DNA from: Halanaerobiaceae bacterium
GTDB lineage: Bacteria > Bacillota > Halanaerobiia > Halanaerobiales > Halarsenatibacteraceae
Assembly (NCBI GenBank): GCA_003553485.1
Contig: PWEJ01000020.1
Coordinates: 1-64,000, forward strand
DNA: 64,000 nt
Reading direction: 5' to 3'
Below the pieces are notes generated by a model that did not search any database, was not told the DNA's origin, and saw only the letters and a program-made list of their open reading frames with translations. The translations under genes and the position numbers were made by a program. Below, one piece after another: positions 1 through 64,000 of the stretch; the first letter of the stretch is position 1, and each line of letters starts with the position of its first letter.

Positions 1-54
1 GCTAATATTATAATACTATAGTTTTAATAATTTCTACAAAGGAGGAGAATTTAT

Positions 55-1569
55 ATGTTGAGAAGGGGAGTATTTTATTTTTTGGTGATGTTAATAGCTG
101 TTGTTCTTTTAGGGGGAGGAACACTTCAGGCAGAAAATTTAATTGTAGCTCAAGGTGCTGACATCACTTCTCTTGATCCTCATGGAGAAAATGACCAGCC
201 TTCAGCCCGGGTTCGGTCTCAGATCTATGAAACCTTAGTCTATCAGAATGAAGATTTAGAGTTACTACCAGGTCTGGCTGTTAGCTGGGAAGATATTGAT
301 GAATTAACCTGGGAATTCAAACTCCGGGAGGATGTCTATTTTCACAATGGCGAATTATTTACAGCTGAAGATGTTAAATTCACTTTAGATCGATTAAAGG
401 ATCCCGAAACTGCTGCTGCAGGCGCCTTTATAGTAGGTTTTATAGATAGTGTGGAAGTAATTGATGACTATACTGTTCGGATAATAACTGAATATCCCTT
501 TGCTCCTATGTTGAGTCATCTGGCCCATTCAGTCACAGGTATACTGAATAAAACTGCTGTGGAAGAGGCAGGGGATGATTACGGAGTTAGAGTAGCCGTA
601 GGAACAGGTCCTTTTATGTTTGCCAACTGGTCAACGGGTTCTCATGTAGATTTAGAGAGATATGATGATTACTGGGGAGATAATGCTCTGGTAGAGTCCA
701 TTAGGTTTAGAGCTATTCCTGAGACCACAGTTAGAGCCATTGAAGTGGAAACTGGTGGTGTTGATATAGTTTATGTAGTGGACCCCGTTGATGAAGCAAG
801 ATTGGAAGAAGCTCCTGATGTATATTTGGATAAGCATGATACCTTTGCCACCACTTATATTGGTTTTAATGCTCAAAAGGAACCCTATGATGATGTAAGA
901 GTTAGAAAAGCCATTAACCACGCCATCGATATTGATGCAATTGTTGAATATGTATATACCGGTCAGGCCGTTAGAGCTGGAGGACCCATCTCTGATACTG
1001 TCTGGGGTGCTAATACTGAATTGGAGCCCTATGCCCATGACCATGATTTAGCTAGATCTCTACTGGCAGCTGCTGGTTATCCTGATGGTTTTTCCACTAC
1101 CATCTGGACCAATGATAATCCTTTGAGAATGCAGATGGCAGAGATGTTACAGGCTGATTTATCTCTTATAGGGATAGATGTTGAAATTCAGGTATTGGAA
1201 TGGGGCACCTATCTGCAGGATACAGCTGATGGACTGCATGATATGTTCATCCTGGGCTGGGTTTCCGTAACTGGAGATGCTGATTATGGCCTCTATGCCC
1301 TCTTCCATGAAGATAATTTTGGCTCCGCCGGTAACAGGACTTTCTGGGCTTCTCCACGGGTCAATGAGTTATTAGATCTTGGCCGGACAAGCTCTGATCC
1401 TGATGAAAGATTGGCAGCCTATTTAGAAGCACAGGAAATTATTGCCGATGAGGCGCCCTGGGTCTTTATAGTTCACACCATGGAGGTTAATGCTTTAAGA
1501 GATAATATATCAGGATTTATTCCTCATCCTGCCGGTCATCATGACCTTAGTCGGGTAACAAAAAATTAA
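55..1569 (+). CDS. Peptide/nickel-type ABC transporter substrate-binding protein (family 5)
   Basis: Extracytoplasmic binding protein of the DppA/OppA family, which captures small peptides (some members take nickel or sugars) for an ABC importer. At 504 residues it has the usual length. Residues 1-26 form a signal peptide with an AxA-like cleavage site (LQA/EN) and no lipobox cysteine, which suggests a soluble periplasmic protein rather than a lipoprotein. The family N-terminal signature follows, with DITSLDPHG, the YETLVY segment and the WEFKLREDVYFHNGE block. The ATG sits 7 bases after GGAGGAGA. A hairpin terminator separates it from the two permease genes, so it is probably expressed above them. 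The transported substrate cannot be read from sequence. Confidence 0.93.
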   Translation: MLRRGVFYFLVMLIAVVLLGGGTLQAENLIVAQGADITSLDPHGENDQPSARVRSQIYETLVYQNEDLELLPGLAVSWEDIDELTWEFKLREDVYFHNGELFTAEDVKFTLDRLKDPETAAAGAFIVGFIDSVEVIDDYTVRIITEYPFAPMLSHLAHSVTGILNKTAVEEAGDDYGVRVAVGTGPFMFANWSTGSHVDLERYDDYWGDNALVESIRFRAIPETTVRAIEVETGGVDIVYVVDPVDEARLEEAPDVYLDKHDTFATTYIGFNAQKEPYDDVRVRKAINHAIDIDAIVEYVYTGQAVRAGGPISDTVWGANTELEPYAHDHDLARSLLAAAGYPDGFSTTIWTNDNPLRMQMAEMLQADLSLIGIDVEIQVLEWGTYLQDTADGLHDMFILGWVSVTGDADYGLYALFHEDNFGSAGNRTFWASPRVNELLDLGRTSSDPDERLAAYLEAQEIIADEAPWVFIVHTMEVNALRDNISGFIPHPAGHHDLSRVTKN

Positions 1570-1605
1570 AGTTTTAATTATCTATAAAGAAAAATAACCC
1601 TTAAG

Positions 1606-1634
1606 GAGGCGGAGTTTTTCTCCGCCTCTTATTT
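1606..1634 (+). terminator. Intrinsic terminator between binding protein and permeases
   Basis: A perfect 9-bp GC-rich stem (GAGGCGGAG with CTCCGCCTC), a TTTTT loop and a short T-rich tail. It lies inside an otherwise co-directional transporter operon and probably acts as a partial terminator that keeps permease expression below that of the binding protein. Confidence 0.8.
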
Positions 1635-1703
1635 CCCGGGTATATTGAACCAATATTTTACTATTTTTTCCGATAATTCAGTGAGTGAAGGGAGGAAATT
1701 GCC

Positions 1704-2633
1704 TTGGGCAAATATACAGTTAAGCGATTTTTGGCTTTAATACCAGTCCTTATAGGTGTATCTATATTTGTTTTTTTCTTAATTCATATAACACCTGGAG
1801 ATCCGGCCATGTTGATGTTAGGTGAGCAGGCTCCTCCTGAACAGCTGGAGACTATGAGAGAACAGATGGGTTTAAATGACCCTCTGCCGGTACAGTATAT
1901 AAACTGGGTGAGCCGGGCAGTAAGATTAGACTTCGGTCGCTCACTGCGCTCTCGCAAGCCGGTGATTACTGAGATTGTTGAAAGGCTGCCCAATAGTGGG
2001 GTGTTGGCGGTGTCGGCCATTACTCTCTCGGTAATAATCGGTATTCCCATTGGAGTTTTATCAGCTGCCAAGCCTAATTCTTTCTTTGATAATTTATTTA
2101 CCATTATTACTTTTACAGCAGTGGGCATGCCTGTATTCTGGCAGGGGTTGATGCTGATCATCATTTTTTCTGTTATGTTAGGCTGGTTACCTTCTTCAGG
2201 AATGATGCCTGATATTCGTTATTTTATTCTTCCCACGGTAGCTTTAAGTACGGTGACCATTGCCAATATAACCAGAATAACCAGGTCTACAATGTTAGAT
2301 GTCTTAAAGGAGGATTATGTTAGAACAGCTCGCTCTAAAGGTGTAAATGAAAATAGAGTTATCTATCAACATGCTTTAAGAAATGCACTGATCCCGGTGG
2401 TAACTATAATTGGCCTGCAGTTCGGAGCCTTAATGGCCGGAGCTGTATTAACTGAAACAATCTTTGCCTGGCCAGGAGTGGGCAGGATGGTAGTTGATGC
2501 CATTAGAACAAAGGATTTTCCTCTGGTTCAGGGAACAATAATGGTTTTTGCCATAATATATGCTTTAGTTAATCTTATTGTTGATCTGCTTTATGGTCTT
2601 TTAGATCCTCGTCTGCAGACCAAATACAAATAA
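1704..2633 (+). CDS. Peptide ABC transporter permease, DppB type
   Basis: Integral membrane permease of the DppB/OppB family, forming half of the translocation pore. The 309 residues match the family length. An N-terminal membrane helix is followed by the conserved extracytoplasmic block (HITPGDPAMLMLG, then the MREQMGLNDPLPVQY segment), a core of about five helices, and the EAA loop (ARSKGVNENRVIYQHALRNALIP), the contact for the ATPase. The start is TTG at 1704, preceded by GGGAGGAAA at good spacing. The dppC-type gene follows at once. No ATPase gene is in the window, so the ATPase must be shared or encoded elsewhere. Confidence 0.94.
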   Translation: MGKYTVKRFLALIPVLIGVSIFVFFLIHITPGDPAMLMLGEQAPPEQLETMREQMGLNDPLPVQYINWVSRAVRLDFGRSLRSRKPVITEIVERLPNSGVLAVSAITLSVIIGIPIGVLSAAKPNSFFDNLFTIITFTAVGMPVFWQGLMLIIIFSVMLGWLPSSGMMPDIRYFILPTVALSTVTIANITRITRSTMLDVLKEDYVRTARSKGVNENRVIYQHALRNALIPVVTIIGLQFGALMAGAVLTETIFAWPGVGRMVVDAIRTKDFPLVQGTIMVFAIIYALVNLIVDLLYGLLDPRLQTKYK

Positions 2634-2648
2634 GGGGGTGGATTGTTG

Positions 2649-3548
2649 ATGTTTACCAGCAAAAGAAAGAAAGTTAAAAAATTAGCAGATAGTGAGCCTC
2701 AAAAAAGTAAATACAAAAAAACTATGAAGAGAATATTTTTTAATAAAAAAGCTATTTTAGGCGCTATATTATTAATCATCATAGCTTTAGCAGCAATCTT
2801 TGCCCCTTATGTAACTGTTCATGATCCCATTCAACAGAATGTTAGGAACCGCCTTCAGCCGCCAAGTAGTGAGCACTGGCTTGGAACCGATAATTTTGGC
2901 CGGGATATATTTTCCCGGATCGTCTATGGGGGAAGAATTTCCCTTAGAATTGGTTTTATTTCGGTGGGGATTGCTGTTCTTTTTGGCTGTAGCATGGGGG
3001 TTTTAGCCGGTTTTTATGGAGGTTGGGTGGATAATATTATCATGAGAATAGTGGATATAATGCTGGCCTTGCCGGGCTTTTTACTTGCTTTAGCTATTAT
3101 CTCTGCCCTGGGGCCCGGGATAAATAACCTTATGATTGCAGTAGGTATATCTTATATACCGGTCTTTGCCAGACTGATGCGCAGCGCTGTTCTGGCAGTA
3201 ATAGAAAAGGACTATGTAACAGCAGCCAGAGCCTTAGGGGGAGATGACAGGCAGCTAATATTTAAGCATATTATTCCTAATTCTTTGAGCCCGATAATTG
3301 TCCAGGCCACGCTGGCTATGGCCGGTTCAATTCTTTCTGCCGCAGGATTGAGTTTTTTGGGTTTAGGGGCTCAGCCTCCCACACCGGAATGGGGATTTAT
3401 GATTGCCAGTGCCCGTCAGTTTATAAGACTTTCTCATTACGCCGTAACTTTCTCAGGGCTGGCAATAGTTATTACAGTACTTTCCCTTAATTTAGTTGGA
3501 GATGGCTTGAGGGATGCCCTGGATCCTAAAACTTTAGAACACCAATAA
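2649..3548 (+). CDS. Peptide ABC transporter permease, DppC type
   Basis: Partner permease of the DppC/OppC family. A lysine-rich cytoplasmic N-terminus leads into the first helix, then the family block HDPIQQNVRNRLQPPSSEHW with LGTDNFGRDIFSRIVYG, then the remaining helices with the EAA loop (TAARALGGDDRQLIFKHIIPNS). I chose ATG 2649 over TTG 2643 because AAGGGGGTGG (2631-2641) is only 1-2 bases from the TTG but about 8 from the ATG. The product is 299 residues, normal for the family. The gene ends the transporter operon. Confidence 0.92.
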   Translation: MFTSKRKKVKKLADSEPQKSKYKKTMKRIFFNKKAILGAILLIIIALAAIFAPYVTVHDPIQQNVRNRLQPPSSEHWLGTDNFGRDIFSRIVYGGRISLRIGFISVGIAVLFGCSMGVLAGFYGGWVDNIIMRIVDIMLALPGFLLALAIISALGPGINNLMIAVGISYIPVFARLMRSAVLAVIEKDYVTAARALGGDDRQLIFKHIIPNSLSPIIVQATLAMAGSILSAAGLSFLGLGAQPPTPEWGFMIASARQFIRLSHYAVTFSGLAIVITVLSLNLVGDGLRDALDPKTLEHQ

Positions 3549-3703
3549 AAACAACCTGCAGGAAAACAGGTTTCAGTATAAAGAATGGTATGCTGGAGCC
3601 TTTTTTTATTGATTTAATATGATATAATATAAATGACTTTTTAATTATAACTATATATAACTTTAAAATTAATTGAGATGATTTAGGCCAAAGGGGGGAT
3701 ATA

Positions 3704-4636
3704 ATGGCAAGGAGTTGTAGGGTTAGAGTTCCATCCACCACAGCAAATCTAGGTCCTGGCTTTGATACCCTGGGTTTAGCAGTGAGTATTGACAATTTTA
3801 TAACCATGGAAGAGGCGGAGCAATCTCAGGATATACAAACAGAGATTTTAATAGATTGGCCTCAAAGAAGGGAGATTTCTATCGAAGCAAAGGATGATTT
3901 ACTGCTACAGACTCTAGCCTGTTTAGCAGCTGAAACTGGCAGGGATTTATCCGGTGTAAAAATCAAAGAAGAATTGGCAATAGGTCCTGCCCGGGGGTTA
4001 GGCAGCAGTGCTACTGCTATAGCAGGTACTTTAGTAGCTGCTAACCATTTTTTTGAGCTGGACTTGAGCCCCAAAAAGTTGCTGAGTCTAGCCTGCCAGC
4101 TTGAAGGACATCCTGATAATATAGTCCCTGCTTTAAAGGGAGGACTGGTTATAGCCAGTTATAATAATGAGACTGAGGAAATATTTTGGGATAAACTATT
4201 ACCCCATCCGGCTTTAGAGGCAGCTATTATAGTTCCTGAATTAACGAGCGAAACAGCGGTTCAGCGATCTGTGATTCCGACTTCCTTTTCTCTGGCAGAC
4301 GTTACTTTTAACCTGGGAAGAACAGCTTTACTGCCCCTGGCAATATCCTCAGGGCGCTGGCAGGAGTTAAAGGCTTTGATGAAGGATAGGCTACATCAGC
4401 CCTATCGCTGTGATAACCTAAAGGGCTGGGAAAAAATGCTGCAGTTAGGATATGATTCCGGAGCTTTGGGAATAGCTTTAAGCGGAGCAGGTCCAGCCAT
4501 ATTAGTGCTGGCGAGAGAGAACATAGAGGAAATTGCCCATAAAATGATGGAGGTCTGGCAGGAAGAAGGGATTGAAGCGGCGGTATTTCCCGTTCAGCCC
4601 GATACTAGAGGTAGTTATTTAGTTGTAGAGGAGTGA
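3704..4636 (+). CDS. thrB: Homoserine kinase
   Basis: GHMP-family kinase that phosphorylates L-homoserine with ATP in threonine biosynthesis. It has 310 residues, a normal length. The family start VPSTTANLGPGFDTLG lies at residues 9-24, and the ATP-binding motif GPARGLGSSATAIAG at about 94-108. The C-terminal glycine-rich motif (ALSGAGPAILVLA) is also present. An ATG follows AAGGGGGGA, and an extended -10 element (TGATATAAT, 3620-3628) stands upstream with only a weak -35. The 3' end reaches into the Shine-Dalgarno region of thrC, so the two genes are translationally linked. Confidence 0.95.
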   Translation: MARSCRVRVPSTTANLGPGFDTLGLAVSIDNFITMEEAEQSQDIQTEILIDWPQRREISIEAKDDLLLQTLACLAAETGRDLSGVKIKEELAIGPARGLGSSATAIAGTLVAANHFFELDLSPKKLLSLACQLEGHPDNIVPALKGGLVIASYNNETEEIFWDKLLPHPALEAAIIVPELTSETAVQRSVIPTSFSLADVTFNLGRTALLPLAISSGRWQELKALMKDRLHQPYRCDNLKGWEKMLQLGYDSGALGIALSGAGPAILVLARENIEEIAHKMMEVWQEEGIEAAVFPVQPDTRGSYLVVEE

Positions 4637-4641
4637 TATTT

Positions 4642-5709
4642 TTGCAGAAATGGTTAGGAATAATTGATGCTTTCAGGGATTTTATGCCTGTTACAGAGGA
4701 TACAGAGATAGTTTCTCTGGCGGAAGGCAACACCCCTTTAATTAAAGCCTCTGAACTTACAGCAGAACTGGAGGTTGATATTGATCTATATCTAAAATAT
4801 GATGGGGCTAATCCCACCGGCTCCTTTAAAGATCGGGGGATGACTCTGGCTGTTACCAAGGCTAAGGAAGAGGGAAGTAAAGCTATAATCTGTGCCTCTA
4901 CCGGCAATACTTCAGCAGCAGCAGCAGCCTATGGAGCACGAGCTGGTTTGCAGTCCATAGTAGTAGTGCCAGCAGGTAATATAGCTCTAGGGAAAATGGC
5001 TCAGGCCCTGATACATGGAGCTGAGGTGGTACCCATCAAAGGAAATTTTGATCAGGCCTTAGAATTAGTGAGGGAGATCAGTGATAATTATCCGGTAACT
5101 TTAGTCAACTCTCTTAATCCCTATCGTATTCAGGGCCAAAAGTCAGCGGCCTTTGAAATATGTGAACAGCTTGAAAAAGCCCCTGATGTGTTGGCGATAC
5201 CGGTAGGTAATGCCGGGAATATTACCGCTTACTGGCAGGGTTTTCGTCAGTACCATCAGGCTGAAAAGATCAAGAAATTACCAGCAATGTGGGGGTTTGA
5301 AGCTGCTGGAGCGGCAGCTATTAGCAGAAATAAAATCATTGCTGAACCAGAAACAGTGGCCACAGCCATTAGAATTGGCAACCCGGTAAACTGGGAGAAA
5401 GCAGTGCAAGCTGCTGAAGAATCACGGGGTTTTATCAGCGAAGTAACTGATGAGGAAATTTTAGCAAGTTATAGTCAAATTGCCAGTAAGACCGGTATCT
5501 TTCCTGAGCCTGCTTCAGCAGCCTCTGTAGCCGGTCTATTAAAGAAATTATCATTGCCGGAGAACAGGGAAAGACTGGCCGGAAGTACCATAGTTGCAGT
5601 TTTGACTGGCCATGGGTTGAAGGACCCTGATACTGCCCTGGCTGAGATTAATGAGCCTGTCCCGGTGAAAGCTGAGCTTGATAAGGTGCTGGCAAAGGTG
5701 GGTCTCTAA
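4642..5709 (+). CDS. thrC: Threonine synthase
   Basis: PLP-dependent enzyme converting O-phosphohomoserine to threonine. The PLP lysine is in GANPTGSFKDRGM (residue about 63), and the phosphate-binding loop ASTGNTSAAAAAYGARAG follows. The C-terminal EPASAASVAGLLK and LTGHGLKD motifs match short bacterial ThrC proteins. I chose TTG 4642 rather than GTG 4633, because GAGGAG (4628-4633) overlaps the GTG but is 8 bases from the TTG, and the resulting start (QKWLGIIDAFRDFMPV) aligns with the usual N-terminus. It is downstream of and coupled to thrB. A diverged paralogue lies at 21973-23004. Confidence 0.94.
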   Translation: MQKWLGIIDAFRDFMPVTEDTEIVSLAEGNTPLIKASELTAELEVDIDLYLKYDGANPTGSFKDRGMTLAVTKAKEEGSKAIICASTGNTSAAAAAYGARAGLQSIVVVPAGNIALGKMAQALIHGAEVVPIKGNFDQALELVREISDNYPVTLVNSLNPYRIQGQKSAAFEICEQLEKAPDVLAIPVGNAGNITAYWQGFRQYHQAEKIKKLPAMWGFEAAGAAAISRNKIIAEPETVATAIRIGNPVNWEKAVQAAEESRGFISEVTDEEILASYSQIASKTGIFPEPASAASVAGLLKKLSLPENRERLAGSTIVAVLTGHGLKDPDTALAEINEPVPVKAELDKVLAKVGL

Positions 5710-5762
5710 ATATCAATAGCTTTTATTTGCTTTATTAATTATTACAGAAAGGTGGTTAATTA

Positions 5763-7538
5763 ATGCCAAATCATTGGGATTTATCCAATCTGTATCAGAG
5801 TTTTGCCGATAATAGCTTTAGCCAAGATCTAACAGAATTGGGCGAGCTCCTGCATCGTCTGGAGGAATGGCAGCCGGAAAACTTTACTGAGAAGATAGAG
5901 GCCATAGAAGAATTTCTTCTTGCTTTGCAAAAATTTCATGAAGCTTATTTAAAATTAATGGGGTATTCTCAACTGGAACTGAGTGTAGATGCTCAAAATA
6001 ATGAGGCCTTAAAATACATTGAGCAATTAGAAAAAAAGGCCACTCGCTTGACAGCACCGAAGGTTAATTTTCAAAGCTGGCTGGCCGAGCTGGAAAATTT
6101 TCAGGAATTAATAGTAGCTTCAGAGTTGTTGCAGGAGCACGAGTTTTTCCTGGCAGAGCTGAGAGAGAAGAGCCAGTACCTTTTATCCACCGAAGAAGAG
6201 GAGCTGGCCTCTCAATTACAGAGAACAGGTTCCTCGGCCTGGACTAAACTGCAGCAAAAATTGACTTCAACTTTAATGGTAGAAGTGGAGATAGAGGGAG
6301 AAAGAAAGCAGTTACCTTTGTCCGAGGTCCGCAATCTAGCCTATAAAGGCGATCCTGAAATTAGAAAGGCCGGTTATGAAGCTGAACTTGAATCTTATAA
6401 TGAGATTGAGGAGCCAGTGGCAGCTTCCCTCAATAGTATCAAGGGAGAAGTCTTGACTCTGGCGGAGAAAAGAGGCTATGACAGCCCCTTAGAGGAGACC
6501 CTGCTGGATTCTCGTCTGGAAGAAGAAACCTTAGAAACCATGCTAACAGCCATGAAAGATTATCTGCCTAAATTTAGAGAATTTTATCAGACTAAAGCCA
6601 GAGTTTTAGGCCATGATCAGGGCCTGCCCTTTTATGACCTCTTTGCCCCTTTAGGAGAGGTGGAGATGGAGTTTAGCTATAGTGAGGCTCAGGATTTTAT
6701 CATCGCCAATATAAGGGAGTTCAGTGAAGAGATGGCTTCTTTATATAAAAGGGCTTTTCAGGAGAACTGGATAGATGCTGAACCCCGAGAAGGAAAGCGG
6801 GGAGGAGCTTTCTGTTATAATTTGCACCCCCTGCAGGAAAGTAGGATTTTAGCCAACTTTACCGGCAGTTTCAGCGATATGACAACTCTAGCCCATGAGC
6901 TTGGCCATGCCTACCATGGCTATTGTCTGGCTGAGGAAAGCATTTTAAATTCTGATTATCCCATGCCCCTGGCTGAGACAGCTTCAATATTTAGCGAAAC
7001 GGTGGTAACCAATGCTGCCTTAGAAGAAGCTGATGAAGAGCAGGCCTTTACCATACTGGAAAACAAAATTACTCAGGCTGGTCAGGTTATCGTTGATATT
7101 TATAGTCGTTTTCTCTTTGAAAAGAGACTATTTGCCCAAAGAGAAGAAGCTTCCTTAAGTGTCGAAGAACTTAAAGAATTAATGTTAGCTGCCCAGGAAG
7201 AGGCCTATGGAGAAGGGCTCGATCCAGAAATCAGACATCCCTATATGTGGGTCAATAAATCACACTACTATTCAGCGGGGCGCAATTATTATAATTTCCC
7301 CTATGCCTTTGGACTCCTCTTTGGCCTGGGAGTATACGCTCTGGCAGAAAAAAGAGGTGAGAAGTTTCTGGCCGATTACAAGGCTTTATTGACTGCCACA
7401 GGTAAGAATAAAGCAAAAGAAGTAGCAGCCTTAGTAGATATTGACCTAAACTCCTATGAGTTCTGGAATAGTTCTTTAGAAGTAATTGAGGGAGAAATTG
7501 AAGACTTTAAAAATCTGGCGGAAAAATATATTAATTGA
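5763..7538 (+). CDS. pepF: Oligoendopeptidase F family zinc metallopeptidase (M3B)
   Basis: Cytoplasmic zinc endopeptidase that cuts short peptides, a logical partner for the peptide importer nearby. The 591 residues match M3B enzymes. The HExxH zinc motif is seen as AHELGHAYHG with HELGH at residues 378-382, and the third ligand is expected in the following PLAETASIFSE segment. The N-terminal half is the usual helical PepF domain (family signature near LPLSEVRNLAYKGDPEIR). It has its own strong Shine-Dalgarno (AAAGGTGG) and ends at a terminator shared with the convergent gene. No signal peptide is seen. Confidence 0.94.
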   Translation: MPNHWDLSNLYQSFADNSFSQDLTELGELLHRLEEWQPENFTEKIEAIEEFLLALQKFHEAYLKLMGYSQLELSVDAQNNEALKYIEQLEKKATRLTAPKVNFQSWLAELENFQELIVASELLQEHEFFLAELREKSQYLLSTEEEELASQLQRTGSSAWTKLQQKLTSTLMVEVEIEGERKQLPLSEVRNLAYKGDPEIRKAGYEAELESYNEIEEPVAASLNSIKGEVLTLAEKRGYDSPLEETLLDSRLEEETLETMLTAMKDYLPKFREFYQTKARVLGHDQGLPFYDLFAPLGEVEMEFSYSEAQDFIIANIREFSEEMASLYKRAFQENWIDAEPREGKRGGAFCYNLHPLQESRILANFTGSFSDMTTLAHELGHAYHGYCLAEESILNSDYPMPLAETASIFSETVVTNAALEEADEEQAFTILENKITQAGQVIVDIYSRFLFEKRLFAQREEASLSVEELKELMLAAQEEAYGEGLDPEIRHPYMWVNKSHYYSAGRNYYNFPYAFGLLFGLGVYALAEKRGEKFLADYKALLTATGKNKAKEVAALVDIDLNSYEFWNSSLEVIEGEIEDFKNLAEKYIN

Positions 7539-7568
7539 TCTGCTGAAAAATCAATATAAATAATAAAA

Positions 7569-7603
7569 GCCAGCCTGTAAGTTATTTTCAGGCTGGCCTT
7601 TAT
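7569..7603. terminator. Bidirectional intrinsic terminator
   Basis: Perfect 9-bp stem GCCAGCCTG (7569-7577) with CAGGCTGGC (7589-7597), flanked by A-rich sequence on the left and T-rich sequence on the right. It lies between the convergent pepF and the peptidoglycan-binding protein gene and can serve both. Confidence 0.8.
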
Positions 7604-7635
7604 ACTTGCTCTGCTAAAATTTTAGCTGCTGTATT

Positions 7636-9126
7636 TTAATCTGTTATTAGAGGCCATTCTTCGTTGGCCGCTCTTTCTACCTCCGCTTGGTGCTCATCAT
7701 CGATGGTGCCATTATTATGTAAACGGCTTCCACGAAAATGGAGGCAGAAGTGGCCATTATAATTATTGCTGCTAATATCCTGACCTCCATGGGGAACACC
7801 ATTTATAGAACCTGCTACCAGCATGTTGTTGATATGAACTACTACTGCCCGGCGGTCCCAGCTCCAGCTGCCGCCGTAAATCTGCCTTTTTATCTCGGTA
7901 TCCCGGCGAGAGACAGGCTCAACATCGGCATGATTGGTGCCGTAGAGGCGACGGGCTCGAAAACTTAAACCGGTATCCAGATCGGTTATGGTGAAAGTTT
8001 TACCCTCAGGTATTAAGGGGTCTACCTCACTCCACTCTAGAGCTTTAATTTCAGCCGTCATTATGCCCTCTCCGGGGACTCTAATTCTGTCTCCGGCTCT
8101 AATATTATCACCACTTAAATTATTGAGGGATCTAATTTTATCCGGAGTGGTGTTAAAACGGTTGGCCAGTGCCCAGAGGCTATCTCCTGGTTGGATGGTA
8201 TAATAAATTTCTTCTCCGCTTCCTTCAGCTAAAAGTTCCTGCCAGGTGTTAGGGCCGACCACAGAATCAACACTGAGACCGGCTAAATTTTGAAATTGTT
8301 TTACAGCTATAGAGGTTTGATGCCCAAAGCTGCCATCAACTGAACTAGGATAGAAACCATGGCTTTGCAGTAAACGCTGTAATTCTTTGACCTCTTCTCC
8401 GGTATCTCCCTGGCGCAAAATAGGTAATTCATCGGGGTTTAATCTATCTTCTTCTTCGGATTCATCTGGCTCTTCTTCTATTCTTTCTTCCGCTATCTTC
8501 TCTTCTTCCTCAGGCTCAGTTTCATCTTCCCTATCTCGTTCTTCTTCAGGAGTTATTTCTTCAGCCTCTCTTTCACTAAGCTCTCCTGCGCTAGGTGAGG
8601 ACTTGCTTTCCAATGCTTCCCAGGTAGATTTATCAACTACTCCGTCAGCTTCCAGACCCTGATCCTCTTGAAAACTCTGGACAGCCTGATATGTCAAAGA
8701 ACGAAAAAGTCCTGAAGGTTGAGCTTCAAGATAATCTAAATCTACCAGCAGTTGCTGTAAGTAATAGACCTCTGCCTGATGAGAATAAAGAGTTAGCTCA
8801 GGATAACTTTCTAAATCACCGGAAATCTTATCCAGAGCAGCACGAGTATTAGAGCCAAAGAGGCCATCAGAACGAAGGTTAGCTATTTGCTGTAATTCTT
8901 CTACAGCATAACGAGTCTGATCACCATATAAACCGGTAATGGGGCCATCATAAAGGCCAAGTTTCTGTAAATCTTTCTGTAATTCCTCCACCTCTTCAGA
9001 CTGATCTCCCAGGCGAAGTGGCTCCTGAGCCTGTAAAGAACTGGGTAAAAAGCTAAAAAGACAGGCAGCAATAATTATTAAACAACCAAAGGATAAAACA
9101 TATTTGTTTTTAGTCAGGCATTTCAT
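7636..9126 (-). CDS. Exported protein with three peptidoglycan-binding domains, LysM and an unknown C-terminal domain
   Basis: A signal peptide ends near residue 33 (SSLQA/QE). Three PG_binding_1 domains follow at about 36-95, 105-170 and 237-297, each with the LRxGDxxEEVxxLQxxL start and GxFGxxT core. An extremely acidic linker (about 172-232, mostly Glu) separates the second and third. A LysM domain lies at about 303-348 (YYTIQPGDSLWALANRFNTT). The last 145 residues are a separate domain with YGTNHADVEP, RRAVVVHINN and GHFCLHFRGSRLHNN. I recognise this as a recurrent tail of clostridial cell-wall proteins but cannot name its activity. It is not a YkuD domain. It probably acts on or anchors to the wall, and lies 30 bases downstream of an L,D-transpeptidase gene on the same strand. 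Confidence 0.88.
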   Translation of the reverse strand: MKCLTKNKYVLSFGCLIIIAACLFSFLPSSLQAQEPLRLGDQSEEVEELQKDLQKLGLYDGPITGLYGDQTRYAVEELQQIANLRSDGLFGSNTRAALDKISGDLESYPELTLYSHQAEVYYLQQLLVDLDYLEAQPSGLFRSLTYQAVQSFQEDQGLEADGVVDKSTWEALESKSSPSAGELSEREAEEITPEEERDREDETEPEEEEKIAEERIEEEPDESEEEDRLNPDELPILRQGDTGEEVKELQRLLQSHGFYPSSVDGSFGHQTSIAVKQFQNLAGLSVDSVVGPNTWQELLAEGSGEEIYYTIQPGDSLWALANRFNTTPDKIRSLNNLSGDNIRAGDRIRVPGEGIMTAEIKALEWSEVDPLIPEGKTFTITDLDTGLSFRARRLYGTNHADVEPVSRRDTEIKRQIYGGSWSWDRRAVVVHINNMLVAGSINGVPHGGQDISSNNYNGHFCLHFRGSRLHNNGTIDDEHQAEVERAANEEWPLITD

Positions 9127-9156
9127 CTGCTGCTTAACCTCACTTTCAATGGATTA

Positions 9157-10629
9157 TCATTCATCCAGGTTTGCCAGAATATTTTTTAGGTCAGTTACTC
9201 TATTGTAAATATCATTATAAAATTCTAATTCCTGCTCTTCATTTACTCCTGCAGTAAAATAGACTAAATGGATGGGGAGGGGGTTATTTAAATAGACTGT
9301 AGTTTCATTACCGTCCTGAATTTTTTCGTTGATCCGCTGTAGATCCCAGTCAGTATTATCAGCCAATAAATATTGAGCCAGTTCCAGCGGCTGATCAATT
9401 CTGATACAGCCAGAACTTTCTGCTCTAACTTCTCGGTTAAAAATATGTTGGTCTGGAGTATCATGCAGATAAATACTTTGTCGATTAGGGAACCTAAAAA
9501 CTACCCGTCCTAAAGCGTTGTCTGGGCCAGCATCCTGCCAGAGATAATAGTCGAAGTTACCAGCATGCTTCTCTTCCCAGTTTATCTCATCGGGATCGAC
9601 TTCAATAAAGCGGCCGTCTTCGTCTTCTTCGTAAACCCGATATCCTCCTCTCTCAAGATGCCGTTGGTCTTCTTGAATTTTAGGCAAGTGCTCCCTAAGT
9701 GCTATAGATCTAGGCATATACCAGCGGGGACTTAGAGTCAGGTGAGTTAGATGTTTATTCATTTCCGGAGTCTGATGGGCTGGTCGACCAATAATTGTCT
9801 TCATATCCATGACAACCTCTTCTCCCTCGTAAACCTGCAGGGTAAAAGAAGGTAAATTAACATAAATGTGTTTGTCGCTGTTTTCAGCTGGCCCCTCTCC
9901 AGAGTTCCAGCGCCACTTTTCTAAATTGGCATTTATAATCTGCTGCTCTTCTTCTGTAACTCTCATATCTCCCTGGACGATCCTTTGGTTAATATCCAGC
10001 AACTTTTGATATTGAGGATGCTGGGGTTGCAGGTCAGAAAAAACTTCAGTTAATCCGTTTCCTGCCTGAGCAGTGGATAAGACCAGCAATACCTCTCCCT
10101 CTAAGTCGGAGATTGATATCCTTCTAGCAAAAGTATCAGGGTTAAGTCTGCCATTGATTAGATCTGTGGTATAGCGGACTAATCCTTCAGTTATAAGCAA
10201 TTCCATCTCTGCTGCCTTATCGGCAGGAAATTCTTCATTACTTTGGTAACGCAGCCCCATCCAGAGGTCATTAATTGCTTCATAATTGTAATCTTCAGGA
10301 TTAAGTCCTACTTCCTGGGCGGCACTGATTAAAGAATAAACCTCTTCTCCTTGAGGTGATAATTGATTGCTCTCTACCCAGATAGACTCAAAATCATTAT
10401 TTTCATAAAAATCAGCCAGAAAATCCTGATAAAAAGAGGCTGCTATTTCTGCTTCTAGATACTCTGCAAAATTATTTTCTGCCCTTACATCAGGAGAACT
10501 GTTTACAAAGACCAGTAATAATAGTAAAATCATGATTAAAGGCAGGAGTTTTAAAGAAGACTGCAGGGTATTTTTTAAGGATAACAGATAATAAGGTGCA
10601 ACCTCAGTAGACTTTAGCCTTAAAGACAA
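9157..10629 (-). CDS. L,D-transpeptidase, YcbB/LdtD family
   Basis: Cell-wall cross-linking enzyme forming 3-3 peptide bridges, or attaching proteins to murein. A membrane anchor or signal lies at about residues 27-45 (LPLIMILLLLLVFVN), then the helical scaffold domain typical of YcbB-type enzymes. The catalytic YkuD domain shows the H-x-F-N-R-E segment and SSGCIRI with the nucleophile Cys at about residue 408, with His in YLHDTPDQHIFN. The 490 residues are shorter than E. coli YcbB (about 615), consistent with the clostridial version. The start is TTG 10629 after AAGGTGGTG; a promoter-like pair is 57-87 bases upstream. It is co-directional with the PG-binding protein. Confidence 0.92.
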   Translation of the reverse strand: MSLRLKSTEVAPYYLLSLKNTLQSSLKLLPLIMILLLLLVFVNSSPDVRAENNFAEYLEAEIAASFYQDFLADFYENNDFESIWVESNQLSPQGEEVYSLISAAQEVGLNPEDYNYEAINDLWMGLRYQSNEEFPADKAAEMELLITEGLVRYTTDLINGRLNPDTFARRISISDLEGEVLLVLSTAQAGNGLTEVFSDLQPQHPQYQKLLDINQRIVQGDMRVTEEEQQIINANLEKWRWNSGEGPAENSDKHIYVNLPSFTLQVYEGEEVVMDMKTIIGRPAHQTPEMNKHLTHLTLSPRWYMPRSIALREHLPKIQEDQRHLERGGYRVYEEDEDGRFIEVDPDEINWEEKHAGNFDYYLWQDAGPDNALGRVVFRFPNRQSIYLHDTPDQHIFNREVRAESSGCIRIDQPLELAQYLLADNTDWDLQRINEKIQDGNETTVYLNNPLPIHLVYFTAGVNEEQELEFYNDIYNRVTDLKNILANLDE

Positions 10630-10686
10630 TTCATCTCACCACCTTGCCAGAATTATATTTGTCTTAACTTAATTTCTTTATCCCTT

Positions 10687-10716
10687 ATTATACTATACAA
10701 TGGCTGGTAATAGCAA
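10687..10716 (-). promoter_or_regulatory. Sigma-A-type promoter candidate for the L,D-transpeptidase gene
   Basis: On the minus strand TTGCTA (10716-10711), an 18-base spacer, then TATAAT (10692-10687). The -10 is perfect and the -35 matches 4 of 6. It lies correctly upstream of the TTG start at 10629. Confidence 0.5.
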
Positions 10717-10823
10717 ACTATTATTGCTTTAATATTTGTCCGGCGAGAAAAATATGAGTATTTGCTTATAAGAGATGATAAAAATGATTGTCAATTTAAA
10801 ATTATTTTAAAGGAGATATCAAA

Positions 10824-11978
10824 ATGAAAGAAAAAAAGAGCAAAAGAAGGCGGATTAGAGAGTGGGGTATTATTCCTGGCATGCTGCCCACGGGGGAGTT
10901 AAACTCCATCACCGATGTAAAGGGAGTAGAGGTGGGACACTCGACGATTATCAAAGGTGAAGGGGAGTTAATTCCCGGGGAAGGTCCAATCCGAACTGGT
11001 GTTACGGCTATCTGGCCTCATCGAGAAAATATTTATAAAAACCCTGTAGCTGCCAGCCTCTATGTTATTAATGGATATGGTAAGGCGGCGGGGGTAACAC
11101 AAATTCAGGAGTTTGGCCGGCTGGAATCACCAATTTTATTAACAGGAACGTTGAATGTTGGCAGAGTTATGGATGCCCTGATTGATTATATCTTACGTGA
11201 CAATCCTGAAATAGGTATCAGCTCCAGCAGTTTTAATCCGGTGGTCTTAGAGTGTAATGATGGTTATTTAAATGATCTCCAGGGTAGACATGTTAAATCT
11301 CAACATGTCCATCGGGCCCTGATTACCGCCTCAGCTGACAAAGTGGCTGAAGGAGAGATAGGTGCTGGCACAGGCATGGTATCCTTTGGTTTTAAAGGTG
11401 GTATTGGTTCGGCTTCTCGCAAATTGAGCTGGGCCAATGAAGAATACTGCCTGGGTGCTCTGGTGTTATCAAACTTTGGCCGGCGGGAGGAACTGCGGAT
11501 TGCCGGTATACCCCTTTATAATCTGGCCAGTGATATCCCCAGCCCTAAAGAGGAAGAGAGAAAGGATGGTTCTGTAATTGTCCTGCTAGCCACTGACCTA
11601 CCTCTTGATAATTTTAGGCTTACCAGACTGGCCAAACGAGCTCAGCTGGGTTTGGCCCGGGTGGGTTCTCTGGCGGATAATGGCAGCGGTGAGTATGTGT
11701 TAGCCTTTTCTTCAACAGAGAGACATCAACGGGGGCCTGAAGGTCAATTAAAAATCAGGGCTAAAAAGCCAGCTGAAGGCGGTAATAAAAAAAGCGCCAT
11801 CAAATCAGAGGGAGAATTGTTAAATAAAATGTTCCAGGCAACGGTTGAAGCTACCGAAGAGGCCGTGCTGAATTCACTTTTTATGTCTGCCAGTTTAAGA
11901 GGCCGGGATGGCAATGAAGCCCAGGGATTACCAGCCGAGAAAATAGCAAGTAATTATAATCAGTTATGGCAAAGTTAA
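10824..11978 (+). CDS. P1 (DmpA/BapA) family N-terminal-nucleophile aminopeptidase
   Basis: Member of the DmpA family, self-processing enzymes that release N-terminal residues from peptides, D-amino acid amides or beta-peptides. It is 384 residues, close to family length. The typical start is seen (GMLPTGELNSITDVKGVEVGH), then GVTAIWPH, the GNVG-like TGTLNVGRVMDALIDY block, and the segment LGALVLSNFGRRE where the autocatalytic cleavage and new N-terminal Ser are expected. The C-terminal GDGNEAQGLP-like ending (RGRDGNEAQGLPAEKI) is conserved. No signal peptide, so it is probably cytoplasmic. The stop codon overlaps the convergent gene by 4 bases. Confidence 0.92.
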   Translation: MKEKKSKRRRIREWGIIPGMLPTGELNSITDVKGVEVGHSTIIKGEGELIPGEGPIRTGVTAIWPHRENIYKNPVAASLYVINGYGKAAGVTQIQEFGRLESPILLTGTLNVGRVMDALIDYILRDNPEIGISSSSFNPVVLECNDGYLNDLQGRHVKSQHVHRALITASADKVAEGEIGAGTGMVSFGFKGGIGSASRKLSWANEEYCLGALVLSNFGRREELRIAGIPLYNLASDIPSPKEEERKDGSVIVLLATDLPLDNFRLTRLAKRAQLGLARVGSLADNGSGEYVLAFSSTERHQRGPEGQLKIRAKKPAEGGNKKSAIKSEGELLNKMFQATVEATEEAVLNSLFMSASLRGRDGNEAQGLPAEKIASNYNQLWQS

Positions 11979-12679
11979 AGTATTTTATCGGCCACATATC
12001 TGGCTCCCTCAGTGGCTAAATTTTTTAAATTTTTATTATTATATTTCCGGGCCAGAGCAAGCCGGTGAGCATCTTTTAATATAGAGAAAGAAGGATTGGG
12101 CAACTCTCTTTTCCCCAGGGCTTTAATATTAGCAATAATTTCTTCCTGATAGCGCTGAGGCAGATCGTAATTCTTTAACAACCAGTCAGCAATTTGCCAG
12201 CAATTAGCAATTTTATTTTCTGGCGGAGCAACTTTTATAGAAGCTAAATTTAATTCCTCTAGTTGACAGTCCTCTCCTCCTAGTTCATGAAGAAGGGCAG
12301 AGAGGATAGTGGTAAGCGGACTATAACGTTCGCGCCGGCCAATTCTGTCTGCCATATTTGTTACTTCTTTTATATGGGCAAAGGTCTGGGGTTTATTGGA
12401 ATAAATTATTTTAATCTGATCGCCAATCTTATCTCTAATACTCTGGACTTCCTGATAGAGAGTACTCCCTTCTCCTATACAATTAGCAGCATGTTCGCAC
12501 CACTCGGCACATTCAAGATTAAACCTTGGATTTATTACATCCTGCCCGCAACTGGGGCAGGAACGCATAAGGTCAAATTTAAAAAATTCTATCTGATAAT
12601 TACAGGCGGGACAGCTTTTTTCGCTGACATCTTCGGGGGACCAGTTTCTACCATCCTGGCCGGGGCATTGCTGTAGCAT
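11975..12679 (-). CDS. Zinc-ribbon protein with HD-like helical domain, putative phosphohydrolase
   Basis: The N-terminal 60 residues hold CPGQDGRNW, CPACNYQIEFF and CPSCGQDVINPRF, two CxxC pairs typical of a zinc ribbon, then a Cys cluster (LECAEWCEHAANC) that could hold a second metal. The remainder is helical with SALLHELGGED, resembling the H-D pair of HD-domain phosphohydrolases although the full metal-ligand set is not evident. This architecture occurs in anaerobes annotated as phosphohydrolases, but function is unproven. ATG 12679 is 10 bases from AGGAGG. It overlaps the convergent P1 peptidase gene by 4 bases. Confidence 0.75.
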   Translation of the reverse strand: MLQQCPGQDGRNWSPEDVSEKSCPACNYQIEFFKFDLMRSCPSCGQDVINPRFNLECAEWCEHAANCIGEGSTLYQEVQSIRDKIGDQIKIIYSNKPQTFAHIKEVTNMADRIGRRERYSPLTTILSALLHELGGEDCQLEELNLASIKVAPPENKIANCWQIADWLLKNYDLPQRYQEEIIANIKALGKRELPNPSFSILKDAHRLALARKYNNKNLKNLATEGARYVADKIL

Positions 12680-12714
12680 ATCATGGATACCTCCTGGATA
12701 AATATATCACTTTA

Positions 12715-12736
12715 CTTATACTGGACTTATACTGGA
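12715..12736. repeat. 11-bp tandem duplication
   Basis: CTTATACTGGA occurs twice in direct succession (12715-12725, 12726-12736). Read on the minus strand each copy carries a TATAAG -10-like hexamer just upstream of the zinc-ribbon gene start, so the duplication may have doubled a promoter element. Confidence 0.6.
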
Positions 12737-12841
12737 CAAATTATATCTTCAATTATGATTTTAAGGCATTGGCCGGTAAAATTCCATGATATAAATCACA
12801 TTATTTTGCTAAAGATTAAATTTAAATATCACATCCTTTAC

Positions 12842-12870
12842 TTGACATAGGAGAAAAAATAACTTAAGAT
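12842..12870 (+). promoter_or_regulatory. Sigma-A promoter of the zinc transporter operon
   Basis: TTGACA (12842-12847), a 17-base spacer, then TAAGAT (12865-12870). The -35 is perfect and the -10 matches 5 of 6. The expected start site, about 12877, is just ahead of the palindrome at 12883-12897. Confidence 0.8.
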
Positions 12871-12882
12871 AAAACCACTAAC

Positions 12883-12897
12883 TGCAAATCATTTGCA
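12883..12897. promoter_or_regulatory. Fur-family-like (Zur-type) 7-1-7 operator
   Basis: Perfect palindrome TGCAAAT-C-ATTTGCA. It shares the xxxxAATnATTxxxx core of Fur, Zur and PerR boxes and lies between the predicted transcription start and the Shine-Dalgarno of znuA. A bound repressor there would block transcription. The upstream position of a zinc transporter points to Zur. Confidence 0.6.
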
Positions 12898-12913
12898 AAA
12901 GGAGGATAAGTCC

Positions 12914-13879
12914 ATGAATAATAAGATGACTGTATTATTATTAGCTTTTCTGATAGTCTTTTTATTCCCTTTAACTCTGGCCGCTGAAACGGCGGGAGAA
13001 GTTCATGTGAGCATCTATCCAATTTATGAGCTGGCTGACAGGATTGGAGGAGAATATCTCGACATTAAACAAGTGGTTCCTGATGGTGTAGAACCTCATG
13101 GATATGAACCCTCTCCCCGAACTATAGCAGGCCTAGAAAGAGCTAAAGCATTTATTTATATAGGTCAGGGCTTAGAACCCTGGGGAGAAAGGGGTGCAGA
13201 AATAGTTAGTGAGCAGCAGGGTGAAGTTATAAAGTTGACGGATCATGTTGATTTAATACCCTACAGAGGTTTTTATTATGAGGGAGAAGGGGCAGAAGAA
13301 GAGGAAAACCACGATCACGACCACGGCCATGAACATGACCACGACCATGGCGATTATGATAATCATATCTGGTTAGATTTTAACAATATGGAGATCATAG
13401 CCGAGGTTTTGACTGATCTATTTATAGAATTGGAGCCCACCAGAGAAGAGGAGATGTTAGCTAATAAAGAAAGGGTACAGAATAAGCTGGCGGAATTGGA
13501 TCAGGCCTTTAGAGAAGGTTTAAAAGATTTGGAACAGGATACTATAATTGTATCCCATGCAGCCTTTGGTTATCTGGCTGAAAACTATGATCTGCAACAG
13601 GTAGCTGTTACTGGTTTATCCCCTGAAGAAGAGCCCTCCTCCAGGGTGGTTGCTGATCTGATAGAGATTGCTCGAGAGAGCGGGGTTGAATATATTTTCC
13701 TGGAAACCCTGGCTAGCCCGCGAACAGTGGATGTTATTGCTGAAGAGGCTGACTTAGGGGTGCTGACTTTAAATCCGGTGGAGGGTTTAAGGGAAGAAGA
13801 TATTGAGCGGGGAGCTGATTATTTTTCAATTATGTACGAAAACCTGGAAAATCTTAAAAAAGGGCTGGGAAAAAACTGA
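12914..13879 (+). CDS. znuA: Zinc (manganese) ABC transporter substrate-binding protein
   Basis: Cluster A-I metal-binding protein that delivers zinc to the ZnuB/ZnuC importer. ATG 12914 follows AAAGGAGGA; a longer frame from TTG 12893 would begin inside the palindrome and is not used. A signal peptide of about 24 residues has no lipobox (LTLAAE). Metal ligands are expected at VEPHGYEPSP, at the His after the charged loop (DNHIWLD), at VSHAAFGYL and near the ETLASPRT loop. A histidine/aspartate-rich loop (HDHDHGHEHDHDHGD) sits in between, a hallmark of ZnuA rather than manganese-specific proteins. First gene of znuACB, behind a Zur-like site. Confidence 0.93.
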   Translation: MNNKMTVLLLAFLIVFLFPLTLAAETAGEVHVSIYPIYELADRIGGEYLDIKQVVPDGVEPHGYEPSPRTIAGLERAKAFIYIGQGLEPWGERGAEIVSEQQGEVIKLTDHVDLIPYRGFYYEGEGAEEEENHDHDHGHEHDHDHGDYDNHIWLDFNNMEIIAEVLTDLFIELEPTREEEMLANKERVQNKLAELDQAFREGLKDLEQDTIIVSHAAFGYLAENYDLQQVAVTGLSPEEEPSSRVVADLIEIARESGVEYIFLETLASPRTVDVIAEEADLGVLTLNPVEGLREEDIERGADYFSIMYENLENLKKGLGKN

Positions 13880-14625
13880 TGGCTTTATTAGAGCTTAAAA
13901 ATATCAACTTTTCTTATCAGCAGGAAAAAGCTGTTGAAAACGTTAGACTGTCTATAGAAGAGGGTGATTTTGTAGCCTTTATTGGCCCCAATGGTTCTGG
14001 TAAGAGTACTTTGCTTAAGCTCATCTTGGGTTATCTCACTCCTGATAAAGGGGAAATTTTATGGCAAGGCCAACCTGCTTCTGATGTCATGGACTGGAGC
14101 AGTATCGGTTATATTTCTCAGCAGGTTAAGGAATTTAATCAAAGTTTTCCTGCTACTGTAAGAGAGATTGTTGGCAGCAACCTCTATAATAAAATGGGAT
14201 TTATTAAATTTTTAAATAGCAGCCTGGAGGAAAAAATTGCTCAAGCTTTAAAACTGGTTGATATGGAGGGTTTTATGAGGCGCAAAATAGGCAATCTTTC
14301 TGGCGGGCAGCAGCAAAGGGTATTCATTGCTCGTCTGATGGTCAATGATCCTGATCTAATTATTTTAGATGAGCCTTTAGTGGGGCTTGATATCAAAGCT
14401 CAGGATGACTTTTATCGTATTATTGGAGAGATAAAGGAAAAATACAATAAAACTATCATTATGGTCTCTCATGATATTCAGGTTATCAGCAGGCATGCCA
14501 ATAGAGTTGTTTGTTTTGAGGAGGGCCAGGTCTATTCTCATAGGGCTAGGGAGTTTAGCTATGATGATTATATGTATGACCTGCGCCAGACCAATTTAAG
14601 AATAATACCCCGACACGAACATTGA
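13879..14625 (+). CDS. znuC: Zinc ABC transporter ATP-binding protein
   Basis: ATPase subunit of the metal importer. The sequence shows Walker A (GPNGSGKST, near residue 35), the Q-loop, the signature LSGGQQQR, Walker B (DLIILDEP) and the switch His (VSHDI). Its length of 248 residues is normal. The ATG shares one base with the znuA stop (TGATG), indicating coupled translation. The final HEH residues may reflect the metal-handling role but could be chance. Confidence 0.93.
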   Translation: MALLELKNINFSYQQEKAVENVRLSIEEGDFVAFIGPNGSGKSTLLKLILGYLTPDKGEILWQGQPASDVMDWSSIGYISQQVKEFNQSFPATVREIVGSNLYNKMGFIKFLNSSLEEKIAQALKLVDMEGFMRRKIGNLSGGQQQRVFIARLMVNDPDLIILDEPLVGLDIKAQDDFYRIIGEIKEKYNKTIIMVSHDIQVISRHANRVVCFEEGQVYSHRAREFSYDDYMYDLRQTNLRIIPRHEH

Positions 14626-14638
14626 TGGTGGTGAAATA

Positions 14639-15454
14639 ATGGATTTCTTGAGTTATACTTTTATGCGCCGGGCTCTCATTGCTGGCAACATGGTGGGTGT
14701 AATAGCCCCCTTAGTGGGGGTCTTTTTGAATTTGCGCCGGCTATCCTTAATTGGCCATACCCTTTCTCATGTGGCCCTGGCCGGGGTGGCTATAGGGCTG
14801 TTTATCGGTGTTTTTCCTCTTTATATGGCCCTGATTATTTCTATAATAGCAGCTCTGGCCATTGAAAAGTTACGTAAAGATTACCAGGATTATGCTGAAC
14901 TCTCCCTGGCCATAATACTGGCCGCTGGCCTGGGCCTGGCCACTATTTTGATCAGCGCTGCCAGACAGAGCGCTGGAATACACAGTTATTTATTTGGCTC
15001 TATCTCTTTAGTAGGCACCAGGGATATTTACATGATTTTACCTCTGGCTTTTATTATTTTAGCAGTTATAATAAAATATTATTATGGTTTCTTTTACCTG
15101 GCCTTTAATGAAAATGAAGCCCGCCTGGCGGGAGTGCCTGTGAAGGCTCTTAATATAGTTTTCATGGTAGTAGTTGCTCTGACCATATCCCTTGCTATTA
15201 GAGTGGTGGGGACTCTTTTAATAGCTTCTTTAATCACTATTCCGGTGGCAGCAGGGATGCAACTGGCCTGGAGTTTTAAAAGTACAATCTGGTTAAGCTT
15301 GATTTATAGTTTAATAGCAGTAAATTCAGGCTTGATCTACTCTTTTTATTATGATCTTGCTCCTGGAGGTACAATTATAATTACAGGAGTTCTTTTATTA
15401 TTAGCAACCATGCTAATCAAATATCTTTATCAGAAATTTTTCAGGCCTCGATAA
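14639..15454 (+). CDS. znuB: Zinc ABC transporter permease
   Basis: ABC-3 family membrane permease (ZnuB/MntB/TroC) with about eight hydrophobic segments in 271 residues. Family motifs include the GVIAPLVGVFLNLRRLSLIGH start with SHVALAGVAIG, and the late RVVGTLLIASLITIPVAAGM segment. It begins 13 bases after znuC behind GGTGGTG and completes the transporter. The znuA-znuC-znuB order is typical of Bacillota. Confidence 0.93.
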   Translation: MDFLSYTFMRRALIAGNMVGVIAPLVGVFLNLRRLSLIGHTLSHVALAGVAIGLFIGVFPLYMALIISIIAALAIEKLRKDYQDYAELSLAIILAAGLGLATILISAARQSAGIHSYLFGSISLVGTRDIYMILPLAFIILAVIIKYYYGFFYLAFNENEARLAGVPVKALNIVFMVVVALTISLAIRVVGTLLIASLITIPVAAGMQLAWSFKSTIWLSLIYSLIAVNSGLIYSFYYDLAPGGTIIITGVLLLLATMLIKYLYQKFFRPR

Positions 15455-15531
15455 ATTAGTTTTTAATAATTGAGCTCTGTGTTATAATAAAGTTAAATAT
15501 GAGCAAAATCTTAATCCAGGAGGCTAAATTC

Positions 15532-16485
15532 ATGCTAAGTAGAAGAGAATTTTTAAGGAGAATGCTGGCTATGACTGCCTCGCTATCTATAGGAACAAAA
15601 GTAATTTCTTCTCTGGGCAGTGATAAAATTAAGGCTGCCTCAGAAATACCTAAAAGAGAGCTTGGTAAGACAGGAGAAGAAATTAGTCTGGTAAGCCTGG
15701 GAGGAGAATCAACAGTAGAGCAGCGTGATAGACGAGAAGAGGCAATTGAAATTATAAACAAGGCTTTAGATGAAGGAATTAATTATATTGATACTGCCCC
15801 CTCCTACGGCAATGGAGGTAGTGAAGAGAATATTGGAGAAGTAATGGCCCACCGGCGAGAAGAAGTATTTTTAGCCACCAAGACTCATGATAGAAGTTAT
15901 GAAGGAACAAAATCCCTGCTGGAAGATAGCCTCAATAGACTTAAGACAGATTATTTAGATCTTTATCAACTGCATAACATCAGGACCACCCAAGATGTTA
16001 ATGAGGCTTTAGGAGAAAATGGCGCCATAAGGGCTATGGAAGAACTTAAGGAGCAGGGAGTTATTAATAATATTGGTATTACCGGTCATCGAGATCCTGA
16101 GGTTTTATTACAGGCGATTGAAGAGTATGATTTTGACTGCATCTTACTCTCTTTAAATGCAGCTGATATTCATTATCAGCCCTTTCAGGATGAGTTGTTA
16201 TCAAGAGCTAAAGAGAAGGAGATGGGCATTATAGCCATGAAAACTTTAGCTCAGGGCAGATTGGTTCCCGATGGAGGGGTGGAAAGTATTGAAAAAGCCC
16301 TTAATTATGTCTGGAGTTTCCCTGTAACTACCTCAATCATAGGAATTAGTACCCTCGAAGAATTAAGAGAAGATATTGAGCTGGCTAAAAGTTTTTCTAC
16401 CCTGGGAGAAGAAGAGATGCTGGAAATAGAAAGAAGCACTGCCCCCTATGAAGAAGAGGGTAACTTTTTTAAATATCACTGGTAA
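15532..16485 (+). CDS. Aldo/keto reductase with Tat-like signal
   Basis: NADPH-type aldo/keto reductase. ATG 15532 follows CCAGGAGGC; earlier in-frame codons lack a ribosome site. The N-terminus, MLSRREFLRRMLAMTASL, fits the twin-arginine consensus SRRxFLxR with a hydrophobic stretch after it, so the protein is probably exported folded, as seen for a subgroup of AKRs in anaerobes. The catalytic tetrad regions are present: DTAPSYGNG with Asp and Tyr, the Lys in FLATKTHD, and YQLHNIRT with His. The nucleotide end motif is SIIGISTLEEL. The physiological substrate is unknown. Confidence 0.88.
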   Translation: MLSRREFLRRMLAMTASLSIGTKVISSLGSDKIKAASEIPKRELGKTGEEISLVSLGGESTVEQRDRREEAIEIINKALDEGINYIDTAPSYGNGGSEENIGEVMAHRREEVFLATKTHDRSYEGTKSLLEDSLNRLKTDYLDLYQLHNIRTTQDVNEALGENGAIRAMEELKEQGVINNIGITGHRDPEVLLQAIEEYDFDCILLSLNAADIHYQPFQDELLSRAKEKEMGIIAMKTLAQGRLVPDGGVESIEKALNYVWSFPVTTSIIGISTLEELREDIELAKSFSTLGEEEMLEIERSTAPYEEEGNFFKYHW

Positions 16486-16505
16486 AGTTTTAATACTCAC
16501 TTTAG

Positions 16506-16527
16506 ACAGGTATTTCACCTGTTTTTT
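16506..16527 (+). terminator. Intrinsic terminator after the aldo/keto reductase
   Basis: 6-bp stem ACAGGT with ACCTGT around a 5-base loop, followed directly by six T. Confidence 0.65.
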
Positions 16528-16582
16528 AAGTATATTTGCTTTATTTGCTGTATAATAATACAATAAGAACAGGAGTGTTCCC

Positions 16583-17359
16583 ATGCTGGCTAAAATGAAG
16601 GACTGGGCTTTAGAGGTAGGAGAGTTGCAAAGAGATTATTTTCGCAGCACATATAAAGTAAGTAATAAAAAAGAAAAGATAAACCTGGTGACAGAGGTTG
16701 ATCAGAAATCAGAGAAAATTTTGTTAAATAAAATCAGAAATAATTTTCCTGCCGACAAAATTTTGGCCGAAGAGAGCGGGAATATCACCGGAGATAGCTT
16801 AGAAACTGGCAGATGGTGGATTATTGACCCTCTGGACGGTACAGTTAATTATGTCCATGGTTTTCATATATTTGGAATATCCCTTGCCTTTATAATAGAT
16901 GGCAAGCTTGATAAGGCTGTGGTATATATTCCCATGTTAGAGGAGATGTATGAGGCCCAGCGTCAGGGGGGGAGTTTTATAAATGGTGAAAAGATGGAAC
17001 TTAAAGATAATAAGGATCTGTCGACGGCGGTAATTGCTACGGGCTTTCCCTATGACCATCAGAGCAATTCTCAGGATATTATTGACATGTTTTCTCAAGT
17101 TTTGCCTTTGGTGGGGGGGATAAGACGGACGGGCTCGGCAGCCTTTGATCTCTGTCAGGTGGCTCGAGGTGTTTTTGACGGGTTTTGGGAGGTCAGGCTC
17201 TCTCCCTGGGATATTGCCGCCGGTGCTTTAATAATCAGTGAGGCCGGGGGAGTTGTCACTAATTTTTCAGGAGAAGAGATTCAATATAACGCCGCTGAGA
17301 TAGTGGCCGGGAATAGGTTTATCAACCAGGAACTAAGGCAGGTGTTGGAAGGGGAATAA
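16583..17359 (+). CDS. suhB: Inositol monophosphatase family phosphatase
   Basis: Magnesium-dependent phosphatase of the IMPase/SuhB family, acting on inositol or related sugar phosphates. Motif 1 is WWIIDPLDGTVNYVHG (Asp metal ligands, near residue 84) and motif 2 is SPWDIAAGALIISEAGG. The first metal Glu is in AEESG. At 258 residues it is full length. ATG 16583 follows AGGAGTG. A small membrane protein gene begins 3 bases after the stop, so they are co-transcribed. The substrate is not certain. Confidence 0.9.
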   Translation: MLAKMKDWALEVGELQRDYFRSTYKVSNKKEKINLVTEVDQKSEKILLNKIRNNFPADKILAEESGNITGDSLETGRWWIIDPLDGTVNYVHGFHIFGISLAFIIDGKLDKAVVYIPMLEEMYEAQRQGGSFINGEKMELKDNKDLSTAVIATGFPYDHQSNSQDIIDMFSQVLPLVGGIRRTGSAAFDLCQVARGVFDGFWEVRLSPWDIAAGALIISEAGGVVTNFSGEEIQYNAAEIVAGNRFINQELRQVLEGE

Positions 17360-17362
17360 ATC

Positions 17363-17914
17363 ATGGAATTTTATCGGAAAGGAGTTTCCCTCAAATTATT
17401 TTTCTTAATAATTTTAATTGCTGTACTAGCCACTCTACTTTTGACGGAGATAGGTCTGTTTTTAGCTGGTTCAGCCCTGGGCTATGAAATGGAATTTGAA
17501 TTTTTAAATACCCAGGCCGGGGAAGATATAGATTCAGAATATGATGCTATGTTTATTTCCAGTGGCAGATTAATGGCCTTGATATTTCAGGTGACTCTAT
17601 TTTATGTTATAATCTTATTATCAGGTAGTAGATACCTGCTGGGTTTTTTATTTTTTCCCCTTGGTTATCGAATGATATCCTATATACTGGCGATGGCTGC
17701 TCCAGATACTTTCTTATCTCAGGCAGAATTTTTAATAGCTAATTATTACGATATATCGACGGGATTGATTATAGCTATAATATCAATTTATTTTATTATA
17801 TTAAATCTTCATGCCGTTATTAGAACTTCTTTAAGCTGGAAGAGATATTTTCAGGGAGCGCTTTTTTCTCTGCTGCTTTTTGCTATTATTGTGTTTTTAA
17901 CTAATTTAATTTGA
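17363..17914 (+). CDS. Hypothetical membrane protein
   Basis: 183 residues with about four or five hydrophobic helices: about 10-35 (LKLFFLIILIAVLATLLLTEIG), 68-90, 90-115, 130-150 and 160-183. Between the first and second is a short acidic loop. I recognise no family. It starts 3 bases after suhB, apparently in the same operon. Resemblance to other multi-pass proteins would be driven by composition, so no function is proposed. Confidence 0.7.
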   Translation: MEFYRKGVSLKLFFLIILIAVLATLLLTEIGLFLAGSALGYEMEFEFLNTQAGEDIDSEYDAMFISSGRLMALIFQVTLFYVIILLSGSRYLLGFLFFPLGYRMISYILAMAAPDTFLSQAEFLIANYYDISTGLIIAIISIYFIILNLHAVIRTSLSWKRYFQGALFSLLLFAIIVFLTNLI

Positions 17915-17932
17915 TAATTTGCAGTATTAAGC

Positions 17933-17961
17933 TTGCTTTTCTCTCCAGTTACTAATATAAT
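17933..17961 (+). promoter_or_regulatory. Promoter candidate upstream of the flavodoxin gene
   Basis: TTGCTT (17933-17938), 17-base spacer, TATAAT (17956-17961). The -10 is perfect, the -35 matches only the first three bases. Confidence 0.45.
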
Positions 17962-18021
17962 ACTAGCAACAATAAATTTCCAAAAAACCCTTGGATGCCT
18001 TATTAAAAGGTGAGTGATACT

Positions 18022-18510
18022 TTGCAGACTCTAATAGTTTATTATTCTCGAACCAATACAACAAAAGAACTGGCCGGCAAGCTTCAGGAGAACTTTGCTG
18101 CTGATATTCTTCAAATTGAAGACCAGAAGAAAAGAGAAGGTTTTCTTTATCTCCTGAAGGCCAGTTTTGATGCCTTGACGGCAAATGTGACTTTGATCAA
18201 TCAGTTTTCTCATAATTTAGAGGAATATGACCTTGTTTTGGTAGGCAGCCCTATCTGGGCGGCTTCTATAACTCCGGCTATAAGAACTTTTCTGCTGGGC
18301 AACAGTGAAGTATTACCCAGACTAGCTTTCTTTGTTACCCATGCTGGAGGAGGTAGTGGTCGTTCTAAGAAGCAATTTAAGAAGATAGCAGGTCAGGAAC
18401 CCCTGGCTTTTCTATCAGTTAAAGACGACGAAGTCAAAAAAGATGATGAGAGCTTCAAAAATAAATTAGCAGAATTTGAAAGGGAGATCATTACAAATTT
18501 TAAAAGCTGA
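18022..18510 (+). CDS. Flavodoxin family protein
   Basis: FMN-binding electron carrier or flavodoxin-like quinone/oxygen-stress protein. The FMN phosphate loop is at the N-terminus (LIVYYSRTNTTKELA), and the second flavin loop is in VGSPIWAASITPAIRTFL. The third is near FVTHAGGGSGRSKKQFK. I prefer TTG 18022 (162 residues) to GTG 18010, because AAAAGGTGAG overlaps the GTG but is 8 bases from the TTG. Loop shape resembles the flavodoxin_4/flavodoxin_5 proteins. Single-gene unit after a promoter-like sequence. Confidence 0.85.
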   Translation: MQTLIVYYSRTNTTKELAGKLQENFAADILQIEDQKKREGFLYLLKASFDALTANVTLINQFSHNLEEYDLVLVGSPIWAASITPAIRTFLLGNSEVLPRLAFFVTHAGGGSGRSKKQFKKIAGQEPLAFLSVKDDEVKKDDESFKNKLAEFEREIITNFKS

Positions 18511-18595
18511 GGCAGCTTAGATTGAGATCAATTTAGTTAGAGTAAAGCCTTAATAAAATTTTAGTAAAATTATTAAGGATAGAGAGGTGATAATA

Positions 18596-19336
18596 ATGTC
18601 AAATCAAGATAAAATAAAACGAGCTCTTGAGCAGACAGAAATATTTAAATCTCCTGATGAACTTCTTTCCAGCCAGGGGAAAACTAGTCTGCACTACTAT
18701 GTCCTAACAGAGCCAGCTTATCTGGAAGTTTATCCCGAAGAAGGGCCTGAAACCAGAATTAGAGAAGGCTGGATAACCTGGGATAAACCTAAACTAATAA
18801 CACCGGGATATCTTATGAAGGCTGAGGGTTTCAGTGATGAAGCAAGACAGGCTCTGGAGATGATAGCTAAGAGCAAACCTGATTTAGCCAGTTTAATATA
18901 TAAAATGAGCTTTCAGCAAAAGGTTGATAGCGTAGAGACGGTGAGCAAGACTATCGAAGAGACGGCTGAAAGGCTGGAGAGAGAAAGCTCTGAAGAGGAT
19001 AGGTTTTTGACAGTCATATTATCAGGTTTAGAAGAGCTCTGGGATGTCTCTTTAATGAAGTTTGTGGAAGAATTCATTGCGGAAAGTGCCAGTGAAGCCC
19101 ATCTGCCAGAAATGGAAGAACAGGGTTATTTAACCCGAGGAAAGGGTGGGCAGGTTCGAGTTACCAGAACCATTGAAGGGCTCCCAATAGCTGCTAAAGA
19201 CGAGATAGAACGTCTTTTCAGCAAGGTTAAAGCCGGTGAGGCAAAGCCTGCAACTTTAAAAAAGGAACTAGATCGCTGGGGAGTTTACCGGCAATATGAA
19301 GATAGATTTTTGGATCTATTTCGAGCCAGCAAATAG
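18596..19336 (+). CDS. Hypothetical soluble protein
   Basis: A 246-residue acidic, mostly helical protein with no signal peptide, no membrane segment and no motif I recognise. It has a run of GWITWDKPKLITPGYLMK in the first third, a coiled-coil-prone centre (about 105-135, ETVSKTIEETAERLERESS) and a charged C-terminal half ending in LDLFRASK. No cysteine is present. ATG 18596 follows AGAGAGGTG; the upstream in-frame GTG is part of that site. It stands alone with a strong terminator behind it. Confidence 0.7.
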   Translation: MSNQDKIKRALEQTEIFKSPDELLSSQGKTSLHYYVLTEPAYLEVYPEEGPETRIREGWITWDKPKLITPGYLMKAEGFSDEARQALEMIAKSKPDLASLIYKMSFQQKVDSVETVSKTIEETAERLERESSEEDRFLTVILSGLEELWDVSLMKFVEEFIAESASEAHLPEMEEQGYLTRGKGGQVRVTRTIEGLPIAAKDEIERLFSKVKAGEAKPATLKKELDRWGVYRQYEDRFLDLFRASK

Positions 19337-19358
19337 CTCTATAATATAAAATATTAGC

Positions 19359-19388
19359 AGGGGTATCCTCAAGGATACCCCTCTTATT
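19359..19388 (+). terminator. Intrinsic terminator
   Basis: Perfect 10-bp stem AGGGGTATCC with GGATACCCCT around a TCAA loop, then CTTATT. It lies between convergent units (the hypothetical gene and lipA). Confidence 0.8.
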
Positions 19389-19416
19389 AACTTAGATTTT
19401 ATTTTAGGAATTCACT

Positions 19417-20292
19417 TTAAACAGTGATATTTTGACTGAGCTCTTCAGCTAAATAAGAGCTTCTGACATGGGGGCCGGCAGCTACAGCTTTAAAACCATA
19501 GGTGAGAGCTTGTTCTTTATATTCCTGGAATTTTTTGGGGTTAATATATTCCCGGACGGCAATATTGGCCCTGGTTGGCTGCAGATACTGACCCAATGTC
19601 AGGATATCACAATTTACTTCCCTTAAATCACGAAAAACCTGATATAATTGCTCTTCTGTTTCTCCTAAACCCAGCATTAAACCCGATTTAGTTAAGATAT
19701 CTGCCGGGCTATTGGCTACGGTGGCCAGAACCTGTAAAGAGCCCTGATAGTTGGCCTCTGGCCTTACTTCAGAATAAAGTTCTGGTACCGTTTCAATGTT
19801 ATGATTGAATATATCTGGTCTGGCAGCAATTATTTTTTCCAGCGGTTTTCTCTGGTGCTGGAAATCAGGTGTTAAAATTTCGATAGTCAACTTATCGTCA
19901 TAGGAACGTAATTTTTTAATAGTCTTAACAAATTGTTCAGCACCACCGTCAGGCAAATCATCGCGAGTGACTGATGTTATTACTACATGCTTTAGTTTTA
20001 ATCTCTTTACCGCTGCTAAAATTCGTTCTGGTTCTTCAGGGTCGGGTTCAGTAGGTGGAGCCGATTCTACGGCACAAAATTTACAATTTCTTGTACAGTT
20101 ATTCCCTAAAATCATAAAGGTAGCTGTTTTTTTGGCATAACATTCTCCAATATTAGGACAGCGAGCTTCCTGGCAGACAGTATTTAAATCCAGCCCCTGT
20201 AATAGGTTTTTGGTGGTGTGCATACCCTGCTGGAGCAAATCCTTATTCTTTAACCAGTCAGGTAGCCGTTTGCGCCTGTTATTTTTAGTCAT
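19417..20292 (-). CDS. lipA: Lipoyl synthase
   Basis: Radical-SAM enzyme that inserts two sulfurs into octanoyl groups on carrier proteins. It carries both iron-sulfur motifs: auxiliary cluster CQEARCPNIGEC near residue 35, and the radical SAM motif CTRNCKFC. The C-terminal RSSYLAEE ends with the conserved auxiliary-cluster serine segment (HVRSSY). ATG at 20292 is placed after GAGGTG; a longer frame from 20307 has no ribosome site. It lies 32 bases downstream of lipM in a two-gene de novo lipoylation operon. Confidence 0.96.
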   Translation of the reverse strand: MTKNNRRKRLPDWLKNKDLLQQGMHTTKNLLQGLDLNTVCQEARCPNIGECYAKKTATFMILGNNCTRNCKFCAVESAPPTEPDPEEPERILAAVKRLKLKHVVITSVTRDDLPDGGAEQFVKTIKKLRSYDDKLTIEILTPDFQHQRKPLEKIIAARPDIFNHNIETVPELYSEVRPEANYQGSLQVLATVANSPADILTKSGLMLGLGETEEQLYQVFRDLREVNCDILTLGQYLQPTRANIAVREYINPKKFQEYKEQALTYGFKAVAAGPHVRSSYLAEELSQNITV

Positions 20293-20324
20293 GATATTGC
20301 ACCTCAACTTAAAATATTATCAGC

Positions 20325-21152
20325 CTATCTTCTGGCCGTCCATTCAGATTGACTATATTTATTCTTGCTTAACTTTTCTGCCAGATTTTCCTCTTTCGCC
20401 GACAATGAACCAGGCTGGATATCCACCTTAAAATGCTCTGCCAGCCCTGCTACCAGACAATCCTGTAACCTTTCTATTGTGAGCTCATCATCTTCTGTCA
20501 GGTGCTCCTCTAAAGCAGTAGATTTCTGATTGAAGATATCGATCAATCTTTGTCGACGCTGGGGGGAAGAAATTTTAAAGAGAGAAAAAATAAGTTCAGC
20601 ATCAATATTAAGGGGCAGGGAACCATGCTGTAAAATAGTATCCTCTTTTCTGGTCTGGGCACTGCCAATCAACTTTTTGCCCTCTATCACTACCTCATAC
20701 CAGGAAGGGGTATCAAAGCAGGCAGCTGACTTTCCTTTTGGTGATTTTTGACCGTTCTTACGGGGTTCTAAAGTAACAGCTAAACCTAGCTTTTTCAGTC
20801 CCTTGACCAGTCCCTGACTTATTTGGCGGTAGCTTTTAATGATGGAAGAGTCCAGAAGGTTTAAATCTTCCCTGATAGTTAAACTATAAGTTAGCTCCTG
20901 GTCATGTAATATAGCCCGACCGCCAGTCAATCTTCTCACCACGTCGATACCCTGAGTCTGACAGGCTTTAAGATCAATGCGTTTTTCCAGTTTTTGAAAA
21001 TAACCCAGGGAAAGAGCAGGGGGATCCCAGCCATAGAACCTTAAAGTTGGCGGACTTTGTCCCTGGCTGTGGCTTTTCATAATTGCTTCATCGATGGCCA
21101 TATTTTTAAAACCATCGTAATCTTGATAGGTAATTAAACGCCAGGTTGTCAT
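20325..21152 (-). CDS. lipM: Octanoyltransferase LipM
   Basis: Transfers octanoate from ACP to GcvH-type carrier proteins. The PF03099 fold is shown by PPTLRFYGWDPPALSLGYFQ and RRLTGGRAILHDQELTYS. The LipM-specific region SAACFDTPSWYEV carries the Cys that aligns with the catalytic thioester Cys of Bacillus LipM, and KLIGSAQTRK carries the conserved Lys. That Cys distinguishes it from a lipoate ligase. ATG 21152 follows GGAGGGATA; the longer frame to 21179 runs over the Shine-Dalgarno. Co-transcribed with lipA. Confidence 0.9.
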   Translation of the reverse strand: MTTWRLITYQDYDGFKNMAIDEAIMKSHSQGQSPPTLRFYGWDPPALSLGYFQKLEKRIDLKACQTQGIDVVRRLTGGRAILHDQELTYSLTIREDLNLLDSSIIKSYRQISQGLVKGLKKLGLAVTLEPRKNGQKSPKGKSAACFDTPSWYEVVIEGKKLIGSAQTRKEDTILQHGSLPLNIDAELIFSLFKISSPQRRQRLIDIFNQKSTALEEHLTEDDELTIERLQDCLVAGLAEHFKVDIQPGSLSAKEENLAEKLSKNKYSQSEWTARR

Positions 21153-21232
21153 TTTATCCCTCCTGTACTCCCAATCCATGATATCATATCTTTTAATCGA
21201 GGTAAAATAAATTAATTGGAGAGGTGGAAAAA

Positions 21233-21976
21233 ATGCTGAAGAAAAACAAAAAGATTGTCAGTGCTTTAAAACCTGAAGGAGAGGGAGCAGAGGTCAAAAG
21301 GCTTTTTCCAAGCAATAGTTTTAATTATCTTGATCCCTTTGTGCTCTTAGACCATTTTTATGTGGAACCTCCTAATGAGTTTGCTCCCCATGAGCACAGA
21401 GGCTTTGAAGCCATAACCTATATGCTGGAAGGCTCCTTTCTCCATAGTGATAATTTAGGCAATGAAGAAGAAATTCCCACTGGCGGAGTTCAGGCCTTTA
21501 ATGCTGGCAGGGGTATTGTTCATTCCGAGGCCCCTGGAGGAGAGGGGCTCAGCAGAGGGATACAGTTATGGATTAATATTCCTAAGCCTGAGAAGGAATC
21601 AGAGCCCGGTTATCAAAAGCTTAACCCCGAAGATATTCCCCGGCAAAAACAGGATAATTTAGATGTCAGGACTATTGTGGGGCCTGGTTCTCCTTTAAAG
21701 CTTAAGACCGAAGTTATTTTTCAAGAGGTAAAGATAAAAGAAACAGGTCGCTTTAATATTCAACTGAGCCCGGAGCACCAGGGGGTAATCTATCTCCTGG
21801 CCGGAGAGCTTACGGCAGAGTCTCTTCCTGTTACCATTAAAAAAGACGAAGGTTATTTATTAACTGCCGGCTCTTCACTGGAGTTAGAGAGCAGTTCTGC
21901 CGAAGCTCAATTTATTTTTCTGGCAGGACGGCCCCTAGGAGAACCCATCAAAATTAAAGGGTCCTCAGTAGAATGA
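21233..21976 (+). CDS. Pirin family protein
   Basis: Bicupin protein of the pirin family, whose bacterial members include quercetinase-like dioxygenases, although the role here is open. The N-terminal cupin contains the metal-site motif PHEHRGFEAITYMLEG and HSDNLGNEEEIPTGGVQ, then HSEAPGG (a fourth ligand is the HSE histidine) and GIQLWINIP. ATG 21233 follows GAGAGGTGG. The stop overlaps the start of the following PLP-enzyme gene (ATGA), so the two are translationally coupled. That pairing is not one I know a reason for. Confidence 0.92.
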   Translation: MLKKNKKIVSALKPEGEGAEVKRLFPSNSFNYLDPFVLLDHFYVEPPNEFAPHEHRGFEAITYMLEGSFLHSDNLGNEEEIPTGGVQAFNAGRGIVHSEAPGGEGLSRGIQLWINIPKPEKESEPGYQKLNPEDIPRQKQDNLDVRTIVGPGSPLKLKTEVIFQEVKIKETGRFNIQLSPEHQGVIYLLAGELTAESLPVTIKKDEGYLLTAGSSLELESSSAEAQFIFLAGRPLGEPIKIKGSSVE

Positions 21977-23004
21977 CCAGCTTTAAAGATAGTCCTGAAA
22001 GAGAAGAGTTAAAATATTACTGCCCTCAGTGTGACAGTTATTATGATATGGCTGGCAAAAATTTTCTCTGCAACTGCGGGGGTTTTTTTCAGCTTAACAA
22101 AAAAAGCTCGGATTTAACTACGGAACTTTCGCTAGGGGAAGTTAAAACACCGGTTTATCACCATAAACACCAGGGTTATCAGGTTGCCTTTAAACTTGAC
22201 TACTATCAGCCCACCGGTTCTTTTAAAGACCGCGGAGCTCGGTTGATGCTGGGCCTTTTAAAGGAACAGGGGGTTAAAGAAATTATAGAAGATTCTTCTG
22301 GTAATGCCGGGGCTGCTATTGCTGCCTATGCCGCGGCAGCGGATATAGACTGTGAGATCTTTCTGCCTGAGGATACCAGCAGCTCTAAAGTGAGGCAGAT
22401 ATCGGCTTATGGAGCTAAAATTCGCCCTATAGCCGGTGACCGGCAGAAAGTTATGCAAAGGGTACAAAGGGAAGCTAAAAAGAAGGTCTATGCTTCTCAT
22501 ATTTATAATCCCCTTTTTATAGCCGGTGTTAGCTCTTTAGCGGAAGAGATTCTGGCTGATTTTGGTGAGCCAGGGACTCTTTTTCTGCCTGCAGGAAATG
22601 GCTCGCTGTTGCTGGGAGTGGCAGAGGGGTTAGAGGAAAGAGGAGTAAATACTAAAATAATTGCTGTGCAGAGCAAAAAATGTGCTCCCCTTTATCGATT
22701 ATTTAAGCAAAAAGCCCTTGATATTTCTAAACTTACTACTGATACTGTAGCTTCAGGAATAGCAATCCCTGCTCCTCCAAGGTTAACTCAAATGAAGGAA
22801 GTGGTGGAAAAATTTCAAGGAGAGGTAGTAGTTGTTGATGAGCAGGAGATAATAGCGGCCCGGGAATATTTAGGGCGAGAAGGTATATATATAGAATCCA
22901 CTGCTGCTGTGGCCTGGGCAGGAATGAAGAAGTTTTGCCAGCAGAACAACTCAATCCCCGAGCCTGTAGTTATTCCCCTTACTGGAAGTGGGTTGAAGGA
23001 ATAA
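21973..23004 (+). CDS. Threonine synthase-like PLP-dependent enzyme
   Basis: Fold-type II PLP enzyme related to threonine synthase and threonine dehydratase. An N-terminal zinc-ribbon-like segment (YCPQCDSYYDM, then LCNCGGFF) is typical of the second ThrC class. The PLP lysine is in PTGSFKDRGARLML, the phosphate loop is SSGNAGAAIAAYAA, and the tail motif PLTGSGLKE is present. The ordinary thrC is at 4642, so this copy may act on another substrate (a beta-replacing or deaminating reaction is possible). ATG overlaps the pirin stop codon by 4 bases. Confidence 0.85.
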   Translation: MTSFKDSPEREELKYYCPQCDSYYDMAGKNFLCNCGGFFQLNKKSSDLTTELSLGEVKTPVYHHKHQGYQVAFKLDYYQPTGSFKDRGARLMLGLLKEQGVKEIIEDSSGNAGAAIAAYAAAADIDCEIFLPEDTSSSKVRQISAYGAKIRPIAGDRQKVMQRVQREAKKKVYASHIYNPLFIAGVSSLAEEILADFGEPGTLFLPAGNGSLLLGVAEGLEERGVNTKIIAVQSKKCAPLYRLFKQKALDISKLTTDTVASGIAIPAPPRLTQMKEVVEKFQGEVVVVDEQEIIAAREYLGREGIYIESTAAVAWAGMKKFCQQNNSIPEPVVIPLTGSGLKE

Positions 23005-23033
23005 AATATTACTTTATAAGAAAGGATATTACT

Positions 23034-24212
23034 ATGAAAACTTTAATAACTGGAGCTCGTCTGCTGACTCCGGAGATTTTTCCGGCCAAGGGCTGGCTTT
23101 TAATAGCCGGAGGGAAAATTGAAGACTATGGAAGTGGTCTTCCTCCCGAAAAATATTGTCAGGAAAGTGAGCTTAAGAATAAACAAATCGATCTGGCCGG
23201 TGATTATCTGGGGCCTGGCTTAATAGATATTCATATTCATGGCGCTAAGGGCTATGACGTTATGGATGGTAGCTTTAAGGCTCTTGCTGCCATCTCTGAT
23301 TATAAGCTGCGGCAGGGAGTGACAGGTTACCTGGCAACTCCTTTAACTGCTGACAATGAAAAGCTTCACAGGGTCCTGGATAATATTAAAGATTACAGGG
23401 AAAAAAATCCAGATACCAATCTCTTGGGGGTGCACTTAGAAGGACCCTTCATCAATAGGGAAAAGGCCGGAGCGCAAAACCCGGCTCATATTAAAAGCTA
23501 TTCTCCAGAATTATTTTCTTGCTGGCAAAGTAAACTAAAAGATTTATTGAAGATAGTCACTCTAGCTCCAGAAATAGAGGGGGCTTTTAGTCTGCTGAAG
23601 ATACTTAAAGAGCAGGAAATAATTGCTGCCGCTGGCCACAGCAAGGCCGATTATCAAACTATGCAGCAGGCCTTTAGCAGCGGTATCAACCATGCCAGCC
23701 ACCTTTTCAATGGCATGTTAGGTCTGCATCACCGAGAACCAGGTACAGTGGGGGCCTGTTTAGATAATGATAAAATCTCTGTGGAGCTGATAGCCGATGG
23801 AATTCATCTGCACCCGGCAATTTTAAGGCTGGTTAGGAGGGTAAAACCCTTAGAGCAGATAATTTTGATAACCGATGCCATGAGAGCAGCCGGGATGGAG
23901 GATGGGCAGTATGAATTAGGCGGTTTAAAGGTCCAGATCAAAGAGGGGGAAGCCCGTCTTAAGGAGTCAAAGCAGCTGGCAGGTAGTACCATTTCAATGC
24001 TGGAGGCCGTCAAGAGGTTCTACCAGGAGACAGATTTAAATCTCCAGCAGGCCTGGCAATTGGCCAGCACCAATCCTGCTCGCAAATTGGACTTACTAGA
24101 AACTACCGGTGAGATAGCAGCAGGGAAAAGGGCTGATTTAGTGGCTTTTTCTGCTGACTGGCATGTCAGAGGAGTCTGGCAGGCAGGTGTTTTATCTAAA
24201 GAGGATTTTTGA
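23034..24212 (+). CDS. nagA: N-acetylglucosamine-6-phosphate deacetylase
   Basis: Amidohydrolase that deacetylates GlcNAc-6-P during amino-sugar recycling. Metal and substrate motifs are visible: DIHIHGAKGYDVMDG, LGVHLEGPFIN with the metal Glu, AAGHSKADY and NHASHLFNGM with the paired His, and ITDAMRAAG with the catalytic Asp. The ATG at 23034 is preceded by GAAAGGATA; upstream in-frame codons overlap the previous gene. The product is 392 residues, the expected size. No nagB or phosphotransferase gene accompanies it. Confidence 0.94.
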   Translation: MKTLITGARLLTPEIFPAKGWLLIAGGKIEDYGSGLPPEKYCQESELKNKQIDLAGDYLGPGLIDIHIHGAKGYDVMDGSFKALAAISDYKLRQGVTGYLATPLTADNEKLHRVLDNIKDYREKNPDTNLLGVHLEGPFINREKAGAQNPAHIKSYSPELFSCWQSKLKDLLKIVTLAPEIEGAFSLLKILKEQEIIAAAGHSKADYQTMQQAFSSGINHASHLFNGMLGLHHREPGTVGACLDNDKISVELIADGIHLHPAILRLVRRVKPLEQIILITDAMRAAGMEDGQYELGGLKVQIKEGEARLKESKQLAGSTISMLEAVKRFYQETDLNLQQAWQLASTNPARKLDLLETTGEIAAGKRADLVAFSADWHVRGVWQAGVLSKEDF

Positions 24213-24302
24213 TATTATATAATATAAATTAAGAGAGTCAGGATATAAACTTTTAAAAGAAACAAATAATTTAAACTCAGGCCTTTGATTGGAGGAAATA
24301 AA

Positions 24303-25157
24303 ATGGTAAACATAGAATCTTTATCCTTTAAAGACCAGCAATTGGAGAAAAAATATCATGATCTTAAAGAAATTATAGCGGAGCTAGATAGTGCAGCAGT
24401 GGCCTTTTCTGGAGGAGTAGATAGCACTTTGCTTTTAAAGGTAACTGCTGATATTTTAACCGAGGGGGTTATAGCCGTCACCTCTAAGTCAGAGACTTAC
24501 CCCCAGGAGCAGCAGGAAAAAGCCCAGGAGATAGCTGCAGAGATAGGAGTAGAACAGGTTTTGATCTACACGGAAGAATTAGCTAGCGAAAATTTCGCTC
24601 AAAACTCACCGGACCGCTGCTATCACTGTAAGAAAGAGTTGTTTAATGAAGTGAAAGAGGTGGCTCAAAAGAGAAATATCACCACTGTACTAGATGGGTC
24701 AAATTATGATGATATAGATGATTATCGCCCGGGGTTAAAAGCTCTAAAAGAATTATCAATCCGCAGCCCTTTACTTGAAGCTAAATTAAACAAGAAAGAT
24801 ATTCGTAAGTTATCGAAAAAACTCAAACTACCTACCTGGGATAAAGCCAGCTTTGCCTGTCTTTCTTCCCGATTTCCCTATGGTGATAAAATAACCTCAG
24901 AGAAATTGCTGAGAGTTGATGCAGCGGAGAAGTTTTTAAGAGATTTTGCCTTTAAGCAGCTTAGAGTTAGGCATCACGATAATGATACTGCTCGGATTGA
25001 GGTCTTGCCTGAGGATATGGAGATATTCTTAACTAAAAGGGAGGAGATAGTAGCTAAACTCAAAGAGCTTGGTTATACCTACATTACTCTTGATTTAGAG
25101 GGATATCGGACAGGCAGTATGAATGAGGTGCTCAGTGAAGAAGAGAAGTTGACTTAA
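24303..25157 (+). CDS. larE: ATP-dependent sacrificial sulfur transferase LarE
   Basis: PP-loop ATPase that supplies sulfur from its own cysteine for the nickel-pincer cofactor of lactate racemase and relatives. The SGGVDSTLLL loop is near residue 34, CYHCKKELF follows, and the sacrificial Cys lies in FACLSSRFPYG. The RVRHHDNDTARIEV motif completes the fit. The start ATG 24303 follows GGAGGAAA; the longer frame from 24285 has no separate ribosome site. No larB or larC is near, so it is an orphan copy. Confidence 0.88.
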   Translation: MVNIESLSFKDQQLEKKYHDLKEIIAELDSAAVAFSGGVDSTLLLKVTADILTEGVIAVTSKSETYPQEQQEKAQEIAAEIGVEQVLIYTEELASENFAQNSPDRCYHCKKELFNEVKEVAQKRNITTVLDGSNYDDIDDYRPGLKALKELSIRSPLLEAKLNKKDIRKLSKKLKLPTWDKASFACLSSRFPYGDKITSEKLLRVDAAEKFLRDFAFKQLRVRHHDNDTARIEVLPEDMEIFLTKREEIVAKLKELGYTYITLDLEGYRTGSMNEVLSEEEKLT

Positions 25158-25185
25158 AGTCTAGTTTTAATTGGAGGTGGCTGAT

Positions 25186-25779
25186 ATGGCAAAGGTTTTT
25201 AATCCAGCTAATCGGGATAAACTTCACTCAAAAGAGCGAGAAAGAATTCTTCCAGCCCAGAGGATACTCCAGGCCTGTGGCCTAAAGGAGGGGCAGGTTT
25301 TTTTAGATGTAGGCTGTGGCAATGGCTATTTTTCTTTGCCAGCAGCTCAGATTGTAGGAGCTGCAGGTGAGGTCCATGCCTTTGATATTTCCCAGGAGAT
25401 GTTAGATGATTTAAAGGAACGGATGCAGGAGCGGGCTCTTGATAATATTAAGACCTATCAGGTAGGTGAAGGCGGCACCTGTGGGACTGAAATTGAAGAA
25501 CAATTAACGGCCAGAGGCGATATGATGTTGATGGCAAATATTCTTCATGAAGTTGAAGAACCAGCGGACTTTTTAGAGTGCTACCTGCCTCTCTTAAAAG
25601 ATCAGGCTCGTCTGCTGGTGATCGACTGGAGGAAAAAGGAAATGGATAAAGGACCGGCTTTAGAGCACCGTCTGGACTTTGAGAGTTTAGAAAAAGTTAT
25701 CAGAGAGGTAGGACTTAAACTGGAGTACAGTCGGATCTTAAATGAGCGTTATTATCTTCTGGTAGCTGATAAAATTTAG
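25186..25779 (+). CDS. Class I SAM-dependent methyltransferase
   Basis: A 197-residue protein with SAM motif I (FLDVGCGNGYFSLPAA, near residue 40), motif II (VHAFDISQEML) and the motif III region (MLMANILHEVEEP). The order resembles UbiE/Methyltransf_11 enzymes. The start of NPANRDKLHSKERERILP is characteristic of a small clostridial subfamily. ATG 25186 follows GGAGGTGG. The target is unknown; proximity to larE does not identify it. Confidence 0.85.
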   Translation: MAKVFNPANRDKLHSKERERILPAQRILQACGLKEGQVFLDVGCGNGYFSLPAAQIVGAAGEVHAFDISQEMLDDLKERMQERALDNIKTYQVGEGGTCGTEIEEQLTARGDMMLMANILHEVEEPADFLECYLPLLKDQARLLVIDWRKKEMDKGPALEHRLDFESLEKVIREVGLKLEYSRILNERYYLLVADKI

Positions 25780-25824
25780 AGCTTTTGCGTTACTAAAAAT
25801 TGTTATTTTTTAGGAGGCATGCTA

Positions 25825-27243
25825 TTGGCTTTAGATCTGTTATTTTACAACACCAGGCTGTTAACTATGGAAGGAGATGGATTAGGGTATCGCTCTGAAG
25901 CTGCCCTGGGGATAAAGGGAGATAAAATTGCTGTTATCGGTGATTCAGCAGAGGTGGTAGCAAATTATAAAGCCGAGAAAAAGATCAGTGGTGAGGATTT
26001 ATTACTGCTGCCTGGATTAATTGACAGTCATATTCATACTGAAATTGCCTTGCTCAGGGGGGTGGCCCAGGATATAACTGACTGGATGGAGAGAGGACTC
26101 TGGCCCTTTTCGCAACATTTAGATGAAGAGGCTAAGGAGGCCGGTACTGCCCTTAATCTTCTGGAAGCTGTCAGGAGTGGAACGACACTATTTGCTGATT
26201 TTGGCAGTAATCTGGCCGGCATGGTGAACCAGCACAAAAATTTTGGCACTAGAGCTATTCTGGCCAAAACAATTAACGAACTGGCTGAGAAGCAGGATTC
26301 AACACCTGGTTCTCTTTATTCCCTGGACCGGCAAAAAGGAGAGGAAGACTTACAGGAAGCACTGGAGTGGCTAAAAAAGGATGATATCCCTGCTACCATA
26401 GATTTTTTCTTAGGACCCCAGGCCCCGGACATGCTATCCCAGGAGTTATTAGAAAAGGTTTATTTGCAAGCCGAAAAATTTAATACCGGTATTCACATGC
26501 ATGTGGCTCAGGGTAAAAGAGAGCATAATCAGATGCTTAAGCGTTATGACAGTCGAACCATACCCTGGTTAGCCCGGCAGGGTCTGCTAAATTCTTCTTT
26601 AAGGGCAGTGCATTTGACTGAAGCTAATAGGGAAGAAACAATTACCCTGGCTCGAAGCGGGGCAGGATTAATTATCTGCTCTGGCAGTATTGGAATTATC
26701 GATGGTCAAGTTCCTCCCCTGCAGGAATTTTTAGAGGTTTCCAGCAAGGCGGCTTTGGGCTCTGACCAGGCTCCTGGTAATAACTGCAACAATATGTTTA
26801 ATGAGATGAAGCTCACCGCTCTTTTTAACAAAATCAAAAAGGAGAGTCCACTGCCTTTACCGGCCTGGCAGGTTTTGCGTTTAGCTACCATTGATGCAGC
26901 TCGTTGCCTGGGGGTAGAGGACAGGGTAGGTTCTTTAAAGGCTGGCAAATATGCCGATATAATTACTATTGACTTAAATCAGGCCTCTTTAAACCCCGTT
27001 CTGGAGCAACCGCTGCGCAACCTGGTTCCCAATCTGGTCTATTCGGCCCGGGGTAGTGAAGTTAAGGATGTTTTAGTTGCAGGCCAGTATATCCTGCAGG
27101 ATAGAGAGCTAACCAATGTGAATGAGACAGAGATAATTAAAAGAGCAGGAGAAGCTGCTGCCAGGATTATAAATAGGGTGGATTTAAAAGAACTGGAAAA
27201 ATCTTCACCTTTATATCAGGCTCAATTGTCAGGAAATTTATAA
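25825..27243 (+). CDS. Amidohydrolase, SAH/MTA deaminase-like (TrzN/SsnA group)
   Basis: Zinc hydrolase of the cytosine-deaminase-like superfamily. The metal site is LPGLIDSHIHTEIAL (HxH), with HMHVAQ and HLTE later and the Asp in LGSDQAPGNNCN. Members deaminate S-adenosylhomocysteine, methylthioadenosine, guanine or dechlorinate triazines; the substrate cannot be fixed here. TTG 25825 was chosen since AGGAGG (25812-25817) is 1 base from ATG 25819 and 7 from the TTG. The C-terminal strand region VLVAGQYILQDRELT is normal, and the protein is full length (473 residues). Confidence 0.85.
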   Translation: MALDLLFYNTRLLTMEGDGLGYRSEAALGIKGDKIAVIGDSAEVVANYKAEKKISGEDLLLLPGLIDSHIHTEIALLRGVAQDITDWMERGLWPFSQHLDEEAKEAGTALNLLEAVRSGTTLFADFGSNLAGMVNQHKNFGTRAILAKTINELAEKQDSTPGSLYSLDRQKGEEDLQEALEWLKKDDIPATIDFFLGPQAPDMLSQELLEKVYLQAEKFNTGIHMHVAQGKREHNQMLKRYDSRTIPWLARQGLLNSSLRAVHLTEANREETITLARSGAGLIICSGSIGIIDGQVPPLQEFLEVSSKAALGSDQAPGNNCNNMFNEMKLTALFNKIKKESPLPLPAWQVLRLATIDAARCLGVEDRVGSLKAGKYADIITIDLNQASLNPVLEQPLRNLVPNLVYSARGSEVKDVLVAGQYILQDRELTNVNETEIIKRAGEAAARIINRVDLKELEKSSPLYQAQLSGNL

Positions 27244-27264
27244 TAAAAAGGGGGAGTAGGAAGC

Positions 27265-28806
27265 ATGAAGAAAGGAATGGTTCTTTTACTATTATCTTTG
27301 TTTCTTTTACTCCCTTTATATCTCCTTACCACTCCAGAAGAGCATCCAGTGAGCATTTTTGTTATTGATAGTGATTTCAGGCCAGTTCCTGCTAGAGGAT
27401 CAGGAAGAACTTTACAGGCTTTCCCTGGCCATGGTCAACTGGTGCGGGATATAATTGCCGATACTAAGGGAAGGGCTAAAGCTGATATCTATACTCTGGA
27501 GATTTCTGCCGGGGGTCCGGAAAGAAACCGGGTCAACGTAATAAATCACCTCAGGGATATAAAAAATTATGCTATTAGTGAAGAAGATACCAGGGTATTG
27601 GTGAATATCAGTTTAGCCTTTTCCGTAGCAGAGGAAGAGGAGAAAAGCTTGCTTCGAGATTTAAAAGAATTAGGGGTGATAGTCGTTGCTGCAGCCGGCA
27701 ATAGTGGAGATGAACAGGTTTTTTATCCTGCTAAATATGACTCTGTTTTAGCGGTAACAGCTGCTACCAGCCGGAGGGTTGCCCCCTATGCCAGCTACGG
27801 GGAACAGGTTGATCTGGCTGCTTCCGGTGATATTACTAGATATCTGCCTTCAGAATTTAGTTCTTATTCTTTAAACCCCTATCGCTCCACAGGGACCTCC
27901 TTTGCTGCCCCAAGAGTGGTGGGAGCAATTGCTGAAGTAGCAGCTGCTAGGGGACTGGAGCTATCATCAGAGCAGTTAATTGCTGAGGTTAGGTCTGCCA
28001 CCACTTCTATTGATGATTATCTTTTTGAAGAGGGTTTACTGGGAAGTGGCTTATTTCGAAGAGAACAATTTTTACGCTCCCTGGCTCCAGCAAATTACTG
28101 GCACACCCGGTTATTTTATTTATTACTGCTAAATGGAGCCCTGCTTTTGTTTTTTGCCGGTAAGTATCTGCAGGATTATCGTTACCTTAAATCCCTTGAA
28201 AAAATTGATAAAGGGCGGGAATTATTTCAAGTGGCTAAAAAGGCCAAGGCCAGACACTGGCCCCATATCCAGAGTAATCTTGCTGATTTTTCTCAAGAAG
28301 AAAAATTACAATTTGCCCAGCGCAGTTTTTCTCTGCCCCTGGAAAATAAAGTTTGGACTAACTTCTGGCAGCAGGAGACAGAGGAGTTTTTAGTGCTCAC
28401 TTTGCAGCAGCTCTTGAGCAAAAATGAGGTGGATCCCGAAAGAATAGCAGAAAAAATTGGCCGGGCCATACCTGATAAAGGGGAAAAGTTAATTCCCCGC
28501 CTGGAGAAGGATCTGGAGTTGACAGAAGATTTTCGAGGTATAAACTCTCGTTTCAAATTGGCTCTTTATTTAGAAATTGACAGGGAGAAGGCTCGAGAAT
28601 TTGCCTTTACTCTTCTGCAGGAGAGACAGCAGGTCTGGATTGTTTATTATGCTCTTTATACTTTGCAAGAGACAGGGACTCAGGGGCTGCCTGAAGAGGA
28701 ATTGCTTTCGGTAATTGAAAAGATCAAAAATAGAGGAGAGGTATTGTTAAAGCAGGAAGCTAGTCGTTTAGAGAAGATGGTCAGGACTGATTATTGCTGT
28801 CATTAG
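27265..28806 (+). CDS. Membrane-anchored subtilisin-like serine protease with C-terminal helical domain
   Basis: An S8 protease with the complete active site: Asp35 (FVIDSDF), His56 (GHGQLV), oxyanion Asn146 (AAAGNSG) and Ser212 (GTSFAAP). A signal or anchor helix lies at 1-21 and a second membrane helix at about 275-305 (HTRLFYLLLLNGALLLFFAG). The protease domain should face out. The final 205 residues are helical and charged, and should face the cytoplasm if both helices span; I see possible HEAT-like helical repeats but no named domain. Such an arrangement could couple an outside event to an inside one; this is inference. ATG 27265 follows AGGGGGAG. Confidence 0.85.
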   Translation: MKKGMVLLLLSLFLLLPLYLLTTPEEHPVSIFVIDSDFRPVPARGSGRTLQAFPGHGQLVRDIIADTKGRAKADIYTLEISAGGPERNRVNVINHLRDIKNYAISEEDTRVLVNISLAFSVAEEEEKSLLRDLKELGVIVVAAAGNSGDEQVFYPAKYDSVLAVTAATSRRVAPYASYGEQVDLAASGDITRYLPSEFSSYSLNPYRSTGTSFAAPRVVGAIAEVAAARGLELSSEQLIAEVRSATTSIDDYLFEEGLLGSGLFRREQFLRSLAPANYWHTRLFYLLLLNGALLLFFAGKYLQDYRYLKSLEKIDKGRELFQVAKKAKARHWPHIQSNLADFSQEEKLQFAQRSFSLPLENKVWTNFWQQETEEFLVLTLQQLLSKNEVDPERIAEKIGRAIPDKGEKLIPRLEKDLELTEDFRGINSRFKLALYLEIDREKAREFAFTLLQERQQVWIVYYALYTLQETGTQGLPEEELLSVIEKIKNRGEVLLKQEASRLEKMVRTDYCCH

Positions 28807-28857
28807 ATTTTGTCGGCATTAAGGGTAAATAAAATATTCTCCGGGAGGTAGATAAAA

Positions 28858-29406
28858 ATGACGAAAATAGTAGTGCCTTTAGCGCGAGGCTTTGAGGAGA
28901 TAGAGGCGGTAACGATCATTGATGTTCTAAGAAGAGCGGATTTAAAGGTCATCTGTGCCGGATTAGGCGAAATAACGGTGAAGGGTGCTCATGGAATTAA
29001 AATTGAGGCTGACCAGAGATTAAAAAATATAAATCACAGGGTTTTTGCCGGCCTTGTGCTGCCAGGAGGTATGCCTGGTACTGAAAACCTGCGACGGGAA
29101 AAGAGAGTTTTAAATTTAATCCAGGAATTTGCGGCTCAGGAAAAATTAGTGGGTGCCATTTGCGCTGCGCCTCTGGTATTAAAGGCGGCTGGAGTGCTGG
29201 AAAATATAAGTTTCACCAGTTATCCCGGTTTTGCTCAGGAGTTTACAGGCTATGATTACCAGGATGATAAGCCTGTAGTTGAGGATGACAATATTATAAC
29301 CTCTCGGGGTCCAGGGACAGCCCTGCCCTTTGCTCTGCAGATAGTTAAATATTTTCAGGGTCAGGAAGTAAGCCAGGAGCTGGCCAGCAATATGTTAGTT
29401 GACTAA
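28858..29406 (+). CDS. DJ-1/PfpI family protein
   Basis: A 182-residue member of the DJ-1/ThiJ/PfpI superfamily. The nucleophile-elbow Cys is in VGAICAAPLVLKAAG, with the conserved Glu early in RGFEEIEAVT. Close relatives are DJ-1/YajL proteins with glyoxalase or deglycase-like roles, and the length matches them. ATG 28858 follows CCGGGAGG. It ends before a bidirectional terminator. Confidence 0.9.
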   Translation: MTKIVVPLARGFEEIEAVTIIDVLRRADLKVICAGLGEITVKGAHGIKIEADQRLKNINHRVFAGLVLPGGMPGTENLRREKRVLNLIQEFAAQEKLVGAICAAPLVLKAAGVLENISFTSYPGFAQEFTGYDYQDDKPVVEDDNIITSRGPGTALPFALQIVKYFQGQEVSQELASNMLVD

Positions 29407-29464
29407 GGTGCTGAAACAGCCTTGATTTTGTCTATTTTGTTTAAAGATTAAGCCTAAAATAAAG

Positions 29465-29503
29465 AAATCCCAACTGCTTAAATCCAGCAGCTGGGATTTT
29501 GTC
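29465..29503. terminator. Bidirectional intrinsic terminator
   Basis: 14-bp stem, AAATCCCAACTGCT with AGCAGCTGGGATTT (one imperfect pair), flanked by A-rich sequence on the left and T-rich on the right. It separates the convergent DJ-1/PfpI gene and glgP. Confidence 0.75.
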
Positions 29504-29508
29504 AGCCT

Positions 29509-31122
29509 CTAAATCTGATAAAGCATCTCATAATAATTTTTAAGCATTCTTTGAGCGGAGAATTTATCCTTAGTTGTTTTGATGCTGTACTGCATCATCA
29601 TCAACCATTTTTCGCGATCTTCGTAGTAAGTGGGGACTATTTCATTTAAAAGAACTTCATAAAGGGCATGGAGGTCATGATCATCCTGGCCTTCACCTAC
29701 ATAACCATCTCCAAATTGCCAGCCATTGATCCCATGCTGACAATTTTCTGACCACCAGCCATCTAAGGTGCTGAAGTTTAATATCCCATTCATCGCTGCC
29801 TTCATTCCAGAAGTACCACTGGCCTCCAGCGGTCGCCGAGGATTATTTAACCAGACATCACAACCTCTGGTCATCAATCTTCCGATTTCAATATTATAAT
29901 CCTCTAAAAAGGCCACACTATGAGGGAATTTGCGAGATATAGAGACTATATGAGCGATAATATCTTTACCGACATTATCTTCCGGGTGAGCTTTGCCAGA
30001 GAAAACAAACTGAATTTTCTGCTCCTCTAAAAGATGTCTGATGCGGTCTATTTTCCAGAAGACCATATCAGGCCTCTTGTAACTGGCTGCTCTACGAGCA
30101 AAACCCACTAACAACCGGTCGGGATTTAATTTCTGATCATTTTCCTTCTCTATATATTTAAGCAGTTCTTTTTTGTTTTCCTGGTGGAGCTTGGCTATTT
30201 TATTTTTATTAAATAATACCTCCAGCATTCTTTCATCGACCCAGCTTGGTCGATGGACTCCATTGGTTATGGAGAGAATAGGAGCACTGTTGTCAACATG
30301 TTTCCACATATCTCGGGCAGTAATACCATGGAGACGGGCCACTCCATTAGCCCTGGAAGCCAGGCGGAGCCCGGCCACAGTCATATTAAAGGGATTTCCA
30401 CCTATCTGCTCCATCTCTTCCTGAGTAAGGCCATTAAAAGCTCCTAGATCCTTTAAATTTTCAATGGGATGAGATTCATTACCCTCTTCAACAGGAGTGT
30501 GGGTGGTAAAAACAATTTTTGGCCGTATTTTTTTCCAGGCTTCAGAGAAGTCATAGCCTTGATTAATCAATTCTCTAATCAACTCTGTGCCGGCAAGAGC
30601 GGCATGACCTTCATTGAAGTGATAGATATCAATATCTAAGTCTAATTTGCGTATAGCTCTAATTCCTCCAATACCCAGAACTATCTCCTGTGCAATCCTT
30701 TCTTCAGAGGAACCCATATATAACCTATCAGTTATCCATTTCATATCTTCATTCTCTTCGAGATTGGTATCCAAAAGATATATAGGTTTATTGTCGAACT
30801 TATCAACTTTCCAAACTTTACAGGTAACATCTTTATCTTTAACTTTGACTGAAACTTTGATGCCAGTATCGCTAACATGTTTATAGTTCTGATCTTTAGG
30901 AGCATAGTTATCATAGGGTCGTCCATAATCATCTATTAGCTGGCGGGTATAACCCTTATTCCACATTATCCCAATTCCGATTACTGGCAGGTCCATATCT
31001 TTAGCCGCCTTCATGGTATCGCCAGCTAAAACACCTAAACCACCAGAATAAATACGAAAATCTTCATGCAGACCAAATTCCATACAGAAATAAGCAACCT
31101 TTGTTTTGTTTTTCAAATTCAT
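29509..31122 (-). CDS. glgP: Alpha-glucan (glycogen) phosphorylase
   Basis: PLP-dependent GT35 enzyme that releases glucose-1-phosphate from glycogen or maltodextrin. The PLP lysine is in EASGTSGMKAAMNG, as in the short thermophile-type phosphorylases. The N-terminal active-site block MEFGLHEDFRIYSGGLG and HFNEGHAAL are also present. At 537 residues it is the compact class lacking much of the classic regulatory N-terminus. ATG 31122 follows GAGGAGGA. It diverges from pulA at 31276 and is the left edge of the glycogen island. Confidence 0.93.
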   Translation of the reverse strand: MNLKNKTKVAYFCMEFGLHEDFRIYSGGLGVLAGDTMKAAKDMDLPVIGIGIMWNKGYTRQLIDDYGRPYDNYAPKDQNYKHVSDTGIKVSVKVKDKDVTCKVWKVDKFDNKPIYLLDTNLEENEDMKWITDRLYMGSSEERIAQEIVLGIGGIRAIRKLDLDIDIYHFNEGHAALAGTELIRELINQGYDFSEAWKKIRPKIVFTTHTPVEEGNESHPIENLKDLGAFNGLTQEEMEQIGGNPFNMTVAGLRLASRANGVARLHGITARDMWKHVDNSAPILSITNGVHRPSWVDERMLEVLFNKNKIAKLHQENKKELLKYIEKENDQKLNPDRLLVGFARRAASYKRPDMVFWKIDRIRHLLEEQKIQFVFSGKAHPEDNVGKDIIAHIVSISRKFPHSVAFLEDYNIEIGRLMTRGCDVWLNNPRRPLEASGTSGMKAAMNGILNFSTLDGWWSENCQHGINGWQFGDGYVGEGQDDHDLHALYEVLLNEIVPTYYEDREKWLMMMQYSIKTTKDKFSAQRMLKNYYEMLYQI

Positions 31123-31275
31123 TATCAGTAATAATCCTCCTCAGAAAGAATCAATTAAACAAATATATTTAATCCTATTATAACTTATTATTACTTTTAA
31201 GTAAAATAAAAAAGGAAATTGGTTACAAAATCAGAATATATTAATTAATAACTTTTTCTTTAAGGAGGAAATTCA

Positions 31276-33186
31276 TTGAGAGGTGAAGACACTCTAGTGA
31301 TTGCTAATAAAAGAAATCATCAACTTAATTTTTGTCATAAATCGATGCCTGGCATCTGGGTGGAAAAGGGTATCACCTATTTTTATTTTTGGATAAAAAA
31401 TGCAGAAAGAGTAACAGTGAAAATAGCATCAGAGGAAGAGGGGAATTTTGTTACCACCATTGAATTGATGGAGGTTGCAAAAAATAAATGGTCGGCCTGG
31501 CAGGAAGAAAATCTCCATGGTAAGTTTTATATCTTAGAAATCGAGAGAGAGGGCTCTCTGGTAAGGACTGTAGATCCCTGGGCTAAAGCGGTGGGGACCA
31601 ATAGCAAGCGGGGATTGATAGTGGAGCTATCCAAAACTGACCCTCCTGGCTGGCAGGAAGATAAAGGACCTGAAATAAATAAACTAGAGTCAGTTATTTA
31701 TGAAGTCCATATTAGAGATTTTAGTATGCATAAAGACTCGGGGATGGAAAATAAAGGTAAGTATTTAGCCTTTACCGAGGGCGGGACCAGCAACTATCAG
31801 GGTTTGAGTACCGGGATAGACCATTTAGAAGAGCTAGGGATAACACACGTCCAGTTGCTGCCTGTTTTTGATTTTGCTACCGTTGATGACAATGATCCTG
31901 AGGATTATAATTGGGGTTATGACCCCTATTTTTATAATTCTCCTGAGGGCTCCTATGCCAGTAATCCAGCTGATTTTTCTCGCATCAGAGAGCTTAAAAG
32001 ACTGGTACAGGCACTCCATAACCGTAATATAGGAGTTATTATGGATGTGGTATATAACCATACCTATTATACAGAAGAGTCACCCTTTACCAAGATAGCT
32101 CCGGGCTATTTTTATCGCCATACTCCAGAGGGGGAAATAGCCAATGGTTCGGGAGTGGGTAATGAATTTGCTACAGAGAAAGAAATGGCCCGTAAATTTA
32201 TCGTTGATTCAGTATCATACTGGGCTGAAGAATATCATATTGATGGTTTTCGCTTTGACCTCATGGGGTTAATAGATAAAAAAACCATGTTGGCTGTAAA
32301 GGAGAGATTGCAGAAAATAAATAGCAATATTCTGCTCTATGGTGAGCCCTGGTATGCTCTGCCCCCCCAACTGGCTGAGGAAAAATTATTAGTCAAGGGT
32401 CAGCAAAGGGGGACGGGGATAGCTGTCTTTAATGATGATTTTCGCAATGCCATTAAAGGCAGCAATGATGGCGATGATTCCGGTTTTGCCAGTGGCTGGT
32501 CTGATTTCTATTCTGAGGTTAAAAGAGGCGTGGTAGGGGAGATAAAGTATAATAAAAAGTTAAAAGGTTTTGCTAAGGACCCCGGGGAAGTAATAAATTA
32601 TGTTAGCTGCCATGATAATTTAACTCTCTTTGATAAATTAGCCAGGTCCTGCCCCAATGACTCCCTTCGGACCTGGGCTTATCTTGATAAGATGGCTCAA
32701 GCTATTATTATGACCTCTCAGGGGATAGCTTTTATGCAGGGCGGAGAAGAATTTCTCAGGACTAAATATGGCCATGACAACTCCTATAAGGCCGGTGATG
32801 ATATTAATGCTTTAAAATGGAATAGAAAGAGTAAGTATCAGGATGTTTTCCATTATTATAAAGGACTTATTAATTTGAGAAAAAACCATCCTGCCTTTCG
32901 CCTGCCTCGAGCTCGGAGCATAAAAAAATATTTAAAATTCGCCCAATCGCCTGAAGGGATAATAGTTTTCCGTCTGGGCCCCCATGCTGGTGGAGACCCC
33001 TGGCATGAGATTGTGGTAATATATAATGCCTGGTGGGAATGGGTTAATATTGATTTAGAGGAGAAGAAGACTTACAATGTGGTAGTAGATGATAATAAAG
33101 CTGGTATTGATGTATTGCAGAGCTTTACTCGCTCCGAGGTGGATGTTCCCCCCCATAGCGTGATGGTCCTTTATAGCGAGGAATAA
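31276..33186 (+). CDS. pulA: Type I pullulanase (GH13)
   Basis: Debranching enzyme cutting alpha-1,6 links in glycogen or pullulan. An N-terminal CBM48-like domain is followed by the GH13 barrel. The type I signature YNWGYDPYFYNSPEGSYA is present; the four catalytic regions include DVVYNHT, GFRFDLMG (nucleophile Asp), LLYGEPW (acid Glu) and NYVSCHDN. The 636 residues fit. No signal peptide, so it works on stored glycogen. TTG 31276 follows AAGGAGGAA, 5 bases. A strong terminator follows. Confidence 0.92.
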   Translation: MRGEDTLVIANKRNHQLNFCHKSMPGIWVEKGITYFYFWIKNAERVTVKIASEEEGNFVTTIELMEVAKNKWSAWQEENLHGKFYILEIEREGSLVRTVDPWAKAVGTNSKRGLIVELSKTDPPGWQEDKGPEINKLESVIYEVHIRDFSMHKDSGMENKGKYLAFTEGGTSNYQGLSTGIDHLEELGITHVQLLPVFDFATVDDNDPEDYNWGYDPYFYNSPEGSYASNPADFSRIRELKRLVQALHNRNIGVIMDVVYNHTYYTEESPFTKIAPGYFYRHTPEGEIANGSGVGNEFATEKEMARKFIVDSVSYWAEEYHIDGFRFDLMGLIDKKTMLAVKERLQKINSNILLYGEPWYALPPQLAEEKLLVKGQQRGTGIAVFNDDFRNAIKGSNDGDDSGFASGWSDFYSEVKRGVVGEIKYNKKLKGFAKDPGEVINYVSCHDNLTLFDKLARSCPNDSLRTWAYLDKMAQAIIMTSQGIAFMQGGEEFLRTKYGHDNSYKAGDDINALKWNRKSKYQDVFHYYKGLINLRKNHPAFRLPRARSIKKYLKFAQSPEGIIVFRLGPHAGGDPWHEIVVIYNAWWEWVNIDLEEKKTYNVVVDDNKAGIDVLQSFTRSEVDVPPHSVMVLYSEE

Positions 33187-33232
33187 AGGGATGAGTGAGC
33201 TTAAAAAATACTTTTTTAAACAAATCAATTGC

Positions 33233-33274
33233 AGCCGCCCTTCTCTTTCTTTTTAGAGAAGGGCGGCTCTTTTT
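33233..33274. terminator. Bidirectional intrinsic terminator
   Basis: Perfect 14-bp stem, AGCCGCCCTTCTCT (33233-33246) with AGAGAAGGGCGGCT (33255-33268), then CTTTTT. It lies between the convergent pulA and glgD. Confidence 0.88.
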
Positions 33275-33292
33275 AATTAAGGATTTTTAACC

Positions 33293-34408
33293 TTATATCA
33301 CCGAACCCTTTTCAATTATTAAAGGAAAAGCTGGATCCCCTCGCAACTCTTTACCTGGATTTATGCGCACATTCTTATCGATAATAACATTCTCCAAAAC
33401 AGCATTCTCTTTAACTTCAGATTTCTGCATGATGATAGAATTTTTCACCCTGGCCCCGTGGTGAATTTTTACTCCTCGGAAAAGAACAGAGCTTTCCACT
33501 TCTCCATCAATATAGCAGCCATTGGCTGCTAAAAGATTGTTAACCTTTGAATTAGTGGTGTATTTGGTGGCTGCTTCATCCTTGGGCTTGGTAAAGATTG
33601 GACCGATACCTTCAAAAAGATTATTAAAGATATCAGGTTGAAGCATTTCCATATTCCTGCGATAATATTCGCTCACTGAACCGGTGATAGCGATATAATC
33701 AAAGGCTGGGAAGGCCCTGACATCATAATGACTTAGATGAGAAGCTATGCCATTCTTTTCAAAATCCCATTGACCAGTGGATACACAATTATCGATTATC
33801 TCTAAAAGAATATCCTTTTTCATGATATATCTTTTCAGGGAGACCCGAGTTTCTTTGCGGGTATCAGGGTTAACTTTCATATCGAGAACTTTTTCTTCAC
33901 TATCAGTTTTAATAGTGGTGTAGTGAGAATCGCGGTGCATCGTTTCTAAATCTTTATAGATAACTGTTATATCTGCTCCAGTCTTAATGTGGTGATTGAA
34001 AGCCTTGCGATAGTTAAGGTTACAGACTATAAAAGGGTAGGCAACTATTACATACTCCTGGGTGGAGCGATGTAAGTAATCTAAATTAGTATAGAGATTT
34101 TCAATATCCCCTTTATAGATTTGATTATTGCCATAGATATGGGCTGGTGGTAAAAGGAAAAGACCGTCCTGTTTGGTATCTAAACCCCAGGCCTTTCCGG
34201 GACCGATATGGTCCAGCAGGGAGCGAAATCTGCTTTCCAGAAGGATACCTACATTTTTAATTCCCGAATTAACCATATTAGAAAGGGGAAAGTCTATCAA
34301 GCGATGTCTGGCTGCAATAGGGGTGGAAGCCAGAGAACGATGGGCCGTTATTTCTTTCAGTGAAATCCCCTGGGGATTGTTATTGATAATACCCATTACA
34401 TTATTCAT
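33293..34408 (-). CDS. glgD: Glucose-1-phosphate adenylyltransferase regulatory subunit GlgD
   Basis: A GlgC-like protein that, in Bacillota, pairs with GlgC and modulates ADP-glucose synthesis. It has the pyrophosphorylase fold ([20 protein letters not shown]) but lacks the AGGxGxRL nucleotide loop seen in GlgC, as GlgD proteins do, so it is unlikely to be catalytic on its own. The C-terminal left-handed beta-helix (VRNSIIMQKSEV-like repeats) is present. Start ATG 34408 follows AAAGGAGGT. It lies 24 bases downstream of glgC on the minus strand. Confidence 0.93.
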   Translation of the reverse strand: MNNVMGIINNNPQGISLKEITAHRSLASTPIAARHRLIDFPLSNMVNSGIKNVGILLESRFRSLLDHIGPGKAWGLDTKQDGLFLLPPAHIYGNNQIYKGDIENLYTNLDYLHRSTQEYVIVAYPFIVCNLNYRKAFNHHIKTGADITVIYKDLETMHRDSHYTTIKTDSEEKVLDMKVNPDTRKETRVSLKRYIMKKDILLEIIDNCVSTGQWDFEKNGIASHLSHYDVRAFPAFDYIAITGSVSEYYRRNMEMLQPDIFNNLFEGIGPIFTKPKDEAATKYTTNSKVNNLLAANGCYIDGEVESSVLFRGVKIHHGARVKNSIIMQKSEVKENAVLENVIIDKNVRINPGKELRGDPAFPLIIEKGSVI

Positions 34409-34432
34409 AAGCTGTTACCTCCTTTAATTTTA

Positions 34433-35611
34433 TTAACCGATGACAGACCCATGTTCAATAATTTTGCCGTTGGATATAGTTTCTCCTTCGCCGATTACTG
34501 TAATATCAAATTCCTGAGTTTCACCTACTCCAATACGGGCATTGTCTTTCACAATAGAATCCTGGCCCATGATGGTCTTGTTGACATAGGCGCCTTCTTC
34601 TATGGTGACATTTGGCATTATAACTGAATCCTTTATCACGGCCCCTTCTTCTATTTCGACGCCAAAGAAAATAACGGAATTTTCTACTTTGCCACAGATT
34701 TTAGTTCCCTTGTTAATCATGGAATGAGAAATAGTGGCCGTTCGGCTGACAAATTGAGGCGGGCGGTTGGGGTTGACACTGGAAATAACCCAGCTGCGGT
34801 CAAAAAGATTTAAACCTTTATTTTTTTCAGCCAAAAGATCCATATGGGTCTCCCAGTAACTCTTAATAGTTCCTACATCCTTCCAGTAGCCATCAAAGTT
34901 ATAGGCAAAGACCTTTCTTTGCTCGCCGAGCATGGCCGGGATTATATTTTTGCCAAAGTCATGGGCTGAATCTTCGTTCTGAGCATCACTTTCTAAATAA
35001 TCCTTTAATAAGGGCCAGTTGAAAATATATATTCCTAGAGAAGCTAAATTGCTCTTCGGTTCCTCGGGTTTTTCCTGAAACTCTTTAATCTGGCACTTGT
35101 CATCGGTATTCATAATTCCAAAACGATTGGTCTCCTCCCAGGGCACCTCCATGACGGCAATGCTAGCTTCAGCATTCCATTGTTTGTGCTGGGCTAACAT
35201 GCGGGAGTAATCCATTTTATAAATATGGTCCCCGGATAATACTAAAATATAATCAGGGTCGTAAAGGTCGATATAATTAATATTTTGGTAGATAGCATCG
35301 GCAGTCCCCTTATACCAGGAACCCCCGGTTTCTCGCAAATAGGGGGGTAAGACAGTGACCCCACCATCCCTGCGGTCTAAATCCCAGGAACTTCCATTGC
35401 CAATATAAGAATTGAGAACTAAAGGTTCATATTGGGTGAGAACACCCACCGTATCAATGCCTGAATTGGTACAATTACTCAAAGGAAAGTCAATTAGACG
35501 ATATTCTGCCCCGAATGGTACAGCTGGTTTGGCTATATTCTTCGTTAGCACTCCGAGGCGAGTTCCTTTGCCTCCGGCCAGCAACATAGCTACTATTTCT
35601 TTTTTAGACAT
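34433..35611 (-). CDS. glgC: Glucose-1-phosphate adenylyltransferase
   Basis: Makes ADP-glucose from ATP and glucose-1-phosphate, the first committed step of glycogen synthesis. The N-terminal [12 protein letters not shown] loop is followed by [20 protein letters not shown], then ADAIYQN and [10 protein letters not shown]. The GlgC beta-helix ends the protein. At 392 residues it is a standard Bacillus-type subunit. ATG 35611 follows AGGAGGGA. Part of glgB-glgC-glgD on the minus strand. Confidence 0.95.
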
Positions 35612-35704
35612 TTTATCCCTCCTGGATAGTAATTGTGGAAGAGCATAGAGCAGTCAAACAGACTGATTTTTTAAAAAACTGGCCTGGTTAAAGAATGGCC
35701 TGAA

Positions 35705-37591
35705 TTAAACAGGTTGCAAATAAAGAGCTGCTAATGGCGGCAGAGTTAGATTCAATGAATTGTTCCGCCCGTGGAACTCTTTATTTTCAGTAGAATAAAT
35801 TTTCTGTTCACAGTAACCGGAGCCCCCGTAGTCAGGAGCATCGCTATTTAATATTAGCTGATAATTTCCTGCTGCAGGAACGCCGATTCGATAATTATCG
35901 CGGGGCACAGGAGTGAAGTTTAAGACCACTATAAGATGATTGCCAGCAGAATCATAGCGGATATAACTCAAAATGCTCTGGCTGTAATCATTGGGTTCAA
36001 TCCAGCTAAAGCCCTTTTCCTGGTAATCAAGCTCCCAGAGGGCTGACTGAGCCAGATAAATTTCATTAAGATTGGCTGAATATTTTTGGAGCGCTTGATG
36101 TTTATCATATTCTAATAAAAACCAGTCCAACTCCTGCTTGTAATTCCACTCAATAAACTGACCAAATTCTCCACCCATAAAGAGCAGGTTTTTTCCTGGA
36201 TGAGCTACCATATGGGCTAATAGGAGTCTCAAGTTAGCAAATTTCTGCCAGTAATCACCAGGCATCTTATCTAACAGTGACTTTTTGCCATGGACTACTT
36301 CGTCATGAGAAAGAGGGAGAATAAAATTCTCTGAATAGGCATACATCAAGGAAAAAGTGAGCTTATTGTGTTCCCATTTGCGAAAAATGGGGTCTGATTC
36401 CATATATTCCAGCATATCATTCATCCAGCCCATATTCCACTTGAAGTTAAAGCCAAGTCCACCAACATAGGCAGGGCCGGTAACCTGAGGCCAGGAGGTG
36501 GATTCTTCTGCTATCATCATCGCCCCGGGATAATGCTCAAAGACTTCTTCATTCAATTTGCGGAGAAATTTTATAGCAGCAATATTTTCATTTCCCCCGT
36601 ATTCATTGGGAACCCATTCTCCATCTTCTTTGCCGTAATTAAGGTAGAGCATATTGCTTACAGCATCTGCTCTAATGCCATCTATATGATATTTGTCAAA
36701 CCAGAAAATAGCATTGGAGATCAGAAAACTCCAGACTTCAGACTGGTTAAAATCAAAGTTTAATGTATCCCACTGGGTATTTTCAGCCTTAAGGGGATCA
36801 GCACTTTCATATAATTCAGTACCATCAAATTTTCTTAAACCATGGTCATCCTTGCAAAAATGACTGGGCACCCAGTCTATTATAACCCCAATTCCGGCCT
36901 GATGGCATTTGTCCACCAGATACATAAAATCCTCCGGGGAACCATAGCGGCTGGTCACTGAATAATAGCCAGTGGTCTGATATCCCCAGGAGCCATCAAA
37001 GGGATGCTCAGCCACTGGAAGGAGTTCAATATGGGTATAATTCATCTCGGTTACATATTTAATCAATTTATTGGCCAATTGGCGATAGTTCAACCAATTT
37101 CCCTCGCTATCGCGTTTCCAGGAGCCTGGATGGACTTCATAAATGGAGATAGGTTGCTTGTAGATATTAGTCTGCCTTCTCTTCTTTAGCCAATCATTGT
37201 CCTGCCAGTTGTATTTATTGAGATCAGTGACGATAGAAGCAGTTTTTGGCTTTTTTTCACTATAAAAAGCATAGGGATCAGCCTTTACTCTGGTATAGTT
37301 CTGGGGACCTGTGAGGTAAAACTTGTATTTGTCTCCGACCCGGGCGCTATTAAGAAAAAGTGTCCATAGACCTGACTCCTTAATTCTTTCCATTTTATCT
37401 TGTTCCGGATTCCAATCGTTGAAATCACCTATTACACTAACTTCCCGGGCATTGGGGGCCCAGACTGTAAAACGAACCCCCTGGCTGCCCTGGTGATAAC
37501 CTGGATGAGCCCCCAGGAATTTATATGATTGAAAATGTCTTCCCTGGTGAAAAAGATACCGATCATAATTTGAAGGCAGATGAGCAGTCAT
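35705..37591 (-). CDS. glgB: 1,4-alpha-glucan branching enzyme
   Basis: GH13 enzyme introducing alpha-1,6 branches into glycogen. The CBM48-type module (VRFTVWAPNAREVSVIGDFN) opens the protein, then the GH13 core with HPFDGSWGYQTTGYYSVTSR, IDGIRADAVSNMLY (nucleophile Asp), MMIAEESTSWP (Glu) and LPLSHDEVVHG. At 628 residues it is the usual short form. ATG 37591 follows AGGAAGGAG. It precedes glgC and diverges from glgA. Confidence 0.95.
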   Translation of the reverse strand: MTAHLPSNYDRYLFHQGRHFQSYKFLGAHPGYHQGSQGVRFTVWAPNAREVSVIGDFNDWNPEQDKMERIKESGLWTLFLNSARVGDKYKFYLTGPQNYTRVKADPYAFYSEKKPKTASIVTDLNKYNWQDNDWLKKRRQTNIYKQPISIYEVHPGSWKRDSEGNWLNYRQLANKLIKYVTEMNYTHIELLPVAEHPFDGSWGYQTTGYYSVTSRYGSPEDFMYLVDKCHQAGIGVIIDWVPSHFCKDDHGLRKFDGTELYESADPLKAENTQWDTLNFDFNQSEVWSFLISNAIFWFDKYHIDGIRADAVSNMLYLNYGKEDGEWVPNEYGGNENIAAIKFLRKLNEEVFEHYPGAMMIAEESTSWPQVTGPAYVGGLGFNFKWNMGWMNDMLEYMESDPIFRKWEHNKLTFSLMYAYSENFILPLSHDEVVHGKKSLLDKMPGDYWQKFANLRLLLAHMVAHPGKNLLFMGGEFGQFIEWNYKQELDWFLLEYDKHQALQKYSANLNEIYLAQSALWELDYQEKGFSWIEPNDYSQSILSYIRYDSAGNHLIVVLNFTPVPRDNYRIGVPAAGNYQLILNSDAPDYGGSGYCEQKIYSTENKEFHGRNNSLNLTLPPLAALYLQPV

Positions 37592-37708
37592 AGCTGGAGC
37601 TCCTTCCTGAAAGAAAATTTCTCCTAAATTTAAATCTGTATTTATTATATTATTTCTTTATATATTGGGAAAAACCTGCAAGATGTATCGGGAAAAAGCT
37701 GCCGGGGT

Positions 37709-37737
37709 TTGACAGTCATCTTTTATTTTAATAAAAT
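37709..37737 (+). promoter_or_regulatory. Sigma-A promoter of glgA
   Basis: TTGACA (37709-37714), 17-base spacer, TAAAAT (37732-37737). The -35 is perfect and the -10 matches 5 of 6. It is 33 bases upstream of the glgA ATG. Confidence 0.8.
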
Positions 37738-37770
37738 TAACTTATCCTGTAGATATCTGGAGGTGCTGAT

Positions 37771-39429
37771 ATGTCAGCCCCAAAAATTTTATTTGTTAGT
37801 TCTGAAGCTGCTCCCTTTGTTAAATCAGGTGGTCTAGGTGATGTTGCTGGTTCTTTGCCAGCTGCTTTGAAAAAACAGGGTTTTGATGTGCGAGTTGTTC
37901 TGCCAGAGTACAGTCAAATACCCTTAAAATACCGCCGTCGTTTAGAACATTTAATTCATTTTAGGACCAATGTGGTCTGGCGCAATGAATATATTGGAGT
38001 AAATCGCTTAATCCACCAGGGAGTTCCTCATTATTTTATTGACAACAAGAAACACTTTTTTAGAGATTCTCTCTATGATAATCCTGACCGCCATGTACAA
38101 TTCACTCTGTTTGTAAGAGGTTTATTAGAGATGTTACCAAAAATAAATTTTCAGCCGGACATAATCCACTGTCATGACTGGCAGACAGCTCTGTTACCTG
38201 TGCTGTTAAAGGATAATTATAAAAAGTATGGTTTTTATCAGGATATAAAAACTATTTATACCATACACAACCTTAAATATCAGGGAGTCTTTGGTCCTGA
38301 GAGCATTGCTGATGTATTGGGGATTGATTATAGTTACTGGCATGATGGTAGCATCAGGCATGATGGACTAGTTAATTTCATGAAAGCCGGGATTATGCAT
38401 GCTGATAAAATAACCACTGTCAGTCAGACCTATGCTGAAGAGATTAAAACAGCGGAATATGGTGAAGGATTGGATTATGCTCTTAGGATGCGCGGTGATG
38501 ACTTAACCGGGATTATCAATGGCATAAGTTATCAGGATTTTAATCCAGCCACTGATAGTGAGGTCTATGCTAATTTTGCTGCCCCTGACCTGATAGGTAA
38601 AAGGGAAAATAAATCAAAATTACAGGAAACTTTAGGTTTACCTGTAGACCCTGATAAAAACATGCTGGCAATAATCACTAGATTGGTTGAGCAGAAGGGC
38701 CTGGATTTAATTCAATATGCAGCAGAGGATATTTTGGCTACTGATATGCAATTTGTTTTGCTGGGTACTGGAGAGGAGAAATATGAAAATTTCTTCCGTT
38801 ACTTGGCCAGCAAGCACCCTGAACAGGTGGCGGTAGAAATAAAATATGACTTTGAACTGGCCAAAAAGATTTATGCCGGGGCAGACTTCTTTTTAATGCC
38901 CTCTAATTTTGAGCCCTGTGGCTTGGGACAATTGATATCCATGCGCTACGGCACAGTGCCGATAGTGAGAGAGACTGGAGGATTAAAAGATACGGTGACG
39001 GACTATGCCAGGGATCAGGGCAATGGTTTTACCTTTAAAGATTATAATGGAGAGGCCTTAATCGAAGCTGTGAAAAGAGCAGCTGCCTTAGGTGAAGATA
39101 AAGAAAAACTTGCGGAATTACAACAGAAAATAATGAAGCTGGATTATAGCTGGAATAATTCGGCTCGCAAATATGAGGAATTATATAAAGACATACTGGG
39201 TAAAACCAAAAAGCATAAACCAAAAGAGAAAAAGGGTAGATATGACCTGAATAAGGCCAGCAAGGAAGAATTGACTGAGATCAAGGGTATTGGTGAAAGT
39301 TATGCCGAAAACATTCTGCAATATCGTCGAGAAAACAATGGTTTTGCGGATTTAAAGGAACTCAAAGAGGTCAAGGGAATTGGTGAGAGCCGCTTTAAAA
39401 AATTGCAGGATGAATTTTATCTTTCTTAG
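37771..39429 (+). CDS. glgA: Glycogen synthase with C-terminal helix-hairpin-helix domain
   Basis: GT5 enzyme elongating glycogen from ADP-glucose. Residues 1 to about 480 are ordinary GlgA: KSGGLGDVAGSLP near residue 17, HDWQTALLP, the phosphate-binding VEQKGLD, and PSNFEPCGLGQLISMRYGT. Beyond this the frame continues, without a stop, through a basic linker (KTKKHKPKEKKG) to about 62 extra residues, with LNKASKEELTEIKGIGESYA and ELKEVKGIGESRFKKL, a tandem ComEA-like helix-hairpin-helix module, usually a DNA-binding fold. GlgA is normally about 477-490 residues; this is 552. No internal ribosome site suggests a separate protein. ATG follows TGGAGGTG. Confidence 0.93.
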   Translation: MSAPKILFVSSEAAPFVKSGGLGDVAGSLPAALKKQGFDVRVVLPEYSQIPLKYRRRLEHLIHFRTNVVWRNEYIGVNRLIHQGVPHYFIDNKKHFFRDSLYDNPDRHVQFTLFVRGLLEMLPKINFQPDIIHCHDWQTALLPVLLKDNYKKYGFYQDIKTIYTIHNLKYQGVFGPESIADVLGIDYSYWHDGSIRHDGLVNFMKAGIMHADKITTVSQTYAEEIKTAEYGEGLDYALRMRGDDLTGIINGISYQDFNPATDSEVYANFAAPDLIGKRENKSKLQETLGLPVDPDKNMLAIITRLVEQKGLDLIQYAAEDILATDMQFVLLGTGEEKYENFFRYLASKHPEQVAVEIKYDFELAKKIYAGADFFLMPSNFEPCGLGQLISMRYGTVPIVRETGGLKDTVTDYARDQGNGFTFKDYNGEALIEAVKRAAALGEDKEKLAELQQKIMKLDYSWNNSARKYEELYKDILGKTKKHKPKEKKGRYDLNKASKEELTEIKGIGESYAENILQYRRENNGFADLKELKEVKGIGESRFKKLQDEFYLS

Positions 39430-39482
39430 TTTAGCAACACCAGGCCGTAATAATTCATCAGCAGGTCTCAGGGAGTGATTGG

Positions 39483-39827
39483 ATGTTAGAGACTAACCGT
39501 TCTGAACTGGGGGTTATGAAGCTTACTGAGGAGGTACTGGCTATTGTGGCCGGCATAGCGGCCCTGGAGGTTGAAGGAGTGGCTGCTATGAGTGGTGGAT
39601 TTACCGGTGGGATAGTAGATATGCTAGGCAAGAAAAACTTTGCCAGGGGAGTGGAGATAAATTTTAAAGACCGCTCTATTGATATTTACTTGAATATTAA
39701 CGTTGAACTGGGGGCAAATATACCTGCCGTCACAAAAGATATTCAGAAAAAAGTCAGGATAAAGGTAAATAAAATAACTGGAGCAGCAGTTGACTCGGTC
39801 AATGTGAATATAGAAGGAGTAAGTTGA
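39483..39827 (+). CDS. Asp23/Gls24 family envelope stress-response protein
   Basis: A 114-residue protein of the Asp23/Gls24 (YloU) family. It has the typical pattern: GVMKLTEEVLAIVAGIAALEVEGVAAM near the start, glycine-rich GGFTGGIVDMLG, then the beta-rich INVELGANIPAVTKDIQ segment. Members act in envelope or alkaline stress, and in many clostridia accompany fatty-acid or RNA genes. ATG 39483 follows AGGGAGTGA. It is followed by an alpha/beta hydrolase gene 42 bases later, a plausible operon. Confidence 0.9.
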   Translation: MLETNRSELGVMKLTEEVLAIVAGIAALEVEGVAAMSGGFTGGIVDMLGKKNFARGVEINFKDRSIDIYLNINVELGANIPAVTKDIQKKVRIKVNKITGAAVDSVNVNIEGVS

Positions 39828-39869
39828 GCTGGCTAGTGGTATATTTGGTGGAAGAAGGCGGCGAAAATA

Positions 39870-40622
39870 ATGCTAAAAAAAATATTACAACCTAAATATA
39901 TAATAGCTTTACTCCTGTTTCTTTTATTGGTGGGGGGAGGAGTTTTTTACTGGTTGAACCTCAGTTATGGTCCAGCCGAAGAAGCCTTTTCTTACCTGGA
40001 ATCAAGTCCAGAGGTGGAGGTTTATGAAGCAGAAGATTATTTTTCCTTCTGGCCGGCCAGGCAGAACGAGGAAGTGGAAAAACCGGGATTTGTTTTTTAT
40101 CCTGGCGCCCAGATAAAGGCTGGTTCCTATGCTGCTTTGGCCTCTGAGCTGGCTAGCAGGGGTTATCCGGTTTTCTTAGTGGAGATGCCCTATCAATTAG
40201 CTATTTTAGGCTGGAGAAAGGCTGAGGATATTGCAGCCACTTATCAAGAGATTACTGACTGGTACCTGCTGGGACACTCTCTGGGGGGAGCAATGGCTAC
40301 CCGCTTTTTGGCCCGGGAGCAGCCCGAGAATTTTACCGGCTTGATTTTATTAGGGGCTTATCCAGCTGGTGATGATGATATTGCCGCCAGTGATTATAAA
40401 GTGCTTTCAATATATGGCAGCGAAGATAAGGTAATGGACCAAGAGTTATTCAAGGAAAGACAGGAAAACCTTCCTGCTGGAACTCAGTACCATGAAATTA
40501 GCGGAGGAAACCATGCTCAATTCGGCCAATATGGAGAACAGCAGGGTGATGGAGAGGCCCAGATTTCTTTTGCTACTCAGTTAGAAAAAACCAGAGAATT
40601 AATTTTAGAGTTCCTGCCCTGA
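39870..40622 (+). CDS. Alpha/beta hydrolase with N-terminal membrane anchor
   Basis: 250 residues. The first 30 form a signal anchor (YIIALLLFLLLVGGGVFYWL). The rest is an alpha/beta hydrolase: the oxyanion strand FVFYPGAQIKAGSY, the nucleophile elbow GHSLGGAMATRFLA with the Ser at its centre, a later Asp (YGSEDKVMD) and the His in GGNHAQFG. This matches the DUF/Abhydrolase family PF12695. It is probably extracytoplasmic. The substrate is unknown. Confidence 0.85.
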   Translation: MLKKILQPKYIIALLLFLLLVGGGVFYWLNLSYGPAEEAFSYLESSPEVEVYEAEDYFSFWPARQNEEVEKPGFVFYPGAQIKAGSYAALASELASRGYPVFLVEMPYQLAILGWRKAEDIAATYQEITDWYLLGHSLGGAMATRFLAREQPENFTGLILLGAYPAGDDDIAASDYKVLSIYGSEDKVMDQELFKERQENLPAGTQYHEISGGNHAQFGQYGEQQGDGEAQISFATQLEKTRELILEFLP

Positions 40623-40688
40623 TTATTCTTTTGTCCTTGCTGCTTTAAGTTAAATAAGATATAATGTTTATAACTTGAAAACTTAATA

Positions 40689-40712
40689 CCCGGCTTAAGC
40701 CGGGCTTATTTT
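40689..40712 (+). terminator. Intrinsic terminator
   Basis: 6-bp GC stem CCCGGC with GCCGGG around TTAA, then CTTATTTTTTT. It closes the Asp23/hydrolase unit ahead of lpdA. Confidence 0.85.
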
Positions 40713-40763
40713 TTTGGTTATTTTTGTCTTTAACAATTTAGCAGGTGAGAGGGAGGTATAATT

Positions 40764-42191
40764 ATGAGTGAAAATAGAAAAAATTCCTTTGATGTTGCGG
40801 TATTGGGGGCCGGCCCTGGCGGATATGTAGCGGCCCTGCAGGCGGCTAAATTAGGAGCTAAAGTGGCTTTGATTGAAAAAGAAAATATTGGGGGAACCTG
40901 TCTTAACTGGGGTTGCATACCCACGAAAGCTTTGTTGAGTTCAGCTAATATTTACCAACAGGCTAAAAATGCTTCTGCTATGGGCATTAACATCAATGAT
41001 ATCTCTTATGATATGAATAAAATCAGCCAGCGAAAGGATAGAGTGGTAGCTCGGCTGGTAAAGGGCATAGAATACTTATTAAAAAATGAAGATATAACTG
41101 TTATTGAGGGTCAGGGAAATCTATCGGAGCCCAATAAAATTAAAGTTACAGGAGAAAATTTTACTGAAGAGATTCAGGCAGAGAATATTATTATCGCAAC
41201 AGGTTCTAAGGCTGCCGAGTTAGCAGTACCAGGACGGGACCTGCCAGCTGTGATTGGCAGCAGGGAAGCTTTAAGTTTAACAGACTTGCCCCGGGAAATG
41301 GCCATAGTCGGCGGGGGCGTAATTGGGATGGAATTTGCTTACCTATTTGCCAGTTTAGATGTTAAAGTAACAGTTATCGAATATATGGATAGTATCTTAC
41401 CAGGTATTGATAAAGACATAGTGAAGGAATTGCAGAGAACTGCCCGCCGCCAGAAAATCTCCCTCCACACTTCCAGCGAATTAAGAGAAATTTCAACTTT
41501 AAAAGAGCAAGGGGAGCAAGAAAAACTACAATTACAATATATTGAGGATTCTGAAGAAAAATCTCTGGCTGCAGATCTGGCCTTGATTGCTGTAGGTAGG
41601 GTTCCTAGTTTATCAGGAATAGATACGGAGAAACTGGGCCTGGAAAAAGCAGAGCAGGGAAAAGGGATAGCCGTTAATGAAAGGATGGAAACAAACTGCG
41701 ATAATATCTATGCTATTGGAGATGTGACTAATAAAAACCTGCTGGCCCATGTAGCCATGCATCAAGGGATAGTGGCTGCCAAAAATATCTGCGGTAAAAG
41801 TGCCACTATGAATTATCAGGCAGTTCCTTCGGCTATTTTTACTTCTCCAGAGATTGCCACTGTTGGCCTGGGAGAAGAAGCGGCGAAGGAGAAGGGCTAT
41901 GAAATAAAAGTTGCTAAATTTCCCTATAGTGCTAATGGCAAAGTACTGGCTGCTGGAGAGCGCCAGGGTTTTGCTAAACTGATTGCTGACAGTAACAGCG
42001 GAAAACTTTTAGGCGGAGCTATAGTAGGTATGCATGCCACTGATCTAATAGCAACTATTACCCTGGCAATTGAGCAGGGCTTGAAGACCAAGGAGATAGG
42101 AGAGACAATTTTTGCCCACCCCACTACTTCAGAAGTGATCCACGAAGCAGCGCTAGGTTTAGAAGGAGGTGCCTTGCATCAAAGTGAATAA
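40764..42191 (+). CDS. lpdA: Dihydrolipoyl dehydrogenase
   Basis: FAD enzyme that reoxidises lipoyl carriers of 2-oxoacid dehydrogenases or of the glycine cleavage system. FAD motif GAGPGGYVAALQAAKLG near residue 16 and redox-active Cys pair in GGTCLNWGCIPTK, NAD motif VGGGVIGMEFAYLFA, and the C-terminal interface motif AHPTTSEVIHEA with the catalytic His. At 475 residues it is full length. ATG follows GAGGGAGG. The next gene, lplA, starts inside its 3' end, linking the carrier ligase and the dehydrogenase. Confidence 0.95.
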   Translation: MSENRKNSFDVAVLGAGPGGYVAALQAAKLGAKVALIEKENIGGTCLNWGCIPTKALLSSANIYQQAKNASAMGININDISYDMNKISQRKDRVVARLVKGIEYLLKNEDITVIEGQGNLSEPNKIKVTGENFTEEIQAENIIIATGSKAAELAVPGRDLPAVIGSREALSLTDLPREMAIVGGGVIGMEFAYLFASLDVKVTVIEYMDSILPGIDKDIVKELQRTARRQKISLHTSSELREISTLKEQGEQEKLQLQYIEDSEEKSLAADLALIAVGRVPSLSGIDTEKLGLEKAEQGKGIAVNERMETNCDNIYAIGDVTNKNLLAHVAMHQGIVAAKNICGKSATMNYQAVPSAIFTSPEIATVGLGEEAAKEKGYEIKVAKFPYSANGKVLAAGERQGFAKLIADSNSGKLLGGAIVGMHATDLIATITLAIEQGLKTKEIGETIFAHPTTSEVIHEAALGLEGGALHQSE

Positions 42192-43185
42192 ACTAGAAAC
42201 TGAGGTTATTTATTCTGTTAATTATAACCCATGGTTTAATATGGCTTTGGAGGAATATTTGCTCCATCAGGTAGAAGAAAATAAAATTATTCTGTATTTA
42301 TGGCAAAATGAAAATACGGTGGTCATTGGCCGTAATCAAAATGCCTGGCAGGCCTGCTGCTGTACCTGTCTGGAAAGAGATGGAGGTAATCTGGCTCGCC
42401 GCCTTTCCGGAGGGGGAGCTGTTTATCATGACCTGGGAAATCAAAACTTCACCTTTATCACCCGGCTGGAAAATTTCAATAAAGAAAAACAGCTTGCAGT
42501 TATTTTAGATGCCGTTAAGGAATTGGGAATTGAGGCAGAGCTAACTCAGGATGATGAATTCTTCTGTCAAAACAAAAAATTTGCTGGCAACGCCTATTAT
42601 TTTTCTGCTGAAGCAGCCTATCATCATGGTTCTATTCTAGTAAACACCAATATGAAGAGATTAAATAATCACTTGAGTGTCGCCCCTGATAAGTTATATG
42701 CCAAGGGTATAGAACGGGCCCGGGATAAGGTCATTAATCTTGGAGATGTTAAAGAGGGGATCACGGTAGAAGACATACAACAGAGTATAATTGCTTCCTT
42801 TTATGATAAGTATGGAGAAGCAGAAAAATCTCCTACCTATGTTGATCCAGAACTAAAAGAGGAGGTCTGCGATCTCTATCGCAAGTATGCTAGCTGGGAA
42901 TGGCGCTTTGGTAAAACTCCTGACTTTGATATGACCTTTGAAACCAGATTTTCCTGGGGAAGAATAGAACTGGGTTTAAAGTTAGAAGAAGGCAGAATAG
43001 CTGATACCAGCATCTACAGTGATGCTATGAATGTTCATCTGATTAAAGAAGTAGAAGAAGCCCTTAGGGGCTGCACTTTAAATTTAACAGCCATGTACCA
43101 TGCTCTAGAAGAATTGGTGGAGTATTATGGAGAAGAAGAAAAAATAATGGAATTAGCAGAGTGGTTAAGGGAAAGAGATTTATAA
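42184..43185 (+). CDS. lplA: Lipoate-protein ligase
   Basis: ATP-dependent salvage ligase that attaches free lipoate. The PF03099 core is seen as NPWFNMALEEYLL, VVIGRNQNAWQ, LARRLSGGGAVYHDLGNQNF and the Lys in KKFAGNAYYF. The C-terminal domain (WEWRFGKTPDFD with LxLEEG and the accessory helix) marks full-length LplA. I chose GTG 42184 over GTG 42169: the 42169 codon lies inside AAGGAGGTG. With GTG 42184 the spacing is 13, a little long, so some uncertainty remains. The frame overlaps lpdA by 8 bases. Confidence 0.9.
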   Translation: MNKLETEVIYSVNYNPWFNMALEEYLLHQVEENKIILYLWQNENTVVIGRNQNAWQACCCTCLERDGGNLARRLSGGGAVYHDLGNQNFTFITRLENFNKEKQLAVILDAVKELGIEAELTQDDEFFCQNKKFAGNAYYFSAEAAYHHGSILVNTNMKRLNNHLSVAPDKLYAKGIERARDKVINLGDVKEGITVEDIQQSIIASFYDKYGEAEKSPTYVDPELKEEVCDLYRKYASWEWRFGKTPDFDMTFETRFSWGRIELGLKLEEGRIADTSIYSDAMNVHLIKEVEEALRGCTLNLTAMYHALEELVEYYGEEEKIMELAEWLRERDL

Positions 43186-43205
43186 TAAGCTTAAATTAGG
43201 AAAAC

Positions 43206-43234
43206 TTGACAATAGAGTAAGGAAATATTAGAAT
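43206..43234 (+). promoter_or_regulatory. Sigma-A promoter of the encapsulin operon
   Basis: TTGACA (43206-43211), 17-base spacer, TAGAAT (43229-43234). The -35 is perfect and the -10 matches 5 of 6. It is 71 bases upstream of the ferritin-like gene. Confidence 0.8.
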
Positions 43235-43304
43235 AATGGTAGTGAATCTGGCTAAAATTTCATCAATATATAGCTCGGACCGATCAAATTAAGGAGGGAA
43301 AAAA

Positions 43305-43664
43305 ATGAGTGAGTATCATGAACCGTTAGAGTCATTGTCTCAGGAAGCAATTGAATACCATAGAATTATTAAGAGTGTAATTGAAGAATTAGAGGCTGTC
43401 GACTGGTATAATCAAAGAGCTGAAGCCACTGAAGATGAGCAGGTCCGTAAAATTGTTGCTCATAATAGGGATGAAGAAATTGAACATGCCTGCATGGGAT
43501 TGGAATGGCTAAGGAGAAATAGCGAAACCTGGGATGAGATGTTAAGAGAATTTCTCTTCACCGAGGCCGAGATTACCTCGATAGAGGATGAGGAAGAAGA
43601 GGAAAATGATGATTCAGCTAGCAACAGTTCCTTAGGAATAGGCAGTTTAAAGGAGGGGAAATAA
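43305..43664 (+). CDS. Encapsulated ferritin-like cargo protein
   Basis: A 119-residue EncFtn-type protein, a two-helix ferritin relative that forms a ferroxidase only after dimerising, and that loads into encapsulin shells. The helices hold EELEAVDWYNQRAE and HNRDEEIEHACMGLEWLRR, the latter with the E-x-x-H metal pair (about E58 and H61). An acidic, low-complexity linker (EDEEEEENDD) leads to the C-terminal tail LGIGSLKEGK, which fits the encapsulin cargo-loading peptide (L-x-x-G-S-L). ATG follows AAGGAGGGA. It is 1 base before the shell gene, so iron storage or detoxification is expected. Confidence 0.93.
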   Translation: MSEYHEPLESLSQEAIEYHRIIKSVIEELEAVDWYNQRAEATEDEQVRKIVAHNRDEEIEHACMGLEWLRRNSETWDEMLREFLFTEAEITSIEDEEEEENDDSASNSSLGIGSLKEGK

Positions 43665-43665
43665 A

Positions 43666-44472
43666 ATGGTAGATATACTCAATAGAGATTTAGCTCCTTT
43701 TCCCGGTGAAACCTGGGAGTTTTTAGATGAGGAAGCAAAAGAAGTTTTAAATATGAGATTAAATGCCAGAAAGGTAGTTAATTTTGTTGGCCCTTCTGGT
43801 TTAGAGACCGCTGCTGTTAATACTGGCCGGGGAGAAGAAATATCCAGCAATATTGCCGGAGCAGATATGTGTCAGCGCTCCTCTTTAAACCTGGTAGAGG
43901 TTGAAGTTCCCATCAAAGTAGAACGTTCAGAATTAGCAGCCTTTGCTCGAGGAGCAGAAGATGCTGATGCCGATGCTGTGAGAGAAGCTGCTGAGCTGGC
44001 TGCAGAAATAGAAAATAAAGCAGTATTTTTCGGGCTGCCAGAGGCAGATATTACTGGAATTATTCCAGCAGCTAAAGAAGAACATGACCCGGTGGAAATA
44101 CCGACAGATAATTCTTCTTCTTTTTATTCTGCTATTTTTAACGCCAAAGAAAAGCTCTTTAAAGAAGGGGTAACAGAGCCTTATTATTTACTGCTAGGCG
44201 AGAAGCACTATAATCTAATGAATGACTTAGAGTCAGCCTGTTATCCACTCTTCAAAAAGATAGAACAACTTTTAGGGACAGAATTAATTTTCGTTCCCGA
44301 GCTTGAAGATAATAGTGTGTTGCTGGCAGCAGGAGATGATTTTGAATTATTCGTCGGTCAGGATATTTCTTTAGGATATAATGGCCATGACAAGGAAGAG
44401 GTCGAATTATTCCTTTTCCAAAGCTTCACCTTTAAAGTCAATGCCCCTGAAGCGGCCATTGTCTTTGAATAA
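43666..44472 (+). CDS. Encapsulin shell protein
   Basis: A 268-residue family 1 encapsulin (HK97-fold, Linocin_M18). It begins with NRDLAPFPGETWEFLDEEA, then the cargo-binding N-terminal helix region and ARKVVNFVGPSGLETAAVNTGR. Other landmarks are CQRSSLNLVEVEVPI, and the end DKEEVELFLFQSFTFKVNAPEA. Many copies self-assemble into a protein shell of tens of nanometres. It is preceded by AAAGGAGGGG inside the cargo gene's end. A strong terminator follows, making a complete two-gene iron-storage cassette. Confidence 0.95.
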   Translation: MVDILNRDLAPFPGETWEFLDEEAKEVLNMRLNARKVVNFVGPSGLETAAVNTGRGEEISSNIAGADMCQRSSLNLVEVEVPIKVERSELAAFARGAEDADADAVREAAELAAEIENKAVFFGLPEADITGIIPAAKEEHDPVEIPTDNSSSFYSAIFNAKEKLFKEGVTEPYYLLLGEKHYNLMNDLESACYPLFKKIEQLLGTELIFVPELEDNSVLLAAGDDFELFVGQDISLGYNGHDKEEVELFLFQSFTFKVNAPEAAIVFE

Positions 44473-44516
44473 AAATAGCTTATAAAATAGCAATTTAAGA
44501 AATAAGTCAGTAATTT

Positions 44517-44546
44517 AAAGCCCCTCTTAAAAGAGGGGCTTTAATT
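44517..44546. terminator. Bidirectional intrinsic terminator
   Basis: 12-bp complementary arms, AAAGCCCCTCTT with AAGAGGGGCTTT (44517-44542), flanked by A/T sequence. It separates the convergent encapsulin and rtcB genes. Confidence 0.85.
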
Positions 44547-44550
44547 ATCT

Positions 44551-45888
44551 TTATCCTTTGAGAACCACTAAGGGTTTTAACCGGGCTATAGGATGAGCCA
44601 GCTGGCTTTCCTGCAGGGAATCAATAACCAGGGAGATATCTTTATAAGCCAGGGGTGATTCATCGAGCATATTCCCGCCGCTGGAAGAAACCGCTTTAAC
44701 TTCCCCTAAACTGGAACGATGCTGCTCCTGGGTTATAGATTTCTTAGCCTGAGTGCGGCTCATTTTGCGGCCAGCACCATGAGCTGTTGACTGCAGGGCC
44801 AGGGCTGTATTTTCACTATTTAAAGATTTGACTACATAACTGGAGGTGCCCATGGAACCAGGAATAAGAGCAGGAGTATCATTGCTAAGCCTGGTAGCGC
44901 CCTTGCGATGCACCAAGACCCTTTGCTCCTGGCCGGCAATAATGTGGGTTTCCCAGCGTGCTATATTATGAGTGTGATCATAATAGAGCTTTAACTCTGA
45001 TTGAGGAAATAAATCCCGCCAGATTTCTCTAAGACGCTGGGTCAATAATTCTCGATTAGCATAGGCAAAGTTGGCTGCACAACCCATGGCTGCTAAATAG
45101 TCCTGTCCTTCAGGACTATTTAGGGGGAAATGGGCCAGGTTTTTAACAGGAAAAGAGAGATTATATTTCTGCTGACATTTTTCAGCTAATTTTAAATAAT
45201 CTTTGCAGATCTGATGGCCAAAACCCCGGGAGCCAGTATGGAGCATAACTACAACTTCTCCCTGTTTAAAGTCACTCTCTGGCTGGGAATTTACCACCTG
45301 CTGAACTTCTAAGAAATGATTGCCTGAGCCCAGGGTGTTTAACTGTGTTATACCTCTATTGATAGCTTTTTTTGAGACAGCTGAGCTATCAGCTCCAGGG
45401 AAGGAGCCCTGGTCTTCACACCTTGATAATATGACTTCATCCAGGAGATTTAACTGGGCTAAAGCCGGAAGTCCCTGGGTGATAATCTGCTTGAATTCAC
45501 TTTCAGAGAATTTAAGCGAGGAACTTTTGCCCAGGCCGGCAGGTATGCGCTTACGCAGTTCCTGTAATAAATTGTTGCTAAGATTATTTAGTTCTTCCAG
45601 AGTCAGACCTGTTTTAAGCAACCTTACCCCACAGTTAATATCAAAGCCCACGGCTCCAGGTGATATGGGTCCTCCCTCTTCACTGGCCATCACTCCACCA
45701 ATGGGCAGGCCATATCCCTGATGCAAATCCGGCATGCCGACAACAGCCAAAACTCCTGGCACAGTAGCTGCGGTTAACAGTTGATTTAAAGCTTCCCTTT
45801 CAATTTCCTGATATATTCTATGAGAAGTGAAGAGCTTTACTGGACAGTTCATGTCATCCTCGGCTGGAAAATTATAATAAATTCCCAT
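44551..45888 (-). CDS. rtcB: RtcB RNA ligase
   Basis: GTP- and manganese-dependent ligase that joins 2',3'-cyclic phosphate or 3'-phosphate and 5'-OH RNA ends. The motifs are PIGGVMA, FDINCGVRLL (the metal Cys), LGSGNHFLEVQ, HTGSRGFGHQ and YDHTHNIARWE. The guanylated His is in VHRKGATRLS and the ending includes STAHGAGRKMSR. At 445 residues it is within the family range. ATG 45888 follows AGGGGAGG. I see no archease or RtcR gene nearby, so regulation and pairing are unknown. Confidence 0.95.
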   Translation of the reverse strand: MGIYYNFPAEDDMNCPVKLFTSHRIYQEIEREALNQLLTAATVPGVLAVVGMPDLHQGYGLPIGGVMASEEGGPISPGAVGFDINCGVRLLKTGLTLEELNNLSNNLLQELRKRIPAGLGKSSSLKFSESEFKQIITQGLPALAQLNLLDEVILSRCEDQGSFPGADSSAVSKKAINRGITQLNTLGSGNHFLEVQQVVNSQPESDFKQGEVVVMLHTGSRGFGHQICKDYLKLAEKCQQKYNLSFPVKNLAHFPLNSPEGQDYLAAMGCAANFAYANRELLTQRLREIWRDLFPQSELKLYYDHTHNIARWETHIIAGQEQRVLVHRKGATRLSNDTPALIPGSMGTSSYVVKSLNSENTALALQSTAHGAGRKMSRTQAKKSITQEQHRSSLGEVKAVSSSGGNMLDESPLAYKDISLVIDSLQESQLAHPIARLKPLVVLKG

Positions 45889-45983
45889 GCTAATCTGCCT
45901 CCCCTTAGAATAAAAAAATTGTTAAACAAAGAACTTTGTCTATACTTTATTTTAACAGATTATAACTAAAGAAGCCAATAAAA

Positions 45984-46017
45984 AAACTTCCCGTTAATGT
46001 ATCTTAACGGGAAGTTT
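45984..46017 (-). terminator. Intrinsic terminator of the alanine symporter gene
   Basis: 14-bp perfect stem AAACTTCCCGTTAA (45984-45997) with TTAACGGGAAGTTT (46004-46017). On the minus strand it is followed by a T run, so it ends transcription from the symporter. Confidence 0.85.
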
Positions 46018-46047
46018 GGCAGTTTATTTAATTATTAGCCTTTACCC

Positions 46048-47421
46048 TTAGGCGGAGTGTTTTTTAGATTCTAAGAAGCTGTCCTTCTCTTTGGCTAATT
46101 TACCTCCTAACACTATAAGTGCTATCAGGTTTGGAGCTGCCATTAAACCATTCATGGTATCAGCTAAAAGCCAGATGGGTTCTAAAGCTCCTACCGCACC
46201 AACAAAGAGAAAGCCGAGGAAGAGAACCCGATAGGGGAGAACAACCTTTTCTCCGAAGATATATTCCCAGCTCTCTTCTCCATAGAAACACCAGGTCAGC
46301 ATGGTGGTGTAGGCAAATATAATAATACTTATATTTATAATATATCCACCGGGACCGGGGAGGCCGGTTTCAAAACCTACAGTTGCTAGAACTGCCCCTG
46401 TTTCACCACTGGGCAGAGCATCGGTGACTATTATAATAAGGCCAGTCATTGTGGCGACGATGATGGTATCAATAAAAACTTCCCAGATTCCCCACATGCC
46501 CTGACGGGCAGGAGTATTTTTAGCCTGGGCATGGACGATGGAAGCTGCTCCTAAGCCAGCTTCATTGGAGAAAATACCCCGGGCAACACCAAATTGAAGG
46601 GTCTGGCGAACAGCAGCACCGGCAAAACCACCCACGGCAGAGGCGGGGTTAAAGGCATAGTAAAAAATATCTCTAAAGGCCCCGGGAATAGCACCGATAT
46701 TGAGAATCAGGATAACTAATCCTCCTGCAAAATAGAGAATGGCCATAATAGGTACTAGCCTTTCAGCTACTTTACCAATTCTTTTAACTCCTCCTAGGGT
46801 AACCAGAGCAACAAAAACAACTACGACAATACCGGTTACATAGGTGGGAACCCCAAAACCATCAGCAGCAGCTTCGGCCAGGGTATTAGACTGCACCATA
46901 TTTCCAATACCAAAGGCAGCTACCCCGGCTAAAAAGGCATAGAGAACGGCTAGCCACTTCCAGTTTTTCCCCATTCCTTTTTCAATGTAATACATAACTC
47001 CACCGGATATGCGGGCATTACCCTCTTCATCTTCGTCTTCAGTACGGTATTTAAGTCCTAGAGCAGCTTCTCCAAATTTAGTAGCCATCCCGACTAGGGC
47101 GGAGATCCACATCCAGAACATGGCGCCTGGCCCACCCAGGGCTAAAGCAGTACCAACACCAGCTATGTTACCAACACCCAGGGTGGCTGCCATCGCAGAA
47201 CTAACAGCCTGAAAGGAAGTTAAAATTCCTCCCTCTTTTTCTTCTTCGCGTCGAAAGAACCTGCCAAAACTATGGTCCCAGGCTTCTTTTAGATGAGTAA
47301 ATTGAAAGAAATCAATGCGGATAGTAAGATAAAGTCCGGTACCAATTAGCAGGATTAAAAAAGGAGGCCCCCATACAATTTCATTGATAACGTCATTAAA
47401 CTCCAATAATGTGTCTAACAC
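46048..47421 (-). CDS. Sodium:alanine (AGCS) symporter
   Basis: Membrane carrier of the alanine/glycine:cation symporter family (AlsT/DagA type) with about 10-11 helices. The family signature is GNIAGVGTALALGGPGAMFW with MATKFGEAALGLKYR, and FSNEAGLGAASIVHAQA lies later. GTG 47421 is chosen because AAAGGGGGAA precedes it; the frame could extend to 47457 but there is no ribosome site there. The product is 457 residues. It is a second sodium-linked amino acid carrier in addition to the one at 51812. Confidence 0.92.
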   Translation of the reverse strand: MLDTLLEFNDVINEIVWGPPFLILLIGTGLYLTIRIDFFQFTHLKEAWDHSFGRFFRREEEKEGGILTSFQAVSSAMAATLGVGNIAGVGTALALGGPGAMFWMWISALVGMATKFGEAALGLKYRTEDEDEEGNARISGGVMYYIEKGMGKNWKWLAVLYAFLAGVAAFGIGNMVQSNTLAEAAADGFGVPTYVTGIVVVVFVALVTLGGVKRIGKVAERLVPIMAILYFAGGLVILILNIGAIPGAFRDIFYYAFNPASAVGGFAGAAVRQTLQFGVARGIFSNEAGLGAASIVHAQAKNTPARQGMWGIWEVFIDTIIVATMTGLIIIVTDALPSGETGAVLATVGFETGLPGPGGYIINISIIIFAYTTMLTWCFYGEESWEYIFGEKVVLPYRVLFLGFLFVGAVGALEPIWLLADTMNGLMAAPNLIALIVLGGKLAKEKDSFLESKKHSA

Positions 47422-47544
47422 GAAAATTCCCCCTTTTATAAAATTTTGTGTCTTCAATCAAATATTTATAGATGATTGCAAAAACTCCTGCAAGATTATA
47501 CAAATGAATTTATTCTCAAACGTGATTATAATTAAGACCTCTGC

Positions 47545-47573
47545 TGGACTTTATGCTCTTCTTGGTTTATAAT
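47545..47573 (+). promoter_or_regulatory. Promoter candidate for wecB
   Basis: TGGACT (47545-47550), 17-base spacer, TATAAT (47568-47573). The -10 is perfect and the -35 matches 4 of 6. Confidence 0.5.
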
Positions 47574-47618
47574 TTATAAAGAAGCATTAGGACTTGCTGT
47601 TCTTAAGGAGGTTTTACT

Positions 47619-48782
47619 GTGGTGGCAGCCCCGGTTAAAATAATATCGATCTTTGGCACCAGGCCCGAAGCTATTAAAATGGCACCGGTGATAAAATTAT
47701 TGGAAAGAGAAAAAAGCTTTAGCCATAAAACTATATTGACCGGTCAGCATGAAGAGATGTTGACTCAGGTCCTTGATATTTTTTCTCTTAAAGCCGATTA
47801 TAATTTAAAACTAATGGAGCCAGAACAGAGGTTGGCTGACCTGACGGCTAGATGTATAACCGGCCTGACAGAGATTATACAGTCGGAAAAACCGGCTTTG
47901 ATACTTGTCCATGGGGATACAACTACAACCCTGACGGCATCACTGGCAGCATTTTATCAACAAATTCCTCTGGGACATGTGGAAGCAGGTTTAAGGACTG
48001 GCGATAAATACTCCCCTTTCCCTGAGGAAATAAATCGCAGTCTCACCGATAGGCTGGCTGATCTTCATTTTGCGCCCACTGGACTAAACCAGGATAATTT
48101 GAGGGAGGAAGGAATTGTAGCTGAAAAAATTTTTATTACCGGCAATACGGTTATTGATGCTGTCCAGGAAATAGTCGGTGAAGACTATGCTCTGCCTGAA
48201 GAACTTCCTTTAAGCGCGGTGGATTTTCAAAGGAAAAAAGTGATCCTGTTAACGGCTCACCGTCGGGAGAACTTAGGGGCTAACATGAAAAATATATTCC
48301 TGGCAGCCAGAGAGATTATTGAAAAGCATCAGGAGACAGAACTGATATTTCCTGTCCATTTAAACCCTAAAGTAAGGCGGATAGCAGAAGAATTCCTGGC
48401 GGGAGAAGAGAGGATTCACCTCCTTAAACCCCTTGATTATTTAACCTTTATCAACCTGGTGCATAAATCATATCTGGTGTTGACAGACTCAGGAGGAATC
48501 CAGGAGGAAGCTCCCGGGCTGGGAGTACCGGTGGTTTTATTACGAGAGACAACAGAAAGGCCTGAGGCTATCAAGGCGGGGGTTGTTAAAAAGGCCGGCA
48601 CTGACCGGGATAGGATTATTTCTTTAACCAGCAGGTTAATTAATGATAAAGATTTTTATCAGTCAACGGCAGAAAAAGCCAATCCCTATGGAGATGGTAG
48701 GGCTGCCAGGCGCATCAAAAATGTTCTCCTGGAGCATTTTAATTTTGCTCAAGATGTTTTTACTCCCTTTAGTATAGAATAG
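47619..48782 (+). CDS. wecB: UDP-N-acetylglucosamine 2-epimerase (non-hydrolysing)
   Basis: Interconverts UDP-GlcNAc and UDP-ManNAc for envelope polysaccharides. The motifs are GTRPEAIKMAPVIKLL, HGDTTTTLTASLA, HVEAGLRTGDKYSPFPEEIN, LTAHRREN and the C-terminal SGGIQEEAPGLGVPVV with TTERPEA. At 387 residues it is full length. GTG 47619 is 7 bases from AAGGAGG. No other polysaccharide gene is nearby. An MsbA-like exporter gene follows with its own promoter. Confidence 0.95.
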   Translation: MVAAPVKIISIFGTRPEAIKMAPVIKLLEREKSFSHKTILTGQHEEMLTQVLDIFSLKADYNLKLMEPEQRLADLTARCITGLTEIIQSEKPALILVHGDTTTTLTASLAAFYQQIPLGHVEAGLRTGDKYSPFPEEINRSLTDRLADLHFAPTGLNQDNLREEGIVAEKIFITGNTVIDAVQEIVGEDYALPEELPLSAVDFQRKKVILLTAHRRENLGANMKNIFLAAREIIEKHQETELIFPVHLNPKVRRIAEEFLAGEERIHLLKPLDYLTFINLVHKSYLVLTDSGGIQEEAPGLGVPVVLLRETTERPEAIKAGVVKKAGTDRDRIISLTSRLINDKDFYQSTAEKANPYGDGRAARRIKNVLLEHFNFAQDVFTPFSIE

Positions 48783-48801
48783 GAGAGACTGACTTTTTTA
48801 T

Positions 48802-48830
48802 TTGTTATAAACAAGGGGCTATGATATAAT
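48802..48830 (+). promoter_or_regulatory. Promoter candidate for the MsbA-like exporter
   Basis: TTGTTA (48802-48807), 17-base spacer ending in the extended -10 TGA, then TATAAT (48825-48830). The -10 is perfect and the -35 matches 4 of 6. Confidence 0.65.
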
Positions 48831-48887
48831 TTTTATGAAAAATAACCAGCTATATCTAATAGCTGATAAATACAGGGGGAGATTGAG

Positions 48888-50708
48888 TTGTCCAAAATAA
48901 AAAAGACTGAGCCGAGAGATAATGAAGAACAAGAAGAAGAGGCTAATAAATATAACTATACTTATAGAGATATGTTATTGAAATTTTATAAGCTTTATCT
49001 TAAGAGGTATAAAGAACAATTCTTTGGCATCCAGTTTTTACATGTTGTTGGAGCAATTTTACTATTGATACCACCTCTAATAATGCGTGAAATTATCGAT
49101 GAGGCTATTCCAGCAGGTAATGTGACAGGTATCTTTACTTTAGCAGGGATTGCTCTGTTGGTCTTTATTATCCAGGCCGTGGTAGAAAAAGTTTCTATTT
49201 TTCATGGTCATCGCATTGCCCAAGAGGTAGTAAGGGATATGCGGGATGAACTTTACCAGCATTATCAGCGTTTATCCATGAGTTTTCATGATAACAAAAA
49301 AACTGGTGAACTGATGTCTAGAATAGTAGATGACTTAAATAAGCTGCAGGAGTTTATCCACCATGGCCCAGAAGCCATCGTTCAGTCCGGGATTTTGCTC
49401 GTTGGAACAGTGGTTATTATGTTAACTTTAAATGTGCAGCTAACACTGGTAGCCCTGATTTTTGTGCCCTTTCTGATAGCCTTTTCTCGTTTTTTGATGA
49501 AAAGGATGCACAGGGCTTTTCGAAAAACTAGAGAAGCAAAGGCTATTATGAATGATAGGTTGGAGGATAATCTGGCAGGAATAAAGGTTATTAAGGCCTT
49601 TGTTAGTGAAGAAAATGAGCTCAGTAGATTTCGCAGGACAACCCAGGACCATACCGACTATCGCCTGGAGGCTTTGAGATATGTCAGCATTCTCTTTCCA
49701 GGTTCCAGGTTATTAAATGGCCTTGGTATTCTGGTGGTTCTGGCTTTCGGTGGTTATATTTCTGCCACTGGAGTTATTTCAGTGGGAACAGTGGTAGCCT
49801 TTTATTTTTATTTAGAACAATTTCGCAACCCCGTTCTGCGGCTTGTTCATATGTCAGAGGATTTAAGTGATACTTTTTCCAGTCTGGAGAGGTTTTATGA
49901 CCATATGGAAAAGACTCCTGCTATTGTAACGGAGATTTCAAAATCTCCTCAAGAACCCAAACTCAAAGGAAGAGTGGAATTTACCAATGTTCATTTTTCC
50001 TACGATAACGAGGAAGAGGTCTTGCAGGGGGTCTCCTTTAATGTAGAACCACAGCAGACGACGGCTTTAGTAGGGCCCAGTGGAGCTGGTAAGACTACAA
50101 TAGTTAGGTTAATACCCAGATTATATGAGCATCAACAGGGAGAGATCACTATTGACGGTAGGTCAGTAAAGGATTTTTCTGTTCGGGACCTCAGAAGCAG
50201 TATTGCTATGGTGATGCAGGATGATTATCTCTTTTCTGATACTGTGGAAGAAAATATTGCCTATGGAAAACCTGGTTCTAGCCGAGAAGAGATAGTAGAG
50301 GCGGCAAAAGCTGCCAATGCTCATGACTTTATTATTGATCTTCCTGATGGTTATGATACGAAAGTAGGGCAGCGGGGTTTGAAATTATCAGGCGGACAGC
50401 GCCAGCGGGTTTCCATTGCCAGAGCATTTTTGAAAAACCCTCAGATTTTAATCCTGGATGAAGCCACTTCTGCTGTGGACCTAGAAACAGAGAAGTTGAT
50501 CCAGGAGGCAATTGAAAGACTAACAGCCAAGAGAACCACTTTTGTTATTGCCCATCGCCTATCCACTATCGTGAATTCAGATCTGATTATCTTTATTGAA
50601 GACGGTAAAATTAGAGAAAAGGGTACCCATAAAGAATTAGTAAGAAAAAGAGGAGAATATTTTAGGTTTTATGAGATGCAGTTTGAGCAAAAGTCAGAAG
50701 CAATTTAA
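48888..50708 (+). CDS. ABC-type exporter half-transporter (MsbA/multidrug type)
   Basis: A 606-residue fused TMD-NBD protein, working as a homodimer or heterodimer. Six helices precede residue 330. The ATPase domain contains Walker A (VGPSGAGKTT, near residue 395), the signature LSGGQRQRVSIARAF, Walker B ILILDEATSAVD and the H-loop VIAHRLSTI. Family members export lipids, peptides or drugs. A charged N-terminal extension (EPRDNEEQEEEANKYN) is not part of the usual TMD. TTG 48888 is 7 bases after AGGGGGA. No partner exporter gene is adjacent. Confidence 0.93.
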   Translation: MSKIKKTEPRDNEEQEEEANKYNYTYRDMLLKFYKLYLKRYKEQFFGIQFLHVVGAILLLIPPLIMREIIDEAIPAGNVTGIFTLAGIALLVFIIQAVVEKVSIFHGHRIAQEVVRDMRDELYQHYQRLSMSFHDNKKTGELMSRIVDDLNKLQEFIHHGPEAIVQSGILLVGTVVIMLTLNVQLTLVALIFVPFLIAFSRFLMKRMHRAFRKTREAKAIMNDRLEDNLAGIKVIKAFVSEENELSRFRRTTQDHTDYRLEALRYVSILFPGSRLLNGLGILVVLAFGGYISATGVISVGTVVAFYFYLEQFRNPVLRLVHMSEDLSDTFSSLERFYDHMEKTPAIVTEISKSPQEPKLKGRVEFTNVHFSYDNEEEVLQGVSFNVEPQQTTALVGPSGAGKTTIVRLIPRLYEHQQGEITIDGRSVKDFSVRDLRSSIAMVMQDDYLFSDTVEENIAYGKPGSSREEIVEAAKAANAHDFIIDLPDGYDTKVGQRGLKLSGGQRQRVSIARAFLKNPQILILDEATSAVDLETEKLIQEAIERLTAKRTTFVIAHRLSTIVNSDLIIFIEDGKIREKGTHKELVRKRGEYFRFYEMQFEQKSEAI

Positions 50709-50793
50709 GGCCAAGGAAGCCTGAGGTAGCTCATAAATACTCTGCAAATATTTTGCTAGGTATCTTGCCTATCCAGGGGAGGGGGAGATGGCA

Positions 50794-51423
50794 ATGTCTT
50801 TTCAGCAACAGCGGGAACAAATGGTGGAAAAACAGCTAAAGAGGCGGGGTATTAAAGATAAAAGAGTACTTGCGGCCTTCATGAAGGTGCCCCGGGAGCT
50901 TTTTGTAGAGAAAAGATTGCAAAAAGCTGCCTATGATGATAGGCCCTTACCGATTGGAGAGGAGCAGACCATAAGTCAGCCTTATATTGTCGCCTACATG
51001 TTGGAAAAGCTGCAAATAAGCCCTGGAGATAGAGTCTTAGAAGTGGGCAGTGGCTGTGGTTATGTTTTGGCTCTTCTGGCAGAAATCGCTAAAGAGGTTT
51101 ATGGCCTTGAAAGAAGAGAAAAGCTGGGGCAGCAGAGCCGACAGACCCTCTCCCGGTTAGGTTATGATAGGGTTGAGGTTAAAATAGGGGATGGGACTAA
51201 AGGCTTGAGGGAGAAAACCCCCTTTGCTAAAATCCTGGTAAGTGCTGCCAGTGCTCAGGTACCTCAAGAATTAAAAGAGCAGTTAAAGGTATCGGGAAAA
51301 ATGATTCTGCCCTTAAGCCAGGGGTTTGGGCAGCGATTAGTTTTACTGACAAAAAGAAACCAGGATAGCTTTTCTCGCCGCAAATTACAGGCCGTCAGAT
51401 TTGTACCCTTAATTGCAGATTGA
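50794..51423 (+). CDS. pcm: Protein-L-isoaspartate O-methyltransferase
   Basis: SAM enzyme that repairs isoaspartyl residues in aged proteins. The N-terminal PCMT motif is PRELFVEKRLQKAAYDDRPL and GEEQTISQPYIVAYM (the family signature); the SAM loop is VLEVGSGCGYVLALLA. The C-terminal VSAASAQVPQELKEQL is also conserved. I chose ATG 50794 since the G-rich ribosome site abuts ATG 50788 but is 7 bases from 50794. The product is 209 residues. It may share a transcript with the exporter. Confidence 0.92.
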   Translation: MSFQQQREQMVEKQLKRRGIKDKRVLAAFMKVPRELFVEKRLQKAAYDDRPLPIGEEQTISQPYIVAYMLEKLQISPGDRVLEVGSGCGYVLALLAEIAKEVYGLERREKLGQQSRQTLSRLGYDRVEVKIGDGTKGLREKTPFAKILVSAASAQVPQELKEQLKVSGKMILPLSQGFGQRLVLLTKRNQDSFSRRKLQAVRFVPLIAD

Positions 51424-51811
51424 TCCTTTTACAGTTCTCTATCCTGTCAGCTAATAAATTGCTTAAATAAAAAATAATAATTGAGTTGGAGTAAGTTATT
51501 TGAGTAATTTGCTCTTTTGATGAAGGAATTTGTTGATTAACCAAGAATTATATAGCAGAAATTCCTTATAGTAATTTTGCAAGGAATTATTATAAGGATT
51601 TTTACTTTTAGCTTTAATTAAATAAAAAAAGGGGGGATATTTAGTACAGATCTATATTAATTTAACCTAGAGAGAATGCAGAAGTATAGGCGTTTATTTT
51701 TGGTTCATAAAGTAAGAAAATTCATACCAGAGTTAATAATTTTATTCTTTCGCCAGGAACATCCGTATTTTGTTGAGTAGTCGGACTGATTTAGAGGAGG
51801 GAGATTAGCTT
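51424..51811 (+). other. 388-base intergenic leader upstream of the sodium symporter
   Basis: No gene seen. It contains a terminator-like hairpin (51560-51605) whose 5' arm can also pair with an upstream segment (51523-51531). After 51606 it is AT-rich with a G6 run at 51631-51636 and no convincing sigma-A or sigma-54 promoter. The final 20 bases carry the GGAGGGAG ribosome site of the symporter. Confidence 0.5.
51560..51605 (+). terminator. A/T-rich hairpin, possible terminator or attenuator
   Basis: 17-base arms AATTCCTTATAGTAATT (51560-51576) and AATTATTATAAGGATTT (51585-51601) pair with one G-U wobble and one mismatch, 8-base loop, then TT and further T. The left arm can alternatively pair with 51523-51531 (9 bp, perfect). 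It could terminate pcm or attenuate the symporter transcript. The low GC makes it weaker than other terminators here. Confidence 0.4.
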
Positions 51812-53290
51812 ATGGATAAGAATAATGATAATTTTAGTACCAGGTTTGGAATTATAGCTGCTTCCATTGGAATGGCTGTAGGAACAGGTAATATTTGGCG
51901 CTTTCCTCGGATTGCTGGTATGTGGGGAGGAGGAACTTTTCTCTTTGCTTTGACTGTAGCGGTAATAGTATGGGCCATCCCGTTACTGATTGGAGAATTT
52001 TTAATTGGTCGGAAAACCAGAGTAGGTAATATAGCTGCCTTTAGAGATTTCATGGGTAAGAAATACACCTGGATGGGAGGCTGGCTGGCCTTTTGCTCTT
52101 TAGGAATTGCCTTTTATTATGCTGTAGTTGCTGGCTGGTCTTTAAGATATTTTATTTTCAGCATTTCCGGGGCAATTTCTCCAGGAGTTGAAGGAGAAGT
52201 TCTCTGGGAAGGATTTATTTCCAGCCCCGGACAGACGATATTATTTCACTTTTTGGCGACTGCTCTGACAGTAGCCATAATTTATCGAGGAATTAAAGGT
52301 GGAGTAGAAAAGGTAATAAATATTCTCCTGCCATCGCTCTTTGTTTTATTAGCAATCCTGGCAGTAAGGGCTTTATTTTTACCTGACGCTCTCGTTGGTT
52401 TGAGGTATTTATTTGTACCTGAATGGGGAGAATTATTAAGTGGAAGAGTGTGGTTAGAGGCCTTCACTCAGGCGGCCTGGTCAACAGGAGCTGGCTGGGG
52501 CCTATTAATGGTTTATGCTGTTTATTCTAGAGAAGAAGAAGATATTGGTCGGAATAGTAGTATTATAGCCTTTGCCGATGTATTGGCTGGTTTTTTAGCC
52601 GGTACAGCAATTTTAATCACGGTCTTTTCTATGGCTCCCTCAGTGGCAGAAGGGGAAGCCATCTTAGATGCCGGTAATGTTGGTCTTACCTTCATTTATA
52701 TTGTCGAACTTTTAGTAGATATGCCTGGAGGAGTTATTGTTGCACCCCTCTTTTTCCTGGCTCTTTCTGTGGCGGCAATATCGTCTCTAACAGCCATGAT
52801 TGAGCTTGGAGCTACCAACCTTATCGATACCGGCTTGAAGAGAAAGAAGGCAGCTCTCCTGGCAGGGTTGATAATATTCATCATGGGAATACCCTCTGCT
52901 ATCTGGATAGACTTTTTAGATAATCAAGACTGGGTCTGGGGAGTTGGCCTTTTAATCAGTGGCCTCCTGGTAGCCATTGCAATTATGAAATATGGAGTTG
53001 AAGATGCCCGGGCTGAAGTTAATGCAATTAGTGATATTCATATAGGCAAGTGGTGGAGTTATTGTATCAGACTCTTTCCTGTAATGTTTATTATCATTTT
53101 TGGCTGGTGGGTGATGCAGTCTATTGAATGGCATCCAGATGACTGGTGGCATCCCTTTGAAGTCTTTAGCACTGGAACAATGATCTTTCAGTGGGGCTTG
53201 CTGGCACTGGTGATGTTTTTCCTCAATGATTTTCTGGCTGATAATTTGCGTGAAGGCAAGATGTTGTCTCCTGAAGAACGCCAAGAATAA
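51812..53290 (+). CDS. Sodium-dependent amino acid transporter (NSS/SNF family, MetP-like)
   Basis: A 492-residue NSS carrier with about 12 helices. Helix 1 has the sodium and substrate signature ASIGMAVGTGNIWRFPRIAG, with the typical helix 6 and 8 (FTQAAWSTGAGWGLLMVYAVYS) regions. NSS proteins take up Trp, Tyr, Met/Ala or proline-type substrates. It is followed 12 bases later by the MetS-like small subunit, and after a terminator by a proline-type dehydrogenase operon, which suggests proline or a related imino acid as cargo. That is inference. ATG follows GGAGGGAG. Confidence 0.93.
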   Translation: MDKNNDNFSTRFGIIAASIGMAVGTGNIWRFPRIAGMWGGGTFLFALTVAVIVWAIPLLIGEFLIGRKTRVGNIAAFRDFMGKKYTWMGGWLAFCSLGIAFYYAVVAGWSLRYFIFSISGAISPGVEGEVLWEGFISSPGQTILFHFLATALTVAIIYRGIKGGVEKVINILLPSLFVLLAILAVRALFLPDALVGLRYLFVPEWGELLSGRVWLEAFTQAAWSTGAGWGLLMVYAVYSREEEDIGRNSSIIAFADVLAGFLAGTAILITVFSMAPSVAEGEAILDAGNVGLTFIYIVELLVDMPGGVIVAPLFFLALSVAAISSLTAMIELGATNLIDTGLKRKKAALLAGLIIFIMGIPSAIWIDFLDNQDWVWGVGLLISGLLVAIAIMKYGVEDARAEVNAISDIHIGKWWSYCIRLFPVMFIIIFGWWVMQSIEWHPDDWWHPFEVFSTGTMIFQWGLLALVMFFLNDFLADNLREGKMLSPEERQE

Positions 53291-53302
53291 GGGGTTGATA
53301 AT

Positions 53303-53401
53303 ATGGATATTGAAACTATAATTTGGGTAATTATATTTTATGGCTTTTATATAGGAGTTTTAGGCTGGTTGATAAAGGGTATGGATCCCAGCAAGAAATA
53401 A
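53303..53401 (+). CDS. MetS-like small subunit of the NSS transporter (32 residues)
   Basis: A tiny membrane protein of 32 residues: a single hydrophobic helix (IETIIWVIIFYGFYIGVLGW) followed by the short polar tail LIKGMDPSKK. The size, location 12 bases after an NSS carrier gene and the tail match the MetS family of Corynebacterium-type MetP/MetS transporters, where the small subunit is needed for activity. It has an ATG and a GGGG ribosome site (53291-53294). It is shorter than usual gene-calling limits and easily missed. A strong terminator is 10 bases beyond its stop. Confidence 0.85.
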   Translation: MDIETIIWVIIFYGFYIGVLGWLIKGMDPSKK

Positions 53402-53410
53402 TTTTGCCGG

Positions 53411-53455
53411 TGAGCAGCATCTTCTCTAAGTGTCAGAAGATGCTGCTCATTTTTA
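53411..53455 (+). terminator. Intrinsic terminator after the transporter pair
   Basis: Perfect 15-bp stem TGAGCAGCATCTTCT (53411-53425) with AGAAGATGCTGCTCA (53435-53449), followed by TTTTTA. It separates the transporter from the catabolic operon. Confidence 0.9.
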
Positions 53456-53601
53456 CTTTACCGCATTAAAAAACAGAATTATTAACTTTAAAACTATTCT
53501 GTAATAATCAGGGTTTATTGGCAGGAAAAAGAGGTTGAAGGAAGAAATATAATAAACAGATAGAAGTATTTTACTGAGGAGCAAAGGAGGATCTAAAGAT
53601 A

Positions 53602-53916
53602 ATGAGGATAAAAAACCATCCAATCTTAGATTTTGCCCGAGATAGAGAGATTACCTTTTATTATAACGGCCAGGAAATTGCCGCTTATCCCGGTGAGACA
53701 ATTGCCTCGGCGCTCCATGCAGCGGGAATCAGGAAACTCTCTACTAGTTCAAAGCACCACCGTCCTCGGGGCTTTTTTTGTGCAATCGGCAATTGTTCCT
53801 CCTGCTTTATGGTAGTTGATGGTGAGCCAAATGTAAAAACCTGTGTAGTTGAAGTTGAGGAAGGTATGGTCGTAGAAGAGCAGGAGGGAAGAGGTGATTT
53901 GAGTGAAAAAATGTGA
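53602..53916 (+). CDS. Proline dehydrogenase complex, 2Fe-2S ferredoxin-like subunit
   Basis: A 104-residue protein resembling the HcnA/SoxA-alpha N-terminal [2Fe-2S] domain. Its four cluster cysteines are in CAIGNCSSC and, later, KTCVVEV, in the pattern C-x4-C-x2-C-x11-C. The first strands (EITFYYNGQEIAAYPGETIASALHAAG) are the ferredoxin-like fold of this family. ATG 53602 follows AAGGAGG at a long spacing. Its end overlaps the FAD subunit by 14 bases in a different frame. In related dehydrogenases this domain and the FAD domain can be parts of one alpha subunit. Confidence 0.88.
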   Translation: MRIKNHPILDFARDREITFYYNGQEIAAYPGETIASALHAAGIRKLSTSSKHHRPRGFFCAIGNCSSCFMVVDGEPNVKTCVVEVEEGMVVEEQEGRGDLSEKM

Positions 53917-55027
53917 TCTGGCAATTGTTGGAGGTGGTCCGGCTGGCCTGGCTGCAGCCATTAAAGCTCATGAGCTAGGGCTAAAAGACATTTATCTGCT
54001 GGAAAGGGATAATTTTTTAGGAGGACAGCTGGTTAAACAGACCCATCAATTTTTTGGTTCCCATAAGCAATTTGCCGGCACCAGAGGAATTGATATAGCT
54101 GAAATTTTTAAAGAGAAATTAGCTAAAAGAGAGGAGATCAAAGTTCTCAAGGGCGCAGTAGCCCAGGGTTATTATGAAGATGATGTTTTAGGGTATTCCT
54201 ACAATAACAGTTTTTATAAGCTTAAACCTAAGCGGACTATCCTGGCCACAGGAGCCTCAGAGAAGATGCTGGCCTTTCCCAATAACGATCTTCCTGGTAT
54301 CTATGGAGCCGGGGCAGTGCAGACCTTAATGAACCAATATGGAATAATTCCTGGAGAAGATATCTTGATGGTGGGTGCAGGTAATATTGGATTAATCGTT
54401 GCCTATCAATTATTACAGGCCGGAGTCAAAGTAAAGGCGGTGATTGAAGCAACTGGAAGTATAGGAGGTTATGCCGTACATGCCAGCAAAATAAGGCGAG
54501 CTGGAATTCCTATCCTGACAAACCATACCATCAGAGAAGCCAAGGGTAAGGAAGAGGTTGAGGGGGCTGTGATTCAAGAACTGGATGATGACTGGCAATT
54601 AGTGGCTGGAACAGCCAGAGAGCTCGCTGTCGATACTATATGTTTGGCCGTAGGCCTGACCCCAAAAGTTGATCTGGCTATTCAGGCGGGATGTCAGATG
54701 GCTTATGTGGCAGAATTGGGAGGCGATGTGCCAGTGAGAGATGACTGCCTGCAGACTAGCAACCCCAGAGTTTATATTGCTGGTGACTCAGCAGGAATAG
54801 AAGAGGCTACGGCTGCCATTTTAGAAGGTGAACTGGCTGCCATAAATGTGGCCCAGGATATACTTTCTGATAGAAAAGAATTAATAGCGGAAGATAAAAC
54901 CACCCGAGAGAAATTAAAGGCCTTAAGGAAAGGGCCCGTTGGAGAACATGTGAGAAAGGGATTAAATAAAGTCAGGAGGAATGAAGATGCTGGAAAAGAC
55001 CGGTATTCCCGAAGCTGGAAAGGTTAA
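53903..55027 (+). CDS. Proline dehydrogenase complex, FAD/NAD-binding (alpha-type) subunit
   Basis: A 374-residue flavin/NAD protein of the HcnB/LhpB family. The FAD loop is at the start (CDLAIVGGGPAGLAAAIKA), the NAD loop is in DILMVGAGNIGLIVAY, and the late FAD motif is PRVYIAGDSAGIEEA. This subunit usually passes electrons from the substrate-oxidising beta subunit to NAD or a carrier. It lacks the C-terminal [2Fe-2S] domain that HcnB-type proteins carry; that domain is instead encoded two genes downstream (55482). GTG 53903 follows GAGGTGATT and overlaps the preceding gene. Confidence 0.87.
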   Translation: MKKCDLAIVGGGPAGLAAAIKAHELGLKDIYLLERDNFLGGQLVKQTHQFFGSHKQFAGTRGIDIAEIFKEKLAKREEIKVLKGAVAQGYYEDDVLGYSYNNSFYKLKPKRTILATGASEKMLAFPNNDLPGIYGAGAVQTLMNQYGIIPGEDILMVGAGNIGLIVAYQLLQAGVKVKAVIEATGSIGGYAVHASKIRRAGIPILTNHTIREAKGKEEVEGAVIQELDDDWQLVAGTARELAVDTICLAVGLTPKVDLAIQAGCQMAYVAELGGDVPVRDDCLQTSNPRVYIAGDSAGIEEATAAILEGELAAINVAQDILSDRKELIAEDKTTREKLKALRKGPVGEHVRKGLNKVRRNEDAGKDRYSRSWKG

Positions 55028-55478
55028 AAATAGTTTGCCCTCTAAAGAACGTTTAAAAGAGGGGCCAGTGGCCGTATTTGAATGTTTTACTGAAATCCCC
55101 TGTGATCCCTGCTATTATAGCTGTTCTATTGGGGCTATCAAAGAGTTTGAGGACATAAATGATCTGCCAGAATTGGATTTTGCAGCCTGCACTGGTTGTG
55201 GTAAGTGTATAGCTAACTGTCCTGGCCTGGCAATATTTGTTCTAGATTATAATTACAGCGAAGAGGAAGGGGTAGTTAGAATACCCTATGAGTACTCTCC
55301 TCTGCCTGAAGAAGGGGAAAAGGTTCAGGCTTTAGACCGCAGCGGTGAAGTAGTGGGAGAGGCGAGGGTTGAAAAGGTGCAAAATAGCAAGTCTCAGGAC
55401 AAAACTGCTATTATCTGGCTGGCTATGCCCAGGGAGCAGATACTGACGGTGCGAAATTTTAAAAGAGGGGAGGACTAA
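54987..55478 (+). CDS. Proline dehydrogenase complex, 4Fe-4S (gamma-type) subunit
   Basis: A 163-residue iron-sulfur protein. The [4Fe-4S] motif CTGCGKCIANCPG is near residue 60, and CFTEIPCDPCYYSC near 30 holds four more cysteines. The C-terminal half has no cysteine and is beta-rich. This fits, from memory, the third subunit of archaeal four-subunit L-proline dehydrogenase. ATG 54987 was chosen over ATG 54981 since CAGGAGGA is 1 base from the latter and 7 from the former. It overlaps the alpha-type gene by 41 bases. Confidence 0.83.
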   Translation: MLEKTGIPEAGKVKNSLPSKERLKEGPVAVFECFTEIPCDPCYYSCSIGAIKEFEDINDLPELDFAACTGCGKCIANCPGLAIFVLDYNYSEEEGVVRIPYEYSPLPEEGEKVQALDRSGEVVGEARVEKVQNSKSQDKTAIIWLAMPREQILTVRNFKRGED

Positions 55479-55481
55479 TTT

Positions 55482-55760
55482 ATGGATTCAGATAATACAA
55501 TCATCTGTCGCTGCGAGGACTTAACTCTAGCAGAAGTACAGGAGGTGATTGATGAAGGATATACAACCATAGAAGAGATAAAAAGGATCTGTCGGTTGGG
55601 GATGGGTCCCTGTCGAGGTAGTACCTGTTTGCAATTGATAGATAGAATTCTGGCCAATCAACAGAACTGCGGCCGTGAAGAGATAAAAATGCCCACCAAT
55701 CGTCCTCCTTTAGAAGGGATAAAAATGATGGAAATAGCAGGTGATGCTGATGAAAAATAG
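55482..55760 (+). CDS. Proline dehydrogenase complex, BFD-like [2Fe-2S] (delta-type) subunit
   Basis: A 92-residue protein resembling bacterioferritin-associated ferredoxin. Cysteines are in IICRCEDL and RLGMGPCRGSTCLQL, in the BFD-type arrangement C-x-C-x31-34-C-x4-C. This domain is normally fused to the C-terminus of HcnB-type FAD proteins; here it is free-standing. ATG 55482 follows GGGGAGGA. It overlaps the beta-subunit gene by 11 bases. Size and order resemble the smallest subunit of archaeal proline dehydrogenase complexes. Confidence 0.85.
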   Translation: MDSDNTIICRCEDLTLAEVQEVIDEGYTTIEEIKRICRLGMGPCRGSTCLQLIDRILANQQNCGREEIKMPTNRPPLEGIKMMEIAGDADEK

Positions 55761-56895
55761 TGCAAAGGTAGTCGTTATCGGTGGAGGGGTAGTGGGTTTA
55801 GCAGTTGCCTATAACCTGGCCCGGCTGGGGGTTAAGGATGTAGTGGTATTAGAAAGAGCCTATCTTGGCAGTGGGGCCACCAGTCGTTGTGGTGCAGGAA
55901 TTAGGCAGCAATGGGGTACAGAGATGAATTGCAAATTAGCGAAAAAAAGCATGGATATCTTTGAAGAGATGAATGAGATGCTGGAAGTCAAAAGAGACAT
56001 TGAATTAAAACAAAAGGGATATCTATTGTTGGCTTTTTCAGATAAAGAGATGGAGCAATTTAGGAAAAACCTGGAAGTGCAAAGCAAGTTTGATATACCT
56101 TCCCGAGAAGTAACGCCTGAGGAAGCTAAGGAGATAGTTCCTCATCTAAATCTGGAGGGGATTGTTGGAGGTGCTTTCTGCCCCACTGACGGTCATGCTA
56201 ACCCCTTTTTAGTAACTGAAGCCTACGCCAAAGCAGCTAAAAGATTAGGAGTGGAAATTTACACCTATACAGAAGCACTGGATATTGAAAAAAAGAACGA
56301 TAAAATCACTGCTGTCTTAACTGATAAGGGTAAAATCAAAACTGATAAAGTAGTCAATACTGCCGGCGGTTATTCGCAGCAGATAGGTGAGATGGTGGAT
56401 CTGGAGCTTCCTGTTAAATCAGAGCGCCATGAAATACTGGTAACTGAAAAAGTAGCTCCTCTGCAGGGACCAATGGTTATGTCATTTTCCTATAATATTT
56501 ATTGTCAGCAAACCCCGGAAGGTCCCTTCCTTATGGGTTATGGGGACCCCAATGAACCGGAGAGTTATAATATCAATGCAAGCTGGCACTTTTTAGAGGA
56601 GATGACCAAAAAGGCCACCAGGCTTTTACCCCCCTTAAAACACATTAGAGTAGTTAGGCAGTGGGCTGGACTTTATAATATTACACCTGACCGTCAGCCG
56701 ATTATTGCTGAGGCGGAAGAGGTACCAGGTTTTTATATGGCTATTGGCTTTAGTGGTCATGGTTTCATGATTGCTCCAATGACAGGAGTTATTCTGGCTG
56801 AAATGATTGCCGATGAGGAGTTAAGCATGGATTTAAAGCTTGATTTAGGACGCTTTGAACGGGGAGATTTAATTTTAGAACCTTCCGTTGTTTAA
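55750..56895 (+). CDS. Proline dehydrogenase complex, FAD (beta) substrate-oxidising subunit
   Basis: DAO-family flavoenzyme of 381 residues, similar to sarcosine oxidase beta and to the L-proline-oxidising beta subunit of archaeal PDH1. The FAD loop is VVVIGGGVVGLAVAYNLA, followed by GATSRCGAGIRQQWG and the late YMAIGFSGHGFMIAPM, typical of the family. It would convert L-proline to P5C. Sarcosine, dimethylglycine, D-proline or hydroxyproline are other possible substrates; the adjacent P5C dehydrogenase favours L-proline. ATG 55750 is preferred to GTG 55741 or ATG 55744 for its distance from AGGTGATG. It overlaps the BFD-like gene. Confidence 0.88.
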   Translation: MKNSAKVVVIGGGVVGLAVAYNLARLGVKDVVVLERAYLGSGATSRCGAGIRQQWGTEMNCKLAKKSMDIFEEMNEMLEVKRDIELKQKGYLLLAFSDKEMEQFRKNLEVQSKFDIPSREVTPEEAKEIVPHLNLEGIVGGAFCPTDGHANPFLVTEAYAKAAKRLGVEIYTYTEALDIEKKNDKITAVLTDKGKIKTDKVVNTAGGYSQQIGEMVDLELPVKSERHEILVTEKVAPLQGPMVMSFSYNIYCQQTPEGPFLMGYGDPNEPESYNINASWHFLEEMTKKATRLLPPLKHIRVVRQWAGLYNITPDRQPIIAEAEEVPGFYMAIGFSGHGFMIAPMTGVILAEMIADEELSMDLKLDLGRFERGDLILEPSVV

Positions 56896-56931
56896 TATTA
56901 ACACAAAATATCTTAACAGAGGTGATTGATT

Positions 56932-58566
56932 TTGGGTCATAACCGAACTTTTTCTCTGTCCCGTCCGGAAAATGAACCTATATTAGAGTATCGACCTGAT
57001 AGTCCTGAGAGAAAAGAAGTTAAGAAAAAGTTACAGCAGATGAAAGAAGAGGTTGTAGAAATACCGCTGATTATTGCTGGAGAAGAAATTAAAACCGGCA
57101 ATTTTGGTGAAATTCGCTGTCCCCATGACCATAGTATTTTGTTAGCTCGCTACCACAAAGCCGGTCCAGAGGAAGTTGAAAGAGCTATTGCTGCTGCCCT
57201 GGAAGCCAAAGAAGAGTGGGCAGCTATGTCCTGGGAGGATAGAACAGCTATATTTGCCCGGGCAGCAATCCTTCTGGCTGAGCCCTGGAGGGCTACCATT
57301 AATGCTGCCACCATGCTGGGGCAGAGCAAAAATATTTATCAGTCTGAGATAGATGCTGTCTGTGAGTTAATAGATTTTTTCCGTTTTAATAATTATTATC
57401 TTAGCCAGATTTATAAAGAACAACCGGCCTCTCTTCCGCAGGAGATTAATAAGATGGAATACAGGCCCCTGGAGGGCTTTGTCTTTGCCGTACCTCCCTT
57501 TAATTTTACTTCTATAGCAGGAAATTTAGCTGGAGCACCGGCTGTCTGTGGTAATACAGTAGTCTGGAAACCGGCTTCCACGGCGGTATATTCTAATTAC
57601 TATTTGATGAAATTATATCAGGAAGCTGGTCTGCCAGCTGGAGTTATCAACTTTATTCCAGGTTCGGGCCGTGAGATAGGACCTAAAGTGATGAGTAACC
57701 CCCATTTAGCCGGGGTTCATTTTACCGGTTCAACCAGGACCTTTAAAGAGATGTGGAAGACAGTGGGTGAGAACATCGATAAATATAATAGCTATCCTAG
57801 AATAGTAGGAGAAACAGGAGGCAAAGATTTTGTCTTTGCTCATCCTTCGGCCGATAAAAAGGCGCTTATCACAGCTTTAATAAGGGGGGCCTTTCAGTAT
57901 CAGGGTCAGAAATGTTCTGCAGCTTCTAGAACCTATATCCCTGAAAAGCTCTGGCCGGAAATTAAAGAGGAGCTTATATCTGAGGTCAGCGATATTGCTA
58001 TGGGGCCAGTAGATGATTTTAGAAATTTTGTTAATGCTGTCATTGATAGTAAAGCCTTCTCTGATATCACTTCTTATATTGATTATGCTCGGGAATCTGA
58101 AGAGGCTAAGATTATTTGTGGAGGCAGCTATAATGACTCCGAGGGTTATTTTATAGAGCCGACAATAATTTTAACCTCTAACCCTAATTTTAAAACCATG
58201 GAAGAAGAAATTTTCGGACCAGTTTTAACTGTTTATTTATATAACCAGGAGGATTATGAAGATACCCTTAAACTCTGTGATGAGACTTCTCCCTATGGTC
58301 TCACAGGTTCAATCTTTGCCAGAGAGCGTAAGGCCATCGAAAAAGCCCGGCAAATATTAACCCAGGCTGCTGGCAACTTTTATATCAATGATAAACCCAC
58401 AGGAGCAGTCGTAGGCCGCCAGCCCTTTGGAGGTGCCAGAGCTTCAGGAACTAATGATAAAGCTGGCAGTAAGCTCAACCTCCTTCGCTGGTTATCTCCT
58501 CGGACAATCAAAGAGAACCTGGTTCCTCCCAGAGATTATCGTTATCCCCATATGGAAGAAGAATAG
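56932..58566 (+). CDS. pruA: L-glutamate gamma-semialdehyde (P5C) dehydrogenase
   Basis: NAD-dependent aldehyde dehydrogenase that oxidises P5C, via glutamate semialdehyde, to glutamate. It has 544 residues, matching the long RocA/ALDH4A1-type enzyme. The NAD-binding region is AVPPFNFTSIAGNL, the catalytic Glu is in GETGGKDFVFAHPS and the catalytic Cys in YQGQKCSAASR. The end FGGARASGTNDKAGS is diagnostic of P5C dehydrogenase. TTG 56932 is preferred to TTG 56926 because AGAGGTGA abuts the latter. It is the last gene of the proline operon, with a terminator after. Confidence 0.95.
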   Translation: MGHNRTFSLSRPENEPILEYRPDSPERKEVKKKLQQMKEEVVEIPLIIAGEEIKTGNFGEIRCPHDHSILLARYHKAGPEEVERAIAAALEAKEEWAAMSWEDRTAIFARAAILLAEPWRATINAATMLGQSKNIYQSEIDAVCELIDFFRFNNYYLSQIYKEQPASLPQEINKMEYRPLEGFVFAVPPFNFTSIAGNLAGAPAVCGNTVVWKPASTAVYSNYYLMKLYQEAGLPAGVINFIPGSGREIGPKVMSNPHLAGVHFTGSTRTFKEMWKTVGENIDKYNSYPRIVGETGGKDFVFAHPSADKKALITALIRGAFQYQGQKCSAASRTYIPEKLWPEIKEELISEVSDIAMGPVDDFRNFVNAVIDSKAFSDITSYIDYARESEEAKIICGGSYNDSEGYFIEPTIILTSNPNFKTMEEEIFGPVLTVYLYNQEDYEDTLKLCDETSPYGLTGSIFARERKAIEKARQILTQAAGNFYINDKPTGAVVGRQPFGGARASGTNDKAGSKLNLLRWLSPRTIKENLVPPRDYRYPHMEEE

Positions 58567-58570
58567 AAAA

Positions 58571-58597
58571 AAAGGCCGGCCCTGTGCCGGTCTTTTT
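58571..58597 (+). terminator. Intrinsic terminator of the proline operon
   Basis: 9-bp stem AAGGCCGGC with GCCGGTCTT (one G-U), a CCTGT loop, then TTTTT. Confidence 0.85.
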
Positions 58598-58605
58598 CAA
58601 AATTT

Positions 58606-58621
58606 AGGCAGGTTTTTGGCT
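58606..58621 (+). promoter_or_regulatory. Sigma-54-like -24/-12 element upstream of korD
   Basis: AGGCAGG-TTTT-TGGCT keeps GG and GC at the 10-base spacing required and matches 9 of 12 specified consensus positions. No enhancer site or sigma-54 activator is visible in the window. Confidence 0.3.
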
Positions 58622-58689
58622 GACCTTATAGAAGTTTAACTGCAATCGCGTTCATTTTTTAACAAAATGGATGGTAAACAAAGGAGCTG

Positions 58690-58902
58690 ATGGCGGTGGC
58701 TAAAAGAGGAAAAGTTAACCTGGCTCGACCTGACTGGTGTAAAGCCTGTGGTATATGTGTTGAGGTCTGTCCAGTGGAAGTTCTTGAGCTGGGGCCGGAA
58801 AGAATAGAGATTGCCTATCCAGATAATTGCGTCGGTTGTGAAAACTGCGAATTAAGCTGTCCCGATTTTGTGCTCAAGGTGGTGAAAGAAAATGACGAAT
58901 AA
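58690..58902 (+). CDS. korD: 2-oxoacid:ferredoxin oxidoreductase, delta (ferredoxin) subunit
   Basis: A 70-residue two-[4Fe-4S] ferredoxin with the motifs CKACGICVEVCP and CVGCENCELSCP. This is the electron-transfer subunit of the KorDABC complex, which carries electrons from the TPP site to ferredoxin. The start is ATG 58690 (AAGGAG is 3 bases away) or, with better spacing, GTG 58696. Its stop overlaps korA by 11 bases. Confidence 0.92.
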   Translation: MAVAKRGKVNLARPDWCKACGICVEVCPVEVLELGPERIEIAYPDNCVGCENCELSCPDFVLKVVKENDE

Positions 58903-60064
58903 AATTTTATCGGAGCAGGATAAAACCAGTGATAGAGTTATGTTGTTGCAGGGAGATGAAGCCGTTGTTGAAGGAGGTCTAGTTGCTGGGGCCAGTTTCT
59001 TTGCTGGCTATCCCATTACTCCAGCCTCAGAGATTGCTGAAGGTTTTGCCCAAAAATTACCTGCTCAAGGTGGTAAATTCATTCAGATGGAGGATGAAAT
59101 TGCCAGCATGGGCTGTGTTATTGGAGCCTCCCTGGCAGGGGAGAAAGCAATAACTGCCACCAGTGGTCCGGGATTTTCATTAAAACAGGAAAATCTAGGA
59201 TTGGGTATAATGGTAGAAGCCCCCTGTGTTGTAGTTAATGTTCAAAGAGTCGGTCCTTCTACTGGACTGCCGACCTCTCCCTCCCAGGGCGATGTAATGC
59301 AGGCCCGCTGGGGAACTCATGGTGACCATCCCATTATAGCTTTAAGTCCCTCTACTGTGAAAGAGACTATTGAATTGACTATAAAATCTTTTAATATGGC
59401 TGAAAAGTACAGAATTCCAGTTATCTTGCTTTTAGATGAAATTGTTGGGCATATGCGCGAAAAGGTCAGAGTTCCAGCTCCAGCAGAGGTGGAATTAATA
59501 ACAAGAAAACGCCCGGCAGCAGAGGATAGAGATAATTTTTATCCCTATTTAGAGACTGCTGATCATATCCCCCCGATGCCAGATTATGGCGAGGGTTTTA
59601 GATATCACTCCACCGGATTATTTCATGATAAAACTGGCTTTCCCAGGGGTAAGACTGAAGATGCCAAAAAGCTGATGGATAGATTGATGGCCAAAATCGA
59701 AGAGAATCTGCAGGATATTATAATTATAGAGGATGAACTGCAGGGGGATGAAGAAATTATCGTCTTATCCTATGGCTCTACAGCGAGGTCGGCTATCAGT
59801 GCTGTGAGACAGGCCAGAGAGTTAGGCATTAAGGCCGGCTGGGTCAAACTTAAAACCGTCTGGCCCTTTGCTGAATCCTATGTTGCTGAAATAAGCAATA
59901 AGGTGGAAAAGATTATCGTGCCTGAACTAAATAGGGGGCAACTAATAGGCGAAGTTAAAAAAGCAGCTGCTGGAAATGCAGAGGTTTCAGGAATCAATAA
60001 ATATGATGGCACTATTATTCCTCCTGATGAAATACTAACCAGGATAAAGGAGGTAAGTAAATAA
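58892..60064 (+). CDS. korA: 2-oxoglutarate:ferredoxin oxidoreductase, alpha subunit
   Basis: 390 residues. The alpha domain opens with GDEAVVEGGLVAGASFFAGYPITPASEIAE and contains SGPGFSLKQENLGLG, then RVGPSTGLPTSPSQGD, a motif of the KorA/VorB group. Substrate specificity of these enzymes (2-oxoglutarate versus branched-chain oxoacids) is not certain from sequence; the neighbouring succinyl-CoA-consuming mutase supports 2-oxoglutarate. The gene is coupled to korD and abuts korB with a shared base at 60064. Confidence 0.88.
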   Translation: MTNKILSEQDKTSDRVMLLQGDEAVVEGGLVAGASFFAGYPITPASEIAEGFAQKLPAQGGKFIQMEDEIASMGCVIGASLAGEKAITATSGPGFSLKQENLGLGIMVEAPCVVVNVQRVGPSTGLPTSPSQGDVMQARWGTHGDHPIIALSPSTVKETIELTIKSFNMAEKYRIPVILLLDEIVGHMREKVRVPAPAEVELITRKRPAAEDRDNFYPYLETADHIPPMPDYGEGFRYHSTGLFHDKTGFPRGKTEDAKKLMDRLMAKIEENLQDIIIIEDELQGDEEIIVLSYGSTARSAISAVRQARELGIKAGWVKLKTVWPFAESYVAEISNKVEKIIVPELNRGQLIGEVKKAAAGNAEVSGINKYDGTIIPPDEILTRIKEVSK

Positions 60065-60888
60065 TGGTAGAAGATATTGACCGTTATCTAAGAGAAGATA
60101 AATTGCCCCATATCTGGTGCCCTGGTTGTGGGCATGGTACTGTCATGGCCAGCATACTGAGAGGTTTTGCTCGCAGTGGTATAGACCAGGATAAAACTGT
60201 GGTGATATCAGGGATAGGCTGTTCAGGAAGAGCCTCTGGTTATCTGGATTTTGATACTCTCCATGTTACTCATGGTAGAGCTATAACCTTTGCCACCGGA
60301 GTTAAAATGGCCAATCCAGATTTGACAGTTATTGTTATTACCGGTGATGGAGATGGGGCTGCAATCGGCGGTAACCATCTTATCCATGCCTGTAGAAGAA
60401 ATATTGACTTAAAAGTTATTTTATTTAACAATAACATCTATGGTATGACGGCAGGGCAGTTTTCTCCCATGACCCCCACCGGGGCCACTGCCACCACTGC
60501 TCCCTATGGCAATATAGACCAAAATTTCAATCTTTGTGAACTAGCTAAATCAGCTGGAGCGACTTTTGTGGCTAGAGGAGCAGCTCAACAGCCTCGCCAG
60601 TTAATAAGAATCTTTAAAAAGGGCTTTGCCCATCAGGGCTTAACCTTTGTTGAAGCTATAACCCAATGTCCCGTAAATTATGGACGGCGCAATAATTTAG
60701 GCGGGGCCCGGGATATGTTGAATTGGCAGAAGGAGCATATTATTAATCACAGAAAATATCAGGATCTGCCGCCTGAGGAAAAAGAGGATAAGCTACCTGC
60801 GGGAATCTTATACCAGGTGGAGAAAGAAGAGTATACGGAAAAATATCAGCAGATCATTACTGCCGCCCAGGAGAGTGATGACCAGTGA
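60064..60888 (+). CDS. korB: 2-oxoglutarate:ferredoxin oxidoreductase, beta (TPP) subunit
   Basis: A 274-residue TPP-binding subunit. The cysteine cluster motif WCPGCGHGTV is at the start, with GIGCSGRASGYLDFDTLHVTHGR, and the TPP-magnesium motif is VITGDGDGAAIGGNHLIHA with NNNIYGMTAGQ. All cluster and cofactor residues are present. It generates the hydroxyalkyl-TPP and the CoA ester with the alpha subunit. It starts one base into the korA stop. Confidence 0.9.
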   Translation: MVEDIDRYLREDKLPHIWCPGCGHGTVMASILRGFARSGIDQDKTVVISGIGCSGRASGYLDFDTLHVTHGRAITFATGVKMANPDLTVIVITGDGDGAAIGGNHLIHACRRNIDLKVILFNNNIYGMTAGQFSPMTPTGATATTAPYGNIDQNFNLCELAKSAGATFVARGAAQQPRQLIRIFKKGFAHQGLTFVEAITQCPVNYGRRNNLGGARDMLNWQKEHIINHRKYQDLPPEEKEDKLPAGILYQVEKEEYTEKYQQIITAAQESDDQ

Positions 60889-61433
60889 TGAGAAAAGAAA
60901 TAAGATTAAGCGGTGCCGGGGGTCAGGGAATGATCCTGGCCGGGATAATTTTGGCTGAAGCCAGTCTCTTTGATCCAGAATTATATGTGGTGCAAACCCA
61001 GTCCTACGGTCCGGAATCCCGGGGCGGGGCCAGTAGAGCGGAGGTTATCTTCAGCAATGAACCCATTGACTATCCAAAGGTGGTTAAAGCGGACATATTG
61101 GTATGTCTTACTGAAGAGAGCTTAGAAAAATATGGTGAAGAAGTTACCGATGAAGGTGTGGTCATAGCCGATGATAGCTTTGGCGGGGGTTATTATCACC
61201 CTGAAAGGGCAAATTTTTATTCTTTACCAATTATAACTACTGCCCGGGAAGAAATTGGCCTGGAAGTAACGGCAAATATGGTGGCCCTGGGAGTTGTGGA
61301 TAGCTTTTTGCCGGAGATAGATTCTAGCTGTCTGGAAAGAGCTATCGAAAGAAGAGTGCCTCAGGGAACAGAAGAAAAGAATCTGGCTGCTTTCCAGGCT
61401 GGCCAGGAATTATTGGCTAACGTTATAGAATAA
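60888..61433 (+). CDS. korC: 2-oxoglutarate:ferredoxin oxidoreductase, gamma subunit
   Basis: A 181-residue gamma domain. The family start is IRLSGAGGQGMILAGIILAEAS, followed by QTQSYGPESRGGASRAEVI. It completes the four-subunit korDABC set in D-A-B-C order. GTG 60885 and ATG 60888 are both possible starts; both overlap the korB stop, and I use ATG. The mutase gene follows after 40 bases with its own ribosome site, without a terminator. Confidence 0.9.
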   Translation: MRKEIRLSGAGGQGMILAGIILAEASLFDPELYVVQTQSYGPESRGGASRAEVIFSNEPIDYPKVVKADILVCLTEESLEKYGEEVTDEGVVIADDSFGGGYYHPERANFYSLPIITTAREEIGLEVTANMVALGVVDSFLPEIDSSCLERAIERRVPQGTEEKNLAAFQAGQELLANVIE

Positions 61434-61473
61434 GACTAATCAATAAATTTTGCTTTAGAGGAGGATATAGAGC

Positions 61474-63135
61474 ATGGATGAATTAAGAGATTATTATCAG
61501 GAATGGCTAGAAGAGGAGTTAAAGCCCACCGTAGATAATTTTGGAAGTAGAAAGAAAGAATTTAAAACTGCTTCTGATATAGAACTAGAAGCACTTTATA
61601 CTCCTCTGGATATCGATGATTTAGACTATCTGTCAGAATTAAACTTTCCTGGCCAATATCCTTATACCAGAGGGGTTTATGCCACGATGTATCGCAGTCG
61701 GCTCTGGACGATGAGGCAATATGCCGGTTTTGGCACGGCTAAGGAGACCAACCAGAGGTATCGATATCTTTTAGAGCAGGGACAGACGGGATTAAGTGTG
61801 GCCTTTGACCTGCCGACCCAGATTGGTTATGACTCAGACCAGCCCTTAGCCCGGGGAGAGGTGGGCCGGGTCGGTGTGGCCATAGATACCTTAAAGGACA
61901 TGGAGACCCTCTTTGATAAAATCCCCCTGGATAAAGTAAGCACTTCAATGACCATCAACGCTCCAGCGGCTGTTCTGCTGGCTATGTATGTGGCCGTTGC
62001 CGAAAAACAGGGAGTGGATCGGAGTAAACTGGCTGGAACAGTGCAGAATGACATATTAAAAGAGTATATTGCTCGTGGCACTTATATTTTCCCTCCAGAG
62101 CCCTCGTTAAAACTGGTAACGGATATCTTTGAATTTTGCTCCCAGGAGTTGCCGCGCTGGAATTCTATTAGTATTAGTGGTTATCACATTCGGGAAGCAG
62201 GTTCAGATGCCATCCAGGAGCTGGCCTTCACTCTGGGTAATGGCATTGAGTATGTTGAGTCAGCCCTGGAGCGGGGGTTAAATATCGATGATTTTGCCCC
62301 GAGGCTGTCCTTTTTCTTCAATGCCCAGATGAACTTTTTTGAAGAGATAGCAAAGTTCAGAGCAGCCCGACGCCTCTGGGCTGAGATTATGCGAGAGCGT
62401 TTTGGGGCTAAAAAAGATAAATCCTGTATGTTGCGCTTCCATACCCAGACCGCCGGGGCAGCCCTGACAGCCCAGCAGCCGGAAAATAACATCATCAGGG
62501 TAGCCTACCAGGCTTTAGCTGCAGCTTTAGGAGGTACTCAGTCTCTGCATACCAATTCCTTTGATGAGGCCCTGGGGCTGCCTACAGAAAAATCGGTAAA
62601 AATTGCTCTCAGGACACAGCAGATTTTAGCTGAAGAAACAGGTGTAGCTGATGTTATAGACCCCTTAGGAGGCTCCTATTTAATAGAGAGTATGACAGAT
62701 ACCTTAGTTGAAGAAGCCAGGGATTACTTAGAGGAAATTGATAAATTAGGTGGAATGGCTGAGGCTATTGAAGCTGGCTTTGTGCAGCGGGAGATACAGG
62801 AAACTGCTTATGAAATGCAAAAGGATATTGATAACCAGGAACAGATTGTAGTAGGAGTTAATAAATACCAGGAAGAAGAGGAAGAAGAGATAGAAGATAT
62901 TCTTAAAGTCGACCCGGAACTGGAGCAGTCTCAAAAAGAGAGCCTGCAAAGGGTGCGGGTTAATAGAGATGCAACCAAGGTTGAAAAACATCTGACCAAG
63001 CTCAGGGAAGCAGCTGAAAAGGAAGAAAATCTTATGTATCCTATTCTGGCTGCAGTTAAAGATTATGTCAGCATAGGTGAGATATGTGGTGTTCTGCGGG
63101 ATATATTTGGTGAATATGAAGCCAGGCATTTCTAA
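61474..63135 (+). CDS. Methylmalonyl-CoA mutase, large (catalytic) subunit
   Basis: A 553-residue adenosylcobalamin mutase barrel of the split (archaeal/clostridial) type. The block [21 protein letters not shown] is followed by [17 protein letters not shown] and [21 protein letters not shown], then [19 protein letters not shown]. The Tyr in RQYAGF and Arg in IARGTYIF are the residues expected for methylmalonyl-CoA rather than isobutyryl-CoA; I give that from memory. It should interconvert succinyl-CoA and methylmalonyl-CoA. ATG follows GAGGAGGA. Confidence 0.9.
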
Positions 63136-63166
63136 ACAATATTGGCTAGGGTGGAGGTAGATTTTA

Positions 63167-63565
63167 ATGACTGGAAAAAATATTAAAGTGTTGATTGCCA
63201 AACCAGGTCTTGATGGTCATGATCGGGGGGCAAAGGTTATTGCTAGAGGTTTAAAAGAGGCGGGCATGGAGGTTGTTTATACCGGTCTTCGCCAGACTCC
63301 AGCTCAGATTGTCAGGGCTGCTCTGCAGGAAGACGTTGATGTCATTGGTTTGAGTATTTTATCTGGAGCTCATCAGGAATTGTTTCCTGTTATTATGGAT
63401 GAATTGGAGGAGGCTGGCCTGGAGGATATTTTGGTGCTGGCTGGAGGTACCATCCCTGATAGTGATCATCAGGAGTTAAAGGAAATAGGCATTAAAGAAA
63501 TATTTAAGCCAGGAACTCCTATAAAGGAGATTGTAGAATTTATTGAGAAAGAGCTGGCAGAATAA
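63167..63565 (+). CDS. Methylmalonyl-CoA mutase, small (B12-binding) subunit
   Basis: A 132-residue cobalamin-binding domain that pairs with the large subunit. The base-off His motif [18 protein letters not shown] (D-x-H-x-x-G) is near residue 14, then [18 protein letters not shown] and [10 protein letters not shown] separate small subunit confirms a split mutase. ATG follows GGTGGAGGT. The MeaB gene starts 1 base after its stop. Confidence 0.93.
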
Positions 63566-63566
63566 G

Positions 63567-64000
63567 ATGAAAATAACTGCTGAGCAGGTCTTTGCCGGGG
63601 AAGAAAAGGTGATTGCCAGGGCAATATCTTTGATAGAAAATGAACGCCAGCAGGTATTTCCTTTATTAAAGGAGTTATATTCTCGCAGTGAATTAGCCTA
63701 TCTGCTGGGTGTTACCGGTCCCCCTGGTAGTGGTAAGAGCACCTTAGTAGCGAAAATAGTCTCGGGCTGGGTAAGAGAGGGCAATAAAGTGGCCGTGATT
63801 GCTATTGACCCTACCAGTGAGTTTAGCGGTGGAGCTTTATTAGGCGACCGGATCCGTATGGACGATATCAGCACTAATAAAGATGTCTTTATCCGCAGTA
63901 TGGCCACTAGAGGTTATCTGGGTGGTTTGAATCCGGCGATTTTTGATACAGTGGTAGTTCTTTCTGCAGCTGGCTATAAAAAGATTGTTATTGAAACAGT
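63567..64000 (+). CDS. meaB: MeaB/ArgK-type GTPase chaperone of the mutase (partial, cut by window end)
   Basis: The first 144 codons of a P-loop GTPase that protects and loads cobalamin in methylmalonyl-CoA mutase. The Walker A motif GVTGPPGSGKSTLVAKI is near residue 48, and AIDPTSEFSGGALLGDRIRM and IRSMATRGYLGG are MeaB signatures. It begins 1 base after the small subunit stop and runs off the right edge of the window with no stop codon, which is why it is incomplete. It is direct evidence that the mutase unit continues beyond the window. Confidence 0.92.
   Translation, partial: MKITAEQVFAGEEKVIARAISLIENERQQVFPLLKELYSRSELAYLLGVTGPPGSGKSTLVAKIVSGWVREGNKVAVIAIDPTSEFSGGALLGDRIRMDDISTNKDVFIRSMATRGYLGGLNPAIFDTVVVLSAAGYKKIVIET

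Follow-up and report, generated by a model that had tools for sequence, protein, structure and literature searches.

Why would a glycogen synthase end in a domain of the DNA-binding type? The question is raised by a stretch of 64 000 nucleotides from a Halanaerobiaceae bacterium, here called the window, in which the synthase gene glgA runs in frame into a ComEA-type helix-hairpin-helix (HhH) domain. The first-pass annotation had described such a tail as unexpected on a glycogen enzyme and had proposed that it either tethers the enzyme or has become a protein-interaction domain.

A glycogen synthase with an HhH tail

The fused gene is a complete open reading frame of 552 codons (positions 37771–39429, + strand), supported by Pfam and NCBIfam matches. 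Its catalytic core occupies residues 1–472 (37771–39186, +), with family models reaching residue 476; the NCBIfam equivalog model of GlgA (NF001898) covers residues 5–476 with 644.8 bits for a cutoff of 603. The GT5 active-site motifs KSGGLGDV (residue 18) and EPCGL (residue 381) are intact and, judged from its sequence, the core is a complete and catalytically ordinary ADP-glucose glycogen synthase. The protein thus shares with other bacterial GlgAs of family GT5 a complete core above the equivalog cutoff and a glg cluster, but differs from them by 80 residues past the core. These consist of a 16-residue linker, KDILGKTKKHKPKEKK (residues 473–488; 39187–39234, +), which is basic as first described (net charge +6), and of 64 residues forming the ComEA-type (HhH)2 domain (residues 489–552; 39235–39426, +).

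The gene context is that of ordinary glycogen synthesis, since glgA is divergent from a glgB-glgC-glgD group. The branching enzyme gene glgB (35705–37591, −; CBM_48, Alpha-amylase and Alpha-amylase_C domains) is separated from glgA by an intergenic region at 37592–37770, an arrangement also found in several relatives. The ADP-glucose pyrophosphorylase gene glgC (34433–35611, −; NTP_transferase, E = 7.9e-68) adjoins glgD, which encodes a GlgC-like second subunit (33293–34408, −; NTP_transferase and Hexapep_GlmU), in the window as in relatives. About 4 kb downstream of glgA, the window also holds an encapsulin shell gene (PF04454) preceded by a gene for an encapsulated ferritin (PF22277; the pair at 43305–44472, +), and a ferritin/encapsulin-like gene pair likewise lies 3′ of glgA in two other genomes (G005 and G009).

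In the tail, the HHH_3 model (PF12836) matches residues 492–548 with E = 2.7e-19 in a search with the whole protein and 7.1e-21 with the tail alone. Two HhH motifs with GxG hairpins span this match, which identifies the domain as ComEA-type. The first contains GIGESYA (39247–39324, +; PF00633 on residues 493–518) and has a tyrosine at the position of ComEA Lys166; the second contains GIGESRF (39337–39417, +; boundaries set by eye from alignments). The duplicated KGIGES that had drawn attention to the tail is present at residues 505 and 535 (nucleotides 39283 and 39373), but this exact duplication is peculiar to the window protein, the class consensus being GIGPAYA followed by GIGKKKY. The closest solved sequence relatives are ComEA proteins of the same HHH_3 fold (8dfk, 8dss and 2duy): 8dfk is matched by the window tail with E = 1.2e-9 and by a profile built from 22 GlgA-HhH domains with E = 3e-22. 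The structure prediction that had been suggested as a check was uninformative in its direct form, since an AlphaFold2 model of the tail alone from a single sequence is of low confidence (pLDDT 66.8). An HhH fold is nevertheless predicted by strong homology to solved HhH structures and by the confident model of a sister protein described below.

The relationship to ComEA does not extend to architecture. ComEA is membrane-anchored and carries an SLBB/oligomerisation domain, whereas GlgA-HhH begins with the GlgA core, shows neither the anchor nor such a domain in Pfam scans and places the HhH on a cytoplasmic enzyme. A role in DNA uptake was rejected for such an enzyme, which has no secretion or membrane segment. 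Among the HHH_3 matches of the window genome (97.7% complete), there is no canonical SLBB-HhH ComEA.

Distribution, selection and history of the fusion

The GlgA core served as query against 59 genomes of the class, and 45 proved GlgA-positive at E ≤ 1e-60. In the comparison with relatives that the first-pass annotation had called for, reading of the frames revealed a GlgA-linker-HhH fusion in 31 of the 45, distributed over six families (6 genomes in f1, 14 in f3, 1 in f5, 5 in f6, 3 in f8 and 2 in f11). One of them is the complete genome of Halothermothrix orenii (PMC2626281). Found again and again, in 31 genomes belonging to six families, the fusion is due neither to chance nor to misassembly, and the suspicion of an assembly or annotation artefact, for instance a frameshift joining two genes, has been dispelled: no point was found in its support, the frame is uninterrupted in all 31 independent genomes, and the probability left to it is practically nil. 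The fusion is absent from the other 14 GlgA-positive genomes; in Halanaerobacter jeridensis, GlgA is unfused.

The phylum at large was surveyed through 398 evenly sampled genomes, 216 of which have a GlgA at E ≤ 1e-100. Of about 130 GlgA frames listed outside the class, 18 of the longest were fetched, and none of these carries an HhH tail, L054 being only partly covered; one long frame (G108) and about 60 weaker matches lie outside this check. Among the genomes searched, a linker and HhH on GlgA are found only in this class. The tail is as unexpected on a glycogen enzyme as it had first seemed.

Within the class, the three parts of the protein evolve differently. Pooled over eight close pairs, dN/dS is lowest for the core (0.043) and highest for the linker (0.388); the HhH domain, at 0.118, is under purifying selection. 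The linkers of relatives range from 8 to 137 amino acids and are hypervariable to the point of being barely alignable, while the hairpin glycines of the HhH are nearly invariant across the class. The tail thus consists of an HhH held under constraint and of a linker that is free to vary in length and sequence. In the linkers of Halanaerobium (L016–L029, residues ~495–510), a short conserved motif, IKVYxPE/D, stands out from otherwise hypervariable sequence and is possibly a docking motif.

In the GlgA tree, all fused proteins fall into one class-specific clade of 46 rows (100/100), and at least seven changes between the fused and unfused states are required. The best HhH tree scatters the GlgA domains, but their grouping in a single clade is statistically acceptable (AU p = 0.161). 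A single origin of GlgA-HhH could not be retained from this tree, since its 63 columns lack resolution, and hence the data allow either an ancestral fusion followed by losses or several separate gains.

The same domain on other glycogen-linked proteins

The window genome encodes only four full HHH_3 domains, found in Tex, in a lipoprotein-like protein, in GlgA and in a 154-residue protein on contig 60 (G000:C60:34747-35208), designated HhH-CBM48. The HhH of the latter shares 54% identity with the one on GlgA in the same genome, and its other half matches the carbohydrate-binding module CBM48 (PF02922) with 24.0 bits for a cutoff of 22.4, a match that falls short of the cutoff or is missing in two relatives tested. 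Ten genomes of the class have homologues, and the 398 phylum genomes yielded none outside it; in a scan of about 85 000 species, full-length relatives were found only in Halanaerobiales-type records. In a model based on five sequences, the HhH has a pLDDT of 84–91 and superposes on ComEA 8dss at 0.8 Å, and the weaker beta domain finds the CBM20 of STBD1, CBM25 and the CBM48 of GlgB among its matches. Trp100, Lys130, Trp138 and Asn150 are invariant in nine sequences, and are putative equivalents of the glycogen-binding Trp100, Lys126, Trp133 and Asn150 of AMPK-beta. HhH-CBM48 is considered a putative glucan-binding adaptor. It resembles STBD1, the mammalian glycogen tether, in combining a starch-binding-type module with an anchoring-type segment, with a weak fold match (E = 1.2e-2) that ranks among the top hits of the CBM half; STBD1 anchors to membranes, whereas for the HhH module DNA would be the anchoring point. 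The HhH-CBM48 genes are mostly remote from glg genes. A CBM48-only paralogue (G000:C20:69627-69872) lies in a proC/aminotransferase neighbourhood where two other genomes (G001 and G003) have HhH-CBM48; at this orthologous site, an HhH has been either gained or lost.

A third partner of the HhH is DUF4912. Proteins of about 300 residues with the architecture HhH-DUF4912 occur in four f11 genomes (G057 L130, G056 L136, G058 L137 and G052 L222), and one genome (G049:C62, L032) encodes a triple fusion, GlgA-HhH-DUF4912, of 782 residues. Plain DUF4912 genes adjoin glgA and/or a gene for a GH57-type branching enzyme in 12 loci, and in f11 genomes DUF4912 is directly downstream of glgA. The triple fusion keeps this gene order and therefore hints at a way in which the HhH may have been transferred. 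DUF4912, for which neither a PDB relative nor functional literature was found, is presumed to be a glucan-linked module. One f11 genome also encodes a dynamin-like GTPase of 464 residues with two C-terminal HhH domains (G058:C26, L125).

The occurrence of the same HhH type on GlgA, CBM48 and DUF4912 proteins is a new finding. At least one HhH-glycogen architecture is present in 39 of the 45 GlgA-positive genomes. The commonest state, seen in 25 genomes, is GlgA-HhH without HhH-CBM48 or HhH-DUF4912, while in eight genomes one or other adaptor accompanies an unfused GlgA. Each state being found without the other, GlgA-HhH and the adaptors are not obligate partners, and an obligate pair of GlgA-HhH and HhH-CBM48 in particular was ruled out by this distribution. 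The fusion is also dispensable, considering the 14 GlgA-positive genomes without it and the six that lack any HhH-glycogen architecture. A test of whether fused GlgA and the separate adaptors are complementary gives raw Fisher p values of 0.017–0.049, but the signal vanishes once phylogeny is controlled (median p 0.6) and is not counted as evidence.

What the tail may hold

Several features of the tail suit contact with DNA. The GlgA-HhH domains have a mean net charge of +5.0, compared with +0.1 for the HhH of ComEA proteins of the class and −6.2 for secreted MBL-HhH; they sit on an acidic enzyme, the GlgA core bearing −2 to −3 per 100 residues, and this contrast supports a tether. Both GIG hairpins are retained, position 196 is Lys or Arg in 26 of the 31 domains, and the second hairpin is more basic than in ComEA. 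Other features do not fit. Lys166 of Gs ComEA (Lys164 in Bs) is essential, its mutation abolishing DNA binding (PMC9747964). This position is Lys or Arg in 12 of 16 ComEA compared, but of the 31 GlgA-HhH domains 22 have Tyr, 5 Leu and 4 Phe. The HhH of the window protein has in itself a net charge of −1, with positive charge solely in the linker, and the domains of three other genomes (G005, G007 and G049) are likewise net negative. DNA binding by GlgA-HhH, if it occurs, would therefore differ from that of ComEA and lean on the second hairpin and the linker. A high-salt cytoplasm, if present in these species, would weaken electrostatic binding.

Precedents for a tether come from other storage granules. 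PhaM, PhaF and PhaH position polyhydroxybutyrate (PHB) granules along the nucleoid, each of them attaching to the granule at one end and, non-specifically, to DNA at the other; in PhaH of Caulobacter crescentus, the DNA-binding end is an HhH domain (PMC13052382). In these proteins, as in the polyphosphate tether AlgP, a storage-granule protein has a separate DNA-binding end, and GlgA-HhH would be comparable if it binds DNA; measured against such an end, its C-terminal HhH fold and basic charge fit, but the loss of Lys166 does not. The differences are that the store would be glycogen instead of PHB and that the polymerising enzyme itself carries the module. Pfam scans of GlgA and HhH-CBM48 detect no phasin domain, so that GlgA-HhH does not belong to the PhaM/PhaF/PhaH families and would at most work alike. 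As to the store, glycogen is what GlgA works on, and in E. coli GlgA-GFP colocalises with it (PMC4836754). A need for a tether can be seen in an E. coli csrA mutant, where untethered glycogen accumulates at the old pole, the chromosome is excluded and the replicative lifespan is shortened (PMC4836754). PHB and polyphosphate granules are known to be nucleoid-tied; a 2025 review of bacterial compartment positioning does not mention glycogen (PMC13052382).

On this basis, it is proposed, with even chances of being right, that the HhH is a non-specific DNA grip by which the synthase, along with nascent glycogen, is tethered to the nucleoid. GlgA would stay on the chain under extension, and the HhH on its flexible linker would hold the enzyme and the growing granule to the nucleoid. 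Glycogen would thereby be spread and inherited with the chromosome, each daughter cell receiving some; DNA binding, granule attachment and this effect on inheritance are all inferred. HhH-CBM48 and HhH-DUF4912 may be separate adaptors doing the same job through a glucan-binding or presumed glucan-linked module. Because relatives keep the HhH on several different glycogen proteins, a tie of the store to the chromosome is probable. Its extension to the whole class, namely that an HhH grip in at least four arrangements segregates glycogen with the chromosome, is a more tentative idea, with the odds slightly against it.

The main competitor, rather unlikely in our estimation, is that the HhH is a protein-interaction module docking GlgA to another HhH, to the branching enzyme or to a scaffold within a glycogen-making complex, DNA being uninvolved. 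HhH folds mediate protein contacts in PsbU and XPF-ERCC1, both XPF and PsbU turn up as distant matches, and the replacement of the DNA-binding lysine, mostly by an aromatic residue, in all 31 domains is expected of a repurposed surface. The retention of basic charge and of both hairpins is harder to explain in that way, and no co-varying partner appears in the joint distribution. As none of the architectures depends on the presence of another, whatever they share as a partner should be found in every cell, which fits DNA and not a dedicated HhH partner. Of the two roles first proposed for the tail, tethering is thus better supported, because the HhH also occurs on HhH-CBM48 and HhH-DUF4912 and because any one of these proteins can be present without the rest; it is weakened by the loss of Lys166, the negative HhH of the window protein, the dispensability of the fusion and the remoteness of HhH-CBM48 from glg genes.

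Less probable still is that the tail has a different polyanion as its ligand or affects GlgA itself, with RNA, a phosphorylated glucan, or stability or oligomerisation at high salt or heat as candidates. A basic, flexible and dispensable tail with Lys/Glu-rich linkers, specific to lineages of halophiles and thermohalophiles, would agree with this, but a structural brace would hardly diverge as freely as the linker does, and the HhH on CBM48 and DUF4912 proteins without GlgA is left unexplained. As to a neutral or decaying domain, gained by chance from a neighbouring HhH gene and now without function, the patchy distribution with its at least seven gains or losses is compatible with it; purifying selection, the nearly invariant glycines and the recurrent joining of HhH to glycogen-linked proteins make it very improbable.

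In the literature open without subscription, searches found no paper on a glycogen synthase with an HhH tail, on a ComEA-type HhH with a carbohydrate-binding module or on a nucleoid tether for bacterial glycogen. The available part of a 2024 review of prokaryotic alpha-glucan enzymes makes no mention of helix-hairpin, nor does the H. orenii genome paper (PMC2626281) mention glycogen. If the tethering proposal is true, glycogen would have its first nucleoid tether in GlgA-HhH, which would also be the first tether with its DNA-binding domain on the polymerising enzyme itself. A DNA grip built into the synthase would answer the problem of polar glycogen in a simple way, DUF4912 would gain its first functional lead, and glycogen positioning would become directly testable by moving one 64-residue domain.
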